A DNA stretch of 64,000 bases from Hyphomicrobiales bacterium (GTDB lineage: Bacteria > Pseudomonadota > Alphaproteobacteria > Rhizobiales > Xanthobacteraceae): positions 248,001 to 312,000 of the forward strand of contig JAFKKN010000004.1 in NCBI GenBank assembly GCA_017305535.1, given 5' to 3'. The notes below the pieces were generated by a model. The model saw nothing but the letters and a program-made list of their open reading frames with translations, searched no databases and was not told where the DNA came from. This document shows, piece after piece, positions 1 through 64,000 of this stretch; the first letter of the stretch is position 1; the number at the start of each line of letters is the position of its first letter. Made by a program: the position numbers and the translations under genes.

Positions 1-1
1 C

Positions 2-988
2 ACCGATCCGCCGGTGCTGGAGCTGGGCAAGGAGCGCGTTCTCGCGGTGCTGCCGCCGTTCCATATCTATGCGCTCACCGTCAACATGCTGCTGGGAATC
101 CGGATCGGCGCGGAGCTTGTCCTGCACACGCGCTTCGATGCCGACGCGATCGTCCGGGATCTCAGCGAGAAGAAGATCACCGCGTTCCCCGGCGTTCCGA
201 CGATGTTCGTCGCCGTGATCAATCATCCGGCGTCCGCGACCGCCGATCTCAGTTCGCTGAAGTGGTGCAACTCCGGCGGCGCGCCGCTGCCGCTGGAAGT
301 GCAGCAGGGTTTCGAGAAGCTGACGGGATGCAATCTCGCCGAAGGCTGGGGCATGACCGAAACCTCGCCCACCGGCACCTTCACGCCAACGCCGAACACG
401 CCGCGGCCCGGCTCGTGCGGGGTGCCGAGTCCCGGCATCACCATCAAGTTCCTCAATGTCGACGACAGCAAGACCTACGTGCCGCTCGGCGAGCGCGGCG
501 AATTGTGCATTCGCGGCGCCAACGTCATGAAGGGCTACTGGAAGCGTGCGGATGCCACCGCCGCCATCATGACGGAAGACGGCTTCATGCGCACCGGCGA
601 CGTCGGCTACATGGATGCCGATGGCTACGTCTATATCGTCGACCGCACCAAGGACATGCTGCTGTGCGGCGGCTTCAATGTCTATCCGCGCACCATCGAA
701 GAAGCGATCTACCAGCATCCGTCGGTCGAGGAAGTCAGCGTCATCGGCATTCGCGATGAGTATCGCGGGCAGTCGCCGAAGGCTTTCATCAAGCTGAAGA
801 ACGGCGCCACCGGATTCACGCTCGATGAGTTGAAAGCCTTTCTCAAGGACAAGCTCGGCAAGCACGAGATGATTGGCGCGATGGAGATCCGGCCGGAATT
901 GCCGAAAACAGCCGTGGGCAAACTCTCCAAGAAAGAGCTTTATGACGAGGAGGAACGCAAGGCGGCTTCGGTGAAGGGAGCTGCTTGA
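2..988 (+). CDS. Acyl-CoA ligase (AMP-forming), 3' part only
   Basis: This is the C-terminal 328 residues of an adenylate-forming acyl-CoA synthetase; the start lies before the window. The adenylation motif GWGMTETSP is at about nt 344-370, YIVDRTKDML in the hinge region is at nt 634-663, and the C-terminal PKTAVGKLSK, which carries the conserved catalytic lysine, is at about nt 901-930. Family members activate fatty, dicarboxylic or aromatic acids to CoA thioesters in the cytoplasm. It is followed after 161 bp by a HAAT ABC transporter on the same strand, so the ligase probably activates the acid that the transporter imports. The substrate cannot be read from this fragment; a pimeloyl/dicarboxylate or long-chain acyl ligase is plausible. 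Confidence 0.85.
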   Translation, partial: TDPPVLELGKERVLAVLPPFHIYALTVNMLLGIRIGAELVLHTRFDADAIVRDLSEKKITAFPGVPTMFVAVINHPASATADLSSLKWCNSGGAPLPLEVQQGFEKLTGCNLAEGWGMTETSPTGTFTPTPNTPRPGSCGVPSPGITIKFLNVDDSKTYVPLGERGELCIRGANVMKGYWKRADATAAIMTEDGFMRTGDVGYMDADGYVYIVDRTKDMLLCGGFNVYPRTIEEAIYQHPSVEEVSVIGIRDEYRGQSPKAFIKLKNGATGFTLDELKAFLKDKLGKHEMIGAMEIRPELPKTAVGKLSKKELYDEEERKAASVKGAA

Positions 989-1149
989 CCGCAAGGCTTT
1001 TCACGTCAAGGCCATCTGCATTAACCGCGATCATCACAAGATCGCTACGTGAACTCTTGCCGCACACGTCGGTGCACGAAGTCATTTACTCTTACGCGCG
1101 CGAGTGGCATTTTCGCCATTCGACCAGAAACGATCATCTAAGGGAGAAC

Positions 1150-2397
1150 ATGATGCGTAAATTGATGCTTGCCGCATTGGCGTTGCCGGTGCTGGCTTTG
1201 CCGGTCTTCGGCACCGCCGCGAAGGCGGCGGACACCGTGAAGATCGGCTACATCGATCCGCTCTCCGGCGGCGGCGCCAGTGTCGGCGAAGGCGGCCTGA
1301 AAACCTTTCAATACCTTGCCGACGAGATCAATGCCGCCGGCGGCATCCTCGGCCAGAAAGTCGAAATCGTCCCGCTCGACAACAAGACCAATCCACAGGA
1401 AAGCCTGATCCAGGCGCAGAAGGCGGTCGATGCCGGCATTCACTACATTACGCAGGGCAACGGCTCGGCCGTCGCCGCCGCGCTGTCGGAATTCGTCGCC
1501 AAGCACAATTCCCGCAATCCCGGCAAGGAAATGCTCTATTTCAATTATGCCGCGGTCGATCCGATCCTGACCAACGAGAAGTGCAATTACTGGCATTTCC
1601 GCTGGGATGCGAACTCCGACATCAAGATGGAAGCGCTCACCAACTACATGAAGGGCGTTCCGTCGATCAAGAAGGTCTACTTGATCAATCAGGACTATTC
1701 GTTCGGCCAGTCGGTCCGCACCGAAGCCCGCAAGATGCTGGCGGCCAAGCGGCCTGACGTCCAGATCGTCGGCGACGAATTGCATCCGCTGCTGAAGATC
1801 ACCGATTTCGCTCCCTACATCGCCAAGATCAAGGCGTCGGGCGCGGATTCCGTCGTCACCGGCAACTGGGGCCAGGATATCGCGCTGCTGCTGAAGGCCG
1901 CGGCCGACGCCGGCCTGAAGGTCAACTGGTACACCTACTACGCGGGTGGCGCTGGCGGCCCGACCGCGATCAAGCAGACCGGCCTTGACCATCAGGTGTT
2001 CCAGATCACCGAAGGCGTGCCGAACGGCGGCCATCAGGCGGCGATCGACTTCGAAAAGGCGTTCCGCGCCAAGGTCGGCATGTCGCTGTGGTATCCGCGC
2101 GCGGTGAACGAGATGCGTATGTTCAAGGCCGCGGCCGAGAAGGCGAAGTCGCTCGATCCCGTCAAGGTCGCGGCGGCGCTCGAGGGCATGGAGTTCGAGG
2201 TGCTCGACGGCGGTAAGGGCGAGATGCGCAAGGACGACCATCAGTTCCTGCAACCGATCTACATCTCGTCGTTCGGCAGCCGCACCGACAAGGAGCCGTT
2301 CGACGAGGAAGGCACCGGCTGGGGCTGGAAAGTCGCCGCCAAGGTCGACACCGCGCAGGCGACCCTGCCGACCACTTGCAAAATGAAGCGTCCCTGA
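1150..2397 (+). CDS. HAAT-family ABC transporter periplasmic binding protein
   Basis: This is a 415-residue type I periplasmic binding protein of the branched-chain amino acid (LivJ/K-like) family. It begins with a signal peptide ending near AKA (residues 24-26), followed by the typical first strand KIGYIDPLSG. The reading frame is open upstream to 985, but ATG 1150 was chosen because AGGGAG lies 3-8 bases before it and the signal peptide starts there. It delivers its ligand to the permease and ATPase pair encoded downstream. Given the CoA ligase upstream, the ligand is probably an organic or aromatic acid rather than leucine; that is inference from context. Confidence 0.9.
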   Translation: MMRKLMLAALALPVLALPVFGTAAKAADTVKIGYIDPLSGGGASVGEGGLKTFQYLADEINAAGGILGQKVEIVPLDNKTNPQESLIQAQKAVDAGIHYITQGNGSAVAAALSEFVAKHNSRNPGKEMLYFNYAAVDPILTNEKCNYWHFRWDANSDIKMEALTNYMKGVPSIKKVYLINQDYSFGQSVRTEARKMLAAKRPDVQIVGDELHPLLKITDFAPYIAKIKASGADSVVTGNWGQDIALLLKAAADAGLKVNWYTYYAGGAGGPTAIKQTGLDHQVFQITEGVPNGGHQAAIDFEKAFRAKVGMSLWYPRAVNEMRMFKAAAEKAKSLDPVKVAAALEGMEFEVLDGGKGEMRKDDHQFLQPIYISSFGSRTDKEPFDEEGTGWGWKVAAKVDTAQATLPTTCKMKRP

Positions 2398-2456
2398 GAC
2401 GCTTGCATCTCCGCCCTTTCGTGCCCGCATCCAGTGGCGCGGAGGGGTGGAGACGA

Positions 2457-2493
2457 CCAGCCCGACAACCAACTTGCCGGGCTGGCACTTTTC
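2457..2493 (+). terminator. Intra-operon hairpin after the binding-protein gene
   Basis: CCAGCCCG (2457-2464) pairs perfectly with CGGGCTGG (2478-2485) across a 13-base loop and is followed by CACTTTTCC. It lies in the 200-bp gap between the binding-protein gene and livH. A partial terminator or mRNA-stabilising hairpin at this place is common in ABC operons and would raise binding-protein levels over the permeases. Function is inferred from structure and position. Confidence 0.5.
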
Positions 2494-2597
2494 CTCGAAC
2501 GCGGAAACCGATCATCGCCGCTCCGACATGCTCGCAGGCTTACGATCGTCTCCGCGTCACCATGCACGATCCGTAACTCCAACCTGGTGGTTGTCCC

Positions 2598-3545
2598 GTG
2601 CTTGAGCTGATCGTAATCTCCACTCTGAACGGCGTGCTGTTCGGCATGTTGCTGTTCCTGCTGTCGAGCGGGCTCACGGTGATCTTCAGCATGATGGGCG
2701 TGCTCAATTTCGCCCATGCCAGCTTCTACATGCTCGGCGCCTTCTTCGGTTATCAACTAACCCGATGGATCGGCTTTTGGCCGGCTCTGATCCTGGCGCC
2801 GCTGCTCGTCGGCGCCGTCGGCATGGTGGTCGAGCGCTACGGCCTTCGCCAGACCCACAAGCACGGACACGTCGCCGAGCTGCTGCTCACCTTCGGTCTT
2901 GCCTTCGCGATCGAGCAAGTGGTGCAGATGATCTGGGGCAAGCTGCCGATGGATTACCGGGTTCCGGCGCTGCTCGACTTCCCGGCGTTCACGATCTTCT
3001 CGACCAACTATCCCGCCTACAAGATGTTCATGCTGCTGGTGTCGGTGACGATCTTCATCGCGCTGCTGGTGGTTCTCAAGCGGACCCGCATCGGCCTGAT
3101 CGTGCAGGCGGCGCTGACGCATCCCAGCATGGTCGCGCATCTCGGGCATAACGTCGGACGCGTCTTCATGCTGGTGTTCGGCGTCGGCACCGCGCTCGCC
3201 GCCGTCGCCGGCGTCATCGCCGGCCCGGCGCTGGTGACCCAGTCCGACATGGCCGCCCTGCTCGGCCCGATCCTGTTCGTGGTCATCGTGGTCGGCGGCC
3301 TCGGCTCGCTGCCCGGCGCATTCTTCGCCTCGCTGCTGATCGGACTGGTCCAGACTTTCGCGGTGTCGATGAACGGCTCTCTCGCCAGCCTGTTCGGGCC
3401 GCTCGATCCCGGCATCGGCCCCTCGCTGCTCACCGACGTCTGGAACGTGACCATCGCTCAGATCGCGCCAATCCTGCCTTACGTGCTGCTGGTGCTGGTG
3501 CTGATCGTCCGTCCGATGGGACTCATGGGGACTCGCGAAACATGA
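2598..3545 (+). CDS. livH: HAAT ABC transporter permease, LivH type
   Basis: This is a 315-residue inner-membrane permease with about eight hydrophobic segments and the LivH-typical N-terminus in which NGVLFGMLLFLLSSG is followed by NFAHASFYMLG. It forms half of the transmembrane channel of a HAAT importer. The start is a GTG at 2598, since no ATG in frame fits the conserved N-terminus. Its stop overlaps the next start (ATGA at 3542-3545), showing translational coupling to LivM. The symbol is by family; the substrate is not assigned. Confidence 0.9.
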   Translation: MLELIVISTLNGVLFGMLLFLLSSGLTVIFSMMGVLNFAHASFYMLGAFFGYQLTRWIGFWPALILAPLLVGAVGMVVERYGLRQTHKHGHVAELLLTFGLAFAIEQVVQMIWGKLPMDYRVPALLDFPAFTIFSTNYPAYKMFMLLVSVTIFIALLVVLKRTRIGLIVQAALTHPSMVAHLGHNVGRVFMLVFGVGTALAAVAGVIAGPALVTQSDMAALLGPILFVVIVVGGLGSLPGAFFASLLIGLVQTFAVSMNGSLASLFGPLDPGIGPSLLTDVWNVTIAQIAPILPYVLLVLVLIVRPMGLMGTRET

Positions 3546-4846
3546 CAGAGTTGACCTCCCGCGCCCCCACGCCGAGCGATGCCGCGCCCGCGCGGAACAT
3601 CGGCTTCTACGCCACATGGGCGGCTTTCATCCTGGTCGTGGTGCTGCTGCCGCTGATCTTCCGATCCGGCGGTTCGCATACCACGTTCAGCCTGATCGGC
3701 ATCGCGGCCATTTTCGCGCTGTCCTACAATATCCTGCTCGGTCAGACCGGGCTGCTCTCGTTCGGTCACGCCGTCTATTACGGCCTCGGCGGATTCCTCG
3801 CCGTCCACGGCATGAACGCCATCGCCGCGCACGGGCTGCCGGTGCCGCTGCCGTTCGTGCCGCTGATCGGCGGCTTCGCCGGCCTGGTCTTCGCGGTCGT
3901 CATCGGCTGGGTGTCGACCCAGCGCGCCGGAACGGTGTTCGCCATGATCTCGCTGGGCATCGGCGAACTGGTCGCGTCGTCCTCGCTCATCCTGCGCAGC
4001 TTCTTCGGCGGCGAGGCCGGTATCACCACCAACCGCACCGACCTGCCGGCGCTGTTCGGCTGGAATTTCGGACCGCAGATCCAGGTCTACTACCTGATCG
4101 GGTTCTGGCTCATCATCTCGGCGATCGCCATGTACGCGCTGACCCGCACACCCCTCGGACGAATGTGCAACGCCGTGCGGGACAATCCGGAGCGCGTCCA
4201 GTTCATCGGCTACGATCCGCACGTGGTTCGCTATCTGTCGTTCTGCTTCGCGGGGTTCTTCGCCGGAATCGCGGGCGCGCTCGCGGCGATCAACTTCGAG
4301 ATCGCCAACGCCGCCTATCTCGGCGCAGTGCAATCCGGCATCGTGTTGTTCGCGACTTTCATCGGCGGCGTCAGCTATTTCTTCGGGCCGATTCTCGGCG
4401 CCGTCGTGGTGACGATGCTGCAACTCGAACTGTCCGATGTCACCACGGTGTGGCAGCTCTATTTCGGCATCATCTTCATCGGCATCGTGATGTATGCCCC
4501 GGGCGGCATCGCCAGCTTGCTGATGATGCACAGGCCGCTCATTCGCGCCGGCACATTGCCGATGATTCTCCCGGCCTATCTCGTCGCCATCGTACCGACG
4601 ATTCTGTTCGCCTGCGGCGTGATCCTCACGATCGAGATCCTCGCGGCCTATTCCCAGGGCAACGCCGCCAGCAGCACCATACGTCTGTTCCGCATCCCCT
4701 TCGAGGCAGCGAATCCGATGACGTGGCTGGCGGCTGCCGTCCTCACGATCGGCGGCTTCCTCGTCGCGCGCATGACGTGGCGCGGCGTCACCGCCGCGTG
4801 GGATCGCGCGATGATGGCCGCACGCGAGCGAGGATATCACGCATGA
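3542..4846 (+). CDS. livM: HAAT ABC transporter permease, LivM type, with C-terminal extension
   Basis: This is a 434-residue LivM-type permease. The core carries the family pattern NILLGQTGLLSFGHA, a periplasmic loop and RDNPERVQFIGYD, followed by IGGVSYFFGPILGA. After the usual end of the family near residue 325 there are about 110 further residues containing two more strongly hydrophobic stretches (around AYLVAIVPTILFACGV and MTWLAAAVLTIGGF). Single LivM proteins are usually about 300-350 residues, so this one is long. It overlaps livH upstream and livG downstream by ATGA junctions. The role of the extra segment is unknown. Confidence 0.9.
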   Translation: MTELTSRAPTPSDAAPARNIGFYATWAAFILVVVLLPLIFRSGGSHTTFSLIGIAAIFALSYNILLGQTGLLSFGHAVYYGLGGFLAVHGMNAIAAHGLPVPLPFVPLIGGFAGLVFAVVIGWVSTQRAGTVFAMISLGIGELVASSSLILRSFFGGEAGITTNRTDLPALFGWNFGPQIQVYYLIGFWLIISAIAMYALTRTPLGRMCNAVRDNPERVQFIGYDPHVVRYLSFCFAGFFAGIAGALAAINFEIANAAYLGAVQSGIVLFATFIGGVSYFFGPILGAVVVTMLQLELSDVTTVWQLYFGIIFIGIVMYAPGGIASLLMMHRPLIRAGTLPMILPAYLVAIVPTILFACGVILTIEILAAYSQGNAASSTIRLFRIPFEAANPMTWLAAAVLTIGGFLVARMTWRGVTAAWDRAMMAARERGYHA

Positions 4847-5592
4847 CAAACGCCATCGAAATGCGCGCGGTCGAAAAATCGTTCGGTAACGTGCGCATCA
4901 TTCAGGATCTCAACCTGACCGTCGCCAAGGGCGAGCGTCACGCGATTATCGGCCCGAACGGCGCCGGCAAGTCCACGACATTCAATTTGATCAGCGGGCA
5001 CATCACGCCGACCTCCGGAGAGATCGACCTCAACGGCGAGCGGATTTCGGGCCTGCGGCCGTTCGAGATCAACCGCCGCGGCCTGTCGCGATCGTTTCAG
5101 GTCACCAACGTCTTCGCAAAGATGACGGTGTGGGAAAACATCCGCTGCGCCGTGCTGTGGGCCACCGGGCATCGCTACGCATTCTGGAAGAACGTCGACA
5201 GCCTGCCGGAGGTGCGGCGTCGCACGGCGGAAATCCTGGAGGACATCCACCTCACCCACCGGCGCGACGTGCCGGCGGGCCTGCTGACCTATGCCGAACA
5301 GCGCGAACTCGAGATCGGCATCACCATCGCCGGCGGCGCCAGCGTGATCATGCTGGACGAACCGACCGCGGGCATGAGCAACACCGAGACCGATCGTGCC
5401 GTGGCTCTGATCCGCCGCCTGACCGAAGGCCGCACGCTGGTGATCGTCGAGCACGACATGAGCGTGGTGTTCGGTCTTGCCGACCGGATTTCGGTGCTGG
5501 TCTACGGCAATATCATCGCCTCGGGGACGCCGGAGGAAATTCGCGGCAATCCGAAGGTCAAGGAAGCCTACCTTGGCGAGGAGGAGCACTGA
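4843..5592 (+). CDS. livG: HAAT ABC transporter ATP-binding protein, LivG type
   Basis: This 249-residue ABC ATPase contains Walker A GPNGAGKST, Walker B VIMLDEPTAG and the H-loop EHDM. It has the LivG-typical GLSRSFQVTNVF after the first domain. The ABC signature reads LTYAEQ rather than the usual LSGGQ or the LSYGEQ common in LivG, so glycine 4 of the motif is alanine. The frame is open far upstream inside livM, but ATG 4843 overlaps the livM stop and begins the conserved N-terminus. It powers the importer together with the downstream LivF-like ATPase. Confidence 0.9.
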   Translation: MTNAIEMRAVEKSFGNVRIIQDLNLTVAKGERHAIIGPNGAGKSTTFNLISGHITPTSGEIDLNGERISGLRPFEINRRGLSRSFQVTNVFAKMTVWENIRCAVLWATGHRYAFWKNVDSLPEVRRRTAEILEDIHLTHRRDVPAGLLTYAEQRELEIGITIAGGASVIMLDEPTAGMSNTETDRAVALIRRLTEGRTLVIVEHDMSVVFGLADRISVLVYGNIIASGTPEEIRGNPKVKEAYLGEEEH

Positions 5593-6287
5593 TGCTCGAG
5601 GTCAAGGATCTGCACGCCTACTACGGCAAGAGCCACATCCTTCAGGGCGTGGACATGAACATCCAGGCCGGCGAAGTGGTCAGCCTGCTCGGGCGCAACG
5701 GCGTCGGCCGCTCCACCACCGTCAAGGCGATCATGGGCGAGGTGACGCCGCACGGCACGGTTCGCTTCAAGGGCAAGGATATCGCCGGTCTCCCCAGCTA
5801 CAAGATCGCGCATCTCGGCCTCGGCTATGTGCCGGAGCACCGCGACATCTTTCCGGGTCTCACCGTGCGCCAGAACCTGCTGCTCGGCATCAAGAACCCG
5901 CGCAAGCCCGGCCGCTGGAAACTCGACGACATGCTCGAGATGTTTCCCAACCTCGCCCGGCGCGCGGATACCGCGGCCGGGGTGCTCTCCGGCGGCGAAA
6001 AGCAGATGCTGACGACTTGCCGGACGCTGATGGGCGATCCCGAACTGATCATGATCGACGAGCCGACCGAAGGTCTGGCTCCGATCATCGTGCAACAGGT
6101 CGGCGATCTCATCGCGCGGATCGCGGCGGCCGGTGTCGCCATTCTGCTCGTCGAGCAGAAACTGTCGATCGCGCTCCGCATCTCGCACCGGCTCTATGTC
6201 ATGGGCCACGGGCAAATCGTGTTTGAAGGCACGCCCGACGAACTCAAGGCCAACGAGGCGGTGCGCAAGGATTGGCTGGAAGTCTGA
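5592..6287 (+). CDS. livF: HAAT ABC transporter ATP-binding protein, LivF type, variant Walker A
   Basis: This 231-residue ABC ATPase of the LivF type has signature LSGGEKQ, Walker B LIMIDEPTEG and the LivF-typical VEQK in place of an H-loop histidine. Its Walker A reads GRNGVGRS: residue 40 (CGC, nt 5709-5711) is arginine where lysine normally contacts the ATP phosphates. ATG 5592 overlaps the livG stop by one base. It is the last gene of the operon. The arginine could weaken hydrolysis at one of the two nucleotide sites, leaving the LivG site dominant; this is inference. Confidence 0.9.
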   Translation: MLEVKDLHAYYGKSHILQGVDMNIQAGEVVSLLGRNGVGRSTTVKAIMGEVTPHGTVRFKGKDIAGLPSYKIAHLGLGYVPEHRDIFPGLTVRQNLLLGIKNPRKPGRWKLDDMLEMFPNLARRADTAAGVLSGGEKQMLTTCRTLMGDPELIMIDEPTEGLAPIIVQQVGDLIARIAAAGVAILLVEQKLSIALRISHRLYVMGHGQIVFEGTPDELKANEAVRKDWLEV

Positions 6288-6319
6288 TCCTGCCAGCGCA
6301 ACCCCGCTGAAACAGGAAC

Positions 6320-6338
6320 GCCCGGACATGGTCCGGGC
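6320..6338. terminator. Hairpin between convergent livF and phasin genes
   Basis: GCCCGGAC and GTCCGGGC form a perfect 8-bp stem with an ATG loop, 32 bp past the livF stop and 65 bp past the end of the convergent phasin gene. There is no clear T run, so it may be a bidirectional hairpin that stops transcription inefficiently or protects 3' ends. Confidence 0.4.
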
Positions 6339-6403
6339 ATTCGCAACACTGTTTCCGCGAAACCGGCCATGCCGGAAGCAAGAGACCGATTTCGGAAGGC
6401 TGC

Positions 6404-6826
6404 CTAGTCGCTCTTCTTTCCGAAGTTGCGAAAACCTTCCATGTTCTCTTCGACGCGCTTGCGCACGATATCGAATGCATCCTTCTGCGACTTGGTCGCC
6501 ATTTCGGCGAGCTCGCGCATGTTGTTGAGCGCGCCCTCGAACCGCTCCTTGGCGAGATCGGCACGCTTCTTCAAAGCGTCCTCCTGGCTGGCATCCGCCA
6601 CCGCCTGCCTCATGGCGTCTTGCAGAATCTCGGACTGACGGCGGACCAGGGCCTGCCAACCTTCGAAGGCGATCCTGTTGGCCGCCGTGAGCGCTTCGAT
6701 GTTCTTTCGCTCGCGATCGACGATCGCCGCGAAGTCGACGCCCGGAATACGAAACTGGCTGAGCATTTTGGTGAAATCGAACAGCGGCATATCACCAGCC
6801 TTGCCGGATTTGCTGTCGTCGGTCAT
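6404..6826 (-). CDS. Phasin family protein
   Basis: This 140-residue cytoplasmic protein has the pattern of phasins: a short N-terminus, then LFDFTKMLSQFRIPGVD followed by long amphipathic helices (residues 40-130) rich in Glu, Lys and Ala. Phasins coat polyhydroxyalkanoate granules. The frame extends 25 codons upstream, but ATG 6826 was preferred because AAGGGGA lies just before it on the minus strand. It stands alone and converges on the livF gene. A granule role is inferred from the family; the protein could be a phasin-like stress protein. Confidence 0.8.
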   Translation of the reverse strand: MTDDSKSGKAGDMPLFDFTKMLSQFRIPGVDFAAIVDRERKNIEALTAANRIAFEGWQALVRRQSEILQDAMRQAVADASQEDALKKRADLAKERFEGALNNMRELAEMATKSQKDAFDIVRKRVEENMEGFRNFGKKSD

Positions 6827-7082
6827 CGGATGTCCCCTTTTCAGGTTCGCGGAACGGAGATCATGGGCGATCAGACTTGCGGCTTGGCCTGCGGCTGTCA
6901 AGCCAGAACCGAACGGACGGCCGCCGCCTGACGTACCCGTCTCCGAAACGATAACGCGTTACCATCCGGATCGTTCACCTTGCGCGGCCGGCGGGTCCGA
7001 GCAGCCATTCACCAACGCTCCGCTTCGATTTCAATGGCCCGGACGACAACGCGGTCGCTGACTCCCGCTCCGCGATATTCGT

Positions 7083-7104
7083 GCTATATGTTTGAACATA
7101 ACGT
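7083..7104 (+). promoter_or_regulatory. Candidate molybdate-responsive box (ModE/Mop type)
   Basis: In the 300-bp divergent gap between the phasin and mop genes, TATGTT (7087-7092) and AACATA (7095-7100) form a perfect dyad around TG, flanked by GC on the left and ACG on the right. The outline GCTATAT...CATAACG resembles the half-sites of ModE/MopAB boxes (CGCTATA...TATAACG). It ends 23 bp before the mop start codon. The rest of the gap (6827-7126) shows no further clear gene or repeat. The match is imperfect, so this is a candidate. Confidence 0.4.
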
Positions 7105-7126
7105 TTCGTCCCAAGGGAGCCATTCA

Positions 7127-7339
7127 ATGAAGATCAGCGCACGCAACCAACTCAAGGGCACGGTTGTCGAGGTGACCAAAGGCGCGACCACGTCGCATGT
7201 CCGGATCGATATCGGCGGCGGCGCAATCGTCACCGCCTCGATCACCAACGAGGCCGTTGATCAACTCAAGCTCGCCAAGGGGTCAACGGCATGGGCGGTG
7301 ATCAAGGCATCCGACGTCATGGTCGCGGTTGACGGCTGA
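7127..7339 (+). CDS. mop: Molybdopterin-binding (Mop/TOBE) small protein
   Basis: This 70-residue protein is a single TOBE/Mop domain starting MKISARNQLKG and containing VTASITNEAV and AVIKASDVMVAV. Such molbindins assemble into oligomers that bind molybdate or tungstate in the cytoplasm and buffer it. AGGGAG lies 10 bases before the ATG. It is followed after 39 bp by a periplasmic binding protein gene of an ABC importer, which points to oxyanion storage and import encoded together. The family assignment is secure; the metal (Mo or W) is not. Confidence 0.9.
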   Translation: MKISARNQLKGTVVEVTKGATTSHVRIDIGGGAIVTASITNEAVDQLKLAKGSTAWAVIKASDVMVAVDG

Positions 7340-7378
7340 CATTTCGACAATGCGATTCCAGCGGTCGCGGCGCGAGGC

Positions 7379-8431
7379 ATGATGCGGACATCAAATCGTT
7401 TCTCTGCCATGGCCGCCGCCTTCATCGGCCTGCTGGCGATCCTGCTTGCGGCGCCGGCCACGGCCCGCAGCGTCATCGACTCCGCCGGCCGTACCGTCGA
7501 AGTCCCCGACACCATCTCGCGCGTGTTCGCCGCCGGTCCGCCGGCGTCGATCCTGCTTTACGTGCTGGCACCGCAGGACATGGTGGGTTGGGTTCGTGCG
7601 CCGCGCGCCGCGGAAAAGCCTTTCCTGTTGCCCTCGGCACAAGCCCTCCCGGAACTCGGCCGCCTCACCGGACGCGGCGATACATTAAACCTGGAGCGAT
7701 TGCTCGCCGCAAAGCCCGACGTTATCATCGACTTCGGCACCATCAACGACACCTATCGCTCGCTGGCCGACCGCGTTCAGGCACAGACCGGTATTCCCTA
7801 TCTGCTGATCGACGGCCGCTTTCAGAATACGCCCGCCGCCCTGCGGCTGCTGGCCGATATTCTGAACGTCAGGGAGCGCGGCGAGAAACTGGCGCGGGCT
7901 GCGGAGGAGATTTTCACGCAGGTCGACCAGGTTCTTGCGCAGGTCCCGCACGACGAGCGCCCGCGCGTCTATCTCGCGCGCGGTCCGGAAGGACTGGAGT
8001 CCGGCTCGCGTGGATCGATCAACACCGAGATCATCGAGCGCGCCGGCGCCGTCAACGTCGTCGAGGGTCTTCGCGAGAAAGGCGGCATCGTCAATGTGTC
8101 GCCGGAACAACTGATCGCATGGAAGCCCGATACCATCATCACGCTCGATCCGGCTTTCCGCCGCAGCGTCGCGGACAAGCCGGCCTGGGCGCCGGTACCG
8201 GCGGTGCGCGATCGTCGGGTTTTTCTCGCGCCCAACCTGCCCTATGGTTTCATCGACGCGCCGCCGTCGCTGAACCGTCTGATCGGGCTGACGTGGCTGC
8301 TGCATACGCTTTATCCCGACAAGGCTCCGGGCAACCTTCGCGATCAGGTTCGCGCGTTTTACCATCTGTTCTATCAGGTCGAGCCGAACGATGCGGATCT
8401 CAACCGTCTGCTCGATTCAACCGGAGGCTGA
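7379..8431 (+). CDS. ABC transporter binding protein, BtuF/FepB fold, possible MolA-like
   Basis: This 350-residue protein has a signal peptide (hydrophobic core to about residue 28, ending PATAR) and a class III periplasmic binding fold: VFAAGPPASILLYVLAP, then LLAAKPDVIIDFG, and a C-terminal lobe with SPEQLIAWKPDTII. Proteins of this fold bind siderophores, haem, cobalamin or, in Haemophilus MolA, molybdate and tungstate. The Mop gene 39 bp upstream favours molybdate or tungstate. Two ATGs lie in tandem (7379 and 7382) and the ribosome site is weak. No TonB-dependent receptor gene is present next to it, which argues mildly against a siderophore. Confidence 0.8.
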   Translation: MMRTSNRFSAMAAAFIGLLAILLAAPATARSVIDSAGRTVEVPDTISRVFAAGPPASILLYVLAPQDMVGWVRAPRAAEKPFLLPSAQALPELGRLTGRGDTLNLERLLAAKPDVIIDFGTINDTYRSLADRVQAQTGIPYLLIDGRFQNTPAALRLLADILNVRERGEKLARAAEEIFTQVDQVLAQVPHDERPRVYLARGPEGLESGSRGSINTEIIERAGAVNVVEGLREKGGIVNVSPEQLIAWKPDTIITLDPAFRRSVADKPAWAPVPAVRDRRVFLAPNLPYGFIDAPPSLNRLIGLTWLLHTLYPDKAPGNLRDQVRAFYHLFYQVEPNDADLNRLLDSTGG

Positions 8432-8440
8432 CGTTCGGCC

Positions 8441-9445
8441 TTGCGCACGGCAACCATTCTGCTTCTGCTGCTGGCGCTGCTGATCGCCGTGATGGTGATC
8501 GCATCGGGCGTCGGCCCTTACGCGGTGTCGCCGCCCGAGGTAGCGCGCGCACTCGTCCGGCGACTGCTCGGCGCCGCCGATCACGGCACCGTCGAGACCG
8601 TCATCTTCAACATCCGGTTGCCGCGCGTGGTCGCCGCCGGCATTGTCGGCGCCGCGCTTGCGGCGGCCGGCGCTGCCTATCAAAGCCTGTTTCGCAATCC
8701 GCTGGTGTCGCCTGACATTCTCGGCGTCTCCACCGGCGCGGGACTCGGTGCCGTCACCGGAATCCTGCTCGGCCTGCCGGTGACTGCGATTCAACTGATG
8801 GGGTTCACCGGCGGTCTCATCACCGTTCTTATCGTCGTCGTGATCGCGCGGACGCTACGCGGCGGCGGCGACGTCCTGGTGCTGGTACTCGCCGGCATCG
8901 TCATCGGCGCGCTGGCAGGCGCGGCCATCTCCCTCGTAAAGGTGCTGGCCGATCCTTACGATCAGCTTCCGGCGATCACGTTCTGGCTGCTGGGCAGCCT
9001 TGCCGGCGTGAAGGTGCATGACGTTGCCGCGACCGTTCCGATCGTCGCGCTCGGCCTCGCGCCGTTGGTTCTAATGCGCTGGCGCATCGGTGTGCTGTCG
9101 CTTGGTGACGATGAGGCCCGCGCGCTCGGCGTGAACGTGTCGCGGCTCCGTGCCATCGTCATCGTTGCCGCAACGCTGGTGACCGCGAGCGTGGTGGCGA
9201 TCTCCGGCGTGATCGGCTGGGTCGGGCTGATGGTCCCGCACATGGCGCGGCTCTTGGTCGGCCCGCGCTTCGACCGGTTGCTGCCGGCCTCGATCCTGCT
9301 CGGCGCGGCGTTTCTGATCGCGGTCGATACGCTGGCGCGCTCCGCCGCGCGCATCGAAATTCCGCTCGGTGTTCTCACCGCCGTGATCGGCGGGCCGATC
9401 TTCGTCTGGCTGCTGGCGCATAGCCGGCGAAGGATGTCGCCATGA
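8441..9445 (+). CDS. FecCD/BtuC-family ABC transporter permease
   Basis: This 334-residue inner-membrane permease belongs to the FecCD/BtuC family, shown by RLPRVVAAGIVGAALAAAG, LGVSTGAGLGA and the C-terminal SGVIGWVGLMVPH that contacts the ATPase. About nine or ten membrane segments are visible. The most likely start is the TTG at 8441, nine bases after the preceding stop, with GGAGG at 8423-8427 upstream of it. It forms the channel of the importer whose binding protein and ATPase flank it. The 3' end overlaps the ATPase gene by ATGA. Confidence 0.9.
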   Translation: MRTATILLLLLALLIAVMVIASGVGPYAVSPPEVARALVRRLLGAADHGTVETVIFNIRLPRVVAAGIVGAALAAAGAAYQSLFRNPLVSPDILGVSTGAGLGAVTGILLGLPVTAIQLMGFTGGLITVLIVVVIARTLRGGGDVLVLVLAGIVIGALAGAAISLVKVLADPYDQLPAITFWLLGSLAGVKVHDVAATVPIVALGLAPLVLMRWRIGVLSLGDDEARALGVNVSRLRAIVIVAATLVTASVVAISGVIGWVGLMVPHMARLLVGPRFDRLLPASILLGAAFLIAVDTLARSAARIEIPLGVLTAVIGGPIFVWLLAHSRRRMSP

Positions 9446-10206
9446 CCTTGCTGCGCGCGCGGGATCTGTCGATCGGCTATGGGCGCACCGTCATTGCGCG
9501 CGGCATCGATCTCGCGATCGAGGCCGGTGGCGTCACCTGCCTGCTCGGTCCCAACGGCATCGGCAAGACAACATTGTTCAAGACACTGCTCGGCCTCATT
9601 CCGCCGCTTGCCGGCAAGGTCGAAGTCGACGGCAACGACCTCGCCGTACTCGATCAACAGGCGGTTGCGCGCCACATCGCATATGTGCCGCAGGCACAGG
9701 TGACTGAGTTCACCTATTCCGTACTCGATCTCGTGGTAATGGGACGCACCGCGCATCTCGGCGCCTTCGCCGCGCCGAAAGCACATGACTACGCCATCGC
9801 GAGGACCGCATTGGAGCGGCTCGGCATTGCCGCGCTGGCGGATCGCGATTCCACGCGCATCTCCGGTGGGCAACGCCAACTCGCGCTGATTGCTCGCGCG
9901 CTGGCGCAACAGGCCCGCATCATCGTGATGGACGAGCCGACAGCGAGCCTCGATCTCGGCAACCGCATTCTCGTGCTGGATACGATCCACAGCCTCGCGG
10001 CGGATAATCTCGCCGTGGTGCTCTCGACCCACGAACCGGAGCACGCCTTCGTCGTCGCCGACCGTGTCGCGATCTTGGCGGCGAACGGCTTCCTCACCGG
10101 ACCGGTCGAGAGCGTGATGACATCCGACGAATTGTCGCGGCTTTATCGGGTCGCGCTTGTCGTCGAGAAAACCGCATCCGGGCGCTTCGTCGTGGGTCGG
10201 GCTTGA
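9442..10206 (+). CDS. FecE/BtuD-type ABC transporter ATP-binding protein
   Basis: This 254-residue ABC ATPase has Walker A GPNGIGKTT, signature ISGGQRQ, Walker B IIVMDEPTAS and H-loop STHEP. It pairs with FecCD-type permeases. It completes a four-gene set mop, binding protein, permease, ATPase transcribed in the same direction with 39, 9 and -4 bp junctions. Together they would import a metal chelate or, as proposed here, molybdate or tungstate. Confidence 0.9.
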   Translation: MTLLRARDLSIGYGRTVIARGIDLAIEAGGVTCLLGPNGIGKTTLFKTLLGLIPPLAGKVEVDGNDLAVLDQQAVARHIAYVPQAQVTEFTYSVLDLVVMGRTAHLGAFAAPKAHDYAIARTALERLGIAALADRDSTRISGGQRQLALIARALAQQARIIVMDEPTASLDLGNRILVLDTIHSLAADNLAVVLSTHEPEHAFVVADRVAILAANGFLTGPVESVMTSDELSRLYRVALVVEKTASGRFVVGRA

Positions 10207-10258
10207 ACCGCGTCAGCGGCGCGGCGGTCATCTTACATCATCAATACCGATATCACCG

Positions 10259-10272
10259 TTGCAAGATATCAA
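10259..10272 (+). promoter_or_regulatory. Imperfect FNR/FixK-type box
   Basis: TTGCAAGATATCAA matches the FNR/FixK consensus TTGAT-N4-ATCAA at eight of ten defined positions, with a perfect right half-site. It lies 45 bp upstream of the NsrR-like palindrome and 180 bp before the first gene of the NO-linked cluster. Such a site would add oxygen-limited activation. No clearly spaced -10 element was found, so this stays a candidate. Confidence 0.4.
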
Positions 10273-10316
10273 ATCCTGACACTTCTCTCGTCAGCCGCCA
10301 TCTTCGGTTTCGAAAT

Positions 10317-10339
10317 AAGATGTATTGACAATATATCTT
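10317..10339 (+). promoter_or_regulatory. NsrR-like operator
   Basis: The 23-bp sequence consists of AAGATGTATTG, a central A, and CAATATATCTT. This is an 11-1-11 inverted repeat that matches the NsrR consensus (AAGATGYATTT and its complement) at 10 of 11 bases on the left and 9 of 11 on the right. A TTGACA hexamer (10325-10330) sits inside it, so a bound repressor would cover the -35 region; TATAGA at 10339-10344 is nearby. NsrR is an Fe-S repressor released by nitric oxide. The downstream gene content fits NO control. Confidence 0.65.
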
Positions 10340-10451
10340 ATAGAGGCAACACTCCCGGCACATGCGGCAGCCATATCCTGACCGATTGTATGACCGGCAG
10401 GATGCCGCAAGCCATGCTGACAGCAGCCCGCGACGGGCGACAGGAGCCACC

Positions 10452-10712
10452 ATGTGTCAGACCACCGAAGACGCCCACGTCACCGAAATCGATGTGCGCA
10501 GTCTCATCCCGGCGCAACGCCACGCCAAGATTTTCCAACTCGTTGGCCAGCTCGCGGCGGGTGACTCGTTCGTTCTGGTGAACGATCACGATCCCAAGCC
10601 GCTCTACTATCAACTCGAGGCCGAGCACCCGGGAGACTTCTCCTGGACCTATCTGGAAAAAGGTCCCGCGGTCTGGAAGGTCGAGATCGGCAAGCAGTTC
10701 AAGGCCGCCTGA
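10452..10712 (+). CDS. DUF2249 domain protein
   Basis: This 86-residue cytoplasmic protein is a single DUF2249 domain: DVRSLIPAQRHAKIF at residues 14-28, FVLVNDHDPKPLYYQ at about 40-54 and GPAVWKVEI near the end. The fold is predicted to be SirA/TusA-like. The family is common in denitrifying and NO-exposed bacteria, but its biochemical function is not established. The ATG at 10452 follows AGGAGCC. It is the first gene after the NsrR-like operator and is followed by a related double-domain gene at 12233. Confidence 0.85.
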   Translation: MCQTTEDAHVTEIDVRSLIPAQRHAKIFQLVGQLAAGDSFVLVNDHDPKPLYYQLEAEHPGDFSWTYLEKGPAVWKVEIGKQFKAA

Positions 10713-10865
10713 CGCACGGATCATCCATCCTCACTGAGGCGCGCATTCTGACATGCGCGCATCATGTCTCTCGTCGGAAACCAGTGTCTTTCGCAGGGGA
10801 CGGTTTGCCGACCGCGCCGGCGGCTCATCCCCCCGCCGGCGCCTTTTCCTGAAAGGAAGATCGCC

Positions 10866-12221
10866 GTGGTCGGCGTCGCTCTCTCGCGCTGGACGATGTC
10901 CTACTTCGCAACGGCCGTGCTCGCGCTGATCGCCGCCGAAGGATTGATGTTGGCGGGCATCGGCTATCCCCACACCGCGATTGCCGCGCCCGAGTCGTTG
11001 CTGCTGGTGCACCTCGTTGCGATCGGTTGGCTCAGTCTGCTGATGTGCGGCGCGCTATTCCAGTTCGTGCCGGTGCTGGTGAACCGGCCGCTTGACAGCA
11101 ATACATTGCCGCTGCCGACGCTGATCCTGCTGGTGGCCGGTCTCGCGGCCCTGCTACTCGGCTTCGCCCAGTTGGGCGGAACGATCCAGACGCCATTCGG
11201 ATTCTTCCCCGCCGCCGCGATCCTGCTCGGCGCCGGCTTCGTTCTGGTGCTGTGGAATCTCGGCCGCACGCTGTGGGCGGAGCGGCCGTTGCCACTGCCG
11301 GCGCGGTTCGTCGTGGTCGGGCTGTGCAGCCTCGCCGCGACGGTATTTCTAGGCATCATCTTCGCGCTGGTGCTGGGCGGTGTCGCCACGAAACCGCATC
11401 TGCTCGACGTCACGGCGCTCGGCCTGCCGATCCATGTGATCGCAGGGCTCGGCGGCTGGCTGACCTTCACCGCGTTCGGCGTCAGCTATCGTCTGTTGGC
11501 GATGTTCATGCTGGCTCCTGAATTGGAAGGCCGCACCACGCGCGGCGCGCTTTATGTCGGGACCGCCGCGCTCACTGTCGCCATCGTCGGCGGCATGGCA
11601 GCGATCTGTACATCGACCAATGTGATATGGCCCATTGGGGCCGCCGGTGGCCTCGGCTTGCTGGCGCTCGCGCTTTATGGCGGCGACATCCAGCATCTCT
11701 ATCGCGCGCGCAAGCGGCGCGTCATCGAACTCAACAGCCGCATGGCCGGCATTGCGCTGGCGAATCTCGCCGTGACCGTCGCGCTCGGTATCGGTTTGTT
11801 GTTCGCCGGCCGCTTCAACGATCATGTCGGTGTCGTCGTGTTCCTTGTCGCCTTCGCCTGGCTCACCGGATTCGGTCTCGCGAAGCTCTATAAAATCGTC
11901 GCCTTCCTCACCTGGCTCGAGTGTTACGGCCCGGTGCTCGGCAAAACCGCGACCCCGCGCGTGCAGGATCTCGTCACCGAGCCGCGCGCGCAAAAATGGT
12001 TCGCGTTGTATTTCGTCGCGGTGTGGATCGCCGCCATCTCATTGCTGTTGACGACGCCGTCGCTGTTCCGCCTCGGCGTCGGCGCGATGCTGCTCGCGAC
12101 CATCGGCATCGGCGTTCAACTGATGCGCACCCGCCGGCTCGCCAATGTCGCACCCGCGCTGCGCCTGCCGAAGGGCACGCGGCCGCCGCATCTTCTGCAT
12201 TCATCGGTCCAGCCAAGCTGA
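10866..12221 (+). CDS. Polytopic membrane protein in NO-linked cluster (NnrS or haem-copper-like)
   Basis: This 451-residue protein is almost entirely membrane-embedded, with about twelve hydrophobic segments. Conserved-looking histidines sit in or beside helices, for example LVHLVAIGWLS, LPIHVIAGLGGW and FNDHVGVVVF, which is the style of NnrS and haem-copper oxidase subunit I relatives. The frame runs upstream to 10764, but GTG 10866 has AAGGAAG seven bases before it and removes a polar Pro/Arg-rich leader. It is flanked by DUF2249 genes. Family membership is uncertain: I could not match it firmly to NnrS, so the role (NO tolerance, haem-linked electron transfer) is inferred from context. 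Confidence 0.65.
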   Translation: MVGVALSRWTMSYFATAVLALIAAEGLMLAGIGYPHTAIAAPESLLLVHLVAIGWLSLLMCGALFQFVPVLVNRPLDSNTLPLPTLILLVAGLAALLLGFAQLGGTIQTPFGFFPAAAILLGAGFVLVLWNLGRTLWAERPLPLPARFVVVGLCSLAATVFLGIIFALVLGGVATKPHLLDVTALGLPIHVIAGLGGWLTFTAFGVSYRLLAMFMLAPELEGRTTRGALYVGTAALTVAIVGGMAAICTSTNVIWPIGAAGGLGLLALALYGGDIQHLYRARKRRVIELNSRMAGIALANLAVTVALGIGLLFAGRFNDHVGVVVFLVAFAWLTGFGLAKLYKIVAFLTWLECYGPVLGKTATPRVQDLVTEPRAQKWFALYFVAVWIAAISLLLTTPSLFRLGVGAMLLATIGIGVQLMRTRRLANVAPALRLPKGTRPPHLLHSSVQPS

Positions 12222-12232
12222 AGGAGAGACGC

Positions 12233-12760
12233 ATGGCCACTCAATTCATCGATGTCGATGTCCGTCCCACCCTGCGCGCCGGCGGCGAGCCGTTCGGCGC
12301 GATCATGGCAGCGATCGCAAAGTTGCAGCCCGGTCAGGGCCTGCGGCTGCTCGCGACCTTCGAGCCGGTGCCGCTATTCCATGTGCTGGGCTCGAAGGGC
12401 TTCAGCCATGTGGCCAAGGAAATCGGCGGCGGCGATTGGGAGGTGCTGTTCTCGCCAGCCGCGACCGCATCTGTCGACACGACGCCGGCAAAGCCTGCGA
12501 GCGATACGGGCGCGTGGCCATCGCCGGTGCAGGAGATGGACAACCGCGACCTCGATCCGCCGGAGCCGATGGTTCGCATTCTCGCGGCGGCCGAGGCGAT
12601 GGCGAACGGCGAAGTGCTCTCGGCGCTGCTTTGCCGCGAGCCGATGTTCCTGCTGCCCGAGCTCGCGAAGCGCGGCCACGCCTGGCGCGGTGGTTTCGAA
12701 CCGGACGGCAAGACCTACAAGATTCTCATTCGCGTCGGCGCGGCAAAGGAAGCCGCATAA
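12233..12760 (+). CDS. Tandem DUF2249 domain protein
   Basis: This 175-residue protein holds two DUF2249-like domains. The first runs over residues 5-75 (DVDVRPTLRAGGEPF, LRLLATFEPVPLFHVLG, GDWEVLF), a Pro/Ala-rich linker covers about 78-100, and a second helical plus strand segment follows (PEPMVRILAAAEAM, LLCREPMFLLPELAKRG, FEPDGKTYKILI). The ATG at 12233 follows GAAGGAGAGACGC. It lies 11 bp after the membrane protein gene and 12 bp before the MIP18 gene, so one transcript is likely. Confidence 0.8.
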   Translation: MATQFIDVDVRPTLRAGGEPFGAIMAAIAKLQPGQGLRLLATFEPVPLFHVLGSKGFSHVAKEIGGGDWEVLFSPAATASVDTTPAKPASDTGAWPSPVQEMDNRDLDPPEPMVRILAAAEAMANGEVLSALLCREPMFLLPELAKRGHAWRGGFEPDGKTYKILIRVGAAKEAA

Positions 12761-12772
12761 CAAGGAGGCCGC

Positions 12773-13093
12773 ATGACTCCCGAAGCCAGTGAAGCCTTCG
12801 CCGGGGAGATCAAGGAAGCGCTGCGCCTCGTGATCGATCCCGAGCTTGGTTACAACATCGTCGATCTCGGGCTGGTCTATGAGGTCAACGTCGAGGACGG
12901 CGGCGTAGTGCATGTCGCCATGACCACGACGACACGCGGCTGCCCCGCGACCGGCTATCTCAAGGACGGCGCGCGCGACGCCGCATGGAGCGTACCCTCC
13001 GTCGAGTTCGTCGATATCGCGTTGACCTACGATCCGCCGTGGACACCGGACATGATGACACCCGACGCCAAGCGGCATCTCGGGATCATGTGA
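12773..13093 (+). CDS. MIP18/DUF59 family iron-sulfur assembly protein
   Basis: This 106-residue protein belongs to the MIP18 (DUF59, SufT/PaaD-like) family: ALRLVIDPELGYNIVDLGLVY at the start and TTRGCPATGYL with the single conserved cysteine at about residue 62. Family members help mature or target Fe-S clusters. AAGGAGG lies six bases before the ATG, a strong ribosome site. In an NO-exposed setting it could repair clusters damaged by NO; this is inference from neighbours and operator. Confidence 0.85.
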   Translation: MTPEASEAFAGEIKEALRLVIDPELGYNIVDLGLVYEVNVEDGGVVHVAMTTTTRGCPATGYLKDGARDAAWSVPSVEFVDIALTYDPPWTPDMMTPDAKRHLGIM

Positions 13094-13305
13094 TGACGAT
13101 AGCCGCACAACAATCCAAATCAACCGATCCAACGCCGCTGACCGGCGTGCTGCTGGCAAGCCTCGAAGCGCTGGCGAAAGTCGGCGAAGCCGATGCCGCC
13201 TGCCGTCTCGCCGGACAGGCCTGCGCCGAACTGCGCCACACCGACCCTGCCGCGTGGCAGCGCTTCAATGTCTTTCTGCATCGCATGATCAAGCATGTCT
13301 CGTGA
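13093..13305 (+). CDS. Small hypothetical protein, last gene of NO-linked run
   Basis: This 70-residue protein overlaps the preceding stop by one base, which supports translation. It is mostly helical in character (LLASLEALAKVGEADAACR, AGQACAELRH) with two cysteines and the C-terminal WQRFNVFLHRMIKHVS. I do not recognise a family. Context makes it a partner of the DUF2249 and MIP18 proteins. A palindromic repeat begins 34 bp after its stop. Confidence 0.65.
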   Translation: MTIAAQQSKSTDPTPLTGVLLASLEALAKVGEADAACRLAGQACAELRHTDPAAWQRFNVFLHRMIKHVS

Positions 13306-13338
13306 GGCGCGGCACACGCACATCAATTCCAACGACAT

Positions 13339-13421
13339 CGTCATTGCGAGCGAAGCGAAGCAATCCAGTCCTTTCTTCCCGGAATTTGGATTACTTCGTC
13401 GCTCTGCTCCTCGCAATGACG
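13339..13421. repeat. Palindromic intergenic repeat, family 3
   Basis: The element is bounded by CGTCATTGCGAG and its exact complement CTCGCAATGACG, with inner GAAGCGAAGCAATCCAG and GGATTACTTCGTCGCTC that also pair in part. The same element occurs at 57317-57399, and a right end lies near 25373-25391. It is a REP-like inverted repeat found between genes and separates the 70-residue gene from the DUF1971 gene. Confidence 0.8.
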
Positions 13422-13446
13422 ACCTACCGCACAGGACCATCACCGC

Positions 13447-13761
13447 GTGTCAAAAATTCCTCCCGAAATACCGCCCGGCTTTGTCGCTTACGGACGCTCG
13501 CCGGACTTCGTCTCCGACAATCTGCCGGCCAAGCTGCAATCGGCGCACAGCACCAAGGCCGGCACATGGGGCCTGCTGCATGTGCTCGAAGGCGTCGTGC
13601 ATTACCGGCTGGAAGCGCCGCATCAAGGTGACAGGATCGTGCGCGCCGGCGAGACCGTGGTGATCGAATCGCAAGTGCCACATCGCGTGGCATTTCTCGA
13701 ACCCGGCCGCATGTTCGTCGAATTCTACCGGCTGGCGGCGGCCAACGACGAGGCGGATTGA
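13447..13761 (+). CDS. DUF1971 (YeaR-like) cupin protein
   Basis: This 104-residue protein is a DUF1971 domain, as in Escherichia coli YeaR and the N-terminus of some TehB proteins: IPPEIPPGFVAYGRSP, then WGLLHVLEGVVHYRL and a late VPHRVAFLEPGRMFVEFYR, typical of a small cupin-like beta barrel. The start is a GTG at 13447 with AGGA ten bases upstream. E. coli yeaR is induced by nitrate and NO through NarL and NsrR, which fits the NsrR-like operator of the upstream cluster. Whether it shares that promoter across the repeat is not shown. Confidence 0.8.
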   Translation: MSKIPPEIPPGFVAYGRSPDFVSDNLPAKLQSAHSTKAGTWGLLHVLEGVVHYRLEAPHQGDRIVRAGETVVIESQVPHRVAFLEPGRMFVEFYRLAAANDEAD

Positions 13762-13778
13762 AACCAGCGTCGCCCGTG

Positions 13779-16100
13779 TCAACGCGACGCTGCTTCAGCC
13801 ACCGCTCGCGCGAGATTGGCCTCGTATTGCCCACGCGCCGACAAATACTGCTTCGGCCACGCCTGCCCGGCGAAGCCGATCTTCGCCGCCTCGTGCATCA
13901 CGAACGACGGATCGGCAAGATGCGGCCGCGCGATGGCGCAGAGGTCCGCGCGCCCCGCCGCGATAATCGAATTGGCATGGTCGGCCTCCGAGATCGCACC
14001 GACTGCGATGGTGGCGACATGTTCCTCGTTGCGGATCTTGTCGGAGAAGGGCGTCTGATAGAGGCGCCCGTAAACCGGCTTCTGATCGTTCACCACCTGC
14101 CCTGACGAGCAATCGATCAGATCGGCGCCCGCCTCCTTGAACATGCGCGCGAAGATCGCGGCATCTTCAGGCGTGTTTCCGCCCTCGAACCAGTCGTGCG
14201 CGGAGAGCCGCACCGACATCGGCTTCGAGGCCGGCCACGCCGCGCGTACCGCGCGAAACACCTCCAATGGAAACCGCGCACGGTTCTCATGGCTGCCGCC
14301 ATACGCGTCGTCGCGAATGTTGGTCAGCGGCGACAGAAAACTCGACAGCAGATAGCCGTGGGCCGCGTGCAGTTCGAGAATATCGAAGCCGATCCGCGCC
14401 GCGCGTTCGGTCGCCGCGACGAAATCCGCGATCACGCGATCCATGTCGGCGCGCGTCATCGCGCGCGGCATGTCGGACCGCGGCAGATATGGCAATGCCG
14501 ATGCCGAGATCAGCGGCCAGTTGCCGGTCGCCAGCGGCTCGTCCATGCCTTCCCACGCCACCCGGGTCGAGCCCTTGCGGCCGGCGTGGCCGAGCTGGAT
14601 GCCGATCTTGGCCGGCGTGTGCCGATGCACGTAATCAACGATCCGTTGCCAGGCCTTTTCCTGCGCGTCATTCCACAGGCCGAGACAGCCCGGCGTGATG
14701 CGCGCATCCGGTGAGGTGCATGTCATCTCGCCGAAGATCAACGCCGCGCCGCCGCCGGCCCGGGCGCCGAGATGCACCAGATGAAAATCGTTCGGCATGC
14801 CATCGACCGCGGAGTACATCGCCATCGGCGACACCATGATGCGGTTGTGCAAATGCAGGTCGCGCACCTTATAGGGCGTGAACATCGGCGGCGGCGGGCT
14901 GCCGTTGGATGACACCGCGACGCCGGAGCGCGCAGCAAACCAGCGCTCGTAATTTTCCAGCCACGCTTTGTCACGCAGCCGCAGGTTCTCGTGGCTGATG
15001 CGTTGCGAGCGCGTCAGCATCGAATACATGAACTGCTCCGGCTCCAGCGTATCGGCATAGCGTTGGCCCACCACCTCGAACCATTCCATGGCGTTGCGCG
15101 CCGCGTTCTGGATGCGCGCGACGTCGATGCGGCGGATCTCCTCATAACGCACCAGCACCTCGGCAATGCCGTCGCGGCCGTGACCGACGAGATCGAACTG
15201 CCGCGCCAGTTCGATAGCATCGTCGATGGCGAGCTTGGTGCCGGAGCCGATGGCGAAATGCGCGGTGTGCGCGCTGTCGCCCATCAGCACGACGTGGCTG
15301 CGACCGTTGAAGTGACTCCACGTCTCGCAGATCAGGCGACCGAAATTGAGCCAGCTCGATCCGCGCAGATGGCGCGCATTGCTCATCAGCTTGTGACCGT
15401 CGAGCGTCTCGGCGAACAGCTTCTCGCAGAATGCGATCGACTGATCCTGATCCATTCGGTCGAGGCCGTGCGCCTTGAACACCTCGTCGGTGGTCTCGAC
15501 GATGAAGGTCGAGGTGGTGTCGTCGAAGCGATAGATGTGCGCCTGAAACCAGCCGTGCGCGGTCTTGCGGAAATCAAAGGTGAAGGCGTCGAAACGCTTG
15601 TCGGTGCCGAGCCAGACGAAACGGTTCGGCCGCGTTACCATGTCCGGCTTGAAGACGTCGGCATACTTGGAACGAATGCGCGAATTGACGCCATCCGCCG
15701 CAATGATGAGGTCGGCGTCGGCGAACTCCTCGTCGCTCGCAACCTCGCGCTCGAACACCAGCCCGACGCCGAGCGCGAGGCAGCGCTCCTGCAAGATGTT
15801 CAGCATCCGCTTGCGGCCGATGCCGACGAAGCCATGGCCGGTGGTGCGAATCCGCCGCCCCTTGAACAGCAGCTCGATATCGTCCCAGTGATTAAAGGAA
15901 TCCTCGATGGTAGCGGCGGTTTCGGGGTCCCATTGCCGCATCGCCTGCATGGTGGCATCGGAAAACACCACACCCCAACCGAAGGTATCGAACGGCCGGT
16001 TACGCTCGACGACGGTGATATGGTGCTGCGGGTGCAGCCGCTTCATCAGCAGCGCAAAGTACAAACCCGCCGGGCCGCCGCCGATGCAAACAATCCGCAT
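13779..16100 (-). CDS. Bifunctional salicylyl/2-aminobenzoyl-CoA monooxygenase-reductase
   Basis: This 773-residue protein is a natural fusion. Residues 1-380 form a FAD monooxygenase with GGGPAGLYF at residues 7-15 and GDSAHTAHF in the second FAD motif. Residues about 400-773 form an old yellow enzyme (OYE) domain starting [15 protein letters not shown] with [12 protein letters not shown] and a catalytic-type LHAAHGYLL. Known relatives hydroxylate and reduce 2-aminobenzoyl-CoA (Azoarcus) or hydroxylate salicylyl-CoA. The ATG at 16100 follows GGAGGGAA; an ATG 18 bases earlier overlaps that site and was not chosen. It converges with the DUF1971 gene. The exact substrate is not determined here. 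Confidence 0.88.
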
Positions 16101-16167
16101 GAGCTTCCCTCCACCCATAACACCTGATCGGAAATTCGCGTTACAGGCGGATTTCCAACACGAGAGC

Positions 16168-16292
16168 CGTCGTCCCCGCGCAGGCGGGGACCCATAATGC
16201 GCCGCAGCGGTTCGGCTCCATCAACCAATGGCGTGACTATCTCCAGCCACAAACGCCAGGGGTTATGGGTCCCCGCCTGCGCGGGGACAACG
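16168..16292. repeat. Palindromic intergenic repeat, family 2 (copy a)
   Basis: The ends are CGTCGTCCCCGCGCAGGCGG and its near-perfect complement, about 125 bp apart. The interior carries CCGCAGCGGTTCGGCTCCAT, also found in copies at 22631 and (inverted) 50873. The gap 16101-16418 also holds a perfect 7-bp hairpin CTGCTAT-AGCG-ATAGCAG at 16299-16316. Confidence 0.85.
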
Positions 16293-16355
16293 CTGAGGCT
16301 GCTATAGCGATAGCAGGCATCGCCCGGCAGTTCGCGCAAAGTATTCGTCACCCTC

Positions 16356-16380
16356 GAAACTATTTCAAGTTTAAAGTTTC
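16356..16380 (-). promoter_or_regulatory. AT-rich dyad upstream of CoA-ester hydroxylase gene
   Basis: GAAACT (16356-16361) and AGTTTC (16375-16380) enclose a TTTCAAGTTTAAA core, giving an AT-rich inverted repeat in otherwise GC-rich DNA. It lies between the end of tonB and the hydroxylase-reductase gene, 256 bp from the latter's start. The shape suits a MarR- or TetR-type operator. The regulator is unknown and no regulator gene is adjacent. Confidence 0.35.
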
Positions 16381-16418
16381 TCGTGCGACGAATCCTGCCG
16401 CCTGACCGACCAACATGC

Positions 16419-17300
16419 TCAGCGCGAAAAGCGGATCGGTACCGCGAGGCCGATCGAACTGCCGCCGGTGCCGGACGGCGGCGCGGGGACCGGACTGGCG
16501 CGGCGCGGCAAGGCGACCGCCTCGGCGTCGAGCACGCTGTCGCCGGAGGAGCGCAGCAAGCGCGAACCAGTGACCTGCCCGGAACGATTGATGGTGAAGG
16601 AGATGGTGGCGACGCCGCCGCCGCCCGCGCCGGATGGGAATCGCTTGTAGCGATTGAGGTGCGCCATCAACTCGCTTCGCCACGATGCCGCCGCCGCTGC
16701 CGAGGAAGCCGCGCCGGCGGCGGGTGCCGCCGCGCGTTCGGCGCGTTGAGCCTGCGCCGTCGGCGGGGCCGACGTACGTGGCGCGGCGTGGTCCGCGCGT
16801 TCGCGCGGCTTTTTGTGCTCCGCCCTCTTCTTCGGGGGCGGCTTCGCGGGCTTGTGCTCCGGCGGCTTTGCCGGTTCGAGCTTCGGCGGCTCGGGCGGCG
16901 GCGGGGTCAGCACGGCGGCGGCGTCATTCGCCTTCGGCAAATCCGGCACCTTCACGTCCGGCTCGGGCGCCGGAGGTTCCGGCGCGGGCGTCACATCGGG
17001 TTCGGGCTTTGGCGGCTCCGGCGGTTCCGGCGTCGTCTCCGGTTGCGCCTCGGTCATCTGCGGCCCCGGCGCGACGTCCTGCGACGGCGCTTCCGGCGCA
17101 ACCGACATCGGCGACAAATCGATCATCACCGCCGGCGGCGGTTCACCCGATGCCGCTGCCGCCGAACGCCAATGCATCGCGAGCCATACCGCCGCAACGT
17201 GCAGCGCGACGACCAGGACAGCCGCCGCGCCCCAGCGCACCAGCACACGCGGCGGGATCGCAGTGAGCAAGCGGCCGTCGGGATCGCGCCAGTCGATCAT
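16419..17300 (-). CDS. tonB: TonB-like energy transducer
   Basis: This 293-residue protein has one N-terminal membrane anchor (about residues 22-42), a long Pro/Glu/Lys-rich periplasmic spacer (residues 75-175 with many PEPP and PKP units) and a C-terminal TonB domain (SWRSELMAHLNRYKRFPSGA, then GVATISFTINRSGQV). TonB passes inner-membrane proton-motive energy to outer-membrane receptors. It overlaps exbD by 4 bp in an exbB-exbD-tonB order. No receptor gene is nearby, so it probably serves receptors elsewhere. Confidence 0.9.
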   Translation of the reverse strand: MIDWRDPDGRLLTAIPPRVLVRWGAAAVLVVALHVAAVWLAMHWRSAAAASGEPPPAVMIDLSPMSVAPEAPSQDVAPGPQMTEAQPETTPEPPEPPKPEPDVTPAPEPPAPEPDVKVPDLPKANDAAAVLTPPPPEPPKLEPAKPPEHKPAKPPPKKRAEHKKPRERADHAAPRTSAPPTAQAQRAERAAAPAAGAASSAAAAASWRSELMAHLNRYKRFPSGAGGGGVATISFTINRSGQVTGSRLLRSSGDSVLDAEAVALPRRASPVPAPPSGTGGSSIGLAVPIRFSR

Positions 17301-17779
17301 TGCGCTTTGTCGGCCGCCGGCTTTGTCACCGGAAGCGTCGCGGGCGTGACACTGCCCTGCCCGGTATCCTCGAGCCCGACCAGCGCGATCTTCAGATAGC
17401 CGGCATCGCGCAACAGATTCATCACCTTCATCAGTTCGCTGTAGGACACGGCGCCGTCGGCGCGCAGGAAAATGCGCTGCTCGCGATCATTGTTGGTTTG
17501 TTGATCCAGCGTCGCCTGCAACGCAACGCGCGGCACGTCGTCATTGCCGAGCGCAAGCGTGAGGTCCGGCTTCACCGTGAGGAACACCGGCTTGTCGGGG
17601 CGCGGCTGTGGCTGCGCGTTCGACACCGGCAGATCGACCGCGACATCGACGGTAGAGAGCGGCGCCGCCACCATGAAGATGATCAGCAGCACCAGGATCA
17701 CGTCGATGAACGGCGTGACGTTGATATCCGAGACCTCGGTGAGATCGCCATCGTAAGCGTCTTTCAGGGTGACCGCCAT
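17297..17779 (-). CDS. exbD: Biopolymer transport protein ExbD
   Basis: This 160-residue protein has a single membrane helix after the cytoplasmic stretch DISDINVTPFIDVILVLLIIF-like, with the functional aspartate in the FIDVILVLL segment near residue 27, and a periplasmic domain with VSYSELMKVMNLLRDAGY. It forms the proton-driven motor with ExbB that energises TonB. It lies 4 bp after exbB and overlaps tonB. A Gln/Ala-rich C-terminal tail of about 20 residues follows the folded domain. Confidence 0.92.
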   Translation of the reverse strand: MAVTLKDAYDGDLTEVSDINVTPFIDVILVLLIIFMVAAPLSTVDVAVDLPVSNAQPQPRPDKPVFLTVKPDLTLALGNDDVPRVALQATLDQQTNNDREQRIFLRADGAVSYSELMKVMNLLRDAGYLKIALVGLEDTGQGSVTPATLPVTKPAADKAQ

Positions 17780-17783
17780 GGCG

Positions 17784-18686
17784 TCACTCCGCCGATCGCA
17801 GATGGCTGGCGCGCGGCGCGACGGCCGAAGCGTTCAACGCCTGCCGCTCCAGATCGCGCGACAGATGTTGCAGGATTTCACCGGAGGCATCCGACAATAG
17901 CGCGCGGTAGCCGGCAATGGCGCGCGCGAACACGTTGTAGATGATCACCGCCGGAATTGCCGCGATCAACCCGAGCGCGGTCGCCAGCAACGCCTCGGCG
18001 ATACCCGGCGCCACCACCGCGAGGTTGGTGGTCTTCGACTGCGAGATGCCGATGAACGCGTTCATGATGCCCCACACCGTGCCGAACAGACCGACGAACG
18101 GCGCGGTGGCGCCGATGGTGGCAAGCAGCCCGGTGCCCCGCGCCATCTCGCGCCCGGCGCGCGCCTCGATGCGCGACAACGCGATCGCCAGCCGTTCCAT
18201 GATGCCTTCGGCCGCGAGATCGCTGGAGCGCCCGGTCTCACGCGTCGCTGCCTGCACCAGATCCGCTACCGCGCCCTGCTTGGTCCAGCCGCCTTCGATC
18301 TCGGCCCGCGCCTGCGCGAGATTGTCGGCACGCGCCAGCTTTCGCGTCGCGCTGCGCGCACGGCGCTTGGCGGCGAGCAACTCCAGCGCCTTGACCAGCC
18401 ACACCGTCCACGTCACCAGCGACGCGAACGCCAACCCCACCATCACCGCCTTGACGACGATGTCGGCGTTCATGAACATCGACCACGGCGACAGATCGTG
18501 CGGCAGCATCGCGCGCATCGACGTCGCGGCCGCCTGCGCATCGTCGGATTGCGCGGCCGCCGGCAACACAATGACGGATTGCGCGATCAGCCCGAAAACA
18601 GCAGACGCGAAGCGAGCCGTTGTCAGCCTGCCGGTCATGACTGTCATGACGTGCGCAATAGAGTTCCAGGCATTCCCACGATTCAT
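17784..18686 (-). CDS. exbB: Biopolymer transport protein ExbB
   Basis: This 300-residue protein has an N-terminal signal-like segment (ending PAAAQ near residue 46), a periplasmic stretch and three membrane helices, including GLLATIGATAPFVGLFGTVWG and the pore-forming segment ending AIPAVIIYNVF. It is the MotA/TolQ-like part of the Ton motor. The start ATG 18686 is the first of several in-frame options. The 141-bp upstream gap contains a 5-bp dyad TGATT-CTTCA-AATCA (18738-18752), a weak candidate for iron-responsive control. Confidence 0.9.
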   Translation of the reverse strand: MNRGNAWNSIAHVMTVMTGRLTTARFASAVFGLIAQSVIVLPAAAQSDDAQAAATSMRAMLPHDLSPWSMFMNADIVVKAVMVGLAFASLVTWTVWLVKALELLAAKRRARSATRKLARADNLAQARAEIEGGWTKQGAVADLVQAATRETGRSSDLAAEGIMERLAIALSRIEARAGREMARGTGLLATIGATAPFVGLFGTVWGIMNAFIGISQSKTTNLAVVAPGIAEALLATALGLIAAIPAVIIYNVFARAIAGYRALLSDASGEILQHLSRDLERQALNASAVAPRASHLRSAE

Positions 18687-18827
18687 GCTCCGACCTTCCG
18701 TGAAGTCCCACCAGTACCGCGCGCCGAGCCGCGTCGTTGATTCTTCAAATCACATTCAGTGTACGCGACCCATGTTGCTGGCGGCCGAGAATAGGATGAA
18801 ATCGATCCGCTTGCCCAACAATCATCC

Positions 18828-20489
18828 TTATCGTTGCGGCACGACCGGTTCCGGTTCGCGCACGGGTTCCGCCGGTGGCACGAAATGAATTTCCCAATTG
18901 ACCGCAGGCCCCGGCTTGCCGTTGAAGAAGCGCCGCGTGGTGACAATGATGCGATCGCCGCGCGTGGCGTTCGCCTTCATCCACGCGTCGCACTGGCGAT
19001 AGAACGGCCCGCCTTTATCGCAGATACCGATGAAGCCCGAGCGCTGCGCATCAGCGGCGGTGATCAGGCCGGACGGCGGCTCCTCCGGCGCCAGCGGCAT
19101 CGGATGGTCGGGGCTGTAGAACGTCATCAGGTTCGAAACCCGGGTCGATCCGACCACCGCCGGCCACGGCGTGTTGAATCGCAAGTGCCATTGCTGGGTG
19201 AGATCGCGGGCGAGTTCCGACCGGCCATCGAGCGCCTCGTTGCCGACGCCGTCGCTGCTGTTGGCAATCGGCACGGTGCGGCTGGCGATCTCGGGCGCCG
19301 CGGCCAGCACGATCAGGCTGGCAAGCAGCCATATCGCGGCGATGCGGAACAATGCGATGCGCGGGACGTGCAGCATCGGAATCGCCACCAGCGCCAGCGG
19401 CACCAGGAAAAACAGCGGAATGCCCCAATCCGTCTTCATATAGATCGCGAAGGCGATGCCACCGAGCGGCGGCCCGACCGCGACGACGATCTGGATGATC
19501 CAGATATGGATAGCGCGCGGCAGATGCACCGCCGGGTTGGACTCACGCGACCAATTCAATCGCGACACCCTGGAGAAATGCCGCAGCAGGGCCAGCGACC
19601 GCCACGACGGGAAGATTACCGCCAGCGCAGCGAACGCGATCGGCAACAACAGCAACGCAACGTTATGTTCGAGGTAACCGGCCGCCAGCCGCAGGCTCTC
19701 GGTCCGGCTGGAGATTTCATAGACGCCACCGGCATACGTCAGCGGCCGGAAATCGTTCTGCCACAACCACCACAGATGCGGCGTCAACGCCGCGAGCATG
19801 GCCGCGATCGCCACCCACGGCGCCGGCGAACGTAAAAAGGCCACCCGTTGCGGATGCAGCAAGGCGGCGATGCCGATGGCGCCGATCATCGTCAGCGCCC
19901 AGTATTTCGCCAGCAGCGCCAGGGCACCGGCCAGTCCGAGCCAGATGCCCGACAGCACTGTGCGCCTGTCGAACGCGTGAAGATAGGCCAGCACCAGCAC
20001 CGGCATCGTCGCGAGCTGGACCAGATCGGCGTTGTACTTGTAGCCCTTGAAGTTGAAGATCGGATAGATCGCCAGCATCACCACGACGAGAAACGCGCGG
20101 CGGCGATCCACCACCCTGAGCGCGATCAGCCAGCAGACCCAAAGGCTGAACCCGGCAACCGCCATTGCCAGCGCATAGGCGGACCAATCCGTCGTCGGAA
20201 ACAACCTGAACCAGATGCCGGCAACCCAGCCCGACAGCGGCGGATGCTTGCCGTAACCCAATAGGAACCGCTGGCCCCAGGCATAGGCTTCGGCGATATC
20301 GAAATGGATGTCCTGCCCCTGCTTCAGCAAGGTGAGAATCCGGCTCCATATCGCCACGTGAAGCAGGATGAGGCCCAGCACCAGCGCGCGGCTCGTCGTC
20401 GGGGTCGTCGCGCAGGCCGCGACCCACGCGGCCATCCGCCGCAAGCCGGAGCGGCGGCGCTGGCGGACAAGGTTGGACGCAACTGGCAT
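18828..20489 (-). CDS. GT39/ArnT-like membrane glycosyltransferase
   Basis: This 553-residue membrane protein has ten or more hydrophobic helices and the PMT/ArnT-type first periplasmic loop with an acidic pair (HFDIAEAYAWG near residue 60) and GKHPPLSGW, as in dolichyl/undecaprenyl-phosphate-dependent glycosyltransferases of family 39. A soluble C-terminal domain of about 130 residues follows. It would move a sugar from a lipid carrier to an envelope acceptor. ATG 20489 was chosen over the longer frame (to 20675) because AGGGA precedes it. The acceptor is unknown. Confidence 0.85.
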   Translation of the reverse strand: MPVASNLVRQRRRSGLRRMAAWVAACATTPTTSRALVLGLILLHVAIWSRILTLLKQGQDIHFDIAEAYAWGQRFLLGYGKHPPLSGWVAGIWFRLFPTTDWSAYALAMAVAGFSLWVCWLIALRVVDRRRAFLVVVMLAIYPIFNFKGYKYNADLVQLATMPVLVLAYLHAFDRRTVLSGIWLGLAGALALLAKYWALTMIGAIGIAALLHPQRVAFLRSPAPWVAIAAMLAALTPHLWWLWQNDFRPLTYAGGVYEISSRTESLRLAAGYLEHNVALLLLPIAFAALAVIFPSWRSLALLRHFSRVSRLNWSRESNPAVHLPRAIHIWIIQIVVAVGPPLGGIAFAIYMKTDWGIPLFFLVPLALVAIPMLHVPRIALFRIAAIWLLASLIVLAAAPEIASRTVPIANSSDGVGNEALDGRSELARDLTQQWHLRFNTPWPAVVGSTRVSNLMTFYSPDHPMPLAPEEPPSGLITAADAQRSGFIGICDKGGPFYRQCDAWMKANATRGDRIIVTTRRFFNGKPGPAVNWEIHFVPPAEPVREPEPVVPQR

Positions 20490-20725
20490 TCGCGGTCCCT
20501 GATGGATGCACCGAGGGCGTCGGGCAAGGTGACGGAGCTCGCACAGGACTGCCGGACTTGCCGGACGCCACGGACGGGCGCGCAATGGGGCAGCCAACCG
20601 GATTCGGAACCCGGTCGAGCCCAATCTACTAAATTCGGTGCCGGAAGAAGGCAAATCAGCCGGCCGTGACTTCAAGCAATTCCAAGACAGTTGCTGGCGT
20701 AGGACGCCAGTGCTATCTCGCGCCG

Positions 20726-22531
<1,806 letters not shown>

Positions 22532-22630
22532 GCGCCGTAACGACGAGCAGTGGCAGCTAACCTGTAACCACCGTCGCCTGCTGCGAACCTGACCAAAATT
22601 TCTTTTCGCACGGCGTTGAAACACGAAAAT

Positions 22631-22750
22631 CGTCGTCCCCGCGCAGGCGGGGACCCAGACGCCGCAGCGGTTCGGCTCCATCACAGATGGTGACGTTTTT
22701 CGTCAAACTCATACCGGGGGTTATGGGTCCCCGCCTGCGCGGGGACGACG
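22631..22750. repeat. Palindromic intergenic repeat, family 2 (copy b)
   Basis: The ends CGTCGTCCCCGCGCAGGCGG and complement are about 120 bp apart, with the interior CGCCGCAGCGGTTCGGCTCC as in copies a and c. It lies 100 bp after lepA, in the 758-bp gap 22532-23289. Confidence 0.85.
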
Positions 22751-22799
22751 CTGATATTTAGTTGGCGTCCGTGAACCAGCACGCACCATCTTCGTGGGC

Positions 22800-22828
22800 T
22801 TGACTTTCTGATCTCATGAATATATTCC
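22800..22828 (+). promoter_or_regulatory. Sigma-70-like promoter ahead of hairpin array
   Basis: TTGACT (22800-22805) is followed after 17 bp by TATTCC (22823-22828), or after 15 bp by TATATT (22821-22826). The region is locally AT-rich. It lies about 30-50 bp before the hairpin array. The reading is from consensus only. Confidence 0.3.
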
Positions 22829-22854
22829 TATTTTGCTTTTCATTCCTCCCCGCT

Positions 22855-23115
22855 CAATGACGCGGAGGGATAATCGCCCCCTCCCCGTGTGCACCGGGGC
22901 GGAGGTGGAGCGCCGGGAGGCGCTGCGTCGGCGCGATGGGCTTCGCAACCTCATCGCTGCATGACGCGCGCGCCTCGCGAGACGGACTCGCACTCCGTCC
23001 TCGTTGCGGCACGCGGACGAACCCCTCGCAAGGGTTCGTTATCGTGGGTGCCTCGCAAGCACCCTGGCGCCTCCCGGGACTCCATTCTTGGGACGGAGAC
23101 GGCACAAGGCGGTCC
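22855..23115 (+). other. Array of short hairpins, possible non-coding RNA or repeat cluster
   Basis: At least five perfect short hairpins follow one another: CCCCG-TGTGCAC-CGGGG, AGCGCC-GGGA-GGCGCT, ACGGA-CTCGCAC-TCCGT (22982-22998), CGAACCC-CTCGCAA-GGGTTCG (23018-23038) and GGGTGC-CTCGCAA-GCACCC (23046-23064). The last three have different stems but near-identical heptaloops CTCGCAA/C. Short frames exist on both strands, but none has a convincing start or family. This may be a structured RNA, a regulatory leader, or a cluster of repeats. Confidence 0.45.
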
Positions 23116-23289
23116 GCGCCTTCGCTGAAGCGGATATTTTCGCACGCGCAGTTTCCACACCGTCATCCGACGACGGGCGACCTTTGCAAGGCGTGCGGCG
23201 ATACGAACCCGGTAAAGACCTTGTCACAACTGGATCAGCCATCCATGCTGCACGCCTGACTTCAAACAAGAAAGAAGCTGGAGGAACGA

Positions 23290-24504
23290 ATGCTGTTGTC
23301 TTATCGCACGGTCGCGACCGCGACCGTTGCACTGTCGTTGCTGATGGGCGGAGCCGCGCTGGCGCAGCAGTCCGACGCGCCGCTCAAGATCGGCGTCATG
23401 ACCGACTTCGGATCGGTCTATTCCGACATCGGCGGCGCCGGCAATGTCGAAGGCGCCAAGATGGCCATCGAGGAATTCGGCGGCACCATGTTCGGCAAGC
23501 CGATCGAACTGGTCACCGCCGATCCGCAAATGAAGGCCGACATCGCCGCCAACATCGCGCGCAAATGGTACGAGGCCGAAAACGTCGACATGATTATCGA
23601 CCTGCCGACATCAGCGACCGCGCTGGCCGCGATGGAAATGTCGAAGCGTTACGAAAAGATCATGATCATCACCGACGCTGCGAGTTCGGACATCACCGGC
23701 AAGTCGTGTTCGCCCTACACCGCGCACTGGACCTACGACACCTATTCCAACGCCCACACCGTCGGCAGCGCGCTGGTGAAGCAAGGCGGCGACAGCTGGT
23801 TCTTCATTACCGCCGACTACCTGTTCGGCCATTCCATCGAACGCGATGTCAGCGACGTTGTGAAAGCCGCCGGCGGGAAGGTGCTCGGCAGCGCGCGGCA
23901 TCCGCTCAACACCTCGGATTTCTCCTCCTTCCTGCTGCAAGCGCAGGCATCGAAGGCCAAGATCATCGGGCTCGCCAACGGCGGCGGCGACACCATCAAC
24001 GCCATCAAGCAGGCATCCGAATTCGGCATCGTCGCCGGCGGCCAGAAGCTCGCCGGCATCGTGATGTTCATCTCGGACATTCACAGCCTCGGGCTAAAGA
24101 TGGCGCAGGGACTGGTCATCACCGAAGCCTATTACTGGGACCAGAACGATCGCACCCGCGCCTTCGGCAAGAAATTCTTCGAGCGCATGAAGCGGATGCC
24201 AACGATGAATCAGGCCTCGACCTACAGCGCGACATTGCACTACCTGAAGGCCGTCAAGGCCGCGGGCACCCGCGACACCAAGGCGGTACTCGCCAAGATG
24301 CGCGAAATGCCGGTGCGCGATGCTTTCACCGACAACGGCTATCTGCGCGAGGACGGCCGCATGGTGCACAGCATGCTGCTCCTGGAAGTGAAAAAGCCGG
24401 AAGAGTCGAAATATCCGTGGGACTACTACAAGATTCTCGCCGAGGTTCCCGGCGATCAGGTCTTCCGTCCGATGAAGGACGGCGGCTGCCCGCTGATCAA
24501 GTGA
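23290..24504 (+). CDS. Orphan HAAT-family periplasmic binding protein
   Basis: This 404-residue protein has a signal peptide (cleavage near GAALAQ, residues 21-26) and the LivK-like fold (KIGVMTDFGSVYSDIGGAG, then ELVTADPQMKADIA and ITADYLFGHSIERDV). TGGAGGAACGA precedes the ATG. No permease or ATPase genes are adjacent, so it must use a transporter encoded elsewhere or one of the two HAAT systems in this window. A strong terminator follows. Ligand unknown; this subgroup often binds aromatic or short organic acids. Confidence 0.9.
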   Translation: MLLSYRTVATATVALSLLMGGAALAQQSDAPLKIGVMTDFGSVYSDIGGAGNVEGAKMAIEEFGGTMFGKPIELVTADPQMKADIAANIARKWYEAENVDMIIDLPTSATALAAMEMSKRYEKIMIITDAASSDITGKSCSPYTAHWTYDTYSNAHTVGSALVKQGGDSWFFITADYLFGHSIERDVSDVVKAAGGKVLGSARHPLNTSDFSSFLLQAQASKAKIIGLANGGGDTINAIKQASEFGIVAGGQKLAGIVMFISDIHSLGLKMAQGLVITEAYYWDQNDRTRAFGKKFFERMKRMPTMNQASTYSATLHYLKAVKAAGTRDTKAVLAKMREMPVRDAFTDNGYLREDGRMVHSMLLLEVKKPEESKYPWDYYKILAEVPGDQVFRPMKDGGCPLIK

Positions 24505-24547
24505 GCAACGCGGCATAAACTTTCCAACGCCAAACACCTGAGACGAG

Positions 24548-24574
24548 ACGCGGCGCGCATCGTGCGCGCCGCGT
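24548..24574 (+). terminator. Strong hairpin after orphan binding-protein gene
   Basis: ACGCGGCGCGCA and TGCGCGCCGCGT form a perfect 12-bp stem with a TCG loop, 43 bp past the stop of the binding-protein gene, followed by TCAATACGTTT. The T run is interrupted, but the stem is very stable. Confidence 0.65.
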
Positions 24575-24681
24575 TCAATACGTTTCGCCTTCCTCCCGCG
24601 ACTTGACATCCTCGCCACGCACATCGACGTTGCGACGATTGCGAATCACTTCAGTCGCTACGGTCAATCCAGGAGGGCATG

Positions 24682-24969
24682 ATGGCTTACAAATTCGAAA
24701 TCTATCGCGACAAGAAAAACGAATTCCGTTTTCGCTTCGTCGCGCCGAACGGCGAAAAGATGTTCGCCTCGGAAGGCTACGTCAGCAAGGCCTCGGCCAA
24801 GAGCACCATCAAGTCGATCGTCAAGCACGTCGCGGCCGCCGCTGTCGATGATATCTCGAAGGCCAAGCCGGCTGCCGCCGCGCCGAAGCCCAAGAAGGTG
24901 AAGGCCAAGAAAGCGCCGAAAGCCAAGAAGGCGGCCAAGGCCAAGGGCGGCAAGAAGGCTCGTCGCTAA
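24682..24969 (+). CDS. DUF1508 (YegP-like) protein with Lys/Ala-rich tail
   Basis: This 95-residue protein has an N-terminal DUF1508 unit (YKFEIYRDKKNEFRFRF, then SEGYVSKASAKSTI) over residues 1-50 and a histone-H1-like tail from residue 60 made of KAKKAPKAKKAAKAK-type runs. The tail suggests nucleic-acid binding. AGGAGG at 24671-24676 fits the second of two tandem ATGs (24682) better than the first. The exact function of DUF1508 is unknown. Confidence 0.8.
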   Translation: MAYKFEIYRDKKNEFRFRFVAPNGEKMFASEGYVSKASAKSTIKSIVKHVAAAAVDDISKAKPAAAAPKPKKVKAKKAPKAKKAAKAKGGKKARR

Positions 24970-25141
24970 GCAACAAGCGCGCTTCTCTCCTTGAGGCGCG
25001 ATGACCAGAACATGCGGGCGGCGGACCTGGCTTTGGCCATCTCCGTCGCCCGCTGCTGTTCGGCTGAGAGTTGTCATCGGAAGGTCGAATCGCCTCCCTC
25101 CACGACCTCGTGAGATTTCGTTCAGATGGAAGCCACAGCTT

Positions 25142-25338
25142 GTCGTGGCCGGGCATAGCCGTTCGAAGAACGGCGTCGCTTCGCTCGCCCGTAGCCGTTC
25201 GAAGAACGGCGTCGCTTCGCTCACCCGTAGCCGTTCGAAGAACGGCGTCGCTTCGCTCGCCTATGGGTCCCGGCCATCCACGTCTTTCATTCGCCAGGCT
25301 TTTAGAACGCGGATGCCCGGGACAAGCCCGGGCATGAC
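25142..25338. repeat. Palindromic repeat, family 1, with nested tandem repeat
   Basis: The element begins GTCGTGGCCGGGCAT and ends GGGACAAGCCCGGGCATGAC, with the inner CCATCCACGTCTTTC typical of this family (other copies at 31548, 37944, 43508, 48089, 48660, 50734, 57240, 59468). Unlike the others, its left arm carries the tandem module described separately. The gap 24970-25403 holds nothing else but a family 3 right end near 25373-25391. Confidence 0.8.
25156..25263. repeat. Three tandem 36-bp units
   Basis: Three head-to-tail 36-bp units start at 25156, 25192 and 25228. Each contains the hairpin GCCGTTC-GAA-GAACGGC followed by GTCGCTTCGCTCGCC or a one-base variant. A single unit of the same sequence is present in the family 1 element at 37944-38065. 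No spacers separate them. Confidence 0.9.
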
Positions 25339-25403
25339 GAATCCGGGTGCGAGATGATCCAGACCCGATGCCCGATTTGCTCGCAATGACGATTCACCCA
25401 GCG

Positions 25404-25835
25404 CTAGCGCTTCTTCGCGCGCTTCGCTGTCTTCTTCGTCGATCGTTTGGTCGCCGTCCTGGCGCGTGCGGCGGCGTTGCGCTTGCGGGTCGCGGCGGCT
25501 TTCTTCGCTGCCGTTGAACGCGTCGCCGTATGACGTTTGCGGGTCGCTGCCGCCTTCTTGGCGGAAGCGGAACGCGCTGCTGCCGGACGCCGTGCGGCCG
25601 CCTTACCGCCGCGCGGACCGCCGATCCGTCCGCCCTTCTTCGCCGCGACCTTGGTGTCGCGCACGCCGCGGCCGGAGCCGCTCTTGTTGCCGCCGCCGCT
25701 CTCCTTGTTGACGGTGGCCCAGGCACGGCGTTCGGCTTCCTTCTTCTTGACGCCGCGGTGCTCGTAGCCTTCCTCGATGTGTTCAGCCTTGCGCTTCTGC
25801 TTGTCGGTGTAAGTCGATTTGTCGCCGCGTGGCAT
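25404..25835 (-). CDS. Small basic protein with histone-like tail
   Basis: This 143-residue protein begins PRGDKSTYTDKQKRKAEHIE after Met, followed by GYEHRGVKKKEAERRAWATVNK, a conserved N-terminal module often annotated as plasmid stabilisation protein. From residue 65 the tail is rich in Lys, Arg and Ala with repeats such as AAKKAAATRKR. The tail suggests DNA binding in the manner of histone H1. ATG 25835 starts the conserved module; an ATG two codons upstream is possible. Function is not established. Confidence 0.75.
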   Translation of the reverse strand: MPRGDKSTYTDKQKRKAEHIEEGYEHRGVKKKEAERRAWATVNKESGGGNKSGSGRGVRDTKVAAKKGGRIGGPRGGKAAARRPAAARSASAKKAAATRKRHTATRSTAAKKAAATRKRNAAARARTATKRSTKKTAKRAKKR

Positions 25836-25951
25836 GATCATCGTCCATGTGGTTGCGGATAAGTCGCAACGTCTGGACGCGCCGACAGTTCCGGTCGGTC
25901 ATATTCCCGGCAGCGCGGGATGGTTGGATGGGAAATAAAGCGACGGCGAAA

Positions 25952-26656
25952 TCAGCCGCCGCGCACCGGCGGCATCGACACCGTGCCGCGACGGCAGGCG
26001 CGGCGATCGATCTCGTCGCAGGCGCGGAACTGCAAGTTCTTGGTCATGCAGATCCGCACTTCGCTCAGCCGCGTGCGGTCGCAAGTCACGGCGATCGCCG
26101 CTTCGCTGAGACCGGGATTCGCCTTGATGAAGGCGGCCTCCACGGCGGCGGGCGCGACCATCTTGGTCTGCGTCAGTTCGAGATATTCGGCGGGAATCTT
26201 CACCGCCGCACGTGCCTTGCGGATAGCTTCGAAATAACCGCGCGGGCCGAGGCCGGAACAGGTGCCGTGCTTGTCCCACTCATTGTAGATCAATCCCGGC
26301 GCCGGCATCAGGTCGAGCATCGACGTCATGATGTTGCGCGGCAGCCGGGGCGACGGCCGCTCGCAATAATCCGGGAAACCGCGTTCGTATTGCGGCCACA
26401 GGCCGTGCACCACGAACGAAAACGGCCTGCCGCCGCACTGCGCCTGCTGCGAACGGCCGCTGTTGCCGCGTTCGCGTGCAGCCTCGCAGAACGAGGGCGA
26501 CCACGACAGCGACAACACGTAAAAATCAAACTCGCCCGGCGTGTTCTGACGGCGATCCTGCGCCGACGCGGGCATGGCCGCGAACGACAACGCCGCCGCG
26601 ACGACCGGCAAGGTCAGCAATCGGCGGAAGCGCGAGAAAAGCGAGATTTGCACCAT
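25952..26656 (-). CDS. Ribonuclease T2 family protein, secreted
   Basis: This 234-residue protein has a signal peptide (residues 1-32, ending ASA-QD) and both catalytic segments of RNase T2: FVVHGLWP (CAS I) and EWDKHGTC (CAS II), each with its histidine. Several cysteines suit a periplasmic disulfide-bonded enzyme such as E. coli RNase I. The start 26656 was chosen because the signal peptide begins there. It lies 11 bp after an uncharacterised secreted protein gene, so the two are probably co-transcribed. Confidence 0.9.
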   Translation of the reverse strand: MVQISLFSRFRRLLTLPVVAAALSFAAMPASAQDRRQNTPGEFDFYVLSLSWSPSFCEAARERGNSGRSQQAQCGGRPFSFVVHGLWPQYERGFPDYCERPSPRLPRNIMTSMLDLMPAPGLIYNEWDKHGTCSGLGPRGYFEAIRKARAAVKIPAEYLELTQTKMVAPAAVEAAFIKANPGLSEAAIAVTCDRTRLSEVRICMTKNLQFRACDEIDRRACRRGTVSMPPVRGG

Positions 26657-26667
26657 GGTGATGCGCC

Positions 26668-27150
26668 TCAGCGGCGTGCCGCCTTGCAGCGCGGGTTGTA
26701 GGCCCAATTGCGATCAAGCCCGCTCACGCACCATTCGACGCCGGGACCATAACCGGCGAAGCCGCCGTCCTCGATGATCGAATAATCCACCGTGCGCGGC
26801 TTGCCGTCGTTGAGCATGGCGCGGGCGCTGCAATAGCGGCGCGGAATGTTGTCCGAGGTCCACGGCCGGAAACCGGTCTCGCGCACGTGGTCGTAGCCGG
26901 TGATCTGCAACGCCGAATTCCAGAAGGTGCTTTCCTTCTCGGCGAACTGCGAAGAGATGGTGCCGAGCGCTGATTCGCAGGACGGCAGCACGCCGTCGTA
27001 ACGCGGACCGAACAAGCCAAAATTCATTTCTAGCGGGTTGGCGGCGTTTGCCGCCGGCGAAAGCGCCAATATGCCCAACAGCGCGCCCAGCACGGCGCCG
27101 ACACCACGTTTCGCGAAAGGCATGACAAGGCCGGTCATCGCTTCATCCAT
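26668..27150 (-). CDS. Secreted hypothetical protein upstream of RNase T2
   Basis: This protein of about 160 residues has a signal peptide (hydrophobic stretch VGAVLGALLGILALSPAANA) and a small mature domain with four cysteines, beginning NPLEMNFGLFGPRYDG and ending YNPRCKAARR. ATGs at 27150, 27138 and 27123 are possible starts. I do not recognise a named family. The 11-bp junction to the RNase T2 gene suggests a common transcript and a periplasmic role, perhaps as an accessory or inhibitor; this is inference. Confidence 0.65.
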   Translation of the reverse strand: MDEAMTGLVMPFAKRGVGAVLGALLGILALSPAANAANPLEMNFGLFGPRYDGVLPSCESALGTISSQFAEKESTFWNSALQITGYDHVRETGFRPWTSDNIPRRYCSARAMLNDGKPRTVDYSIIEDGGFAGYGPGVEWCVSGLDRNWAYNPRCKAARR

Positions 27151-27303
27151 CCTGAAATTGTGGCAGGGACGGTGCCGCGATCGCCGCGCGAGGTCAAGTG
27201 CGGCGCGGCAACACCGACGGACAACCGACGATTTGCGGCACGGCGGTCCTTTCCTTGGCGCTCCCGGCCGCATAAATTGCTCCGGAATGAATCGGAGATG
27301 ACC

Positions 27304-27594
27304 ATGCGAACGATCGGTATGGCTGCCATCGCGGCGGTGACGGCAATTCTGGCCTGTGGCAGTGCCCGGGCCGACTTTGTGCCGCCCTTCAAGGGCAACG
27401 ACACCGGCGGCATCATTTCGTCCAGCCTGATCGGCCAGACCGACATCCGGGCGCTGGCGGTCAACCACTGCGCGCAATACGGCAAGGTCGTCAAATGGCT
27501 GTCGATCCAGAAGACCTACGGCAACTACAGCTCGTTTGCCTGCATCTGGACCCGCCATGGGAGCTATGAGCGGCCGCTGCGCGTCCGCTACTGA
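27304..27594 (+). CDS. Small secreted hypothetical protein
   Basis: This 96-residue protein has a signal peptide ending GSARA-DF near residue 24 and a mature part with two cysteines (VNHCAQYGK and FACIWTRHG), FKGNDTGGIISSS near its start and a basic C-terminus. GGAG lies six bases before ATG 27304, preferred over ATG 27298. It is divergent from the RNase T2 pair. No family is recognised; a periplasmic location is likely. Confidence 0.6.
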   Translation: MRTIGMAAIAAVTAILACGSARADFVPPFKGNDTGGIISSSLIGQTDIRALAVNHCAQYGKVVKWLSIQKTYGNYSSFACIWTRHGSYERPLRVRY

Positions 27595-27637
27595 GCCGCG
27601 ACGGCCTGACACGGCGATGTGATCGATGGAGCAGCAG

Positions 27638-28186
27638 ATGCGATCGACGATCCTGTCCCTTTGCGCCGCGCGGCTGATCGCCGGGGTTGTGCTGGCAGGC
27701 CTGCCCGGCATCCTGACGGCAAACGCCGACGAGTTGCCGACGCGCAAACCCGGCTTGTGGGAAATCCGCATGGTTGATGCGGACACCAAGGCCGCCGGCA
27801 TGACCATGCAGCAATGCACCGACGCCGCGACCGACAAGGACCTGACGTCGAACCTGTCACCGATGGCGAAACAGACCTGTTCGAAAAACGATATCCGGAA
27901 AACCGCAGCCGGTTACATGACCGACGCGGTGTGCACCGTGAACGGCATGTCGATGACGTCCCACTCCGACATCACCGGCGATTTCAATTCGGCCTATACG
28001 GTGAAAGTGACGTCGAAAACGAGCGGCACGCCGGCCAACGTCCCGCATGATATCGCCATGACGGTCGAGGCCAAATGGCTGGGCCCCTGCAAGCCGGATC
28101 AAAAGCCGGGCGACATCGTCATGCCCGGCGGCTTCAAGATCAACATCACCGACATGCAGAAGCTGAAAGGCCTGCTGCCGAAGTAA
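27638..28186 (+). CDS. DUF3617-type secreted protein
   Basis: This protein of about 182 residues has a signal peptide ending TANA-DE and the DUF3617 pattern RKPGLWEIRMVD followed by a QQCTDAATD cysteine, MAKQTCSK and CTVNGMSMTSHS. The family is periplasmic and of unknown function. GGAG six bases before ATG 27638 favours that start over ATG 27626. Its stop lies two bases from the stop of the convergent thioesterase gene. Confidence 0.75.
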   Translation: MRSTILSLCAARLIAGVVLAGLPGILTANADELPTRKPGLWEIRMVDADTKAAGMTMQQCTDAATDKDLTSNLSPMAKQTCSKNDIRKTAAGYMTDAVCTVNGMSMTSHSDITGDFNSAYTVKVTSKTSGTPANVPHDIAMTVEAKWLGPCKPDQKPGDIVMPGGFKINITDMQKLKGLLPK

Positions 28187-28188
28187 CC

Positions 28189-28584
28189 CTAAACCACCCC
28201 GAAGCGCTCGCTGAAATCGGCCGTATTGACGAGGCCACGGCCGTGCCGCCCGTCGCCGATCTTGCGATCGCCGTCGAACGCCTCGACCTCGAAACGCACG
28301 ACGCGGCGCTCCACCTCGACGACGCGCGCGGTGGTCCGCACCACGCGCCCGACCGGCGTGGCCGCGAGATGCCTGATATTGACCTCGGTGCCGACCGTAA
28401 CCCAGCCCGCCGGCAAATGCGGCGCGATGGCGTCGCCCGATGTCAACTCCATTTCAAGGATCATCATCGGCGTGCCATAGACCGCCGGCATCATCGGAAC
28501 AAAATGTTGAACGGTCAGGTCATGTGTGACCGTCAGTAATCGCTCGGCACTCATGCCGATCTTGATAAAATCGCGTGCATCCAT
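28189..28584 (-). CDS. FlK-like hotdog thioesterase
   Basis: This 131-residue protein resembles the fluoroacetyl-CoA thioesterase FlK: VYGTPMMILEMELTS, then TVGTEVNIRHLAATPVG and VEAFDGDRKIGDGRHGRG. The Thr (GTP), Glu (LEME) and His (IRHLA) that form the FlK active site appear to be in place. Such proteins hydrolyse small acyl-CoA thioesters in the cytoplasm; fluoroacetate itself is not implied. It is divergent from a second thioesterase gene across a palindrome at 28697. Confidence 0.8.
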   Translation of the reverse strand: MDARDFIKIGMSAERLLTVTHDLTVQHFVPMMPAVYGTPMMILEMELTSGDAIAPHLPAGWVTVGTEVNIRHLAATPVGRVVRTTARVVEVERRVVRFEVEAFDGDRKIGDGRHGRGLVNTADFSERFGVV

Positions 28585-28696
28585 ACATGCACTCTTAGAA
28601 CCGGATCGGATGGACGTCGAGTCCCCCCATTCGTGCTTCTCCCCACCCCCCCTTTCGATCAGCGACCGCCGGGACTTCCCAACATCGTTTATATAT

Positions 28697-28709
28697 GATG
28701 ATAATCATC
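28697..28709. promoter_or_regulatory. Perfect palindrome with Fur-box-like core
   Basis: GATGAT-A-ATCATC is a perfect 13-bp palindrome in an AT-rich stretch between two divergent thioesterase genes. Its central ATGATAATCAT is identical to the middle 11 bases of the classical Fur box, but the outer bases do not match (about 13 of 19 overall). It lies 34 bp before the plus-strand start. Confidence 0.4.
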
Positions 28710-28742
28710 TAAACAGACGATGACGAAGGATCGGAAATCAGG

Positions 28743-29534
28743 ATGACGGAATTTCGCGGATTGATGGAGAGCATGACGCGCGCGGCCGACGGCTGGGCGA
28801 TCACCGTCAGCGACGATTGGCTGCAAGGCCGGACGGTCTATGGCGGACTTTCCGCCGCGCTGTGCCTCGAAGCCGCGCATCGGCAATTCGGCGACCTGCC
28901 GCCGCTGCGCTCGGCGCAGATCTCCTTCATCGGCCCGGCATCCGGCGACCTGAAACTCGTGCCGGTCGAGTTGCGCAGGGGCAAATCCACCGTGTTCGTC
29001 GGCGTCGATCTTTTCGGCGAAGCGGGCCTCGCGACGCGCGCGACGCTGTGCTTCGGCGCGGGCCGTGCGTCCAGGGTCGTGTTCGCCGCGAAAGCCGCCG
29101 CGCGAATCGACAAGCCGGAATCCTGTCCGACCTTCTTCGACAACGCGCCACCGCATCTGCGCTTCCTGCAACACATCGAGGGACGCAATGCCGGCGGCGC
29201 CCTTCCGTTCAGCGGCGCAAAAGACCCGATGATGACGCTGTGGCTGCGCCACCGCGATGCATCGCTGAAGCCCTCGCTGGTGCCGCTATTGGCGCTCGCC
29301 GATGCGCCGCCGCCGGCGATCGTCGCGATGCTGACAGCGCCGGGCCTCATCAGTACCATGACGTGGTCGATCGACCTGCTGACCGACACCATCGACACCA
29401 CCGATGGCTGGTGGCTGATCCGCACCGAGGCCGATGCCGCGGCGGACGGCTACACCAGTCAGGTCATGACAGTCTGGAACGCCGCCGGACAAGCGGTAAT
29501 GACCAGCCGGCAGAACGTCGCGGTGTTCGGCTAA
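28743..29534 (+). CDS. TesB-like acyl-CoA thioesterase family protein
   Basis: This 263-residue protein has the double-hotdog layout of the TesB-like (4HBT_3) family: N-terminal QGRTVYGGLSAALCLEAA and FIGPASGDLKLVP, and a C-terminal half with LISTMTWSIDLLTD and WWLIRTEADAAADG. It probably hydrolyses acyl-CoA esters. It faces the FlK-like gene across a shared 158-bp regulatory gap, suggesting related roles. The substrate is unknown. Confidence 0.8.
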   Translation: MTEFRGLMESMTRAADGWAITVSDDWLQGRTVYGGLSAALCLEAAHRQFGDLPPLRSAQISFIGPASGDLKLVPVELRRGKSTVFVGVDLFGEAGLATRATLCFGAGRASRVVFAAKAAARIDKPESCPTFFDNAPPHLRFLQHIEGRNAGGALPFSGAKDPMMTLWLRHRDASLKPSLVPLLALADAPPPAIVAMLTAPGLISTMTWSIDLLTDTIDTTDGWWLIRTEADAAADGYTSQVMTVWNAAGQAVMTSRQNVAVFG

Positions 29535-29551
29535 TTCGGTCAAAAGACGAG

Positions 29552-29658
29552 GCGTCGTCCCTGCGCGGGCAGGGACCCATAGCCATCGATTTTCATAAGT
29601 TTGGAAATCGTTATCCGCGCGTCTACGATGTGAGCGTTCCTGCTTTTGCGGGAACGAC
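29552..29658. repeat. Degenerate family 2 palindromic repeat
   Basis: CGTCGTCCCTGCGCGGGCAGGGACCCATA on the left and GCGTTCCTGCTTTTGCGGGAACGAC on the right form an imperfect version of the family 2 ends. It fills most of the gap between the thioesterase and tautomerase genes. Confidence 0.6.
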
Positions 29659-29676
29659 ATCGCAACATCCTTCGCG

Positions 29677-29883
29677 CTACTTGCCCTTCGCCGCCGGATT
29701 ACGCTCGGCGTAGGTCTTACCACCCTTCATTTTATGGTGCAGCGGCGCTTCGTTGATCTGGATGACGACGGCTTCGGCGTCGACGCCGAGATTCTTCACC
29801 AATGCCTGCGTGATGTCGCGCATCATGCCGGCCTTCTGTTCATCGGTGCGGCCTGCGGCCATGCTAATGGTGATCTCGGGCAT
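29677..29883 (-). CDS. 4-oxalocrotonate tautomerase family protein
   Basis: This 68-residue protein begins with the catalytic proline (MPEITISMAAGRTDEQK) typical of 4-OT tautomerases, with an alpha-beta pattern and VVIQINEAP in the second strand. Family enzymes interconvert enol and keto acids as small oligomers. It stands alone between repeats, so the pathway cannot be inferred from neighbours. Confidence 0.85.
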   Translation of the reverse strand: MPEITISMAAGRTDEQKAGMMRDITQALVKNLGVDAEAVVIQINEAPLHHKMKGGKTYAERNPAAKGK

Positions 29884-29927
29884 TTTTGCTTCCTCTCGTT
29901 TATCCGATCGCCTCGCTTATGAGCACC

Positions 29928-30031
29928 GGCGTCATCATCCGCGAAGGCGGATGATCCAGCAACCGCAACGATCGTGGAAGAACATCGATCTCACGGACTA
30001 CTGGATGCCCGCCTGCGCGGGCATGACGCCG
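29928..30031. repeat. Degenerate palindromic repeat, family 1-like
   Basis: GCGTCATCATCCGCGAAGGCGGATGATCC on the left and GGATGCCCGCCTGCGCGGGCATGACGC on the right resemble family 1 ends with altered inner stems. It lies between the tautomerase and hisS genes. Confidence 0.5.
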
Positions 30032-30036
30032 CAATT

Positions 30037-31506
30037 TCAATTTCCCCACGTCACATCATGACGCGCGAGCACCTCGCGCACCTTGGCGACAAGATCGCTT
30101 TCCGCGCACGAAAACTGCGCCGGCCGCGTCTCGCGCCATTCGGCGTTGGAGGCAATCGCGGCGGCAGCTTTCGCGCCCTCGATCAGATCCTTGATCTGCA
30201 CTTCGCCGCGCGCCTTCTCATCCGAGCCCTGAATGATGACGCAGGGCGAATTGCGCCTGTCGGCGTATTTGAGCTGGTTGCCCATGTTCTTCGGATTGCC
30301 GAGATAAAGTTCGGCGCGGATGCTGGCGTTGCGCAAAACCGCGACCATCTTCTGATAGTCGGCGACGCGCTCGCGATCGAACACCGTCACAACCACGGGG
30401 CCGAAATCCGGCTTGGTGTCGATCTTGCCGAGCATGGTGAGCGCCGCCTGCAAGCGCGACACGCCGATCGAAAATCCGGTCGCCGGCACCGGCTCGCCAC
30501 GGAAGCGCGACACCAGCCCGTCATATCGCCCGCCGCCGCCGACCGAACCGAAGCGCACCGGGCGACCCTTCTCGTCCTTGGTTTCGAGTAGCAGTTCAAC
30601 TTCGTAGACAGGGCCGGTGTAGTATTCGAGGCCGCGGACGACAGAAGGGTCAATCTTGATGCGGCTCTCATCGTAGCCGCCAGCGGTCACCAGCGAACGA
30701 ATTTGTTCGAGTTCGTCACGTCCATCGGCGAGAAGTTTGGATTCGCCCGCCGGTTTGCCTTCGGTAAAGGCAATCACCTGTTCGATAGCATCGGAAGCGA
30801 GTCCCGCGCCTTTGGTGAAGTCGCCGCTCTCGTCCTTGCGTCCTTCGCCAAGCAACAGGCGAACGCCTTCAGGACCGAACTTGTCCAGCTTGTCGATCGC
30901 GCGCAGCACCGTGAGCCGCCGTCCCGCATTGTCGTCGCCGCCGAGGCCGATGCTTTCAAGCACGCCATCGAGCACCTTGCGGTTGTTGACTTTCACCACA
31001 TAGCTGCCGCGCGGAATGCCGAGCGCTTCCATGGCGTCGGCGGCCATCATGCACATCTCGGCATCGGCGGCGGGCGACGCGCTGCCGACAGTATCCGCAT
31101 CAAACTGCATGAATTGACGGAAGCGGCCGGGGCCAGGCTTCTCATTGCGATAAACGTAACCCGCGCGATAGCTGCGATACGGCTTCGGCAGCGCGTCGAA
31201 ATTCTCCGCGACGTAGCGGGCCAGCGGCGCGGTGAGATCGTAGCGCAGCGAGATCCACTGCTCGTCGTCGTCCTGGAACGAGAACACGCCTTCGTTGGGC
31301 CGGTCCTGATCCGGCAGGAATTTTCCGAGCGCGTCGGTATACTCCATCGCCGGCGTCTCGACCGGCTCGAAGCCATAGCGCTCGTAGACGCCACGGATCA
31401 CCTCGGTCATGTGCCTTGTGGCGGCAATCTCGGACGCAGTGCGATCCACCAGCCCGCGCGGCAGGCGAGCGCGGAGTTTTTGCGGTTTTTTGGGTTTGTC
31501 AGCCAT
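30037..31506 (-). CDS. hisS: Histidyl-tRNA synthetase
   Basis: This 489-residue class II tRNA synthetase shows motif 2 [14 protein letters not shown], the histidine A motif [11 protein letters not shown], motif 3-like GFSIGVSRL and a C-terminal anticodon-binding domain ([18 protein letters not shown]). It charges tRNA-His. ATG 31506 ([10 protein letters not shown]) was chosen; the frame is open upstream into a repeat. It is monocistronic in appearance, with repeats on both sides. Confidence 0.95.
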
Positions 31507-31547
31507 GGCGCGGGTGGTACCAGCGCAAGCACGGGGCGGCAAGGTCG

Positions 31548-31641
31548 TTTGGCGTCATACGCGGGCTTGACCCGCGTATCCATCGCTCTCCCAAATGCCC
31601 TTTCGAAGCGGATGGATGGCCGGGTCAAGCCCGGCCATGAC
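31548..31641. repeat. Palindromic intergenic repeat, family 1
   Basis: GCGTCATACGCGGGCTTGAC on the left and GGGTCAAGCCCGGCCATGACGC on the right bound a 94-bp element with the inner TATCCATCGC...GGATGGATGG pairing. It lies between hisS and the TadG-like gene. Confidence 0.8.
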
Positions 31642-31655
31642 GCCGAAGAAGAACG

Positions 31656-33317
31656 CTAGTTCACCAGCACGGCGCGGTCACAGCGGACGCCGGTAACCCA
31701 GACATCGGCCTGCCCGATGCCGACGCCGAGCGTCGCCAGCACTTGCGCCAGCAACTGATCGATCGAGCCGGTGGCGCCGCCGATGATGCCGGTGACCAGC
31801 CCGCCAAGGCCGGGGATCGGCAGACCCAGAGGACCCACTTGAACATTCAGCGACAGATCGCCGAGCAGGCTCGCGGTCAGGGATCGCGTGAAATTGGTGG
31901 TGGTGACGGTTTTTCTCGTCATCGCCTGAATATCGGCATAGCTGAAGGTGACCGGTGTCGACGTGGTGTTGCCGATGCCGGCATGGGCCTTGCCGGTGAG
32001 CTGGACCGCGCCAAGATCCACCAGCGTCGCCGGTCCCGGATTGGGCTTGCTGGTGAAATTGTTCAGGTTCGCCACCGAGACGTTGCCGATCCAGGCATCC
32101 ACAATGCCGGGCGTCACGCCGAGCCGCACCGTCGAACCACTGACGTCCGGATAACCGCAGCTCACCGCATCGAGGGTCGCGGTGCCGGAGGCGACCTCGA
32201 CATAGATCGGCAAATTCACCGCCGACACGCTGCCGCTGCCGATCAGTTTCACCAGCAACAGCACGCGGGTCTGCGCGGTATGCACGCTCGCCCCCTGCGT
32301 ACCTATGGCGATCCAACTCGAACCGCGCGGCTGCTCGCCGACCGTCGCGGTCAACGAGACGCTGGCGATGCCCGGCAGATTGAGGTTCACGCCCGCGGCG
32401 ACCTGATGCGTGCCGTTAGCGACCGCGGCAGCGGCGTTCAGGATATCAAGCGCGGAAAGATTCACGCCGGTCTGCGGTTTCTGCCCGGTCGAAAGATCAC
32501 GATAGGGACCAACATCCATCAGCTTTCCCAGTGCGATTTTCGTGGTAATGCCAGTCAATGCCGACGAAACCTGTTGCAGGGCGCCGGTCGCGGTATTGAT
32601 GCCACTCGCCGCCTGTTGCGCCGTCAACAGCGCGCTGACCACATCACCGATCTTCACGTTGCTGTCGAGCACGTCGGCATAGGTTCCGGCTGTCAGGTTG
32701 GCCTTGGTCGCCAGCGCGGAGAGGAAATCCAGCGCATCGATTTTCGCACTGGCCAGCGCCTGATAGTCCATCACCGACAGCGACAGCGACGTGCCCAGCA
32801 TGCTGCCGAGCACGGCATTGAGCAGCCCGCCGTCCAACGCCAGCAGCCGCGACCCGATAGCGAACGACGCCACCGCCGTGCTCGCCGCCGTAGCCTTGGT
32901 GGTGATCGTGAAGTGATCGCTACCCGTGAACATCCGCCCGAAGAACAGCGGCGTCTGCGTCCGCACCGTCACCCGCGCAGCGTTGGCGAGGCCGCTCGCC
33001 GGCGTCACGAAACGCGCTTGCGGGGCCAGCGCGGCCGACGGCGTATAGGTCCCGAGTTCTACCGACACCAGCGCATCCGCCGGATAGGCATTGTCCGTCA
33101 CTGTCGCCCGCGCCGCGCTTTCCGCCTTGGAGAGATTACTGGCAGCGACGATGGCCGCCAGGTCTGCCGCGCTCTGAGTCTTGCGCCGGTCGGCGAAGAC
33201 GGTGCCAACGTCGACGCCCAGCGCAGCGCAGCCCATCACCAGCATCATGCACCCCGCACCCATGATGGCGATGTTGCCTTCGCGGTCGGCGCGGAAACGG
33301 TGCAGCAGGTTCGGCAT
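31656..33317 (-). CDS. TadG-like pilus-assembly/envelope protein
   Basis: This 553-residue protein starts with a TadG-type N-terminus: a short basic segment, one membrane helix (IMGAGCMMLVMGCAALGVDV) and VFADRRKTQSAADLAA. The remaining 500 residues are Ala/Gly/Ser/Thr-rich and likely periplasmic or exported, with a C-terminal CDRAVLVN. GAGGAAA before ATG 33317 supports that start; a TTG at 33335 overlapping the upstream stop is the alternative. It follows a TadE gene. No other tad genes are present, so it may belong to a dispersed system. Confidence 0.75.
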   Translation of the reverse strand: MPNLLHRFRADREGNIAIMGAGCMMLVMGCAALGVDVGTVFADRRKTQSAADLAAIVAASNLSKAESAARATVTDNAYPADALVSVELGTYTPSAALAPQARFVTPASGLANAARVTVRTQTPLFFGRMFTGSDHFTITTKATAASTAVASFAIGSRLLALDGGLLNAVLGSMLGTSLSLSVMDYQALASAKIDALDFLSALATKANLTAGTYADVLDSNVKIGDVVSALLTAQQAASGINTATGALQQVSSALTGITTKIALGKLMDVGPYRDLSTGQKPQTGVNLSALDILNAAAAVANGTHQVAAGVNLNLPGIASVSLTATVGEQPRGSSWIAIGTQGASVHTAQTRVLLLVKLIGSGSVSAVNLPIYVEVASGTATLDAVSCGYPDVSGSTVRLGVTPGIVDAWIGNVSVANLNNFTSKPNPGPATLVDLGAVQLTGKAHAGIGNTTSTPVTFSYADIQAMTRKTVTTTNFTRSLTASLLGDLSLNVQVGPLGLPIPGLGGLVTGIIGGATGSIDQLLAQVLATLGVGIGQADVWVTGVRCDRAVLVN

Positions 33318-33331
33318 CGCGGTTTCCTCGC

Positions 33332-33763
33332 TCAAAATCCACCAAAGGGAATCGCCGCCGAACGCTCAATCCGCGGCCGCGGCATCGGCACGAATGTCGG
33401 CAACGCGAAGATGAAACTGCGCGACGCGTCGTAATCGACGGTGACCACGAAGACGTTGGCGCCTGACTTGGCACTGGCCACCGTCAGCCGATCGGCGACG
33501 ATCAACGGATAGGAACCGGCATTGGCGCTGACGTAGCCAGCGGCGAGGCTCGCGCGTTCGGTATCGTTGAGGCCGGCGATCGAACGCCGCGCCGCCTCCG
33601 CCGCAAGTTGCTGGACCCCATGCACCATCGCCAGGTACGAGCCGAAGACGATGATGCCGAATACCAGCAACAGAAACAGCGGCACGAGGATCGCGAATTC
33701 AACGGCGGATGCCGCATCGCGACTTCGAGCCAAACGACGGAGCTGATGAGCGAGCCATGTCAT
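33332..33763 (-). CDS. TadE family pseudopilin-like protein
   Basis: This 143-residue protein matches TadE: a basic start, then DAASAVEFAILVPLFLLLVFG with the conserved Glu after the cleavage-type site, followed by a helix and a beta-rich C-terminus. TadE proteins are minor pseudopilins of Flp/Tad pili. ATG 33763 has GGAG upstream; GTG 33769 is the alternative. The 243-bp upstream gap (33764-34006) is unusually AT-rich between 33770 and 33830 and probably contains the promoter. Confidence 0.8.
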   Translation of the reverse strand: MTWLAHQLRRLARSRDAASAVEFAILVPLFLLLVFGIIVFGSYLAMVHGVQQLAAEAARRSIAGLNDTERASLAAGYVSANAGSYPLIVADRLTVASAKSGANVFVVTVDYDASRSFIFALPTFVPMPRPRIERSAAIPFGGF

Positions 33764-34006
33764 GGCCACACTCCATCATACAACTATTAATTGTGTTTAT
33801 ATCCTATAACTCAATTTTAGATTGTATATTGGATGCCGGCGCATCGGGAAAACTGCGTAGCTCGCCTCGTCTCACGGCGCTCCGGCGGATCGCGTTCGCC
33901 GACACAAAAATAGCTGCTCTGCGGCGTTGCTACGTTTCCACTGACAACCAAAACGATCTAGGTTGAGCCCAGTCGTCAACCCATCAAGAAGCAGCAGAGG
34001 GACCCC

Positions 34007-35353
34007 ATGTTAGACAAGAGCCCAAATCAGCGCAGCGTGAATGTCCCGAACGATCTCGCTGCCTTCTGGATGCCGTTCACCGCGAACCGTGCGTTCAAGA
34101 AAGCCCCGCGCCTGCTCGCCGGCGCCAAGGACATGCATTACATCACCACCGATGGCCGCCAGGTGATCGATGCCGCCGCCGGCATGTGGTGCAGCAATGC
34201 CGGCCACGGCCGCAAGGAGATCGCCGCCGCGATCGGCAAGCAGGCGGAGGCGCTCGACTATGCACCGCCGTTCCAGTTCGGCATTCCGCAGGCCTTCGAA
34301 CTTGCCAGCCGCATTGCTGAACTGGCGCCGAAGGGCCTGGAGCAGGTCTTCTTCTGCAATTCCGGATCAGAAGCCGCCGACACAGCGCTGAAAATCGCGC
34401 TGGCCTATCATCAGATCAACGGACAGGGCGGGCGCAGCCGCCTGATCGGCCGCGAACGCGGCTATCATGGTGTCGGCTTCGGCGGCACCTCGGTCGGCGG
34501 CATCGTCGGCAACCGCAAGATGTTCGGCACGCTGCTCACCGGCGTCGATCATCTGCAATCCACCTACAACCGCGACAAGCAAGCCTTCAGCAAAGGCGAA
34601 CCGGAATGGGGCGCGGAGCTTGCCGATGAGCTGGAGCGCCTCGTCAACCTGCACGGCGCGAACACCATCGCCGCTGTCATCGTCGAGCCGATGGCCGGAT
34701 CGACCGGCGTGATCGCCGCACCAAAGGACTATCTCAAGCGCCTCCGCGAGATCACCCAAAAGCATGGCATCCTGCTGATCTTCGACGAAGTCATCACCGG
34801 CTTCGGCCGCCTCGGCTACGCCTTCGCAGCGGAACGCTACGGCGTGCTGCCGGACATGATCACGTTTGCGAAGGGCGTTACCAACGGCGCAGCACCGATG
34901 GGCGGCGTGATCGTTCGCGACACCATCTATGAGGCGTTCATGACCGGTCCCGAGCACGTCATCGAACTGTGCCACGGCTACACCTATTCGGCGCATCCGC
35001 TGGCGTGCGCGGCGGGCCTCGCGACATTGGATATCTACCGCGACGAAAAGCTGTTCGAGCGCGCCAACAAGCTCGAGCCGAAGTTCGCCGATGCCGTGAT
35101 GAGCCTGCGCAGCGAGCCCAACGTCGTCGACATCCGCACCGTCGGCCTCACCGCCGGCATCGAACTGTCGCCGAACAAGGATGGCCCCGGCAAACGCGGC
35201 TTCGAGGCGTTGCAGCACGGCTTCCACGACAACGACATCATGATCCGCGTCGCCGGCGATACCATCGCGCTTACGCCGCCCTTGATCATCAGCGAGGCTC
35301 AGGTCGGCGAAATCATCGAAAAGGTCGGCAAGGTGATCCGCGCGGTCGCCTGA
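34007..35353 (+). CDS. Omega-amino acid:pyruvate-type aminotransferase
   Basis: This 448-residue class III PLP aminotransferase has the layout of beta-alanine/omega-amino acid:pyruvate transaminases: FWMPFTANRAFKKAPR at the N-terminus, FCNSGSEAADTALK, ILLIFDEVITGFGR and the PLP lysine in TFAKGVTNG. It moves an amino group from an omega-amino acid or amine to pyruvate in the cytoplasm. AGAGGGACCCC precedes the ATG. A strong terminator follows, so it is probably monocistronic. Confidence 0.92.
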   Translation: MLDKSPNQRSVNVPNDLAAFWMPFTANRAFKKAPRLLAGAKDMHYITTDGRQVIDAAAGMWCSNAGHGRKEIAAAIGKQAEALDYAPPFQFGIPQAFELASRIAELAPKGLEQVFFCNSGSEAADTALKIALAYHQINGQGGRSRLIGRERGYHGVGFGGTSVGGIVGNRKMFGTLLTGVDHLQSTYNRDKQAFSKGEPEWGAELADELERLVNLHGANTIAAVIVEPMAGSTGVIAAPKDYLKRLREITQKHGILLIFDEVITGFGRLGYAFAAERYGVLPDMITFAKGVTNGAAPMGGVIVRDTIYEAFMTGPEHVIELCHGYTYSAHPLACAAGLATLDIYRDEKLFERANKLEPKFADAVMSLRSEPNVVDIRTVGLTAGIELSPNKDGPGKRGFEALQHGFHDNDIMIRVAGDTIALTPPLIISEAQVGEIIEKVGKVIRAVA

Positions 35354-35363
35354 TCGTTTCCCG

Positions 35364-35396
35364 GTTCCGCCGACGCTTCCGTCGGCGGAACTTTTC
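35364..35396 (+). terminator. Rho-independent terminator
   Basis: GTTCCGCCGAC and GTCGGCGGAAC form a perfect 11-bp stem with a GCTTCC loop, followed directly by TTTTC. It lies 11 bp past the stop of the aminotransferase gene. Confidence 0.85.
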
Positions 35397-35580
35397 AACG
35401 CTATTATCCCGGGCCGGCGGGCCGATTTCCCGGAACTGCGTTGTGGAGAGCTTGCGGGTTCCGAATCACCCGCAAGACGTGTCCTCGAATCAGGTCTAAT
35501 GGTACGAGTGGACCACGGCCCGATCGTCGGGCCGGGCTCAAGGCCACGGCCGGAGGCACACCGGGAAAGACACGCGGAGC

Positions 35581-37059
35581 ATGATTCGGGCATCCACGAT
35601 TTTTGTCGCCATCTGTATGGCGCTGATCGCTGCGTCACTCGGCCTGGTTCTTTATGCCGTCGCCGGCATCGATGGATCGCAATCCGCCATCGTCGCCCTT
35701 GCCGCGCTAACCTTCATGATCCTCTACAACGCGGTTTCGATGCGTCTCGGCGACCGTCCCAAGCTCGGCAGCCAGATCACCGACCTCTCGCAGGGCACCG
35801 CGGATCTGGCGCGGCAAGTCGGCGAATTCGGGCGCCGTCTCAGCGCCATCGAGAGCCGTCTGGTCTCGGCGACCTCAGCTTCGCAGGACCGTCTGAAAGC
35901 GATGCACGACGAGATCAGCGAACTCGGAGGACTGGTCAATCAGTTGGCGGAAGCGGTCGCAGCCCATGACGACCAGCTCGCCGACGGCATGATCACCACG
36001 ACACCGTCGGCTATGCGGCCGCACGTGCCGGTTCCGCCGCGGGCTCCCACCACGCCCGCGACCGTATCGTTACATCAAGCCGTTGCCGAACCCATCGCGT
36101 CAGCGACCGCTTTGGTCGAAGATGATTATCTCGACATCGATGCGCCGGAAACGACAGCCTGCGACGGGTTGATCGACATCATCAAGGATGCCGTCGACGC
36201 CAACCGCATCGACATCTATCTGCAACCCATCGTCACACTGCCACAGCGCAAGGTGCGTTTTTACGAGGCGGTGACGCGGCTGCGCGACAACGACGAGAAG
36301 GTGATCGCGGCCGAGGATTTCGTCGAACTCGCCGAAGCCGCCGGCTTGATGGGCCGTATCGACCACAGCGTGATCCTGCGCGGCATTCAGGTGTTGCGCC
36401 GCCTGATGGTCCGCAACAAGGACGTCGGCGTATTCTGCAACATCGCCCCGGCGACGCTCGCCGATCCGTCGAGTTTCGCGCAATGCCTCGATTTCCTCGA
36501 CGCCAATCGCGCCGTCGCGGCCTCTTTCGTCCTTGAATTCAAGCAAAGCGCGTTCGAACACCTCGGACCGGTTGAGCGCGAGCATCTGGCCGCGCTGGCG
36601 CAACGCGGCTATCGCTTCTCGCTCGATCACGTCGAGGATCTGCGCATTGAACCGCGCGAACTGGCCGACCGCGGCGTGCGCTTCATCAAGGTCTCGGCGG
36701 GGCTGTTGCTGGATCAGAAGCAGGGGGCCGCCGCCGATATCCATGCCGCCGATCTGTCGGATCTGCTGGGACGCTTCGGCATCGATCTGATCGCCGAGCG
36801 CATCGAGGGCGAGCGCGCCGTCGTCGATCTGCTGGACTATAACGTCCGGTTCGGGCAAGGTTTTCTCTTCGCGGCGCCGAAGCCGCTACGGCCCGAGGCA
36901 GCATCCGCGTCCCAGGGCGAACTCTCCTCTCCGGCGTTGCCGGGCAAGTCAAAGCAAGAGGTCCCCGTTGTTCCTCAGAAGGTCGAGTCTCGACGGGTCG
37001 ATCCGCCACGCGCCAGCGGCAACGCCGCGCTGGCGCGGCGTGCCGTACGCCCTCACTGA
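35581..37059 (+). CDS. Membrane-anchored degenerate EAL domain protein, TipF-like
   Basis: This 492-residue protein has two N-terminal membrane helices (about residues 5-28 and 35-52), a coiled coil (residues 65-130), a Pro-rich linker and an EAL domain (about 190-435). EAL reads EAV (229-231). Asn287, Glu319, Lys370 and Glu406 are kept, but the catalytic DDFG motif is LDHV (348-351), so the second Asp is His. The layout matches Caulobacter TipF, a c-di-GMP-binding flagellar regulator. It is likely a sensor or receptor rather than an active phosphodiesterase. A HAD gene follows after 18 bp. Confidence 0.8.
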   Translation: MIRASTIFVAICMALIAASLGLVLYAVAGIDGSQSAIVALAALTFMILYNAVSMRLGDRPKLGSQITDLSQGTADLARQVGEFGRRLSAIESRLVSATSASQDRLKAMHDEISELGGLVNQLAEAVAAHDDQLADGMITTTPSAMRPHVPVPPRAPTTPATVSLHQAVAEPIASATALVEDDYLDIDAPETTACDGLIDIIKDAVDANRIDIYLQPIVTLPQRKVRFYEAVTRLRDNDEKVIAAEDFVELAEAAGLMGRIDHSVILRGIQVLRRLMVRNKDVGVFCNIAPATLADPSSFAQCLDFLDANRAVAASFVLEFKQSAFEHLGPVEREHLAALAQRGYRFSLDHVEDLRIEPRELADRGVRFIKVSAGLLLDQKQGAAADIHAADLSDLLGRFGIDLIAERIEGERAVVDLLDYNVRFGQGFLFAAPKPLRPEAASASQGELSSPALPGKSKQEVPVVPQKVESRRVDPPRASGNAALARRAVRPH

Positions 37060-37077
37060 TCGGCAGCGGCATCATTC

Positions 37078-37932
37078 ATGACGAGTCTGCGTTTCATCGA
37101 AAACATGCGCGACCTCGTGGCCGATGTCGACGTGCTGCTCAGCGACATCTGGGGCGTAGTCCACAACGGGCTGGTCGCCTTTCCCGAAGCCTGCGAAGCC
37201 CTTCACACCTTCCGGCAACGCGGCGGCACCGTGGTGCTCATCACCAACGCGCCACGTCCGGCGGATTCGGTGCAGCGACAGTTGCGCAAGCTCGGCGTCG
37301 CCGACGAGACCTATGATGCCATCGTCAGCTCAGGCGACCTGACCCGTCATTTCGTGGCTGACCATCCCGGCAAGACCATGTTCTGGGTTGGGCCGGAGCG
37401 CGACAACTCGATCTATCGCGGACTCGAGGCGGCATTCGCGCCGATCGAGAGCGCCGATTATATCGTCTGTACCGGCCCATTCGACGACGAGACCGAAACG
37501 CCGGACGACTACCGCGCCATGATGGAGCAGGCGCGGGCGCGAAACCTGCCGCTGATCTGCGCCAACCCCGACATTGTCGTCGAGCGCGGCGACCGGCTGA
37601 TCTATTGCGCGGGCGCGATCGCCGAACTGTATCTCGAACTTGGTGGCGAAGTGATCTTCTACGGCAAGCCGCATCGGCCGATCTATGAGCGTGCCATGTC
37701 CATCGCGGAAGCGCGCCGGCAGGCGACGATCCCACTCCGCCGCGTACTGGCGATCGGCGATTCCGTTCGCACCGATCTGACTGGCGCGCACGGCTTCGGG
37801 ATCAATTGCCTGTTCGTCACGCGCGGCATCCATGCCGACGAATTTCAGGGCATCGATGCGCTGGATGCGGCAGCGGTCAAGGAGCTGTTCGGGCATCCGC
37901 CACTGGCTTTGACCCGCGAACTGCGCTGGTAA
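37078..37932 (+). CDS. HAD-superfamily subfamily IIA hydrolase
   Basis: This 284-residue HAD phosphatase shows motif I DIWGVVHNG, motif II ITNAPRP, motif III YGKPHRPIY and motif IV IGDSVRTDLTGA. Subfamily IIA contains NagD- and pyridoxal-phosphatase-like enzymes. In motif I the usual DxD reads DIW, replacing the second acid with Trp, which is characteristic of a distinct alphaproteobacterial branch. The ATG lies 18 bp after the EAL gene, so co-transcription is likely. Substrate unknown. Confidence 0.85.
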   Translation: MTSLRFIENMRDLVADVDVLLSDIWGVVHNGLVAFPEACEALHTFRQRGGTVVLITNAPRPADSVQRQLRKLGVADETYDAIVSSGDLTRHFVADHPGKTMFWVGPERDNSIYRGLEAAFAPIESADYIVCTGPFDDETETPDDYRAMMEQARARNLPLICANPDIVVERGDRLIYCAGAIAELYLELGGEVIFYGKPHRPIYERAMSIAEARRQATIPLRRVLAIGDSVRTDLTGAHGFGINCLFVTRGIHADEFQGIDALDAAAVKELFGHPPLALTRELRW

Positions 37933-37943
37933 GAACTTCGAAC

Positions 37944-38065
37944 GTCATGCCCGCGCGTAGCCGTTCGAAGAACGGCGTCGCTGTCCTCGCCTATGTCGCG
38001 GGCATCCACGTCCTGGATATCTCCAGTTCAAAGACGTGAATGGCCGGAACAAGTCCGGCCATGAC
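37944..38065. repeat. Palindromic repeat, family 1, with one 36-bp module
   Basis: GTCATGCCCGCG on the left and GAACAAGTCCGGCCATGAC on the right bound the element. One copy of the GCCGTTC-GAA-GAACGGC module is inserted in its left arm, as at 25156 where three copies are present. Confidence 0.8.
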
Positions 38066-38098
38066 AAAAGATAGTCAATACTGAAATGGCAGGCAGGC

Positions 38099-38494
38099 TC
38101 ACGCCGCCACGATATCGGGGAAGACAGCCTCGATCTTGGTCTTCAGCGTCGCCGCGTTGAACGGCTTGACAATGTAGTTGTTGACCCCGGCCTTCTTCGC
38201 CGCGATGACGTTCTCGGTCTTCGATTCCGCCGTGATCATGATGAAAGGCGTGGTCGCGAAATTAGGGTCGGCCCGGACTTCCTTGAGCAGGTCGTAGCCG
38301 GTCATCGGCTCCATATTCCAATCCGATATCACCAGCCCGTACTTCTTGCCGCGCATCTTGGCGAGCGCCGCCGATCCGTCGCTTGCATCGTCGATGTTCT
38401 GGAAGCCTAATTGCTTGAGAAGATTGCGGATAATGCGGATCATGGTGTTGTAGTCGTCCACCACCAGAACCGGCATCGATAGATCAACCGCCAT
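38099..38494 (-). CDS. cheY: CheY-like response regulator
   Basis: This 131-residue single receiver domain has the acidic pair in VLVVDDYNTM, the phosphorylated Asp in VISDWNMEPMTG, the Thr in ITAESKTENV and the Lys in YIVKPFNAAT. It is the chemotaxis CheY type that binds the flagellar switch when phosphorylated. GGGAG precedes the ATG. It is not in a chemotaxis operon here; the TipF-like gene 1 kb away is the only other motility-related candidate. The symbol is by similarity. Confidence 0.85.
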   Translation of the reverse strand: MAVDLSMPVLVVDDYNTMIRIIRNLLKQLGFQNIDDASDGSAALAKMRGKKYGLVISDWNMEPMTGYDLLKEVRADPNFATTPFIMITAESKTENVIAAKKAGVNNYIVKPFNAATLKTKIEAVFPDIVAA

Positions 38495-38733
38495 ATTTAG
38501 CTCCCTGCCTCACATCTGACCGACGCGTGACAAACGGTGACGGCGAGCCCCATTTGTCCCCAACCAGCGCTGACTGTTACCATTACGGCTTAAACAGCGC
38601 GTTAATCGGCGAGCGCGAAAAGTACGGATTGCAACCGCCGCCCCGGCAGTCTTAATCGCCAGAGTCGGGCTTGACTTCAAACGCGGCTGACCTCACTTCG
38701 ATCGGCAACCCCGACAAAATCGCGAATTCATCA

Positions 38734-39705
38734 ATGTCTTCCAGCTTTTCCGTCATCCGCGACCAGACGTCCGCGACCGCCATTCCCAGAGGCGCGGTGG
38801 TCGCCATGGGCAATTTCGACGGCGTGCATCGCGGCCATCGCGCTGTGATCGCGGGCGCGATGGCGATGGCGAAACGGCTCGGCCGCCCAGCCCTCGCTGT
38901 GACCTTCGAACCGCATCCGCGAAGCTTTTTCAGCCCGCATACCCCGCAATTCCGCCTCACCGACGAGACCGGCAAGCTCCGCCTGCTGGCCGGGACCGGC
39001 CTCGACGGCGCGGTGATCATGACCTTCAACGCCGCGCGAGCCGGCACCAGCGCGCAGGATTTTATCGAGAAGGAACTGATCGGACGGCTCGGCATCAGCG
39101 GGATTTCGATCGGATACGACTTCCATTTCGGCAAGGGGCGCGTCGGCTCGCCGGCGCTGTTGCAGAGTGAAGCGCCACGGCTCGGTATCGAGGTGCATGT
39201 GCAATCCCATATCGACATCGACGAGCGACCGGTGTCCTCCACCGCGATCCGCATGGCGCTGGCGGAAGGCCAGATCGCCGAGGCGACCGAAATGCTCGAC
39301 GGCCCCTGGTTCGTCTCCGGCGAAGTGGTCCACGGCGAAAAGCGCGGACGCGATCTTGGTTACCCAACGGCAAATATCCGCCTCGATCCATATTGCGGCC
39401 TGCGCCACGGCATCTATGCAGTGCGCGTCGGTCTCGATGGTCGCTGCATCGACGGCGTCGCCAGCTTCGGCCGCCGTCCGACCTTCGACAATGGCGCGCC
39501 GCTTCTGGAAATCTTCCTGTTCGACTTCAAGGGCGATCTCTACGGCAAGACGCTCGACGTCGCCTTCATCGCCTACATCCGCGACGAACTGAAATTTGAC
39601 GGCATCGAGGCGCTGATCCGCCAGATGGATGACGACAGCGTCAAGGCGCGCGCCGCGCTGGCCGCTGCGCCGAATGCCTTTCCGAAGCTGGGAGCGATCG
39701 GCTGA
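38734..39705 (+). CDS. ribF: Bifunctional riboflavin kinase/FAD synthetase
   Basis: This 323-residue protein has the FAD synthetase nucleotidyl-transferase start MGNFDGVHRGH, the RPVSSTAIR segment and the flavokinase motif GYPTANI with GRRPTFDNG. It makes FMN and FAD from riboflavin. ATG 38734 gives the usual family length; an open frame extends to 38671 without a convincing site. The stop overlaps a CTG that may start the next gene. Confidence 0.95.
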   Translation: MSSSFSVIRDQTSATAIPRGAVVAMGNFDGVHRGHRAVIAGAMAMAKRLGRPALAVTFEPHPRSFFSPHTPQFRLTDETGKLRLLAGTGLDGAVIMTFNAARAGTSAQDFIEKELIGRLGISGISIGYDFHFGKGRVGSPALLQSEAPRLGIEVHVQSHIDIDERPVSSTAIRMALAEGQIAEATEMLDGPWFVSGEVVHGEKRGRDLGYPTANIRLDPYCGLRHGIYAVRVGLDGRCIDGVASFGRRPTFDNGAPLLEIFLFDFKGDLYGKTLDVAFIAYIRDELKFDGIEALIRQMDDDSVKARAALAAAPNAFPKLGAIG

Positions 39706-39725
39706 ACAGAACCGAAAAGCAGAAG

Positions 39726-40268
39726 ATGCTGGCCGGAGAATTATATCGGCCGGACGATCCTGACATCATCGCGGATCAGGCCGAGACCGCACGCTGGCTC
39801 GCGCGCTACAACGCGGCGGCGGGATCGTCGCTGGAGGTGTTGCGCGCGATTCTCGCCGAACGCATCCCGCAGCTTGGCGAAGGCGTGACCATCCGGCCGC
39901 CGTTCTTCTGCGACTACGGCAGCAACATCCGGCTCGGCGATGGCGTCTTTCTCAATTTCAATTGCGTCATCCTCGACGTCGTCACGGTGACGATCGGCGA
40001 CCGCACCCAGATCGGCCCCGCTGTCCAGATTTATACCGCCGATCATCCGCGCGATGCCGCGACCCGCCGCTCGGGCGTCGAATTCGGCCGTCCGGTGCAT
40101 ATCGGCCGCGATGTCTGGATCGGTGGCGGTGCAATCATCCTGCCCGGCGTCAGCATTGGTGACGACGCGGTGATCGGTGCCGGCAGCGTCGTTACCCGCG
40201 ATGTCGCCGCCGGAGCAACCGTGGCGGGCAATCCGGCCCGCCGGATCGTCGGCATAAAGCCGGCATGA
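39726..40268 (+). CDS. Maltose/galactoside O-acetyltransferase family (LbH)
   Basis: This protein of about 180 residues has an N-terminal cap (MLAGELYRPDDP) and a left-handed beta-helix of hexapeptide repeats (IRLGDGVFLNFN, VWIGGGAIILPGVSIGDDAVIGAGSVV). The catalytic-type His is in IYTADHPRD. Family members acetylate sugars with acetyl-CoA. The frame upstream of ATG 39726 encodes NRTEKQK, which resembles the conserved TEKEKMLAGELY of relatives, so the true start may be the CTG at 39702 overlapping the ribF stop. Confidence 0.85.
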   Translation: MLAGELYRPDDPDIIADQAETARWLARYNAAAGSSLEVLRAILAERIPQLGEGVTIRPPFFCDYGSNIRLGDGVFLNFNCVILDVVTVTIGDRTQIGPAVQIYTADHPRDAATRRSGVEFGRPVHIGRDVWIGGGAIILPGVSIGDDAVIGAGSVVTRDVAAGATVAGNPARRIVGIKPA

Positions 40269-40444
40269 ACCCTGCCGCCATCACGGCCTTTGCGTTCCCG
40301 CCGTCGCCTGCTATGGAAAGCGCCATGTTGGCGCGGTGCACCATAATCATTATCGGCCCGGCTTCCGCCTGAGCTTCGCTCGGCGCAAGACCGGGATTGA
40401 TGTCGTTACCGCACGTCCGCGCCCTTTAGCCAAGCCAGAGTCTC

Positions 40445-43459
<3,015 letters not shown>

Positions 43460-43507
43460 CGAAGACGTGGTCGTCCCCGCGAAGGCAGGGATGACATACA
43501 CTCAACA

Positions 43508-43596
43508 GTCATGGCCGGGCCCGTCCCGGCCATCCACGTCTTTGAGAGACTGGTTTCAAAAAAGACGTGGATGCCCGACACAAGGCCGGGCATGAC
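43508..43596. repeat. Palindromic intergenic repeat, family 1
   Basis: GTCATGGCCGGGCCCGTCCC on the left and ACACAAGGCCGGGCATGAC on the right flank inner ACGTCTTTGA and AAAGACGT arms. A half copy of family 2 (GTCGTCCCCGCGAAGGCAGGG, 43469 onward) precedes it. Both lie between ileS and lspA. Confidence 0.8.
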
Positions 43597-43631
43597 GATA
43601 ACTGGTATCGCGCAATAACAACGAGACGCCG

Positions 43632-44129
43632 ATGACCTCTCCCCTCCGCGCCGGCATCGTCGCAGCTTTGGTCGCGCTGGTGCTCGATCAGGCGAGCAAG
43701 CTGTGGCTGTTGTTTGTGTTCGAGCTGGGCCGTCACGGCGCGGTGCAGGTGACGCCGTTCTTCGATCTGGTGCTGGCCTGGAACACCGGCATCAGCTACG
43801 GCTGGTTCCAGCAGGATGGCCCGGTCGGGGCCGCGGTTCTGCTCGGTTTCAAGGTCGTCGCGGTGATCGCGCTGGCGATCTGGATGGCGCATTCAAAAAC
43901 CCGGCTTGCGACCATTGGCCTCGGCCTGATCATCGGTGGCGCGATCGGCAACGCCATCGACCGCGCGGCCTACGGCGCGGTGGTCGATTTCGCCCTGTTC
44001 CACATCCAATGGGGCGGAAAAACCCTCAATTGGTATGTATTTAACATTGCCGACGCGGCCATCGTTGTCGGCGTCACCGCGCTGCTGTATGACTCCTTCC
44101 GTGGGCCCGACGCCGTAAAAGCGCCCTGA
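43632..44129 (+). CDS. lspA: Lipoprotein signal peptidase
   Basis: This 165-residue inner-membrane protease has four hydrophobic helices and the two catalytic aspartates in GNAIDRAAYGAVVDF and FNIADAAIVVG. It cleaves signal peptides of lipoproteins. Length and motifs are normal. It lies downstream of ileS, as in many bacteria, and upstream of a secreted protein and two M16 peptidases. Confidence 0.95.
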   Translation: MTSPLRAGIVAALVALVLDQASKLWLLFVFELGRHGAVQVTPFFDLVLAWNTGISYGWFQQDGPVGAAVLLGFKVVAVIALAIWMAHSKTRLATIGLGLIIGGAIGNAIDRAAYGAVVDFALFHIQWGGKTLNWYVFNIADAAIVVGVTALLYDSFRGPDAVKAP

Positions 44130-44260
44130 TCCCAGCCGATACGCGCTGTCGGAACGCACAAAGCTGACTTTGCCGGTCGAGACACCTCGGGACCTTGCGT
44201 CCTGGGGCGGCGCGAAACGCGACCGGCGCGATTGAAGCAGACGTGAACAGGACCCTCGCG

Positions 44261-44983
44261 ATGCGCAAAGCCGGAACAAGCCGCTGGACCATGCTCAATC
44301 CCCTGGACTCGGGAATTGCGCCGACCCGCCTGTCCCGCGCCGTCCGAATCGGCATGGTCACGCTCGGCATCGGTATGGTCGCCGGCGCCGGTGTGGCGCA
44401 GGCCCAGGATGATGACGGCGAGCCCACGTTCGAGCAAAAGATCATCAAGAACCTCATGACCGGCATCGGCGCCACCGACGGGACCGACACCGGCATCGAC
44501 TATCGCGAGCGCTCGCCGCTGGTGATCCCGCCCAAGGTCGATCTTCCGCCGCCGCAATCCGCCTCGGCGGGAGAACCCGCGAACTGGCCGAAGGACGTCG
44601 ATGAAGTCGAGCGCAAGCGTATCCGTGACGCCGAGAAGAAGCGCGTGGTGGGCTACGAGGCCGCGCGGCCGCTGATGCCGAGCGAACTCGCCGCCGGCAA
44701 GACCAAGCATGTCGCCGCCACGGAACCGCTGAAGCCGGGCGTCAGCACCAGCCCGATGCTGAGCCCGTCGCAACTCGGCTACAAAGGCAACATCTTCGGC
44801 TCGATGTTCGGTGGCACCAAGACCGAAAGCGCCCCCTTCACCGGCGAACCGGAACGCGAATCCCTGACCCAGCCGCCGCCGGGCTACCAGACGCCGTCAC
44901 CCAATTACGTTTACGGCACCGGGCCAAAGCAGCCGCTCAACCAGGGCGGCTACGACATCATGACCGGCAAGGAACGCAAGTAA
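44261..44983 (+). CDS. Secreted hypothetical protein between lspA and M16 genes
   Basis: This protein of about 240 residues has a signal peptide (VRIGMVTLGIGMVAGAGVAQA) and a mature part rich in Pro, Lys and Glu, with ERSPLVIPPKVDLPPPQ, a KRIRDAEKKRVV helix and a Gly/Pro-rich C-terminus (PPPGYQTPSPNYVYG). There is no lipobox cysteine, although it follows lspA. Start candidates are ATG 44261 and GTG 44243. I do not recognise a family. A perfect 9-bp hairpin follows. Confidence 0.7.
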   Translation: MRKAGTSRWTMLNPLDSGIAPTRLSRAVRIGMVTLGIGMVAGAGVAQAQDDDGEPTFEQKIIKNLMTGIGATDGTDTGIDYRERSPLVIPPKVDLPPPQSASAGEPANWPKDVDEVERKRIRDAEKKRVVGYEAARPLMPSELAAGKTKHVAATEPLKPGVSTSPMLSPSQLGYKGNIFGSMFGGTKTESAPFTGEPERESLTQPPPGYQTPSPNYVYGTGPKQPLNQGGYDIMTGKERK

Positions 44984-45001
44984 CCGCGCGACCTCACGCA
45001 G

Positions 45002-45026
45002 GGATCGCGATATCTTGTCGCGATCC
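45002..45026 (+). terminator. Hairpin after secreted-protein gene
   Basis: GGATCGCGA and TCGCGATCC form a perfect 9-bp stem with a TATCTTG loop, 18 bp past the stop. There is no T run after it. It separates the lspA segment from the M16 operon. Confidence 0.5.
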
Positions 45027-45245
45027 GCATGCCGGGCGGCTTGACGTCCAGTGCACAATGTCGCGATGCTTCGAACTCACGGAGCCGCCGATGTCCGAGA
45101 GCGTCAGAACCGCGACTTCATGACTTTAATTTAACGCGTTTTCGTCACGCGACCTGCTATTCACGTCGACGACGCTTTTCCCGCCTCGCTCTCGTCAAAG
45201 GACAAGCCGCGACCTCATGATGCTTCATCGCAATCGGCACCGCTC

Positions 45246-46679
45246 ATGATTCAAATGCACAAACGCGCCGCCCGATACGTCGCGGCGGCGGCCATGCTGC
45301 TGGCGCTGATCGCGCCCCGCGCCGTCTCCGCCCAGACCGACACCTCCGCGCCGCCGACCACCTTCACGCTCGGCAACGGCTTGCAGGTGGTGGTGATCCC
45401 CGATCACCGCACGCCGGTCGTCACCCAGATGATTTGGTACAAGGTCGGCTCCGCCGACGAGACGCCGGGCAAATCCGGGCTCGCGCATTTCCTCGAACAC
45501 CTGATGTTCAAGGGCACCGCGAAACATCCAGCCGGCGAATTCTCGCAGACCGTGCTCAAGATCGGCGGCAACGAGAACGCCTTCACCTCCACCGACTACA
45601 CCGGCTATTACCAGCGCGTGCCGCGCGACCAGCTTGGCCGCATGATGGAATTCGAAGCCGACCGCATGACCGGCCTCGTGCTGAAGGACGAGAACGTGCT
45701 GCCCGAGCGCGACGTGGTGCTCGAGGAGTACAACATGCGCGTCGCCAACAATCCCGACGCGCGGCTCAACGAACAGATCATGGCCGCGCTTTATCTCAAT
45801 CATCCGTACGGCCGCCCGGTGATCGGCTGGCACCATGAAATCGAGAAGCTCAACCGCGAGGACGCACTGGCGTTCTATCGCCGCTTCTACGCGCCCAACA
45901 ACGCGACGCTGATCGTCGCCGGCGACGTCGATGCCGCCGAGGTACGCAAGCTGGCGGAGCAGACCTATGGACCGGTCCCGCCGCAGCCGTCGATCGCGCC
46001 GAAGCGCATCCGGCCGCAGGAGCCGACGCCAGCCGCGCCGCGCAGCGTGACGCTGGCCGATCCGCGCGTCGAGCAGCCGATCCTGAAGCGTTATTATCTG
46101 GTGCCGTCCGCCGTCACCGCGTCGCCGGAACAGAGCGCGGCGCTGGAAGTGCTGGCGCAGCTGCTCGGCTCCGGCGCCAACTCCTATCTCTATCGCGCGC
46201 TGGTGGTCGATCAATCGCTCGCGGTCAGCGCCAATGCCGGCTACCAGGGCACCGCGATCGATCCGACGCAGTTCATGGTGGCGGCCGCGCCGAAGCCCGG
46301 CGTCGACTTCGCGCAGATCGACAAGGCCATCGACGAGGTCATCGCCAAGCTGAAGCACGACACCGTGTCGGCGGAAAATCTCGAGCGCGCCAAGACGCAA
46401 CTGGTGGCGCAGGCGATCTACGCGCAGGACAGCCAGGCGACGCTGGCGCAATGGTACGGCGCGGCGCTCACCGTCGGCCTCACCGTCAATGATCTGCGAA
46501 GCTGGCCGGACCGCGTGCGTGCCGTCACCGCTGAGCAGGTGCGCGACGCGGCGCGGACGTGGCTGGTGCCGAACCGATCCGTGACCGGCTACCTGATCAA
46601 GGACACCACGCCCCAGAGCACGACGGCCAAGGATGCCACGGGCCAGAAGGGCGACAAGAGCGAAGGGAAGCGGTCATGA
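45246..46679 (+). CDS. M16 family zinc peptidase, catalytic subunit
   Basis: This 477-residue secreted peptidase has a signal peptide (ending AVSA-QT) and the inverted zinc motif HFLEH (in GLAHFLEHLMFKG) with the downstream Glu in VVLEEYNM. It matches processing-peptidase-like M16B enzymes of the bacterial envelope. Its stop overlaps the start of a second M16 gene that lacks the zinc motif, so the two proteins probably form a catalytic/non-catalytic heterodimer as in mitochondrial processing peptidase and related pairs. Confidence 0.92.
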   Translation: MIQMHKRAARYVAAAAMLLALIAPRAVSAQTDTSAPPTTFTLGNGLQVVVIPDHRTPVVTQMIWYKVGSADETPGKSGLAHFLEHLMFKGTAKHPAGEFSQTVLKIGGNENAFTSTDYTGYYQRVPRDQLGRMMEFEADRMTGLVLKDENVLPERDVVLEEYNMRVANNPDARLNEQIMAALYLNHPYGRPVIGWHHEIEKLNREDALAFYRRFYAPNNATLIVAGDVDAAEVRKLAEQTYGPVPPQPSIAPKRIRPQEPTPAAPRSVTLADPRVEQPILKRYYLVPSAVTASPEQSAALEVLAQLLGSGANSYLYRALVVDQSLAVSANAGYQGTAIDPTQFMVAAAPKPGVDFAQIDKAIDEVIAKLKHDTVSAENLERAKTQLVAQAIYAQDSQATLAQWYGAALTVGLTVNDLRSWPDRVRAVTAEQVRDAARTWLVPNRSVTGYLIKDTTPQSTTAKDATGQKGDKSEGKRS

Positions 46680-48064
46680 CCGTGATCGATCGCACCATGC
46701 GCAGGACCGCGACGATGATGGCGGCCTTGACAGGGACCTTGGCGCTGGCCGTTGTCGCCTGCTGGCCGGTGGCTGCGCAAGCCACGACGAAGATCCAGCA
46801 TCTGGTGACGCCGGGCGGCATTTCCGCATGGTTCGTGCAGGACGCCACTGTGCCGGTGATCGCCATGCAATATGCCTTCAACGGCGGCACCAGCCAGGAC
46901 CCCGCCGCCAAGCCGGGCGTGACGACGATGGTGGCCAGCCTGCTCGATGAGGGCGCCGGCGATCTCGACTCCAGCGCCTTCCACGAGCGGCTCGACCGCC
47001 GCGCCATCGAACTGAGCTTCAACGCCACCCGCGACCAGTTGCGCGGTTCGCTGAAGATGCTGAAGGATGATCGCAACGAGGCGTTCGGCCTGCTGCGGCT
47101 GTCACTGACCGCGCCGCGCTTCGACGCGCCCGATATCGAGCGGATGCGCGCGCAGATCCTATCCGGCCTGCGCCGCGAGAGCACCGATCCCGGCTCGCTC
47201 GCCGGCCACAAATTCATGGCGGTCGAGTTCGGCGATCATCCTTACGGACGGCCGAGCAACGGCACACTCACGAGCGTCCCCACCATCACCGCGAACGACC
47301 TGCGCGACTACACCCGTCGCGTGGTGGCGAAGGACACGCTGACGATCGCCGTGGTCGGCGACGTCGATGCGGCGACGCTCGCGAAACTGCTCGACGACAC
47401 GTTCGGCGCGCTGCCGGCGAAGGCCGATCTGACGAAGGTCGCCGACGTGACCGCGGCCGCACCACCGCAGCGCTATTTCATTCCGCTCGACGTGCCGCAG
47501 ACCGTGGTGATGTTCGGCGGCCCCGGCATCAAGCGCGACGATCCCGACTTCATGGCGGGCTACATCGTCAGCCATATCCTCGGCGGCGGCGGATTGTCGT
47601 CGCGGCTTTATCGCGAGGTGCGCGAGAAGCGCGGTCTCGCTTATTCGGTGGCGCAATACATGTCGTGGATGCAGCACTCGGCGCTGTTCCTCGGCAACAC
47701 CGCGACCCGTGCCGACCGCGCCAACGCCTCGGTCGAGACCATCGACAAGGAAGTGAAGCGGATGGCCGACGACGGCCCGACGCAGGCCGAACTCGACGAG
47801 GCGAAGTCCTATCTCAAGGGCTCGCAGATGCTGGCGCTCGACACCTCGGTGAAGCTCGCCTCCGCGCTGCTGCAATTCCAGCTCGACCATCTCGGCATCG
47901 ACTACATCGAGAAGCGCAACGCCATGGTCGATGCGGTGACGCTCGCCGACGCCAAGCGCGTCGCCAAGCGGCTGTGGGGCAAGGGGCTGGTCACCGTCGT
48001 GGTCGGCCGTCCGCCGCAGACCGCAGCGCAGCCGGCAGCGGCGACGACGCCGAAGGCGAATTGA
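46676..48064 (+). CDS. M16 family protein, non-catalytic partner
   Basis: This 462-residue secreted M16 homologue has a signal peptide (about residues 12-36) but lacks HXXEH: the corresponding place reads VASLLDEGAG. The C-terminal domain keeps the substrate-binding Arg/Tyr segment SSRLYREVREKRGLAYSV. ATG 46676 overlaps the preceding stop (ATGA). It probably acts as the regulatory half of the upstream peptidase. Confidence 0.92.
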   Translation: MTVIDRTMRRTATMMAALTGTLALAVVACWPVAAQATTKIQHLVTPGGISAWFVQDATVPVIAMQYAFNGGTSQDPAAKPGVTTMVASLLDEGAGDLDSSAFHERLDRRAIELSFNATRDQLRGSLKMLKDDRNEAFGLLRLSLTAPRFDAPDIERMRAQILSGLRRESTDPGSLAGHKFMAVEFGDHPYGRPSNGTLTSVPTITANDLRDYTRRVVAKDTLTIAVVGDVDAATLAKLLDDTFGALPAKADLTKVADVTAAAPPQRYFIPLDVPQTVVMFGGPGIKRDDPDFMAGYIVSHILGGGGLSSRLYREVREKRGLAYSVAQYMSWMQHSALFLGNTATRADRANASVETIDKEVKRMADDGPTQAELDEAKSYLKGSQMLALDTSVKLASALLQFQLDHLGIDYIEKRNAMVDAVTLADAKRVAKRLWGKGLVTVVVGRPPQTAAQPAAATTPKAN

Positions 48065-48088
48065 GCGGGGCGTTTCCACCACGTTATC

Positions 48089-48164
48089 GTCATCGCCGGG
48101 CTTGACCCGGCGATCCATCCTCCTTGAAAGAATGATGGATGCCCGGATCAAGTCCGGGCATGAC
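48089..48164. repeat. Palindromic intergenic repeat, family 1
   Basis: GTCATCGCCGGGCTTGACCC on the left and GATCAAGTCCGGGCATGAC on the right form a 76-bp element between the M16 pair and arfB. Confidence 0.8.
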
Positions 48165-48188
48165 GACTGTGGTTCCATAGGTGCACCC

Positions 48189-48608
48189 ATGCTGCGGATC
48201 ACGCGCGACATCGCGCTCAATGAGGACGATATCGAGATCGGCTTCGTCCGCGCCTCGGGGCCGGGCGGGCAAAACGTCAACAAGCTCGCCACCGCCGCGC
48301 AACTGCGTTTCGACACGACGCGGCTGACGCTTGCCGACGACACCCGCACGCGATTGATCCGCATCGCCGGACAGCGCATGACCAAGGACGGCGTCATCGT
48401 CATCCACGCGCAACGCTTCCGCACCCAGGAGCGCAACCGCGCCGACGCCATCGACCGGCTGATCGAGATGCTGCGCGAAGCCGCGATCCGCCCGGTGCCG
48501 CGCCGCGCCACCAAGCCGACGCTCGGCTCCAAGCTGCGTCGCCTCGACGGCAAGAAACGCCGCGCCGATGTGAAAGCCAAGCGAGGGCGGGCGGGGTATG
48601 ATGATTGA
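48189..48608 (+). CDS. arfB: Peptidyl-tRNA hydrolase ArfB
   Basis: This 139-residue protein has the GGQ motif in ASGPGGQNVNKLAT and a basic C-terminal tail (RRLDGKKRRADVKAKRG) that enters the mRNA channel. It rescues stalled ribosomes by hydrolysing peptidyl-tRNA. The size and tail fit ArfB (YaeJ) rather than a full release factor. The ATG at 48189 starts the conserved MLRITRDIAL. Confidence 0.93.
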   Translation: MLRITRDIALNEDDIEIGFVRASGPGGQNVNKLATAAQLRFDTTRLTLADDTRTRLIRIAGQRMTKDGVIVIHAQRFRTQERNRADAIDRLIEMLREAAIRPVPRRATKPTLGSKLRRLDGKKRRADVKAKRGRAGYDD

Positions 48609-48659
48609 ATCCGGCTTGGCGTCTCAACAGTAATAGCGACAAACACCGACCTCTCCTCC

Positions 48660-48747
48660 GTCATGCCCGGGCTTGTCCCGGGCATCCACGTCTTGATGAG
48701 TGTCCAGGACGAAGGACGTGGATGGCCGGAATAAATCCGGCCATGAC
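48660..48747. repeat. Palindromic intergenic repeat, family 1
   Basis: GTCATGCCCGGGCTTGTCCC and GAATAAATCCGGCCATGAC bound the element, with CCACGTCTTG and GGACGTGG inner arms. It lies between arfB and mutL. Confidence 0.85.
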
Positions 48748-48875
48748 GACGGAGAGGTTCCGCCCACCGGGACGCCCGAACCGCAATCAACCCGGGACAT
48801 CCGTCTTTCCACCCATGCATTTACCGTCGTGAGCGCCTAGATTAGGCACCCCAGCCGAATCGAGCCTTGCCCGCG

Positions 48876-50681
48876 ATGCCCGTCCGCCAGTTGCCCGAAA
48901 CCATCGTCAACCGCATCGCCGCCGGCGAGGTGGTGGAGCGGCCGGCGAGCGTGGTGAAGGAACTGGTGGAGAACGCGCTCGACGCCGGCGCGACCCGCAT
49001 CGACGTCTTCACCGACGGCGGCGGACGCCGTCGCATCGGCATCACCGACAACGGCGGCGGCATGACCCATGCTGATCTCGCGCTGGCGGTGGATCGCCAC
49101 GCCACCTCGAAGCTCGACGACGAGGATTTGCTGCGCATCCGCACGCTGGGCTTTCGCGGCGAGGCATTGCCGTCGATCGGCGCGGTGGCGCGGCTCGCTA
49201 TCACCACGCGGCACAAGAGCGAACCGCACGCCTGGAGCATGAGTGTGGAAGGCGGCGTGAAATCCGACATCGTGCCGGCGGCGCTGACGCAAGGCACCCG
49301 CGTCGAGGTCAGCGATCTGTTTTACGCGACGCCGGCGCGGCTGAAATTTCTCAAGACCGACCGCACCGAGGCGGAAGCGATCCGCGAGGCGGTGCGTCGC
49401 CTCGCCATGGCGCGGCCCGACGTCGCCTTCACGCTGGCTGGCGAGGAACGCGCGCCGGTGACGTGGGCCGCCGCGCTGCCCGGCCCACCAGGACAATTGA
49501 CGCGACTCGGCGACATTCTCGGCGCGGATTTTCGCGCCGCCGCCATTCCGGTTTCGAGCGAACGCGAGGGTGTGCGCGTCGAAGGCTATGCGGCGACGCC
49601 GTCGCTGACCCGCGCCAACGCGCTCGGGCAATACCTGTTCGTCAACGGCCGCCCGGTGCGCGACAAGCTGATCGTCGGCGCGGTGCGCGCGGCCTACGCC
49701 GACTACCTGCCGCGCGATCGCCATCCGGTGCTGGCGCTGTTCGTCACGCTCGATCCGCAGGAGGTCGACGCCAACGTGCATCCGGCCAAGACCGAGGTGC
49801 GCTTCCGCAACGCCGGCCTCGTGCGCGCGCTGATCGTGCATGCGCTGAAGGATGGCCTGGCGCGCGAAGGCCAGCGCACGGCGGCGAACAGCGACGGCGC
49901 GGTGCTCTCCTCGTTCCGTCCGGCGTTCTCGCCGCGTCCCGCGAACTGGGACTGGCGACGCTCGCCGGCCTCACCCGCGCCGGCCTTTGCATACGATCGC
50001 GCACCGGAGTTCGCCGAACGCGCGCAGCCGGGGTTCGATGTCGGCGCGCCGTCGGCCGACGTGCGTTTTGAAGCGGCCACGCCCGCGCCCGATCTGCTCG
50101 ACCGCCCGCTCGGCGCGGCGCGCACGCAGATTCACGAGAACTACATCGTGGCGCAGACCCGCGACGGCTTGATCGTCGTCGACCAGCACGCCGCGCATGA
50201 GCGCATCGTCTACGAGCGGCTGAAAGCCTCGCTCGCGGCGAACGGCGTGCAGCGGCAGATGCTGCTGATTCCGGAGATCGTCGAACTCGACGAGGCCACG
50301 GTTGAAAAATTGCTGGCGCGTGCTGACGAACTCGGCCAATTCGGCCTCGCCATCGAATCCTTCGGGCCCGGGGCGGTAGCGGTGCGCGAGACGCCCTCGC
50401 TGCTCGGCAAGACCAACGCGGCGGGACTGTTGCGCGATCTCGCCGAGCACATGGCGGAATGGGACGAAGCGCTGCCATTGGAGCGGCGGCTGTTGCACGT
50501 CGCCGCCACCATGGCCTGCCACGGCTCGGTGCGTTCCGGCCGCATCCTCAAGCCGGAGGAAATGAACGCGCTGCTGCGCGAGATGGAAGCGACGCCGAAT
50601 TCCGGCCAATGCAACCACGGGCGGCCGACCTATGTCGAACTGAAACTCGCGGACATCGAGAAGCTGTTCGGGCGGCGGTAG
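48876..50681 (+). CDS. mutL: DNA mismatch repair protein MutL
   Basis: This 601-residue protein has the GHKL ATPase motifs ELVENALDAGAT, GFRGEALPSIGA and GTRVEVSDLFYATPAR. In the C-terminus DQHAAHERIVYE matches the DQHA-x2-E-x4-E endonuclease motif and QCNHGRPT is the last metal-site element, so this is the endonuclease type found in bacteria without MutH. ATG 48876 was chosen over an upstream in-frame TTG. Confidence 0.96.
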   Translation: MPVRQLPETIVNRIAAGEVVERPASVVKELVENALDAGATRIDVFTDGGGRRRIGITDNGGGMTHADLALAVDRHATSKLDDEDLLRIRTLGFRGEALPSIGAVARLAITTRHKSEPHAWSMSVEGGVKSDIVPAALTQGTRVEVSDLFYATPARLKFLKTDRTEAEAIREAVRRLAMARPDVAFTLAGEERAPVTWAAALPGPPGQLTRLGDILGADFRAAAIPVSSEREGVRVEGYAATPSLTRANALGQYLFVNGRPVRDKLIVGAVRAAYADYLPRDRHPVLALFVTLDPQEVDANVHPAKTEVRFRNAGLVRALIVHALKDGLAREGQRTAANSDGAVLSSFRPAFSPRPANWDWRRSPASPAPAFAYDRAPEFAERAQPGFDVGAPSADVRFEAATPAPDLLDRPLGAARTQIHENYIVAQTRDGLIVVDQHAAHERIVYERLKASLAANGVQRQMLLIPEIVELDEATVEKLLARADELGQFGLAIESFGPGAVAVRETPSLLGKTNAAGLLRDLAEHMAEWDEALPLERRLLHVAATMACHGSVRSGRILKPEEMNALLREMEATPNSGQCNHGRPTYVELKLADIEKLFGRR

Positions 50682-50733
50682 GCGCAGTCCATCCGCGGGC
50701 TTCGAATTCAACGCATCGAAGCCCCTCTCAGCC

Positions 50734-50820
50734 GTCATGCCCGGGCTTGTCCCGGGCATGACGGCTTTACGGAGAGTCAGCAAGCAAGACGTGGATGGCC
50801 GGGACAAGCCCGGCCATGAC
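50734..50820. repeat. Palindromic intergenic repeat, family 1
   Basis: GTCATGCCCGGGCTTGTCCC and GGGACAAGCCCGGCCATGAC bound the element in the 347-bp gap after mutL (50682-51028), which holds only repeats. A second CGGGCATGACGG follows the left arm directly, making the arm a full palindrome. Confidence 0.85.
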
Positions 50821-50872
50821 GGAAAATTGCTTTCGTCAATACGAGGAGCGGGGAGCTCCAATGCAATTCAGA

Positions 50873-50991
50873 GTCGTCCCCGCGCAGGCGGGGACCCATA
50901 ACCCCTGACCTCAGTTTTTACAAAAGAAACTAGCTCTGGTGAGAGAGCCGAACCGCTGCGGCGTCTGGGTCCCCGCCTGCGCGGGGACGAC
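50873..50991. repeat. Palindromic intergenic repeat, family 2 (copy c, inverted)
   Basis: The ends GTCGTCCCCGCGCAGGCGGG and complement are 119 bp apart. The interior contains GAGCCGAACCGCTGCGGCG, the reverse complement of the core in copies a and b. Confidence 0.85.
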
Positions 50992-51028
50992 GATTTTCGT
51001 ATTGATAAGCGTCGCTTGACGAAACCGA

Positions 51029-52687
51029 TCACACCGCGCGGTCGACCATCACCTCGATCAGCTTGGTGCCGGGGCGCGCGAAGGCGTCGGTGAGTTGCGG
51101 CTTCAACGCGCGCGGATCGTCGATGCGCAGGGCTTCGGCGCCGAGCGAGCGCGCAAGGCCGGCGAAGTCCACCGGCGGATCGACGAAATCCATGCCGATG
51201 TAGTTGTCGTCCTTGTGGAACGCCAAGAGCCGCTGCTTGATGATGCGGTAGCCGCCGTTGTTGACGATCACCACGTTGAGCGGCAACTTGTTGCGCGCGG
51301 CGGTCCACAGCGCCTGGATCGAATACATCGCGCTGCCGTCGCCGGAGAAGCACACCACCGGCCGCCCCGGCTGCGCCAGGCTGACGCCGACCGAGGCCGG
51401 CACGCTCCAGCCGATGCCGCCCGACGCCAGCGCGTGATAGCCGTAGCGATCGCGATGCGCGCGCAACGCCGGCATGTAACGCGACGAGGTCAAGGCTTCG
51501 TCGACAAGGATGGCGTTCGCCGGCATCGCATCCACCACCTGCAATGCCAGCCAGTCCGGATCGATCGGCGTGCGGTCGCCGCGCGCGGTGATCTCGGTGA
51601 CGAGTTGCGCGCGCCGCGCGGTCCAATTTTTCGAAGCGAGCGCGGCGATGCCAGCCTTCGCACGCGACGCCAGCGCCGTTCCGCCAGCCGCGACGAGTGC
51701 CGGCGTCACCGCGCGCAGCGTCTCGCCGACGTCGGCCTTGATCGCGATCTCGACCGGAAAATTCTTGGCGATGTCCCAATCCACCAGCCCGATCTGCACC
51801 AGCGGCATGTTCGCGGGCAGCGGTTCGACTTCGCTATGCACCGACATCCGCAACGGATCGCCGCCGAGCACGATGGCGAGATCGTAAGCCGACAACAGAT
51901 CGCGCACCTGCGTCTGCACCCGCGACAGCGCGCCCATGAAGCACGGATGCTCGGAGAGGAAGTGCGAACCGTAGGGCGCCGACTGCTGATAGACCGGCGC
52001 GCCGAGCGCCGCCGCGAAATCCGCCGCCTCCTGCAGCGCGTCGCTTTTGACGATCTCGTCGCCGACGATCATCACCGGCCGCTCGGCCTTCAACAGCCGC
52101 TGCGCCAGCGCCCGCACGGCGTCGTCCGACGGCCGCACCCGCGTATCCACCCGCGTCGAGGCGCCCAGTTCGATGCCGGCTTCGGCGTTGAGGATATCGC
52201 CCGGCAGCGAGATGAACACCGGCCCGGTCGGCGGTGTGGTGGCGATCTTGGCGGCGCGGCGCACGATGCGCGGCAGGTCTTCCAAACGCGTCACCTCGAC
52301 CGCCCATTTCACCAGCGGCTCGGCCATCCGCACCAGTGGGCCGTAGAGCAGCGGCTCCATCAAGCCGTGGCCCTGCTCTTGCTGGCCGGCGGTGAGGATC
52401 ATCGGCGTGCCGGTGAATTGCGCATTGTAGAGCGAGCCCATGGCGTTGCCGAGCCCCGGCGCGACATGGACATTGCACGCCACCAGCCGCCCCGAGGCGC
52501 GGCTGTAACCATCGGCGATGGCGACGACGAGGCTCTCCTGCATCGCCATCACGTAGGTGAGGTCCGGGTGATCCTTCAGCGCGTGCATGATCGGCAGTTC
52601 GGTGGTGCCCGGATTGCCGAACAGATGGGTGATGCCCTCGTCCTTGAGCAAGGCCAGGAATGCGGAACGGCCGGTGATGCTGTTCAT
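51029..52687 (-). CDS. ThDP-dependent decarboxylase/synthase (benzoylformate decarboxylase-like)
   Basis: This 552-residue thiamine-diphosphate enzyme starts with GNPGTTELPIM and the catalytic Glu in AMQESLVVAIADGYSRASG. The ThDP motif is GDGSAMYSIQAL...VNN. The layout fits benzoylformate or related 2-keto acid decarboxylases better than acetolactate synthase, but activity cannot be fixed from sequence. A separate SDR gene lies upstream on the same strand after 123 bp and could reduce the aldehyde produced; that link is inference. Confidence 0.85.
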   Translation of the reverse strand: MNSITGRSAFLALLKDEGITHLFGNPGTTELPIMHALKDHPDLTYVMAMQESLVVAIADGYSRASGRLVACNVHVAPGLGNAMGSLYNAQFTGTPMILTAGQQEQGHGLMEPLLYGPLVRMAEPLVKWAVEVTRLEDLPRIVRRAAKIATTPPTGPVFISLPGDILNAEAGIELGASTRVDTRVRPSDDAVRALAQRLLKAERPVMIVGDEIVKSDALQEAADFAAALGAPVYQQSAPYGSHFLSEHPCFMGALSRVQTQVRDLLSAYDLAIVLGGDPLRMSVHSEVEPLPANMPLVQIGLVDWDIAKNFPVEIAIKADVGETLRAVTPALVAAGGTALASRAKAGIAALASKNWTARRAQLVTEITARGDRTPIDPDWLALQVVDAMPANAILVDEALTSSRYMPALRAHRDRYGYHALASGGIGWSVPASVGVSLAQPGRPVVCFSGDGSAMYSIQALWTAARNKLPLNVVIVNNGGYRIIKQRLLAFHKDDNYIGMDFVDPPVDFAGLARSLGAEALRIDDPRALKPQLTDAFARPGTKLIEVMVDRAV

Positions 52688-52810
52688 GAAGGTCTCCGGA
52701 GATTCGGCGAGAAGTTCGCCGCCACAGCATCATGACCGATCCGGATTCTCGCACAAGAAAGGTGGCTCATGGCTGCCCTGCGGCGAGCGCGACCGTTCGT
52801 TCGACGGCGA

Positions 52811-53707
52811 CTATCCGCCGGTGGCAAAGCCCGGATACAGCGTCATGCCGCCATCGACGAACAACGTCGCACCGGTCACATAGTCGGCGGCATCCGACGC
52901 GAGCCACGCCGCCGCCTGCGCGATATCGTCGGGTTCGCCGATCCGCTTGTAGGGCACCAGCGTCATCAGATCGCGATACGCCTCCGGCGTCTGCCACGCG
53001 GCGGTATTGATCGGCGTCTGGATCGCGCCGGGCGCGATGCTGTTGACGCGGATCCGGTACGGCGCCAACTCCTGCGCGATGCTTTTCATCAGCAACATCA
53101 CGCCGCCTTTCGAAGCGGCGTAATTCGCATGTCCGGCCCACGGAATTTCCTGATGCACCGAACTCATGCAGATGATTTTTCCGGCAGCGAGAGAAATATC
53201 GGCGACGACGCCACGCCGCTTGAACTCGCGTGTCGCCGCGCGGGTGCATAGAAACTGCCCGGTGAGATTGACCCCGATCACGGTATTCCACTGCTCGAGC
53301 GTCATCTGCTCGAACGGCGCATCGCGTTGCAGCCCGGCATTGCTGACGACGATATGCAGCGTGCCGAAGTGGTCGATCGCCCGCGCGAACATCGCGGTCA
53401 CCTCGTCCTCGCGGCTGACGTCGGCCTTGAGCGCGATCGCGCGCCGGCCCATGCCCTCGATAGCATGCGCCACCTCCTCCGCCGCCTCGGGATTGACGAC
53501 GTAATTGACGACGACGTCCGCGCCGGCCGCCGCTAGTCCCAGCGCGACCGCTTTGCCGATGCCGGAATTGGCGCCGGTCACCAGCGCGGGCTGGTCGGTC
53601 AGCGTCGACCGATAGCGAACATGAGGAATGCGCCGTGCATCCGGCTCGGCCGGCGCGGCGGGGTCTTGAGGCGTTGGAGCGGTCACAATGGCTGCCTGCG
53701 AAATCAT
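52811..53707 (-). CDS. Short-chain dehydrogenase/reductase (glucose-1-dehydrogenase-like)
   Basis: This protein of about 298 residues is a classical SDR: TGANSGIG cofactor motif, VSNAGLQ in place of NNAG, the catalytic Tyr and Lys in YAASKGG and a C-terminal VTGATLFVDGGM. Its N-terminal extension of about 40 residues is Pro-rich. ATG 53707 is used; GTG 53740 is an alternative. It precedes the ThDP enzyme gene in transcription order. Confidence 0.85.
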   Translation of the reverse strand: MISQAAIVTAPTPQDPAAPAEPDARRIPHVRYRSTLTDQPALVTGANSGIGKAVALGLAAAGADVVVNYVVNPEAAEEVAHAIEGMGRRAIALKADVSREDEVTAMFARAIDHFGTLHIVVSNAGLQRDAPFEQMTLEQWNTVIGVNLTGQFLCTRAATREFKRRGVVADISLAAGKIICMSSVHQEIPWAGHANYAASKGGVMLLMKSIAQELAPYRIRVNSIAPGAIQTPINTAAWQTPEAYRDLMTLVPYKRIGEPDDIAQAAAWLASDAADYVTGATLFVDGGMTLYPGFATGG

Positions 53708-53882
53708 CCAGATGGGATAGGTCAACCGGCGATTGGCCACACCAGTTCCCGGTAAAACCCGACAGACCTCTCACCTTTCCGGGAATGCATCCTGGCCATG
53801 CTTTAAAAGATATATTTATAATATTGCTTTTAGCGTGCCTCCGGCGTAGGGTGGCTCCCGTATCAAGATGAGGAGAAAAGCA

Positions 53883-54059
53883 ATGTCAGGAGCCTCTTCG
53901 ATCGGTGAAGCGCTTGCACGGCCGTTCCTTTTTCCCGGCACATTTGCTTGCAACGCGCTTGGTTTACCGCAATCCGAATACAGCGATCTGGTCCGCATGC
54001 TGGTCAATTCACTGGTCTGGACCATACTCGGCGTCATCATCGTTGCCTTGGTGGTGTAA
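53883..54059 (+). CDS. Small single-span membrane protein
   Basis: This 58-residue protein ends in one hydrophobic helix (LVNSLVWTILGVIIVALVV) after a polar N-terminus with GEALARPFLFPGTF. AGGAG lies seven bases before the ATG, and an AT-rich promoter-like stretch (53806-53830) precedes it. No family is recognised. The good ribosome site supports expression. Confidence 0.6.
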   Translation: MSGASSIGEALARPFLFPGTFACNALGLPQSEYSDLVRMLVNSLVWTILGVIIVALVV

Positions 54060-54316
54060 CGATGCCGCGAACGACGCTACGCCTGCGGCACGACAGATGC
54101 GCCCGTTTCTGTCTGCATCGCCTTCATATCGCGGTTCATCTATTGAGCGCCTTGCTGCTGCCGCCGCCCTTTAGCGATCATGCAGCATCCGTGAAAGCCG
54201 TCGTCAGGATTCGGCCGCACCACCGCACATGAGACGTGCCCTGTATCGTCACATCGTGCCGCGGACCGGCGACACCTCGCGGTCGTGCTGCGACTGACCG
54301 CGCATCTTTTTGAAGA

Positions 54317-54363
54317 CGCATGATCCGTTGCGAAAGCCGCTTCCGGCTTTGCGGAGTCATGCG
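54317..54363. repeat. Two-tier palindromic repeat upstream of fdxA
   Basis: Outer arms CGCATGA and TCATGCG enclose inner arms AAAGCC-GCTTCC-GGCTTT. This matches the general form of the CGCATGATCC...GATCATGCG repeats seen in Bradyrhizobium relatives. It ends 17 bp before fdxA and could influence its mRNA. The remainder of the gap 54060-54380 shows no gene. Confidence 0.6.
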
Positions 54364-54380
54364 CGAACTGGAGACCCGCG

Positions 54381-54719
54381 ATGACGTTTGTCGTCACCGA
54401 CAACTGTATCAAGTGCAAATACATGGACTGCGTCGAAGTCTGTCCGGTGGACTGCTTCTATGAAGGCGAGAACATGCTGGTGATCCATCCGGACGAATGC
54501 ATCGATTGCGGCGTCTGCGAACCGGAATGTCCGGCGGAAGCGATTTTGCCAGATTCAACGCCGGGGTTGGAAAGCTGGCTGCAACTCAACGCCGAATACG
54601 CGCCGCAATGGCCCAACATCACCCAGAAACGCGACCCGCCGCCGGACGCGAAAGCGTTCGATGGCGTCAAGGACAAGCTGAAGCAATTTTTCTCGCCGAA
54701 GCCGGGGCAAGGGGATTGA
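54381..54719 (+). CDS. fdxA: 7Fe ferredoxin FdxA
   Basis: This 112-residue ferredoxin has the 7Fe pattern: [14 protein letters not shown] in the first half and [12 protein letters not shown] in the second, consistent with one [3Fe-4S] and one [4Fe-4S] cluster. The C-terminal extension of about 50 residues is typical of the FdxA family. It carries electrons in the cytoplasm; partners are not indicated by neighbours. Confidence 0.95.
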
Positions 54720-54749
54720 TGCGTGGGCCCAATGCGCAACACAACCAGC

Positions 54750-54879
54750 GTCGTCCCCGCGCAGGCGGGGACCCAGATCCCCTGAAGATTGCGGTGATGA
54801 AAGTATCCACCAAAGTCACTCGCGCTTCCCGCATCACGAGCGACACGGCGTATGGGTCCCCGCCTGCGCGGGGACGACG
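54750..54879. repeat. Palindromic intergenic repeat, family 2 (copy d)
   Basis: GTCGTCCCCGCGCAGGCGGG and complement are about 130 bp apart, but the interior lacks the CCGCAGCGGTTCGG core of copies a-c. It lies in the 398-bp gap 54720-55117 after fdxA. Confidence 0.8.
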
Positions 54880-54915
54880 CCGAGGTTGGTGGGTTGCTTT
54901 GCGACCTCACTTCCT

Positions 54916-55032
54916 CCGTCATCCTGAGGTGCGAGCGGCGCAAGCCGCGAGCCTCGAAGGATAACATGATGCGATAGAAAGAGCCGTCGCCCTTCGAGGG
55001 CCGCTCAAGAAGCGGCCTCCTCAGGGTGACGG
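54916..55032. repeat. Palindromic intergenic repeat, family 4
   Basis: CCGTCATCCTGAGG and CCTCAGGGTGACGG bound a 117-bp element with inner GAGCCTCGAAGGAT and CCTTCGAGGGCCGC arms. It is the only copy in the window. Confidence 0.8.
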
Positions 55033-55084
55033 CCTATCCCAAGCCCGACAACGCCCTAACATTCCCCGGCGAAATGTGGCATAG

Positions 55085-55104
55085 GCGATGATCCTTATCA
55101 TCGC
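55085..55104. promoter_or_regulatory. Perfect 8-4-8 palindrome upstream of metY
   Basis: GCGATGAT-CCTT-ATCATCGC lies 13 bp before the metY start, inside the 85-bp gap left between a repeat and the gene. It could be an operator or a leader hairpin covering the ribosome site. No SAM riboswitch pattern was recognised. Confidence 0.45.
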
Positions 55105-55117
55105 ACGTTGAGCCGAC

Positions 55118-56413
55118 ATGCCCGCACCGAAACCGCCCGCCTTCGAGACCCTCAGCCTCTATGCCGGCCAGCATCCGGACCCGGTGACCGGATCGCGCGC
55201 GGTCCCGATCTACCAGACCACGTCCTTCATGTTTCAGGACGCCGACCACGCGGCGGCGCTGTTCAACCTCGAACGCCCCGGCCACATCTACACCCGCATC
55301 TCCAACCCGACGGTGTCGGTGCTTGAAGAACGCATCGCGGCGCTGGAAGGCGGCGTCGGCGCGGTCTGCACCGCCAGCGGCATGGCGGCGCTGCATCTCG
55401 CCATCGCCACCTTGGTGAGCGCCGGCGAGCACATCGTCGCCTCGTCCTCGCTCTATGGCGGTTCGATCAATATCCTGACCCATACGCTGCCGCGCTTCGG
55501 CATCACCACCACTTTCGTCAATCCGCGCGACCACGACGGGATGCGCGCCGCGATCAAGGACAACACACGGCTGGTGATCGGCGAGACCATCGGCAATCCC
55601 GGCATGGAGGTGCTGGACATTCCGAAGGTGGCGCAGATCGCGCACGACGCGAAAATCCCGCTCCTCGTCGACAACACCTTCGCCACGCCTTATCTGAGCC
55701 GGCCGATCGAACTCGGCGCCGACATCGTGATGAACTCCGCCACCAAGTGGCTCGGCGGCCATGGCATCGCCATCGGCGGCGTGCTGGTCGACAGCGGCCG
55801 CTTCAACTGGCGCGCGTCGGGCAAATTCCCGGTGCTGACCGAACCCTATGCCGGCTACCACGGCATCGTGTTCGACGAGCAGTTCGGGCCGATCGCCTTC
55901 ATGATGCGCGCGCGCACCGAGGGCCTGCGCGATTTCGGCGCGTGCCTGTCGCCGACCAATGCCTTCCAGATTCTGCAAGGCATCGAGACGCTCGGCCCGC
56001 GCATGGATCGCCACATGGCGAACACCAAGGCGGTGCTGGATTTCCTCACGGCCAACAAGGCCGTGGACTGGGTGCTGCATCCCTCGCTGCAAAACCATCC
56101 CGATTACGAACTGGCGAAGACGCTGCTACCGCGTGGCGCGGGCTCGATCATCTCGTTCGGCATCAAGGGCGGCCGCGCCGCCGGCAAGAAATTCCTCGAA
56201 ACGCTGCGCATGATCAGCCATCTCGCCAATGTCGGCGACGCCAAGACGCTGGTGATCCATCCCGGCAGCACCACGCATCAGCAGATGGACGCCGAACAGC
56301 TCAAGGCCGCCGGCATCGGCGAGGAAATGGTGCGGCTCTCGGTCGGCATCGAGGCAGCGCAGGACATCCTCGACGATCTCGGCCAGGCGCTCCGCATCTC
56401 GCAGAAGGTTTAA
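55118..56413 (+). CDS. metY: O-acetylhomoserine sulfhydrylase
   Basis: This 431-residue PLP enzyme belongs to the Cys/Met metabolism family; the PLP lysine is in SATKWLGGHG. Length and the TLSLYAGQHPDPVTGSRAVP-type start fit O-acetylhomoserine aminocarboxypropyltransferase, which makes homocysteine from O-acetylhomoserine and sulfide. It is followed after 3 bp by an alpha/beta hydrolase gene, so the two are co-transcribed. Confidence 0.92.
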   Translation: MPAPKPPAFETLSLYAGQHPDPVTGSRAVPIYQTTSFMFQDADHAAALFNLERPGHIYTRISNPTVSVLEERIAALEGGVGAVCTASGMAALHLAIATLVSAGEHIVASSSLYGGSINILTHTLPRFGITTTFVNPRDHDGMRAAIKDNTRLVIGETIGNPGMEVLDIPKVAQIAHDAKIPLLVDNTFATPYLSRPIELGADIVMNSATKWLGGHGIAIGGVLVDSGRFNWRASGKFPVLTEPYAGYHGIVFDEQFGPIAFMMRARTEGLRDFGACLSPTNAFQILQGIETLGPRMDRHMANTKAVLDFLTANKAVDWVLHPSLQNHPDYELAKTLLPRGAGSIISFGIKGGRAAGKKFLETLRMISHLANVGDAKTLVIHPGSTTHQQMDAEQLKAAGIGEEMVRLSVGIEAAQDILDDLGQALRISQKV

Positions 56414-56416
56414 GCC

Positions 56417-57199
56417 ATGCAGCTCAAGGTCAACGGGATCGACACCTTCATCGCCTGCGGCGGTCGCGACTTCGACGCATCGCTGCCGACCGTGGTGATG
56501 CTGCACGGCGCGGGCTTCGACTCATCGACATGGTCGCTGCACAGCCGCTGGTTCGCGCATCACGGCTATAACCTGCTGGCGCCCGACCTGCCGGGCCACG
56601 GCCATTCCGGTGGCAAGCCACTTGCGAGCATCGCGGAGCTGGCCGACTGGACCGCAGCGTTGATCGCGGCGGCGGGTGCAAAAGACGCGTGGCTGATCGG
56701 CCATTCAATGGGTTCGCTGATCGCGATCGAGACTGCGGCGCGGCATCCCGACAAGGTGACGAAGCTCAGCCTGCTCGGCACATCCGCCGCGATGGCGGTC
56801 GGGCCCGAGTTGTTACAGAACGCCAAGGACAACGACCCCGGCGCCATCGACATGATGTCGATCTGGGGCCTCGGCTTCCACGCCGAACTCGGCGGCTGCC
56901 CGCTGCCCGGCCTGTGGATGCATGGCGGCGCGCAGCGCGTGCTGAAAACCACCGCGCGCGACGTGTTGTTCACTGATCTCTCTGCCTGCAACGCCTATCA
57001 GGGCGCGCTCGATGCCGCGGCGAAGATCAAGGTGCCGGTGACGCTGATCCTCGGCGAGCGCGATATGATGACGCCGCTAAAATCCGGCAAGGCGCTGGGC
57101 GCGGCGCTGTCCGATGCGCGCACCGTGGTGTTGCCGGGTGCGGGTCACATGATGATGCTGGAGCAGCCCGAACAGACGCTGGCGGCACTGCGGGGATGA
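56417..57199 (+). CDS. Alpha/beta hydrolase
   Basis: This 260-residue protein has the nucleophile elbow GHSMGS, an oxyanion segment VVMLHGAGFDSSTW and the catalytic His in PGAGHMMMLEQPE. It is a cytoplasmic hydrolase of unknown substrate. The ATG lies 3 bp after the metY stop. Coupling to metY might suggest an ester or acyl-homoserine-type substrate, but this is speculation from position. Confidence 0.85.
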   Translation: MQLKVNGIDTFIACGGRDFDASLPTVVMLHGAGFDSSTWSLHSRWFAHHGYNLLAPDLPGHGHSGGKPLASIAELADWTAALIAAAGAKDAWLIGHSMGSLIAIETAARHPDKVTKLSLLGTSAAMAVGPELLQNAKDNDPGAIDMMSIWGLGFHAELGGCPLPGLWMHGGAQRVLKTTARDVLFTDLSACNAYQGALDAAAKIKVPVTLILGERDMMTPLKSGKALGAALSDARTVVLPGAGHMMMLEQPEQTLAALRG

Positions 57200-57239
57200 G
57201 ACCTCTCACGTCAGTGGGATGGCATTGCGCACCAACGTC

Positions 57240-57444
57240 GTCATGGCCGGGCTTGTCCCGGCCATCCACGTCTTCGTATTGAAGCGTGACCATGGCGAGA
57301 CTCGCGCCCTATCAGCCGTCATTGCGAGCGAAGCGAAAAAATACAGAGCGCCACGAAGCAGGACTGGATTGCTTCGTCGCTGCGCTCCTCGCAATGACGA
57401 AAGGGGCTCAAAACGTGGATGGCCGGGACAAGCCCGGCCATGAC
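57240..57444. repeat. Family 1 repeat interrupted by a family 3 repeat
   Basis: The left family 1 arm GTCATGGCCGGGCTTGTCCC (57240 onward) and right arm GGGACAAGCCCGGCCATGAC (to 57444) are separated by a complete family 3 element at 57317-57399 with ends CGTCATTGCGAG and CTCGCAATGACG. The whole gap 57200-57503 contains nothing else. Confidence 0.85.
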
Positions 57445-57503
57445 GAATGGAAATGCTGATGTCGAAATATTGACGTCAGCAATGCGGGCACTGTCGCCTC
57501 GCC

Positions 57504-58427
57504 TCACACCTTCAGCGTATCGCCGCCCTTGAGATGCAGAATCTCGCGCGCCTGATCGGGCGACGCCACTTCGAGCCCCAGCCCCTCGATGATCTTGCGC
57601 ACGGCGCGGACCTGTTCGGCGTTCGACTCCGCCAAGCGCCCCGGCCCGCCCCACAGCGAGTCTTCGAGGCCGACGCGGACGTTGCCGCCCATCGCCGCCG
57701 CCATCGCCGCGATCGGCAGTTGATTGCGGCCCGCGCCGAGCACCGACCAGCGATACTTGTCGCCGAACAGCCGATCCGCGGTGCGCTTCATGTGCATCAC
57801 TTCATCCGGATGCGCGCCGATGCCGCCCTGCAGGCCGAACACCGTCTGCACGAACAGCGGCGGCTTCACCAGCCCTTCCATCAGGAAGTAGTTGAGGTTG
57901 TGCAGATGCGCGGTGTCGTAGCATTCGAACTCGAAGCGCGTGCCGGATTCCGACAACGTGCGCAGCACGAACTCGATATCCTTGAAGGTGTTGCGGAACA
58001 CGATGTCCTTGTTCTCGAGATGCTTGCGCTCCCAGTCGTGCTTGAAATCCTTGAAGCGGTTGAGCATGCCGAACAGGCCGAAATTCATCGAGCCCATGTT
58101 GAGCGACGCCACTTCCGGCTGATATACCGCCGCCGGGCGCACGCGCTCCTCCACCATCATGGTCGGCGAGCCGCCGGTGGTGAGATTCACCACACAGTTC
58201 GAACGCTGCTTGATGATTTTCAGGAACGGCGCGAAGGCTTCCGGCGACTGGTCCGGCTGCCCCGTTTCGACATTGCGCGCGTGCAGATGCACGATGGCGG
58301 CGCCCGCCTCCGCCGCGCCGATGGCGGCGTCCGCGATCTCTTGCGGCGTCACCGGCAAGGCCTTCGACATCGACGGCGTGTGGATCGCGCCGGTGACGGC
58401 GCAGGTGATGATGACTTTACGACTCAT
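57504..58427 (-). CDS. Beta-keto acid cleavage enzyme (BKACE, DUF849)
   Basis: This 307-residue protein is a DUF849/BKACE enzyme: ITCAVTGAIHTPSMS at the start, the zinc ligands in VHLHAR, and the late LEDSLWGGPGRLA. BKACEs condense a beta-keto acid with acetyl-CoA and release acetoacetyl-CoA plus a shorter acid. CAAGGAAG precedes ATG 58427. Gene order with the dehydrogenase upstream suggests the substrate is the keto acid made by that enzyme, as in 3-dehydrocarnitine cleavage. Confidence 0.9.
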   Translation of the reverse strand: MSRKVIITCAVTGAIHTPSMSKALPVTPQEIADAAIGAAEAGAAIVHLHARNVETGQPDQSPEAFAPFLKIIKQRSNCVVNLTTGGSPTMMVEERVRPAAVYQPEVASLNMGSMNFGLFGMLNRFKDFKHDWERKHLENKDIVFRNTFKDIEFVLRTLSESGTRFEFECYDTAHLHNLNYFLMEGLVKPPLFVQTVFGLQGGIGAHPDEVMHMKRTADRLFGDKYRWSVLGAGRNQLPIAAMAAAMGGNVRVGLEDSLWGGPGRLAESNAEQVRAVRKIIEGLGLEVASPDQAREILHLKGGDTLKV

Positions 58428-58467
58428 GACAGGCTTCCTTGCTTGATCGAAATGGAATGGACCGCGC

Positions 58468-59427
58468 TCACGCTTCGCTCGCGGCTTGTTTCTGCTTGTG
58501 CGCGGCCAGCGCCGCAAGGCGTTCGTTGCGACGTCGCGTCAGCGACGCGAGGCGTTCGGGCGTCGCCTGATGCGGCCATGCCGCGACGACTTGATCGACA
58601 TTCGGGCTTTCATACACCGAAGGACCGGCCGCGCCCTTCGCCAGTTCCTTGTAGAAGCCGGTATAGCGCGCGCAGTAATCGGCGATGCCGCCCGGCGCGT
58701 TGAGTTCGATGGTTTCCATCGGCCCGAGGAACGACCAGCGCAGGCCGAGGCCGTTCTTCACGGTGTGGTCGAGGTCTTCCGCCGAGACGTAGCCCTCGCC
58801 CACCAGACGAAACGCTTCCGCCAGCAGCGCGCCCTGCAAACGATTGAGCACAAAACCGTTGATCTCACGATTGACCGTCACCGGCACCTGACCGATGGCG
58901 AGATAGACCTCGCGTGCACGGGCGATGGTGTCGGGCGAGGTCCACGGCGCGCCGCACAGTTCGACCAGCGGCACCAGATGCGGCGGGTTGACCGGATGGC
59001 CGACCAGGCAGCGCGCACGACCCGGCAGGTTTTCCGTGAAGCGCGATGCGACGATGGCGGAGGTGGATGACGCAAGGATCGCGCCCGGCGGTGCAAGACG
59101 ATCGAGCTCCTTGAAGATCGCGATCTTGTCCTCGATTTTCTCCGGGCCGTTCTCCTGCACGAAGCTCACGCCGGTGACGGCGTCCGCGAGATCGCGCGCC
59201 ACCGTGAGCCGCTTCGCCGCGCCCTCGGGATCGTCGCACAGCCCATGCCGCGCCAGCCCGCGCAACTCATCGGCGATGCGCTGCGGTGCGGCTTCAAGCG
59301 TCGGTGCATGCGGATCGGTGAGCCGCACCTGCCATCCGGCACGGGCAAAAATCGCGGCCCAGGCGCAACCGATCAGGCCCGTTCCGACGATGGCGACAGT
59401 TTTCGGCTCCGACATATTAACGCTCAT
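58468..59427 (-). CDS. 3-hydroxyacyl-CoA/L-carnitine-type dehydrogenase
   Basis: This 319-residue NAD-dependent dehydrogenase has the Rossmann start VAIVGTGLIGCAWA, the catalytic-type segment GHPVNPPHLVPLVEL and NREINGFVLNRLQGALLAEA. It matches the short L-carnitine/L-gulonate dehydrogenase branch of the 3-hydroxyacyl-CoA dehydrogenase family. The start could be 59427 or 59415. It lies 40 bp before a BKACE gene, a pairing known from carnitine breakdown. Confidence 0.85.
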   Translation of the reverse strand: MSVNMSEPKTVAIVGTGLIGCAWAAIFARAGWQVRLTDPHAPTLEAAPQRIADELRGLARHGLCDDPEGAAKRLTVARDLADAVTGVSFVQENGPEKIEDKIAIFKELDRLAPPGAILASSTSAIVASRFTENLPGRARCLVGHPVNPPHLVPLVELCGAPWTSPDTIARAREVYLAIGQVPVTVNREINGFVLNRLQGALLAEAFRLVGEGYVSAEDLDHTVKNGLGLRWSFLGPMETIELNAPGGIADYCARYTGFYKELAKGAAGPSVYESPNVDQVVAAWPHQATPERLASLTRRRNERLAALAAHKQKQAASEA

Positions 59428-59467
59428 CCCGCATAGATTGAATCGGATACACTACATCTTCCCCGCC

Positions 59468-59554
59468 GTCATGCCCGCGCTTGTCGCGGGCATCCACGTC
59501 TTGGAAACTTCAGCAAGAGAAGACGTGGATGGCCGGGACAAGCCCGGCCATGAC
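59468..59554. repeat. Palindromic intergenic repeat, family 1
   Basis: GTCATGCCCGCGCTTGTCGC and GGGACAAGCCCGGCCATGAC bound the element with CCACGTCTTGG and AGACGTGG inner arms. It lies inside the presumed transcription unit between the transporter fusion and the dehydrogenase. Confidence 0.85.
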
Positions 59555-59572
59555 GAAAGTGGTAAGCCTCTT

Positions 59573-62092
59573 TCACAACCACAGCACCTTGCGGCGCAGG
59601 TCGAGATCGTCGCGCAGGGCGCGCGACGGCCCTTGATGAATCACCCGACCGCGCTCCAGCGCGACGGTGGTGTCCGACAAAGCCAGCGCGAGATCGAGAT
59701 GGTGATCGACGATAATGATGGCGACTTCCTTGCGCAATCGATCGAACGTCTCGAACAGTTGTTCGACCACCGCCGGTGCCAACCCCTCGAACGGCTCGTC
59801 CAATAGCAGCACGCGAACGTCGCCGGAGAGAGCGCGCGCCACCGCGACCATCTGCTGCTCGCCGCCGGAGAGATAATCCGCCGGGCTGTCGAGCCGCTCG
59901 CGGATACGCGGGAAGTAGTCGTAGATGCGTTCGCGGGTCCAGTGGATGCCGTGGCCGGTCTGGCGCTTGAGGCCGCCGAGTTCGAGATTCTGCGCGACGC
60001 TCATACCGGCGAACAGGCCGCGCCCCTGCGGCACGTAGCCGATGCCGAGTCGCGCGCATTCGGCGGACGGTCGGCCCGCGAGATCATGACCCGCCAGTTT
60101 GATCGCGCCGTTCGCCGCCGGCGCGATGCCGATCAGCGTTTTCAGCAGCGTCGATTTGCCGGCGCCGTTGCGGCCGAGCAGCGCGATGATCTCGTTATGA
60201 TGCAGCGTGAAGCCGACATCGTTGAGGATGTGGCTCTTGCCGTAGAAGGTATCGACGTTCGACACCTCCAGCAGCGGCTCCGGCGTTGCCGCTGCCTCGC
60301 GCGGCTTTGCCGCCACCGCCGCAGCACCGGAGCCGATATAGACCTCCTGCACCTTGGCGCTGCCGCGCGCGTCCTCTACTGAGCCGTCGAGCAGCACGCG
60401 GCCCTCGTTCATCACGGTGATCCGGTCGGCCAGTTGAAACACGCGGTCGATGTCGTGCTCGACCAAGAGAACTGGCAAGTCGGACGAGATGCGCTTGATG
60501 ATGGCGCCAATGCGCTCGCGTTCGGCGGCGGCGAGCCCCGCCAGCGGTTCGTCGAGCAGCAGCACGCGCGGCGCGGTGGCGAGCGCGACGCCCATGTCCA
60601 AGAGCCGCTGCCCGCCATAAGACAATGCGCCCGCTTCCGCGCGCTCGATGCCGGCGAGGCCGAGATAGCGGATCACATCATCCGTCTCGCGATTGATGTC
60701 CGCGATCGAGAGTGCGTTGGTCCACGGATCGAAGCGGCGCGGATGGCGGGCCTGCACCGCGAGGCGAATGTTTTCGCCAACGCTCAGCGCCGGAAACAGG
60801 TTGGTGATCTGGAACGAGCGGCCGATGCCGGCGCTGGCGATGGCTTCCGGCGTGCGGCCCGCGATGGGTTTGCCAAGTAACGTCACCGCGCCACTATCTG
60901 GCGCGAACATGCCGGAGAGAAGATTGAACGCCGAGGTCTTGCCCGCGCCGTTCGGGCCGATCAACGCATGCAAGGTCCGGTCCGCCACCGCGATATCGAC
61001 GCCTTGCACTGCCTTGATGCCGCCGAAGCTTTTCACAATATTGTCGGCGGCCAGCACCGCGCCATCGACATGTGCGGTCGGACGCAAGAAGTCCGGCAGC
61101 GGCAGCGCCTCGATCTTGCGCGCTGACATCGCGGCGTCTTCCACCACCTTCTTGCGGAACGGCGCGGTGGCGCGCTCCCACACGCCGACGAGGCCGGTGG
61201 GCGAGAACACCACGAAGGCGACGAAGATCAGGCCGAGCCAGAACAGCCAGTTCTCGGTGTAGATCGAGAGGAACTCGCGGAACAGCACGTAGAACAACGC
61301 GCCGATGGCCGGGCCGATAAAGCTGCGCATGCCGCCGATCACCACCATCGCCAGCAGTTCGCCGGAGAAGGCAACGTTGATCGGATCGGCCGATGTCATG
61401 CGGTTCTTGTAGAGCAGCAGGATGCCGGCGAGCCCGGTGATCGAGGCCGACAGCACGAAGGCCGCGAGCTTGTAGTGATTGACGGGATAGCCGAGGAAGC
61501 GCGCGCGCTGCTCGTTCTCGCGGATCGCCACCAGCACCGAGCCGACAGTGGAATTGTGGAAGCGCCACAGCACGATCAGCACGACAAAGGCAATCGCCGC
61601 CACCAGCCAGTAGTAATTGGTGGAGGATTCGAAATCGATGCCGAACCACGTCGGCCGGGTGATGCCGCCAAGCCCGTTCTCGCCGCCGGTCACGTCGGTC
61701 CAGCGGAACGCGACGACATAGAGCATCGCCGCCAGCGCCAAGGTCAGCAGCGCGAAATAAACGCCGCGCCGGCGCAGGAACAGGTAGCCGAACGGCGCGG
61801 CCAACAACGCCACGATGACGACGCCGCCGATCACCGGGCCAATGAACGATCCCGGCATCAGGTCGCGCTGAAGCATCGCCGCCGCATAAGCCGCCAGCCC
61901 GAACCATGCGCCGTGGCCGAACGAAACGAGGCCGGTGGTGCCGACGAGAATGTTGAGCGCCATGCAGGCCATGGCGAACACCACCACTTCGGTCGCTGAC
62001 GTCATGGTGAGGCCGAGCGCCAGCAGCACCGGCGGCAACACGATGAGGCTGACGAAAGCAGCAATGAGCGGCGCAGGAAACAACTGTCGCAT
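59573..62092 (-). CDS. LivM-LivG-LivF triple-fusion HAAT transporter protein
   Basis: This 839-residue protein joins three normally separate subunits. Residues 1-310 are a LivM permease (GTTGLVSFGHGAWFGLA near 51-67). Residues 348-588 are a LivG ATPase with Walker A at 379-387, LSYGGQ at 490-495, Walker B at 510-516 and H-loop His546. Residues 607-839 are a LivF ATPase with Walker A at 640-648, LSGGEQQ at 741-747 and Walker B at 761-767; its switch segment reads VDHHLD. No frameshift is involved. A separate LivH gene lies 3 bp upstream in transcription order. One fused chain would fix 1:1:1 stoichiometry. Confidence 0.92.
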   Translation of the reverse strand: MRQLFPAPLIAAFVSLIVLPPVLLALGLTMTSATEVVVFAMACMALNILVGTTGLVSFGHGAWFGLAAYAAAMLQRDLMPGSFIGPVIGGVVIVALLAAPFGYLFLRRRGVYFALLTLALAAMLYVVAFRWTDVTGGENGLGGITRPTWFGIDFESSTNYYWLVAAIAFVVLIVLWRFHNSTVGSVLVAIRENEQRARFLGYPVNHYKLAAFVLSASITGLAGILLLYKNRMTSADPINVAFSGELLAMVVIGGMRSFIGPAIGALFYVLFREFLSIYTENWLFWLGLIFVAFVVFSPTGLVGVWERATAPFRKKVVEDAAMSARKIEALPLPDFLRPTAHVDGAVLAADNIVKSFGGIKAVQGVDIAVADRTLHALIGPNGAGKTSAFNLLSGMFAPDSGAVTLLGKPIAGRTPEAIASAGIGRSFQITNLFPALSVGENIRLAVQARHPRRFDPWTNALSIADINRETDDVIRYLGLAGIERAEAGALSYGGQRLLDMGVALATAPRVLLLDEPLAGLAAAERERIGAIIKRISSDLPVLLVEHDIDRVFQLADRITVMNEGRVLLDGSVEDARGSAKVQEVYIGSGAAAVAAKPREAAATPEPLLEVSNVDTFYGKSHILNDVGFTLHHNEIIALLGRNGAGKSTLLKTLIGIAPAANGAIKLAGHDLAGRPSAECARLGIGYVPQGRGLFAGMSVAQNLELGGLKRQTGHGIHWTRERIYDYFPRIRERLDSPADYLSGGEQQMVAVARALSGDVRVLLLDEPFEGLAPAVVEQLFETFDRLRKEVAIIIVDHHLDLALALSDTTVALERGRVIHQGPSRALRDDLDLRRKVLWL

Positions 62093-62095
62093 TGT

Positions 62096-62968
62096 TTATT
62101 GCTCCAGCCGCGTCATGCGTTCGCCGAACAAGCCGCGCGGCCGGAACAACAGCACCAGCAACATCAGCAGATAGATCGCGGCGGTGGAGGCCGCCGAATA
62201 GCCGATGCCGACCATCACGCCCTTCACCAACCCGACCAGCAGTGCCGCGACGACGACGCCCCAGAACGAGCCGAGCCCGCCGATCACCACCACGACGAAA
62301 GCCGGCGTGATGATTTCGTTGCCCATCGCCGGATGCACCGCGTAGATCGGCGCCAGCAACACACCCGCGAGACCCGCGAGCCCGATGCCCAGCGCCGCGA
62401 CCGCCGCCATGTAAGGCTGCAACGAAATGCCGAGCGCGCCGACCATGTCCGGGTTCTGCACCCCGGCGCGCACCACGCGGCCGAACGGCGTCTTCTGCAA
62501 CAGGAACCAGAGCCCGGCGACACAGGCGACCGCGATGCCGATCAACACCACGCGATAGAACGAATAGATGAAGCTGCCCACCACCACCTGCCCGCGCAGC
62601 TCCTGCGGGATCGAATACGACAACGGCGGCGCACCGAAAATCATGCGTAGCGCCTGCTCCGCCACCATGGCGAGGCCGAAGGTGAGCAGCAGCGACAGGA
62701 TCGGATCGGAGCGATAGAAGCGGCGAAACAACGTGCGCTCGATGACGATGCCGAGCAGCGCCACCAGCACCGGCGACAACACCAGCGCACCGCCGAAGCC
62801 GAGATAGGGGGAGATCACCAGCGTCAGATACGCGCCGATGGCGAAGAACGCGCCATGCGCGAGGTTGACGATGCCGCCGAGCGAGAAGATCAGCGACAGA
62901 CCGAGCGCGATCAGGAGATAATAGACGCCGTCTAGCAATCCGTTGAGGATCTGCTGCATCAGGAGCAT
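62096..62968 (-). CDS. livH: HAAT ABC transporter permease, LivH type
   Basis: This 290-residue permease has the LivH start QILNGLLDGVYYLLIALGLS, then GGIVNLAHGAFFAIGAY and the C-terminal IGGLGSFWG. It pairs with the LivM part of the fused protein encoded 3 bp downstream. The frame is open upstream to 63130, but ATG 62968 or 62959 fits the family N-terminus; no strong ribosome site decides between them. Confidence 0.9.
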   Translation of the reverse strand: MLLMQQILNGLLDGVYYLLIALGLSLIFSLGGIVNLAHGAFFAIGAYLTLVISPYLGFGGALVLSPVLVALLGIVIERTLFRRFYRSDPILSLLLTFGLAMVAEQALRMIFGAPPLSYSIPQELRGQVVVGSFIYSFYRVVLIGIAVACVAGLWFLLQKTPFGRVVRAGVQNPDMVGALGISLQPYMAAVAALGIGLAGLAGVLLAPIYAVHPAMGNEIITPAFVVVVIGGLGSFWGVVVAALLVGLVKGVMVGIGYSAASTAAIYLLMLLVLLFRPRGLFGERMTRLEQ

Positions 62969-63086
62969 GGACACGGCAAGGCCCTCGGCTGCGGCGGGAT
63001 AATAACGATGCACGCCGCAGGACGGCGCGGGCAAGAAAGGAATGACGGCCGGACGGGTCAGCGTCCGGCCGCAGTCAATGTCCCGA

Positions 63087-64000
63087 TCAGGTCGGGAATG
63101 TGCAGCTGTTTTCTTCCTTGGTCGCTGCAATCACTTCGAGACTTTCATCCGGGCCCGGCACCGGCGCACCCGAGGTGAAGATGTCCCACTGGTTCTTGAC
63201 CTGGTCGGCGGGCAGCGCCGTCACCGTATACATCTCGTGCATGAGTTGGTGGTCGGAGGCACGGAAGTAGCCTTCGCGCGTCTTGAGAAGATCGAACTTC
63301 GCGCCCTTCTCGAAGTGCTCGATGATCTTCGGCGATTCCAGCGACTTCAGATCGTTGATGGTCTGCGCCACGATCTTCATGGCGATGTAATCGCCCCACG
63401 CCTGGTTCTCCGGCGGCTTGTTGTATTTCTTGGTGAAGGCGCCGACGAAAGCCTTGGTGCCCGCGGTGTCGATCATGTGATGCCACACCACCGGCCAGGT
63501 GCCGACGAAGTTGCCCTTGCCCGCCGCCCAGGCCAGCGCGGTGTCGAAGCCGAAGCCGCCGACCGGGAATTTCAGGCCGAACTCGGCATATTGCTTGAGG
63601 AAGTTGGTGATCTGGTTGCCGGCGAGGTTGATCACCACGAGGTCCGGCTTGGCGTCGCGGATCTTCAAGAGATACGACGAGAAGTCGGCGGCGTCGGTGG
63701 GCACCAGATCGTCCCCGGCGAAATCGCCGCCGTTGGCCTGCATGAAGCGCTTCGATACTTTCAGGAGGTCGTGGCCGAAGGCGTAGTCTGCCGTCAGCGA
63801 GTACCACTTCTTGCCCTTCACCAGCCCGTCGCGCAGGAAGGCGCGGCCCGCCGTCTTCACGTACATCGAGTTCTGCGACTCGACATGAAACATGTAGCGC
63901 TTGCAATCCGAGCCGCGCAGCGCGTCGGAGTTGCCGCCGGTGTTGATGAACAGCGTCTTGTTGCGCTGGGCGACCTGCGCGATGGTGAGACACGAAGCCG
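63087..64000 (-). CDS. HAAT-family periplasmic binding protein, 5' end outside window
   Basis: About 303 C-terminal residues of a LivJ/K-like binding protein are present; the start and signal peptide lie beyond base 64000. Visible segments include TLFINTGGNSDALRG, WYSLTADYAFGHDLL, a KPDLVVINLAGNQIT strand and the C-terminal cysteine in ENSCTFPT. It would feed the LivH plus LivMGF transporter downstream. The ligand may be the compound degraded by the dehydrogenase and BKACE. Confidence 0.9.
   Translation of the reverse strand, partial: ASCLTIAQVAQRNKTLFINTGGNSDALRGSDCKRYMFHVESQNSMYVKTAGRAFLRDGLVKGKKWYSLTADYAFGHDLLKVSKRFMQANGGDFAGDDLVPTDAADFSSYLLKIRDAKPDLVVINLAGNQITNFLKQYAEFGLKFPVGGFGFDTALAWAAGKGNFVGTWPVVWHHMIDTAGTKAFVGAFTKKYNKPPENQAWGDYIAMKIVAQTINDLKSLESPKIIEHFEKGAKFDLLKTREGYFRASDHQLMHEMYTVTALPADQVKNQWDIFTSGAPVPGPDESLEVIAATKEENSCTFPT

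Follow-up and report, generated by a model that had tools for sequence, protein, structure and literature searches.

In Escherichia coli, yeaR is a target of NsrR, and its family (YeaR/DUF1971) is one to which the last gene of the locus described here also belongs. NnrS (PF05940) is a membrane protein of nitric oxide (NO)-responsive regulons. That DUF2249 genes occur in predicted NsrR and NnrR regulons has been known since 2005, when Rodionov et al. placed COG4309 (DUF2249) in both (PMC1274295). In that survey, predicted NsrR sites precede DUF2249 genes in three beta-proteobacteria, DUF2249 genes accompany NnrR-regulated nor genes in three rhizobia, and NsrR in alphaproteobacteria is reported only for Rhodobacter capsulatus E1F1 (PMC1274295). 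DUF2249 genes have also been linked to nitrate respiration or denitrification in Thermus thermophilus (DrpA/DrpB; PMC6282519) and in haloarchaea (PMC11218638).

The locus examined here lies in a 64-kb stretch of alphaproteobacterial DNA (the window) and comprises six genes, A to F. Whereas COG4309 was tied to norB in the 2005 survey, DUF2249 is tied here to B, C, and D, and the survey's account of COG4309 holds no description of B (PMC1274295). The accounts of DrpA/DrpB and of the haloarchaeal genes, as far as they concern DUF2249, mention neither a B-type nor a MIP18 neighbor and propose a nitrate-sensor role (PMC6282519, PMC11218638). As a DUF1971 gene, F is here a loosely associated last member in a larger operon. 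We found no description of B or of the whole operon, and the literature on NnrS and heme-copper oxidases, on truncated denitrifiers, and on DUF59 with NnrR yielded nothing on B. The locus points to a compact NsrR-type regulon in a class with a single NsrR occurrence in the 2005 survey (PMC1274295), with an unannotated membrane protein of predicted oxidase fold at the center of its operon.

Gene content and layout of the operon

The initial annotation had listed a DUF2249 protein, a membrane protein, a double DUF2249 protein, a MIP18 protein, a 70-residue protein, and a DUF1971 protein, and this list was confirmed. All six genes are on one strand, separated by 153, 11, 12, −1, and 141 bp:

10452..10712, + strand: gene A, single DUF2249 protein, 86 aa (PF10006, 102.7 bits against a cut-off of 29.5, E 9.4e-30)
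10814..10842, + strand: strong hairpin followed by CTTTT in the A–B gap, from the fold of the gap; possible attenuator or processing site
10866..12221, + strand: gene B, 451-aa membrane protein without family assignment; heme-copper-oxidase subunit-I fold in the model, H49 and H190 conserved
12233..12760, + strand: gene C, protein with two DUF2249 domains, 175 aa (PF10006, 119.8 bits)
12773..13093, + strand: gene D, MIP18/FeS_assembly_P protein, 106 aa (PF01883, 65.6 bits against 23.5)
13093..13305, + strand: gene E, 70-aa protein, no family over cut-off (relatives in 50 of 80 loci; C37 in 51 of 51 rows)
13447..13761, + strand: gene F, DUF1971 protein (YeaR/TehB-type cupin), 104 aa (PF09313, 59.8 bits against 23.1, E 2.6e-16; relatives in 17 of 80 loci)

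Across 80 loci, A, B, C, and D are not distributed independently of one another. The conserved core is B-C-D, usually with A, and B-C-D is its most constant part. The expectation that these genes occur together therefore held for A to D, while E and F proved looser members. The A–B hairpin was not listed by the terminator scan, and a comparable GC stem with T's was found in that gap in 7/59 other loci using a crude pattern. A FecBCD-type transporter is encoded just upstream of the operon.

Two histidines of A are nearly constant (H24 in 60/63 rows and H46 in 61/63). The second domain of C also exceeds the TusA cut-off (PF01206, 33.8 against 28.6 bits). C was rejected as a TusA sulfur carrier, since the position of the cysteine, in an alignment made by eye to what we take to be the CPxP catalytic-cysteine motif of TusA, is a proline (P109) in 79/80 rows. 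DUF2249, a family without an assigned function, is narrowed in this respect: the TusA-related domain of C does without the presumed sulfur-carrying cysteine, and A keeps its histidines. That the DUF2249 proteins sense nitrogen oxides, a role proposed for Thermus DrpA/DrpB, with B as a membrane anchor or signal partner, seems to us highly improbable. DrpA, a DUF2249 protein, has been proposed as a nitrate sensor (PMC6282519) and the histidines of A are conserved, but the operon has no output domain, and within its most constant part, B-C-D, C lacks the histidine found in the NDHDP of A.

Cysteine C57 of D was conserved in 76/76 rows, and D scored below the NCBIfam equivalog cut-offs for SufT/PaaD (SUF-associated), with a best score of 90 against 143.4 bits. 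A sequence search of solved structures with A, B, and C gave no relevant match. In the window genome, another DUF2249 gene precedes ccoN. The generalization that DUF2249 genes always adjoin heme-copper oxidases was discarded: of 10 further DUF2249 genes across the 80 loci, none did so, a count that leaves out an eleventh row, the cluster's own A.

Predicted operator, candidate regulator, and regulon

The elements predicted for transcriptional control, and the second unit of the window with such a site, are as follows:

10317..10339, + strand: predicted NsrR-type operator, 23-bp palindrome AAGATGTATTGACAATATATCTT (symmetry, consensus fit, conservation)
10325..10330, + strand: TTGACA, likely −35 box within the operator (center GAC in 42/48 sites, GTC in 0/48)
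10348..10353, + strand: AACACT, likely weak −10 box, 17 bp past the −35 box (key columns A in 43/48 and T in 38/48)
53807..53829, + strand: second NsrR-type site of the window (kept in 7/7 genomes of the genus)
53884..54060, + strand: small membrane protein, 58 aa, behind the second site (same ORF in 7/7 genomes; no Pfam match)
54381..54719, + strand: FdxA-type ferredoxin gene, downstream of that for the small protein (Fer4 and DUF3470 over cut-offs; present in 7/7)

The annotated palindrome is present, is symmetrical at 10/11 arm pairs, and stands above chance. Compared with what we take to be the enteric NsrR consensus, 17/23 positions agree. The published NsrR consensus, gATGyAT-N5-ATrCATc, is matched with one mismatch in 14 (PMC1274295); scanning the window with it at up to 3 mismatches gave 7 matches against 6.2 expected, of which the operator was the best. 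The form AAGATRTATTNNNAATAYATCTT fits the operator with 0 mismatches, and at up to 3 mismatches it found 2 sites in the 64-kb window against 0.01 expected. The good fit to NsrR claimed initially is thus borne out, but the exact figure of 19 of 22 was not reproduced and depends on the reference used.

The palindrome was kept ahead of the orthologous operon in 47/78 usable loci from alpha-, beta-, and gamma-proteobacteria, where a locus was counted as having the motif at ≥19/23 matches with three N scored as matches; the shuffled best never exceeded 18. Conservation upstream of orthologues, which the initial annotation had named as a test, did not refute its reading. The flanks of the operator were not conserved, and in the family logo the A/T-rich zone extends two further bases at either end. 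A chance palindrome is ruled out by this conservation and by the excess over the expected count. In the operon direction, the operator center reads TTGACA in 42/48 sites, with nAnnnT 17 bp downstream, and the annotated hexamer lies inside the palindrome. The predicted operator therefore overlies the likely −35 box, upstream of a conserved gene order. A plain sigma-70 scan listed no promoter in the region 10325–10353.

An NsrR-type gene was found in the flank of 34/80 loci, more often near motif loci (28/47) than near motif-less loci (6/33; p 2.4e-4). Phylogenetically paired tests relating the motif to nearby NsrR or to Crp were not significant (6 pairs). Among 149 genomes of the window's family, 20 had the motif, and 18 of these also had NsrR; the reversed pattern used as a control occurred in 0/149. 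The genes that the motif precedes in the window's genus are nsrR, the A–F operon, and the pair of small membrane protein and ferredoxin. nsrR of the window genome has its own NsrR-type site and adjoins a globin gene. The small protein–ferredoxin unit with its site spans 53807–54719.

The regulator of the window genome (L001:1498-1953) has three clustered cysteines and shares 46% identity with E. coli NsrR; among solved structures, Streptomyces NsrR is its best relative. Its NCBIfam scores are 137.6 bits for NsrR (equivalog cut-off 182) and 139.2 for RirA (cut-off 193). We regard it as very unlikely that the operator serves another Rrf2 protein such as RirA, with iron or redox state instead of NO as the signal for the operon. 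The similar scores, a cysteine spacing like that which we take to be typical of RirA, the adjacent FecBCD-type transporter, and one genome (G093) in which a search for Rrf2 genes (E up to 1e-3) found none although the sites of both the cluster and the ferredoxin are kept speak for such control. Against it stand the single mismatch in 14 to the NsrR consensus, the relationships of the regulator to characterized NsrR proteins, the higher NsrR than RirA score of regulators adjoining the cluster in 3/3 tested, and neighbors that include globin, DUF1971, ferredoxin, and denitrification genes. NsrR-type control of the operon, as initially proposed, is well supported by these comparisons. G093, the nonsignificant paired tests, and a regulator scoring alike for both families and below both cut-offs were counted against it.

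Modeled fold and conserved residues of membrane protein B

For B, taken to start at a GTG codon of our choice, we obtained no Pfam match at E up to 1 and no NCBIfam match. The model of B (pLDDT 93.2) has 12 long helices, and its best Foldseek match was a cbb3 oxidase (E 4.9e-7, TM 0.65, rmsd 6.6 Å). An NnrS model made by the same method fell in the same fold class, likewise with a cbb3 oxidase as best match. Cbb3 CcoN and cNOR NorB share the 12 long helices and are the best Foldseek matches. The viral-structure search with B gave nothing at E up to 0.001, and PHROGs nothing below 0.09. The sequence link of B to oxidases is weak (COX1 in 3/56 members, best E 5.5e-4), and profile comparisons were not significant. 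The model thus suggests kinship of B to heme-copper oxidases, closest to cbb3.

B has two invariant histidines, H49 and H190, in 56 sequences, whereas CcoN/NorB rows from the same loci have six invariant histidine columns (11 rows) and NnrS rows keep six (four in 12/12, two in 11/12). B therefore has the subunit-I fold in the model without the six histidines that serve as ligands of two hemes and the second metal, and classing it with the canonical oxidases or NO reductases was rejected because four of the six are not kept. B was also rejected as NnrS proper, since the families listed (E up to 1) included PF05940 for 0/56 members and no profile match was significant. Oxidase-shaped yet without most of the metal-binding residues, B may be an overlooked part of bacterial life with nitric oxide.

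Company of denitrification genes and possible role of the operon

In the 149 family genomes, NirK was found in 16/22 B genomes and in 13/127 others (p 2.3e-9), with an odds ratio of 23 for B and 10 for NorB. NorB was found in 4/22 B genomes, an association that was not significant. The co-occurrence with nir/nor genes initially put forward for checking thus holds for NirK but not for NorB. NirK exceeded its cut-off in 29 family genomes, 20 of which had no NorB match; how such bacteria cope with their own NO is a question on which the operon bears. In Aminobacter SR38, B-C-D immediately follows nosRZDFYLX, and pSymA of Sinorhizobium meliloti carries A-B-C, an NnrR-type version of the set, within its nor-nir island; neighbors of B in Sinorhizobium and Aminobacter are nor, nir, nos, or nnrS genes.

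On balance, we favor an NsrR-repressed NO-tolerance operon built around an NnrS-like B, in which A and C would be partners, D would serve Fe-S clusters or metal, and enzymes would be protected from NO. From the known behavior of NsrR, the Fe-S form would occupy 10317–10339 and block RNA polymerase when NO is absent; NO would damage the cluster, NsrR would leave, and A–F would be made. With less certainty, B may be related to heme-copper-oxidase subunit I but reduced in its catalytic equipment, with H49 and H190 retaining heme, another metal, or NO within the membrane; A and C may be its cytosolic DUF2249 partners, and D may handle Fe-S clusters or metal. Together, A–D might shield or re-arm iron and copper enzymes during NO exposure, for example to NO from NirK. 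This explanation draws on the conserved operator with its fixed TTGACA between nonconserved flanks, the NsrR-type genes near motif loci and in motif genomes, and the sites before nsrR, the operon, and the small protein–FdxA unit; it also draws on the NnrS fold class of B, its adjoining denitrification genes, and its association with NirK. Counted against it were the 6.6 Å rmsd to cbb3 of the model on which the kinship of B depends, the nonsignificant profile comparisons, and the scarcity of scored nar, nir, nor, nos, or nnrS genes in the flanks of motif loci (10/47) compared with motif-less loci (24/33). The NO-tolerance role proposed initially is likely.

Other roles for B are conceivable. 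B could represent a separate branch of the heme-copper-oxidase fold without the canonical reductase site, where heme or metal at H49/H190 consumes or sequesters NO so that NirK bacteria without NO reductase tolerate their own NO; we consider this unlikely. That B itself removes NO as a noncanonical reductase or NO sink and replaces NO reductase is quite unlikely in our judgment. It would agree with the modeled oxidase/NO-reductase fold, with NsrR-type control, and with the 12/22 B genomes, including the window genome, that have NirK over cut-off and no NorB match, a count made for these two enzymes. However, two invariant histidines instead of six, and the occurrence of B together with NorB in 4/22 genomes and in Sinorhizobium, argue against it.

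It is possible, though we doubt it, that the operon serves to assemble or mature denitrification and respiratory enzymes such as NosZ, Nor, NirK, and cbb3, its NO control simply following that of its clients. The positions in Aminobacter SR38 and on pSymA fit such a role, as do the Fe-S assembly family of D (PF01883), the DUF2249 gene before ccoN, and the finding of COG4309 with norB in the 2005 survey (PMC1274295). Nevertheless, 37/47 motif loci had no scored denitrification genes in the flank, the other DUF2249 genes adjoined canonical oxidase genes in 0/10 cases, and no single client enzyme was constant.

Concerning DUF1971, the DUF1971-like ORF of one genome (G112) has its own NsrR-type site, and Ensifer canadensis has a DUF1971 gene and an NsrR-like gene in divergent orientation.

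Layout and conservation of the operon

Six genes, designated A to F, lie behind an NsrR-type palindrome in the window, whose G+C content is 63.8% and whose genome (4.73 Mb) is 99.4% complete. The features concerned are as follows:

7379-10206: FecBCD-type ABC transporter, just upstream of the operator
10317-10339: NsrR-type 23-bp palindrome (operator), with TTGACA at 10325-10330 and a putative -10, AACACT, at 10348-10353
10452-13761, single direction: operon encoding a DUF2249 protein (A), a 451-aa membrane protein (B), a two-DUF2249 protein (C), a MIP18/PF01883 protein (D), a 70-aa protein (E), and a DUF1971 protein (F)
53807-53829: second NsrR-type site, followed by genes for a membrane protein of 58 aa and a ferredoxin of the FdxA type, to 54719

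Genes A–F confirm the gene content proposed in the initial annotation. B to E are almost contiguous, and gaps of 153 bp and 141 bp separate A from B and E from F, respectively. The A-B gap holds a 10-bp GC hairpin followed by CTTTT (10814-10842), which could be a cap for A or a stabiliser of its message. In the E-F gap, a repeat-like sequence with inverted parts (13335-13410, by eye) may be the source of the split of F from the operon. A gene for a 779-aa fusion of an FAD monooxygenase-type and an old-yellow-enzyme-type domain directly adjoins F (13779-16118, - strand). Many palindromes that hardly differ from one another (ATGGCCGGGACAAGCCCGGCCAT or a close variant) occur at 38040, 43511, 48722, 50795, 57243, 57419, and 59529 and are likely REP-like elements.

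Scanning a species-genome collection with B gave 159 confirmed loci, the best 80 of which are the base of all locus counts. By profile, relatives of C, D, E, and F were found in 79, 75, 50, and 17 of these 80 loci, respectively, the contigs of some loci ending early, and in 59/80 the start of an A-type gene lies no more than 1.5 kb ahead of B. The conserved core is B-C-D, usually with A. Judged by B, the closest relatives are Hyphomicrobiales and Xanthobacteraceae MAGs.

Probable operator and promoter

We scored the region before A (before B in loci lacking A) for matches to AAGATRTATTNNNAATAYATCTT, in which the three N always count as matches, with a threshold of at least 19/23. The operator was present in 47 of the 78 usable loci (two of the 80 had no upstream sequence), whereas the best score in mononucleotide shuffles (20 per upstream stretch) never exceeded 18. 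The expected conservation of the palindrome upstream of orthologues was thus observed. In the B tree (56 proteins), members with the motif come from alphaproteobacteria, from betaproteobacteria (Candidimonas), and from gammaproteobacteria (Rhodanobacter and Lysobacteraceae), and the motif label changes nine times.

In a logo of the 47 sites and that of the window, the 23 bp stand out together with two A/T-rich bases at either end. Outside the operator, only A at +33 (43/48) and T at +37 (38/48) are strong, giving nAnnnT 17 bp after TTGACA. The operator centre reads GAC in 42/48 sites and GTC in none, whereas a bare palindrome would be indifferent to orientation; therefore, TTGACA very likely doubles as the -35 of the operon promoter. 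Against this, a plain sigma-70 scan listed no promoter at the operator because AACACT is a poor -10.

Probable regulators of the operon

In 34/80 loci, the flanking sequence analysed (up to 10 kb) contains an Rrf2 gene whose product has a cysteine cluster of the NsrR type. Such a gene was near 28/47 motif loci vs 6 of the 33 others, which include the two without upstream sequence (Fisher p 2.4e-4), whereas a Crp/FNR gene was near 4/47 vs 19/33 (p 2.5e-6), the loci being mutually related in both comparisons. TTTGC-N6-GCAAA boxes lie upstream in 6/33 non-motif loci. Two NO-linked control systems may therefore have replaced each other on the same operon. Phylogenetically paired tests on the tree (motif vs NsrR and vs Crp; six pairs) were not significant.

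The survey of the window's family covered 149 genomes, an even sample of a larger group; the motif (up to three mismatches) occurs in 20 and a reversed control pattern in none. NsrR (E ≤1e-20) is encoded in 18/20 motif genomes and 54/149 overall (p 1.4e-7; by genus 11/11 vs 12/36, p 8e-5), and B in 14/20 and 22/149 (p 5e-10). In four of the six motif genomes without B (G052, G054, G084, and G087), the site is 0.04 to 2.1 kb from nsrR; in another, G112, it precedes an F-like ORF (by eye). In Ensifer canadensis, a DUF1971 gene and an Rrf2 gene point away from each other, and the intervening DNA holds a similar element (by eye). In genome G040 (L213:4270), a perfect NsrR-type palindrome also lies near where a gene of 425 aa, globin-sensor-like by eye, begins.

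In the window's genome, AAGNNRTATNNNNNATAYNNCTT with one mismatch hit three sites, namely the operon, the nsrR promoter, and 53807-53829 (reversed control, one); a globin gene is divergent from nsrR. The element before nsrR scored 18-21 of 23 in 10/10 regions, which were chosen for fetching, and a score of 18 by itself borders on chance; the constancy of the element's form (AAGCAATAT first) argues more strongly. Among seven genomes of the genus, the operon site was kept in 6/6 with B, the nsrR site in 6/6 with nsrR, and the site at 53807-53829 with its 58-aa and ferredoxin genes in 7/7. A divergent gene for a short-chain dehydrogenase also lies ca. 67 bp from this last site.

The regulator of the window's genome scored alike for RirA, a rival Rrf2 identity, and NsrR in NCBIfam (139.2 and 137.6 bits), below both cut-offs; it shares 46% identity with E. 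coli NsrR, and among solved structures Streptomyces NsrR is its best relative. G093 (99% complete), which belongs to this genus, retains two sites, yet had no Rrf2 match at E ≤1e-3 and none in the two oxidase-gene regions inspected. Taken together, NsrR-type control of the operon appears highly probable. In the survey of Rodionov et al. (2005; PMC1274295), Rhodobacter capsulatus E1F1 is the alphaproteobacterial exception for NsrR, the regulator being reported from no other alphaproteobacterium. That survey assigned COG4309 (DUF2249) to predicted NsrR regulons of three beta-proteobacteria and, in three rhizobia, to NnrR-regulated nor loci.

Elsewhere in the window's genome (G000:C4, L153:3280-3979), ccoNOQP-like genes are preceded by a DUF2249 gene and by an unnamed gene of 145 aa, and a cupredoxin-like ORF is also present upstream; no good NsrR-type site was found in this region. 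Unnamed genes of a similar kind adjoin NsrR-type sites in three other regions (L103, L107, and L111).

Protein B and the denitrification context

The regulation adds a member to NsrR-type control, and the operon is built around an unnamed oxidase-fold protein. B matched no Pfam family at E ≤1 and none in NCBIfam, and in the plasmid records listed (40 of 115) it is annotated as a hypothetical protein or not at all. Its AlphaFold2 model (56 relatives; mean pLDDT 93.2) has 12 long helices and best matched cbb3 oxidase in Foldseek (E 4.9e-7, TM 0.65, rmsd 6.6 Å), followed by cNOR and the aa3 and bo3 oxidases. Profile comparisons of B with CcoN/NorB and NnrS were not significant, and COX1 matched 3/56 members weakly; therefore, the kinship of B with oxidases rests on the fold. 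NnrS modelled by the same method (pLDDT 87) likewise best matched cbb3 (E 1.4e-4).

Only two histidines, H49 (helix 2) and H190 (helix 6), are invariant in the 56 B sequences, whereas six are invariant in the CcoN/NorB rows from these loci, and NnrS rows have four plus two in 11/12. Canonical oxidase or NO-reductase chemistry is thus unlikely for B; a heme/NO-binding NnrS-like protein is plausible, with the balance slightly against it. B matched at E ≤1e-10 in 44/398 genomes of the phylum, 13 of the 44 below 1e-100. A distant branch (E near 1e-30) occurs in other groups of the phylum (L157, L158, L159, L160, L164, and L166). Six such homologues retain H190 (6/6) and H49 (5/5, the sixth being a fragment), and a DUF2249-type gene was near two, one detection being weak.

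A scored nar, nir, nor, nos, or nnrS gene flanks 34/80 loci, yet only 10/47 motif loci. In S. meliloti pSymA, A-B-C lies between norCBQD-hemN and nnrS-nirK-nirV-nnrR (names assigned here from translations), and in Aminobacter SR38, B-C-D directly follows nosRZDFYLX. The anticipated co-occurrence with nir/nor genes held for NirK and was not significant for NorB: among the 149 family genomes, NirK exceeded the cut-off in 16/22 with B vs 13/127 without (p 2.3e-9; minus the window's genus, 10/16 vs 12/126, p 4.6e-6; by genus, 9/11 vs 5/36, p 6e-5), and NorB was found in 4/22 vs 10/127 (p 0.13). The window's genome encodes NirK and three PF00115 oxidases, one read as CcoN, with no NorB match at E ≤1e-40. 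NO tolerance is probably the purpose of the operon. Two papers link DUF2249 with nitrogen-oxide metabolism, namely nitrate respiration for Thermus (PMC6282519) and denitrification for haloarchaea (PMC11218638). Our literature search, which covered papers outside subscription, found no account of B or the whole operon.

Among the partner proteins, A keeps R23-H24 and NDHDPxPL in the alignment of relatives. The second domain of C is above the Pfam TusA cut-off and has proline in 79/80 rows at the position of the TusA-motif cysteine. Sequence searches found no solved relatives for A and C, and those of D include TM0487. C57 of D and C37 of E are present in 76/76 and 51/51 rows, respectively.
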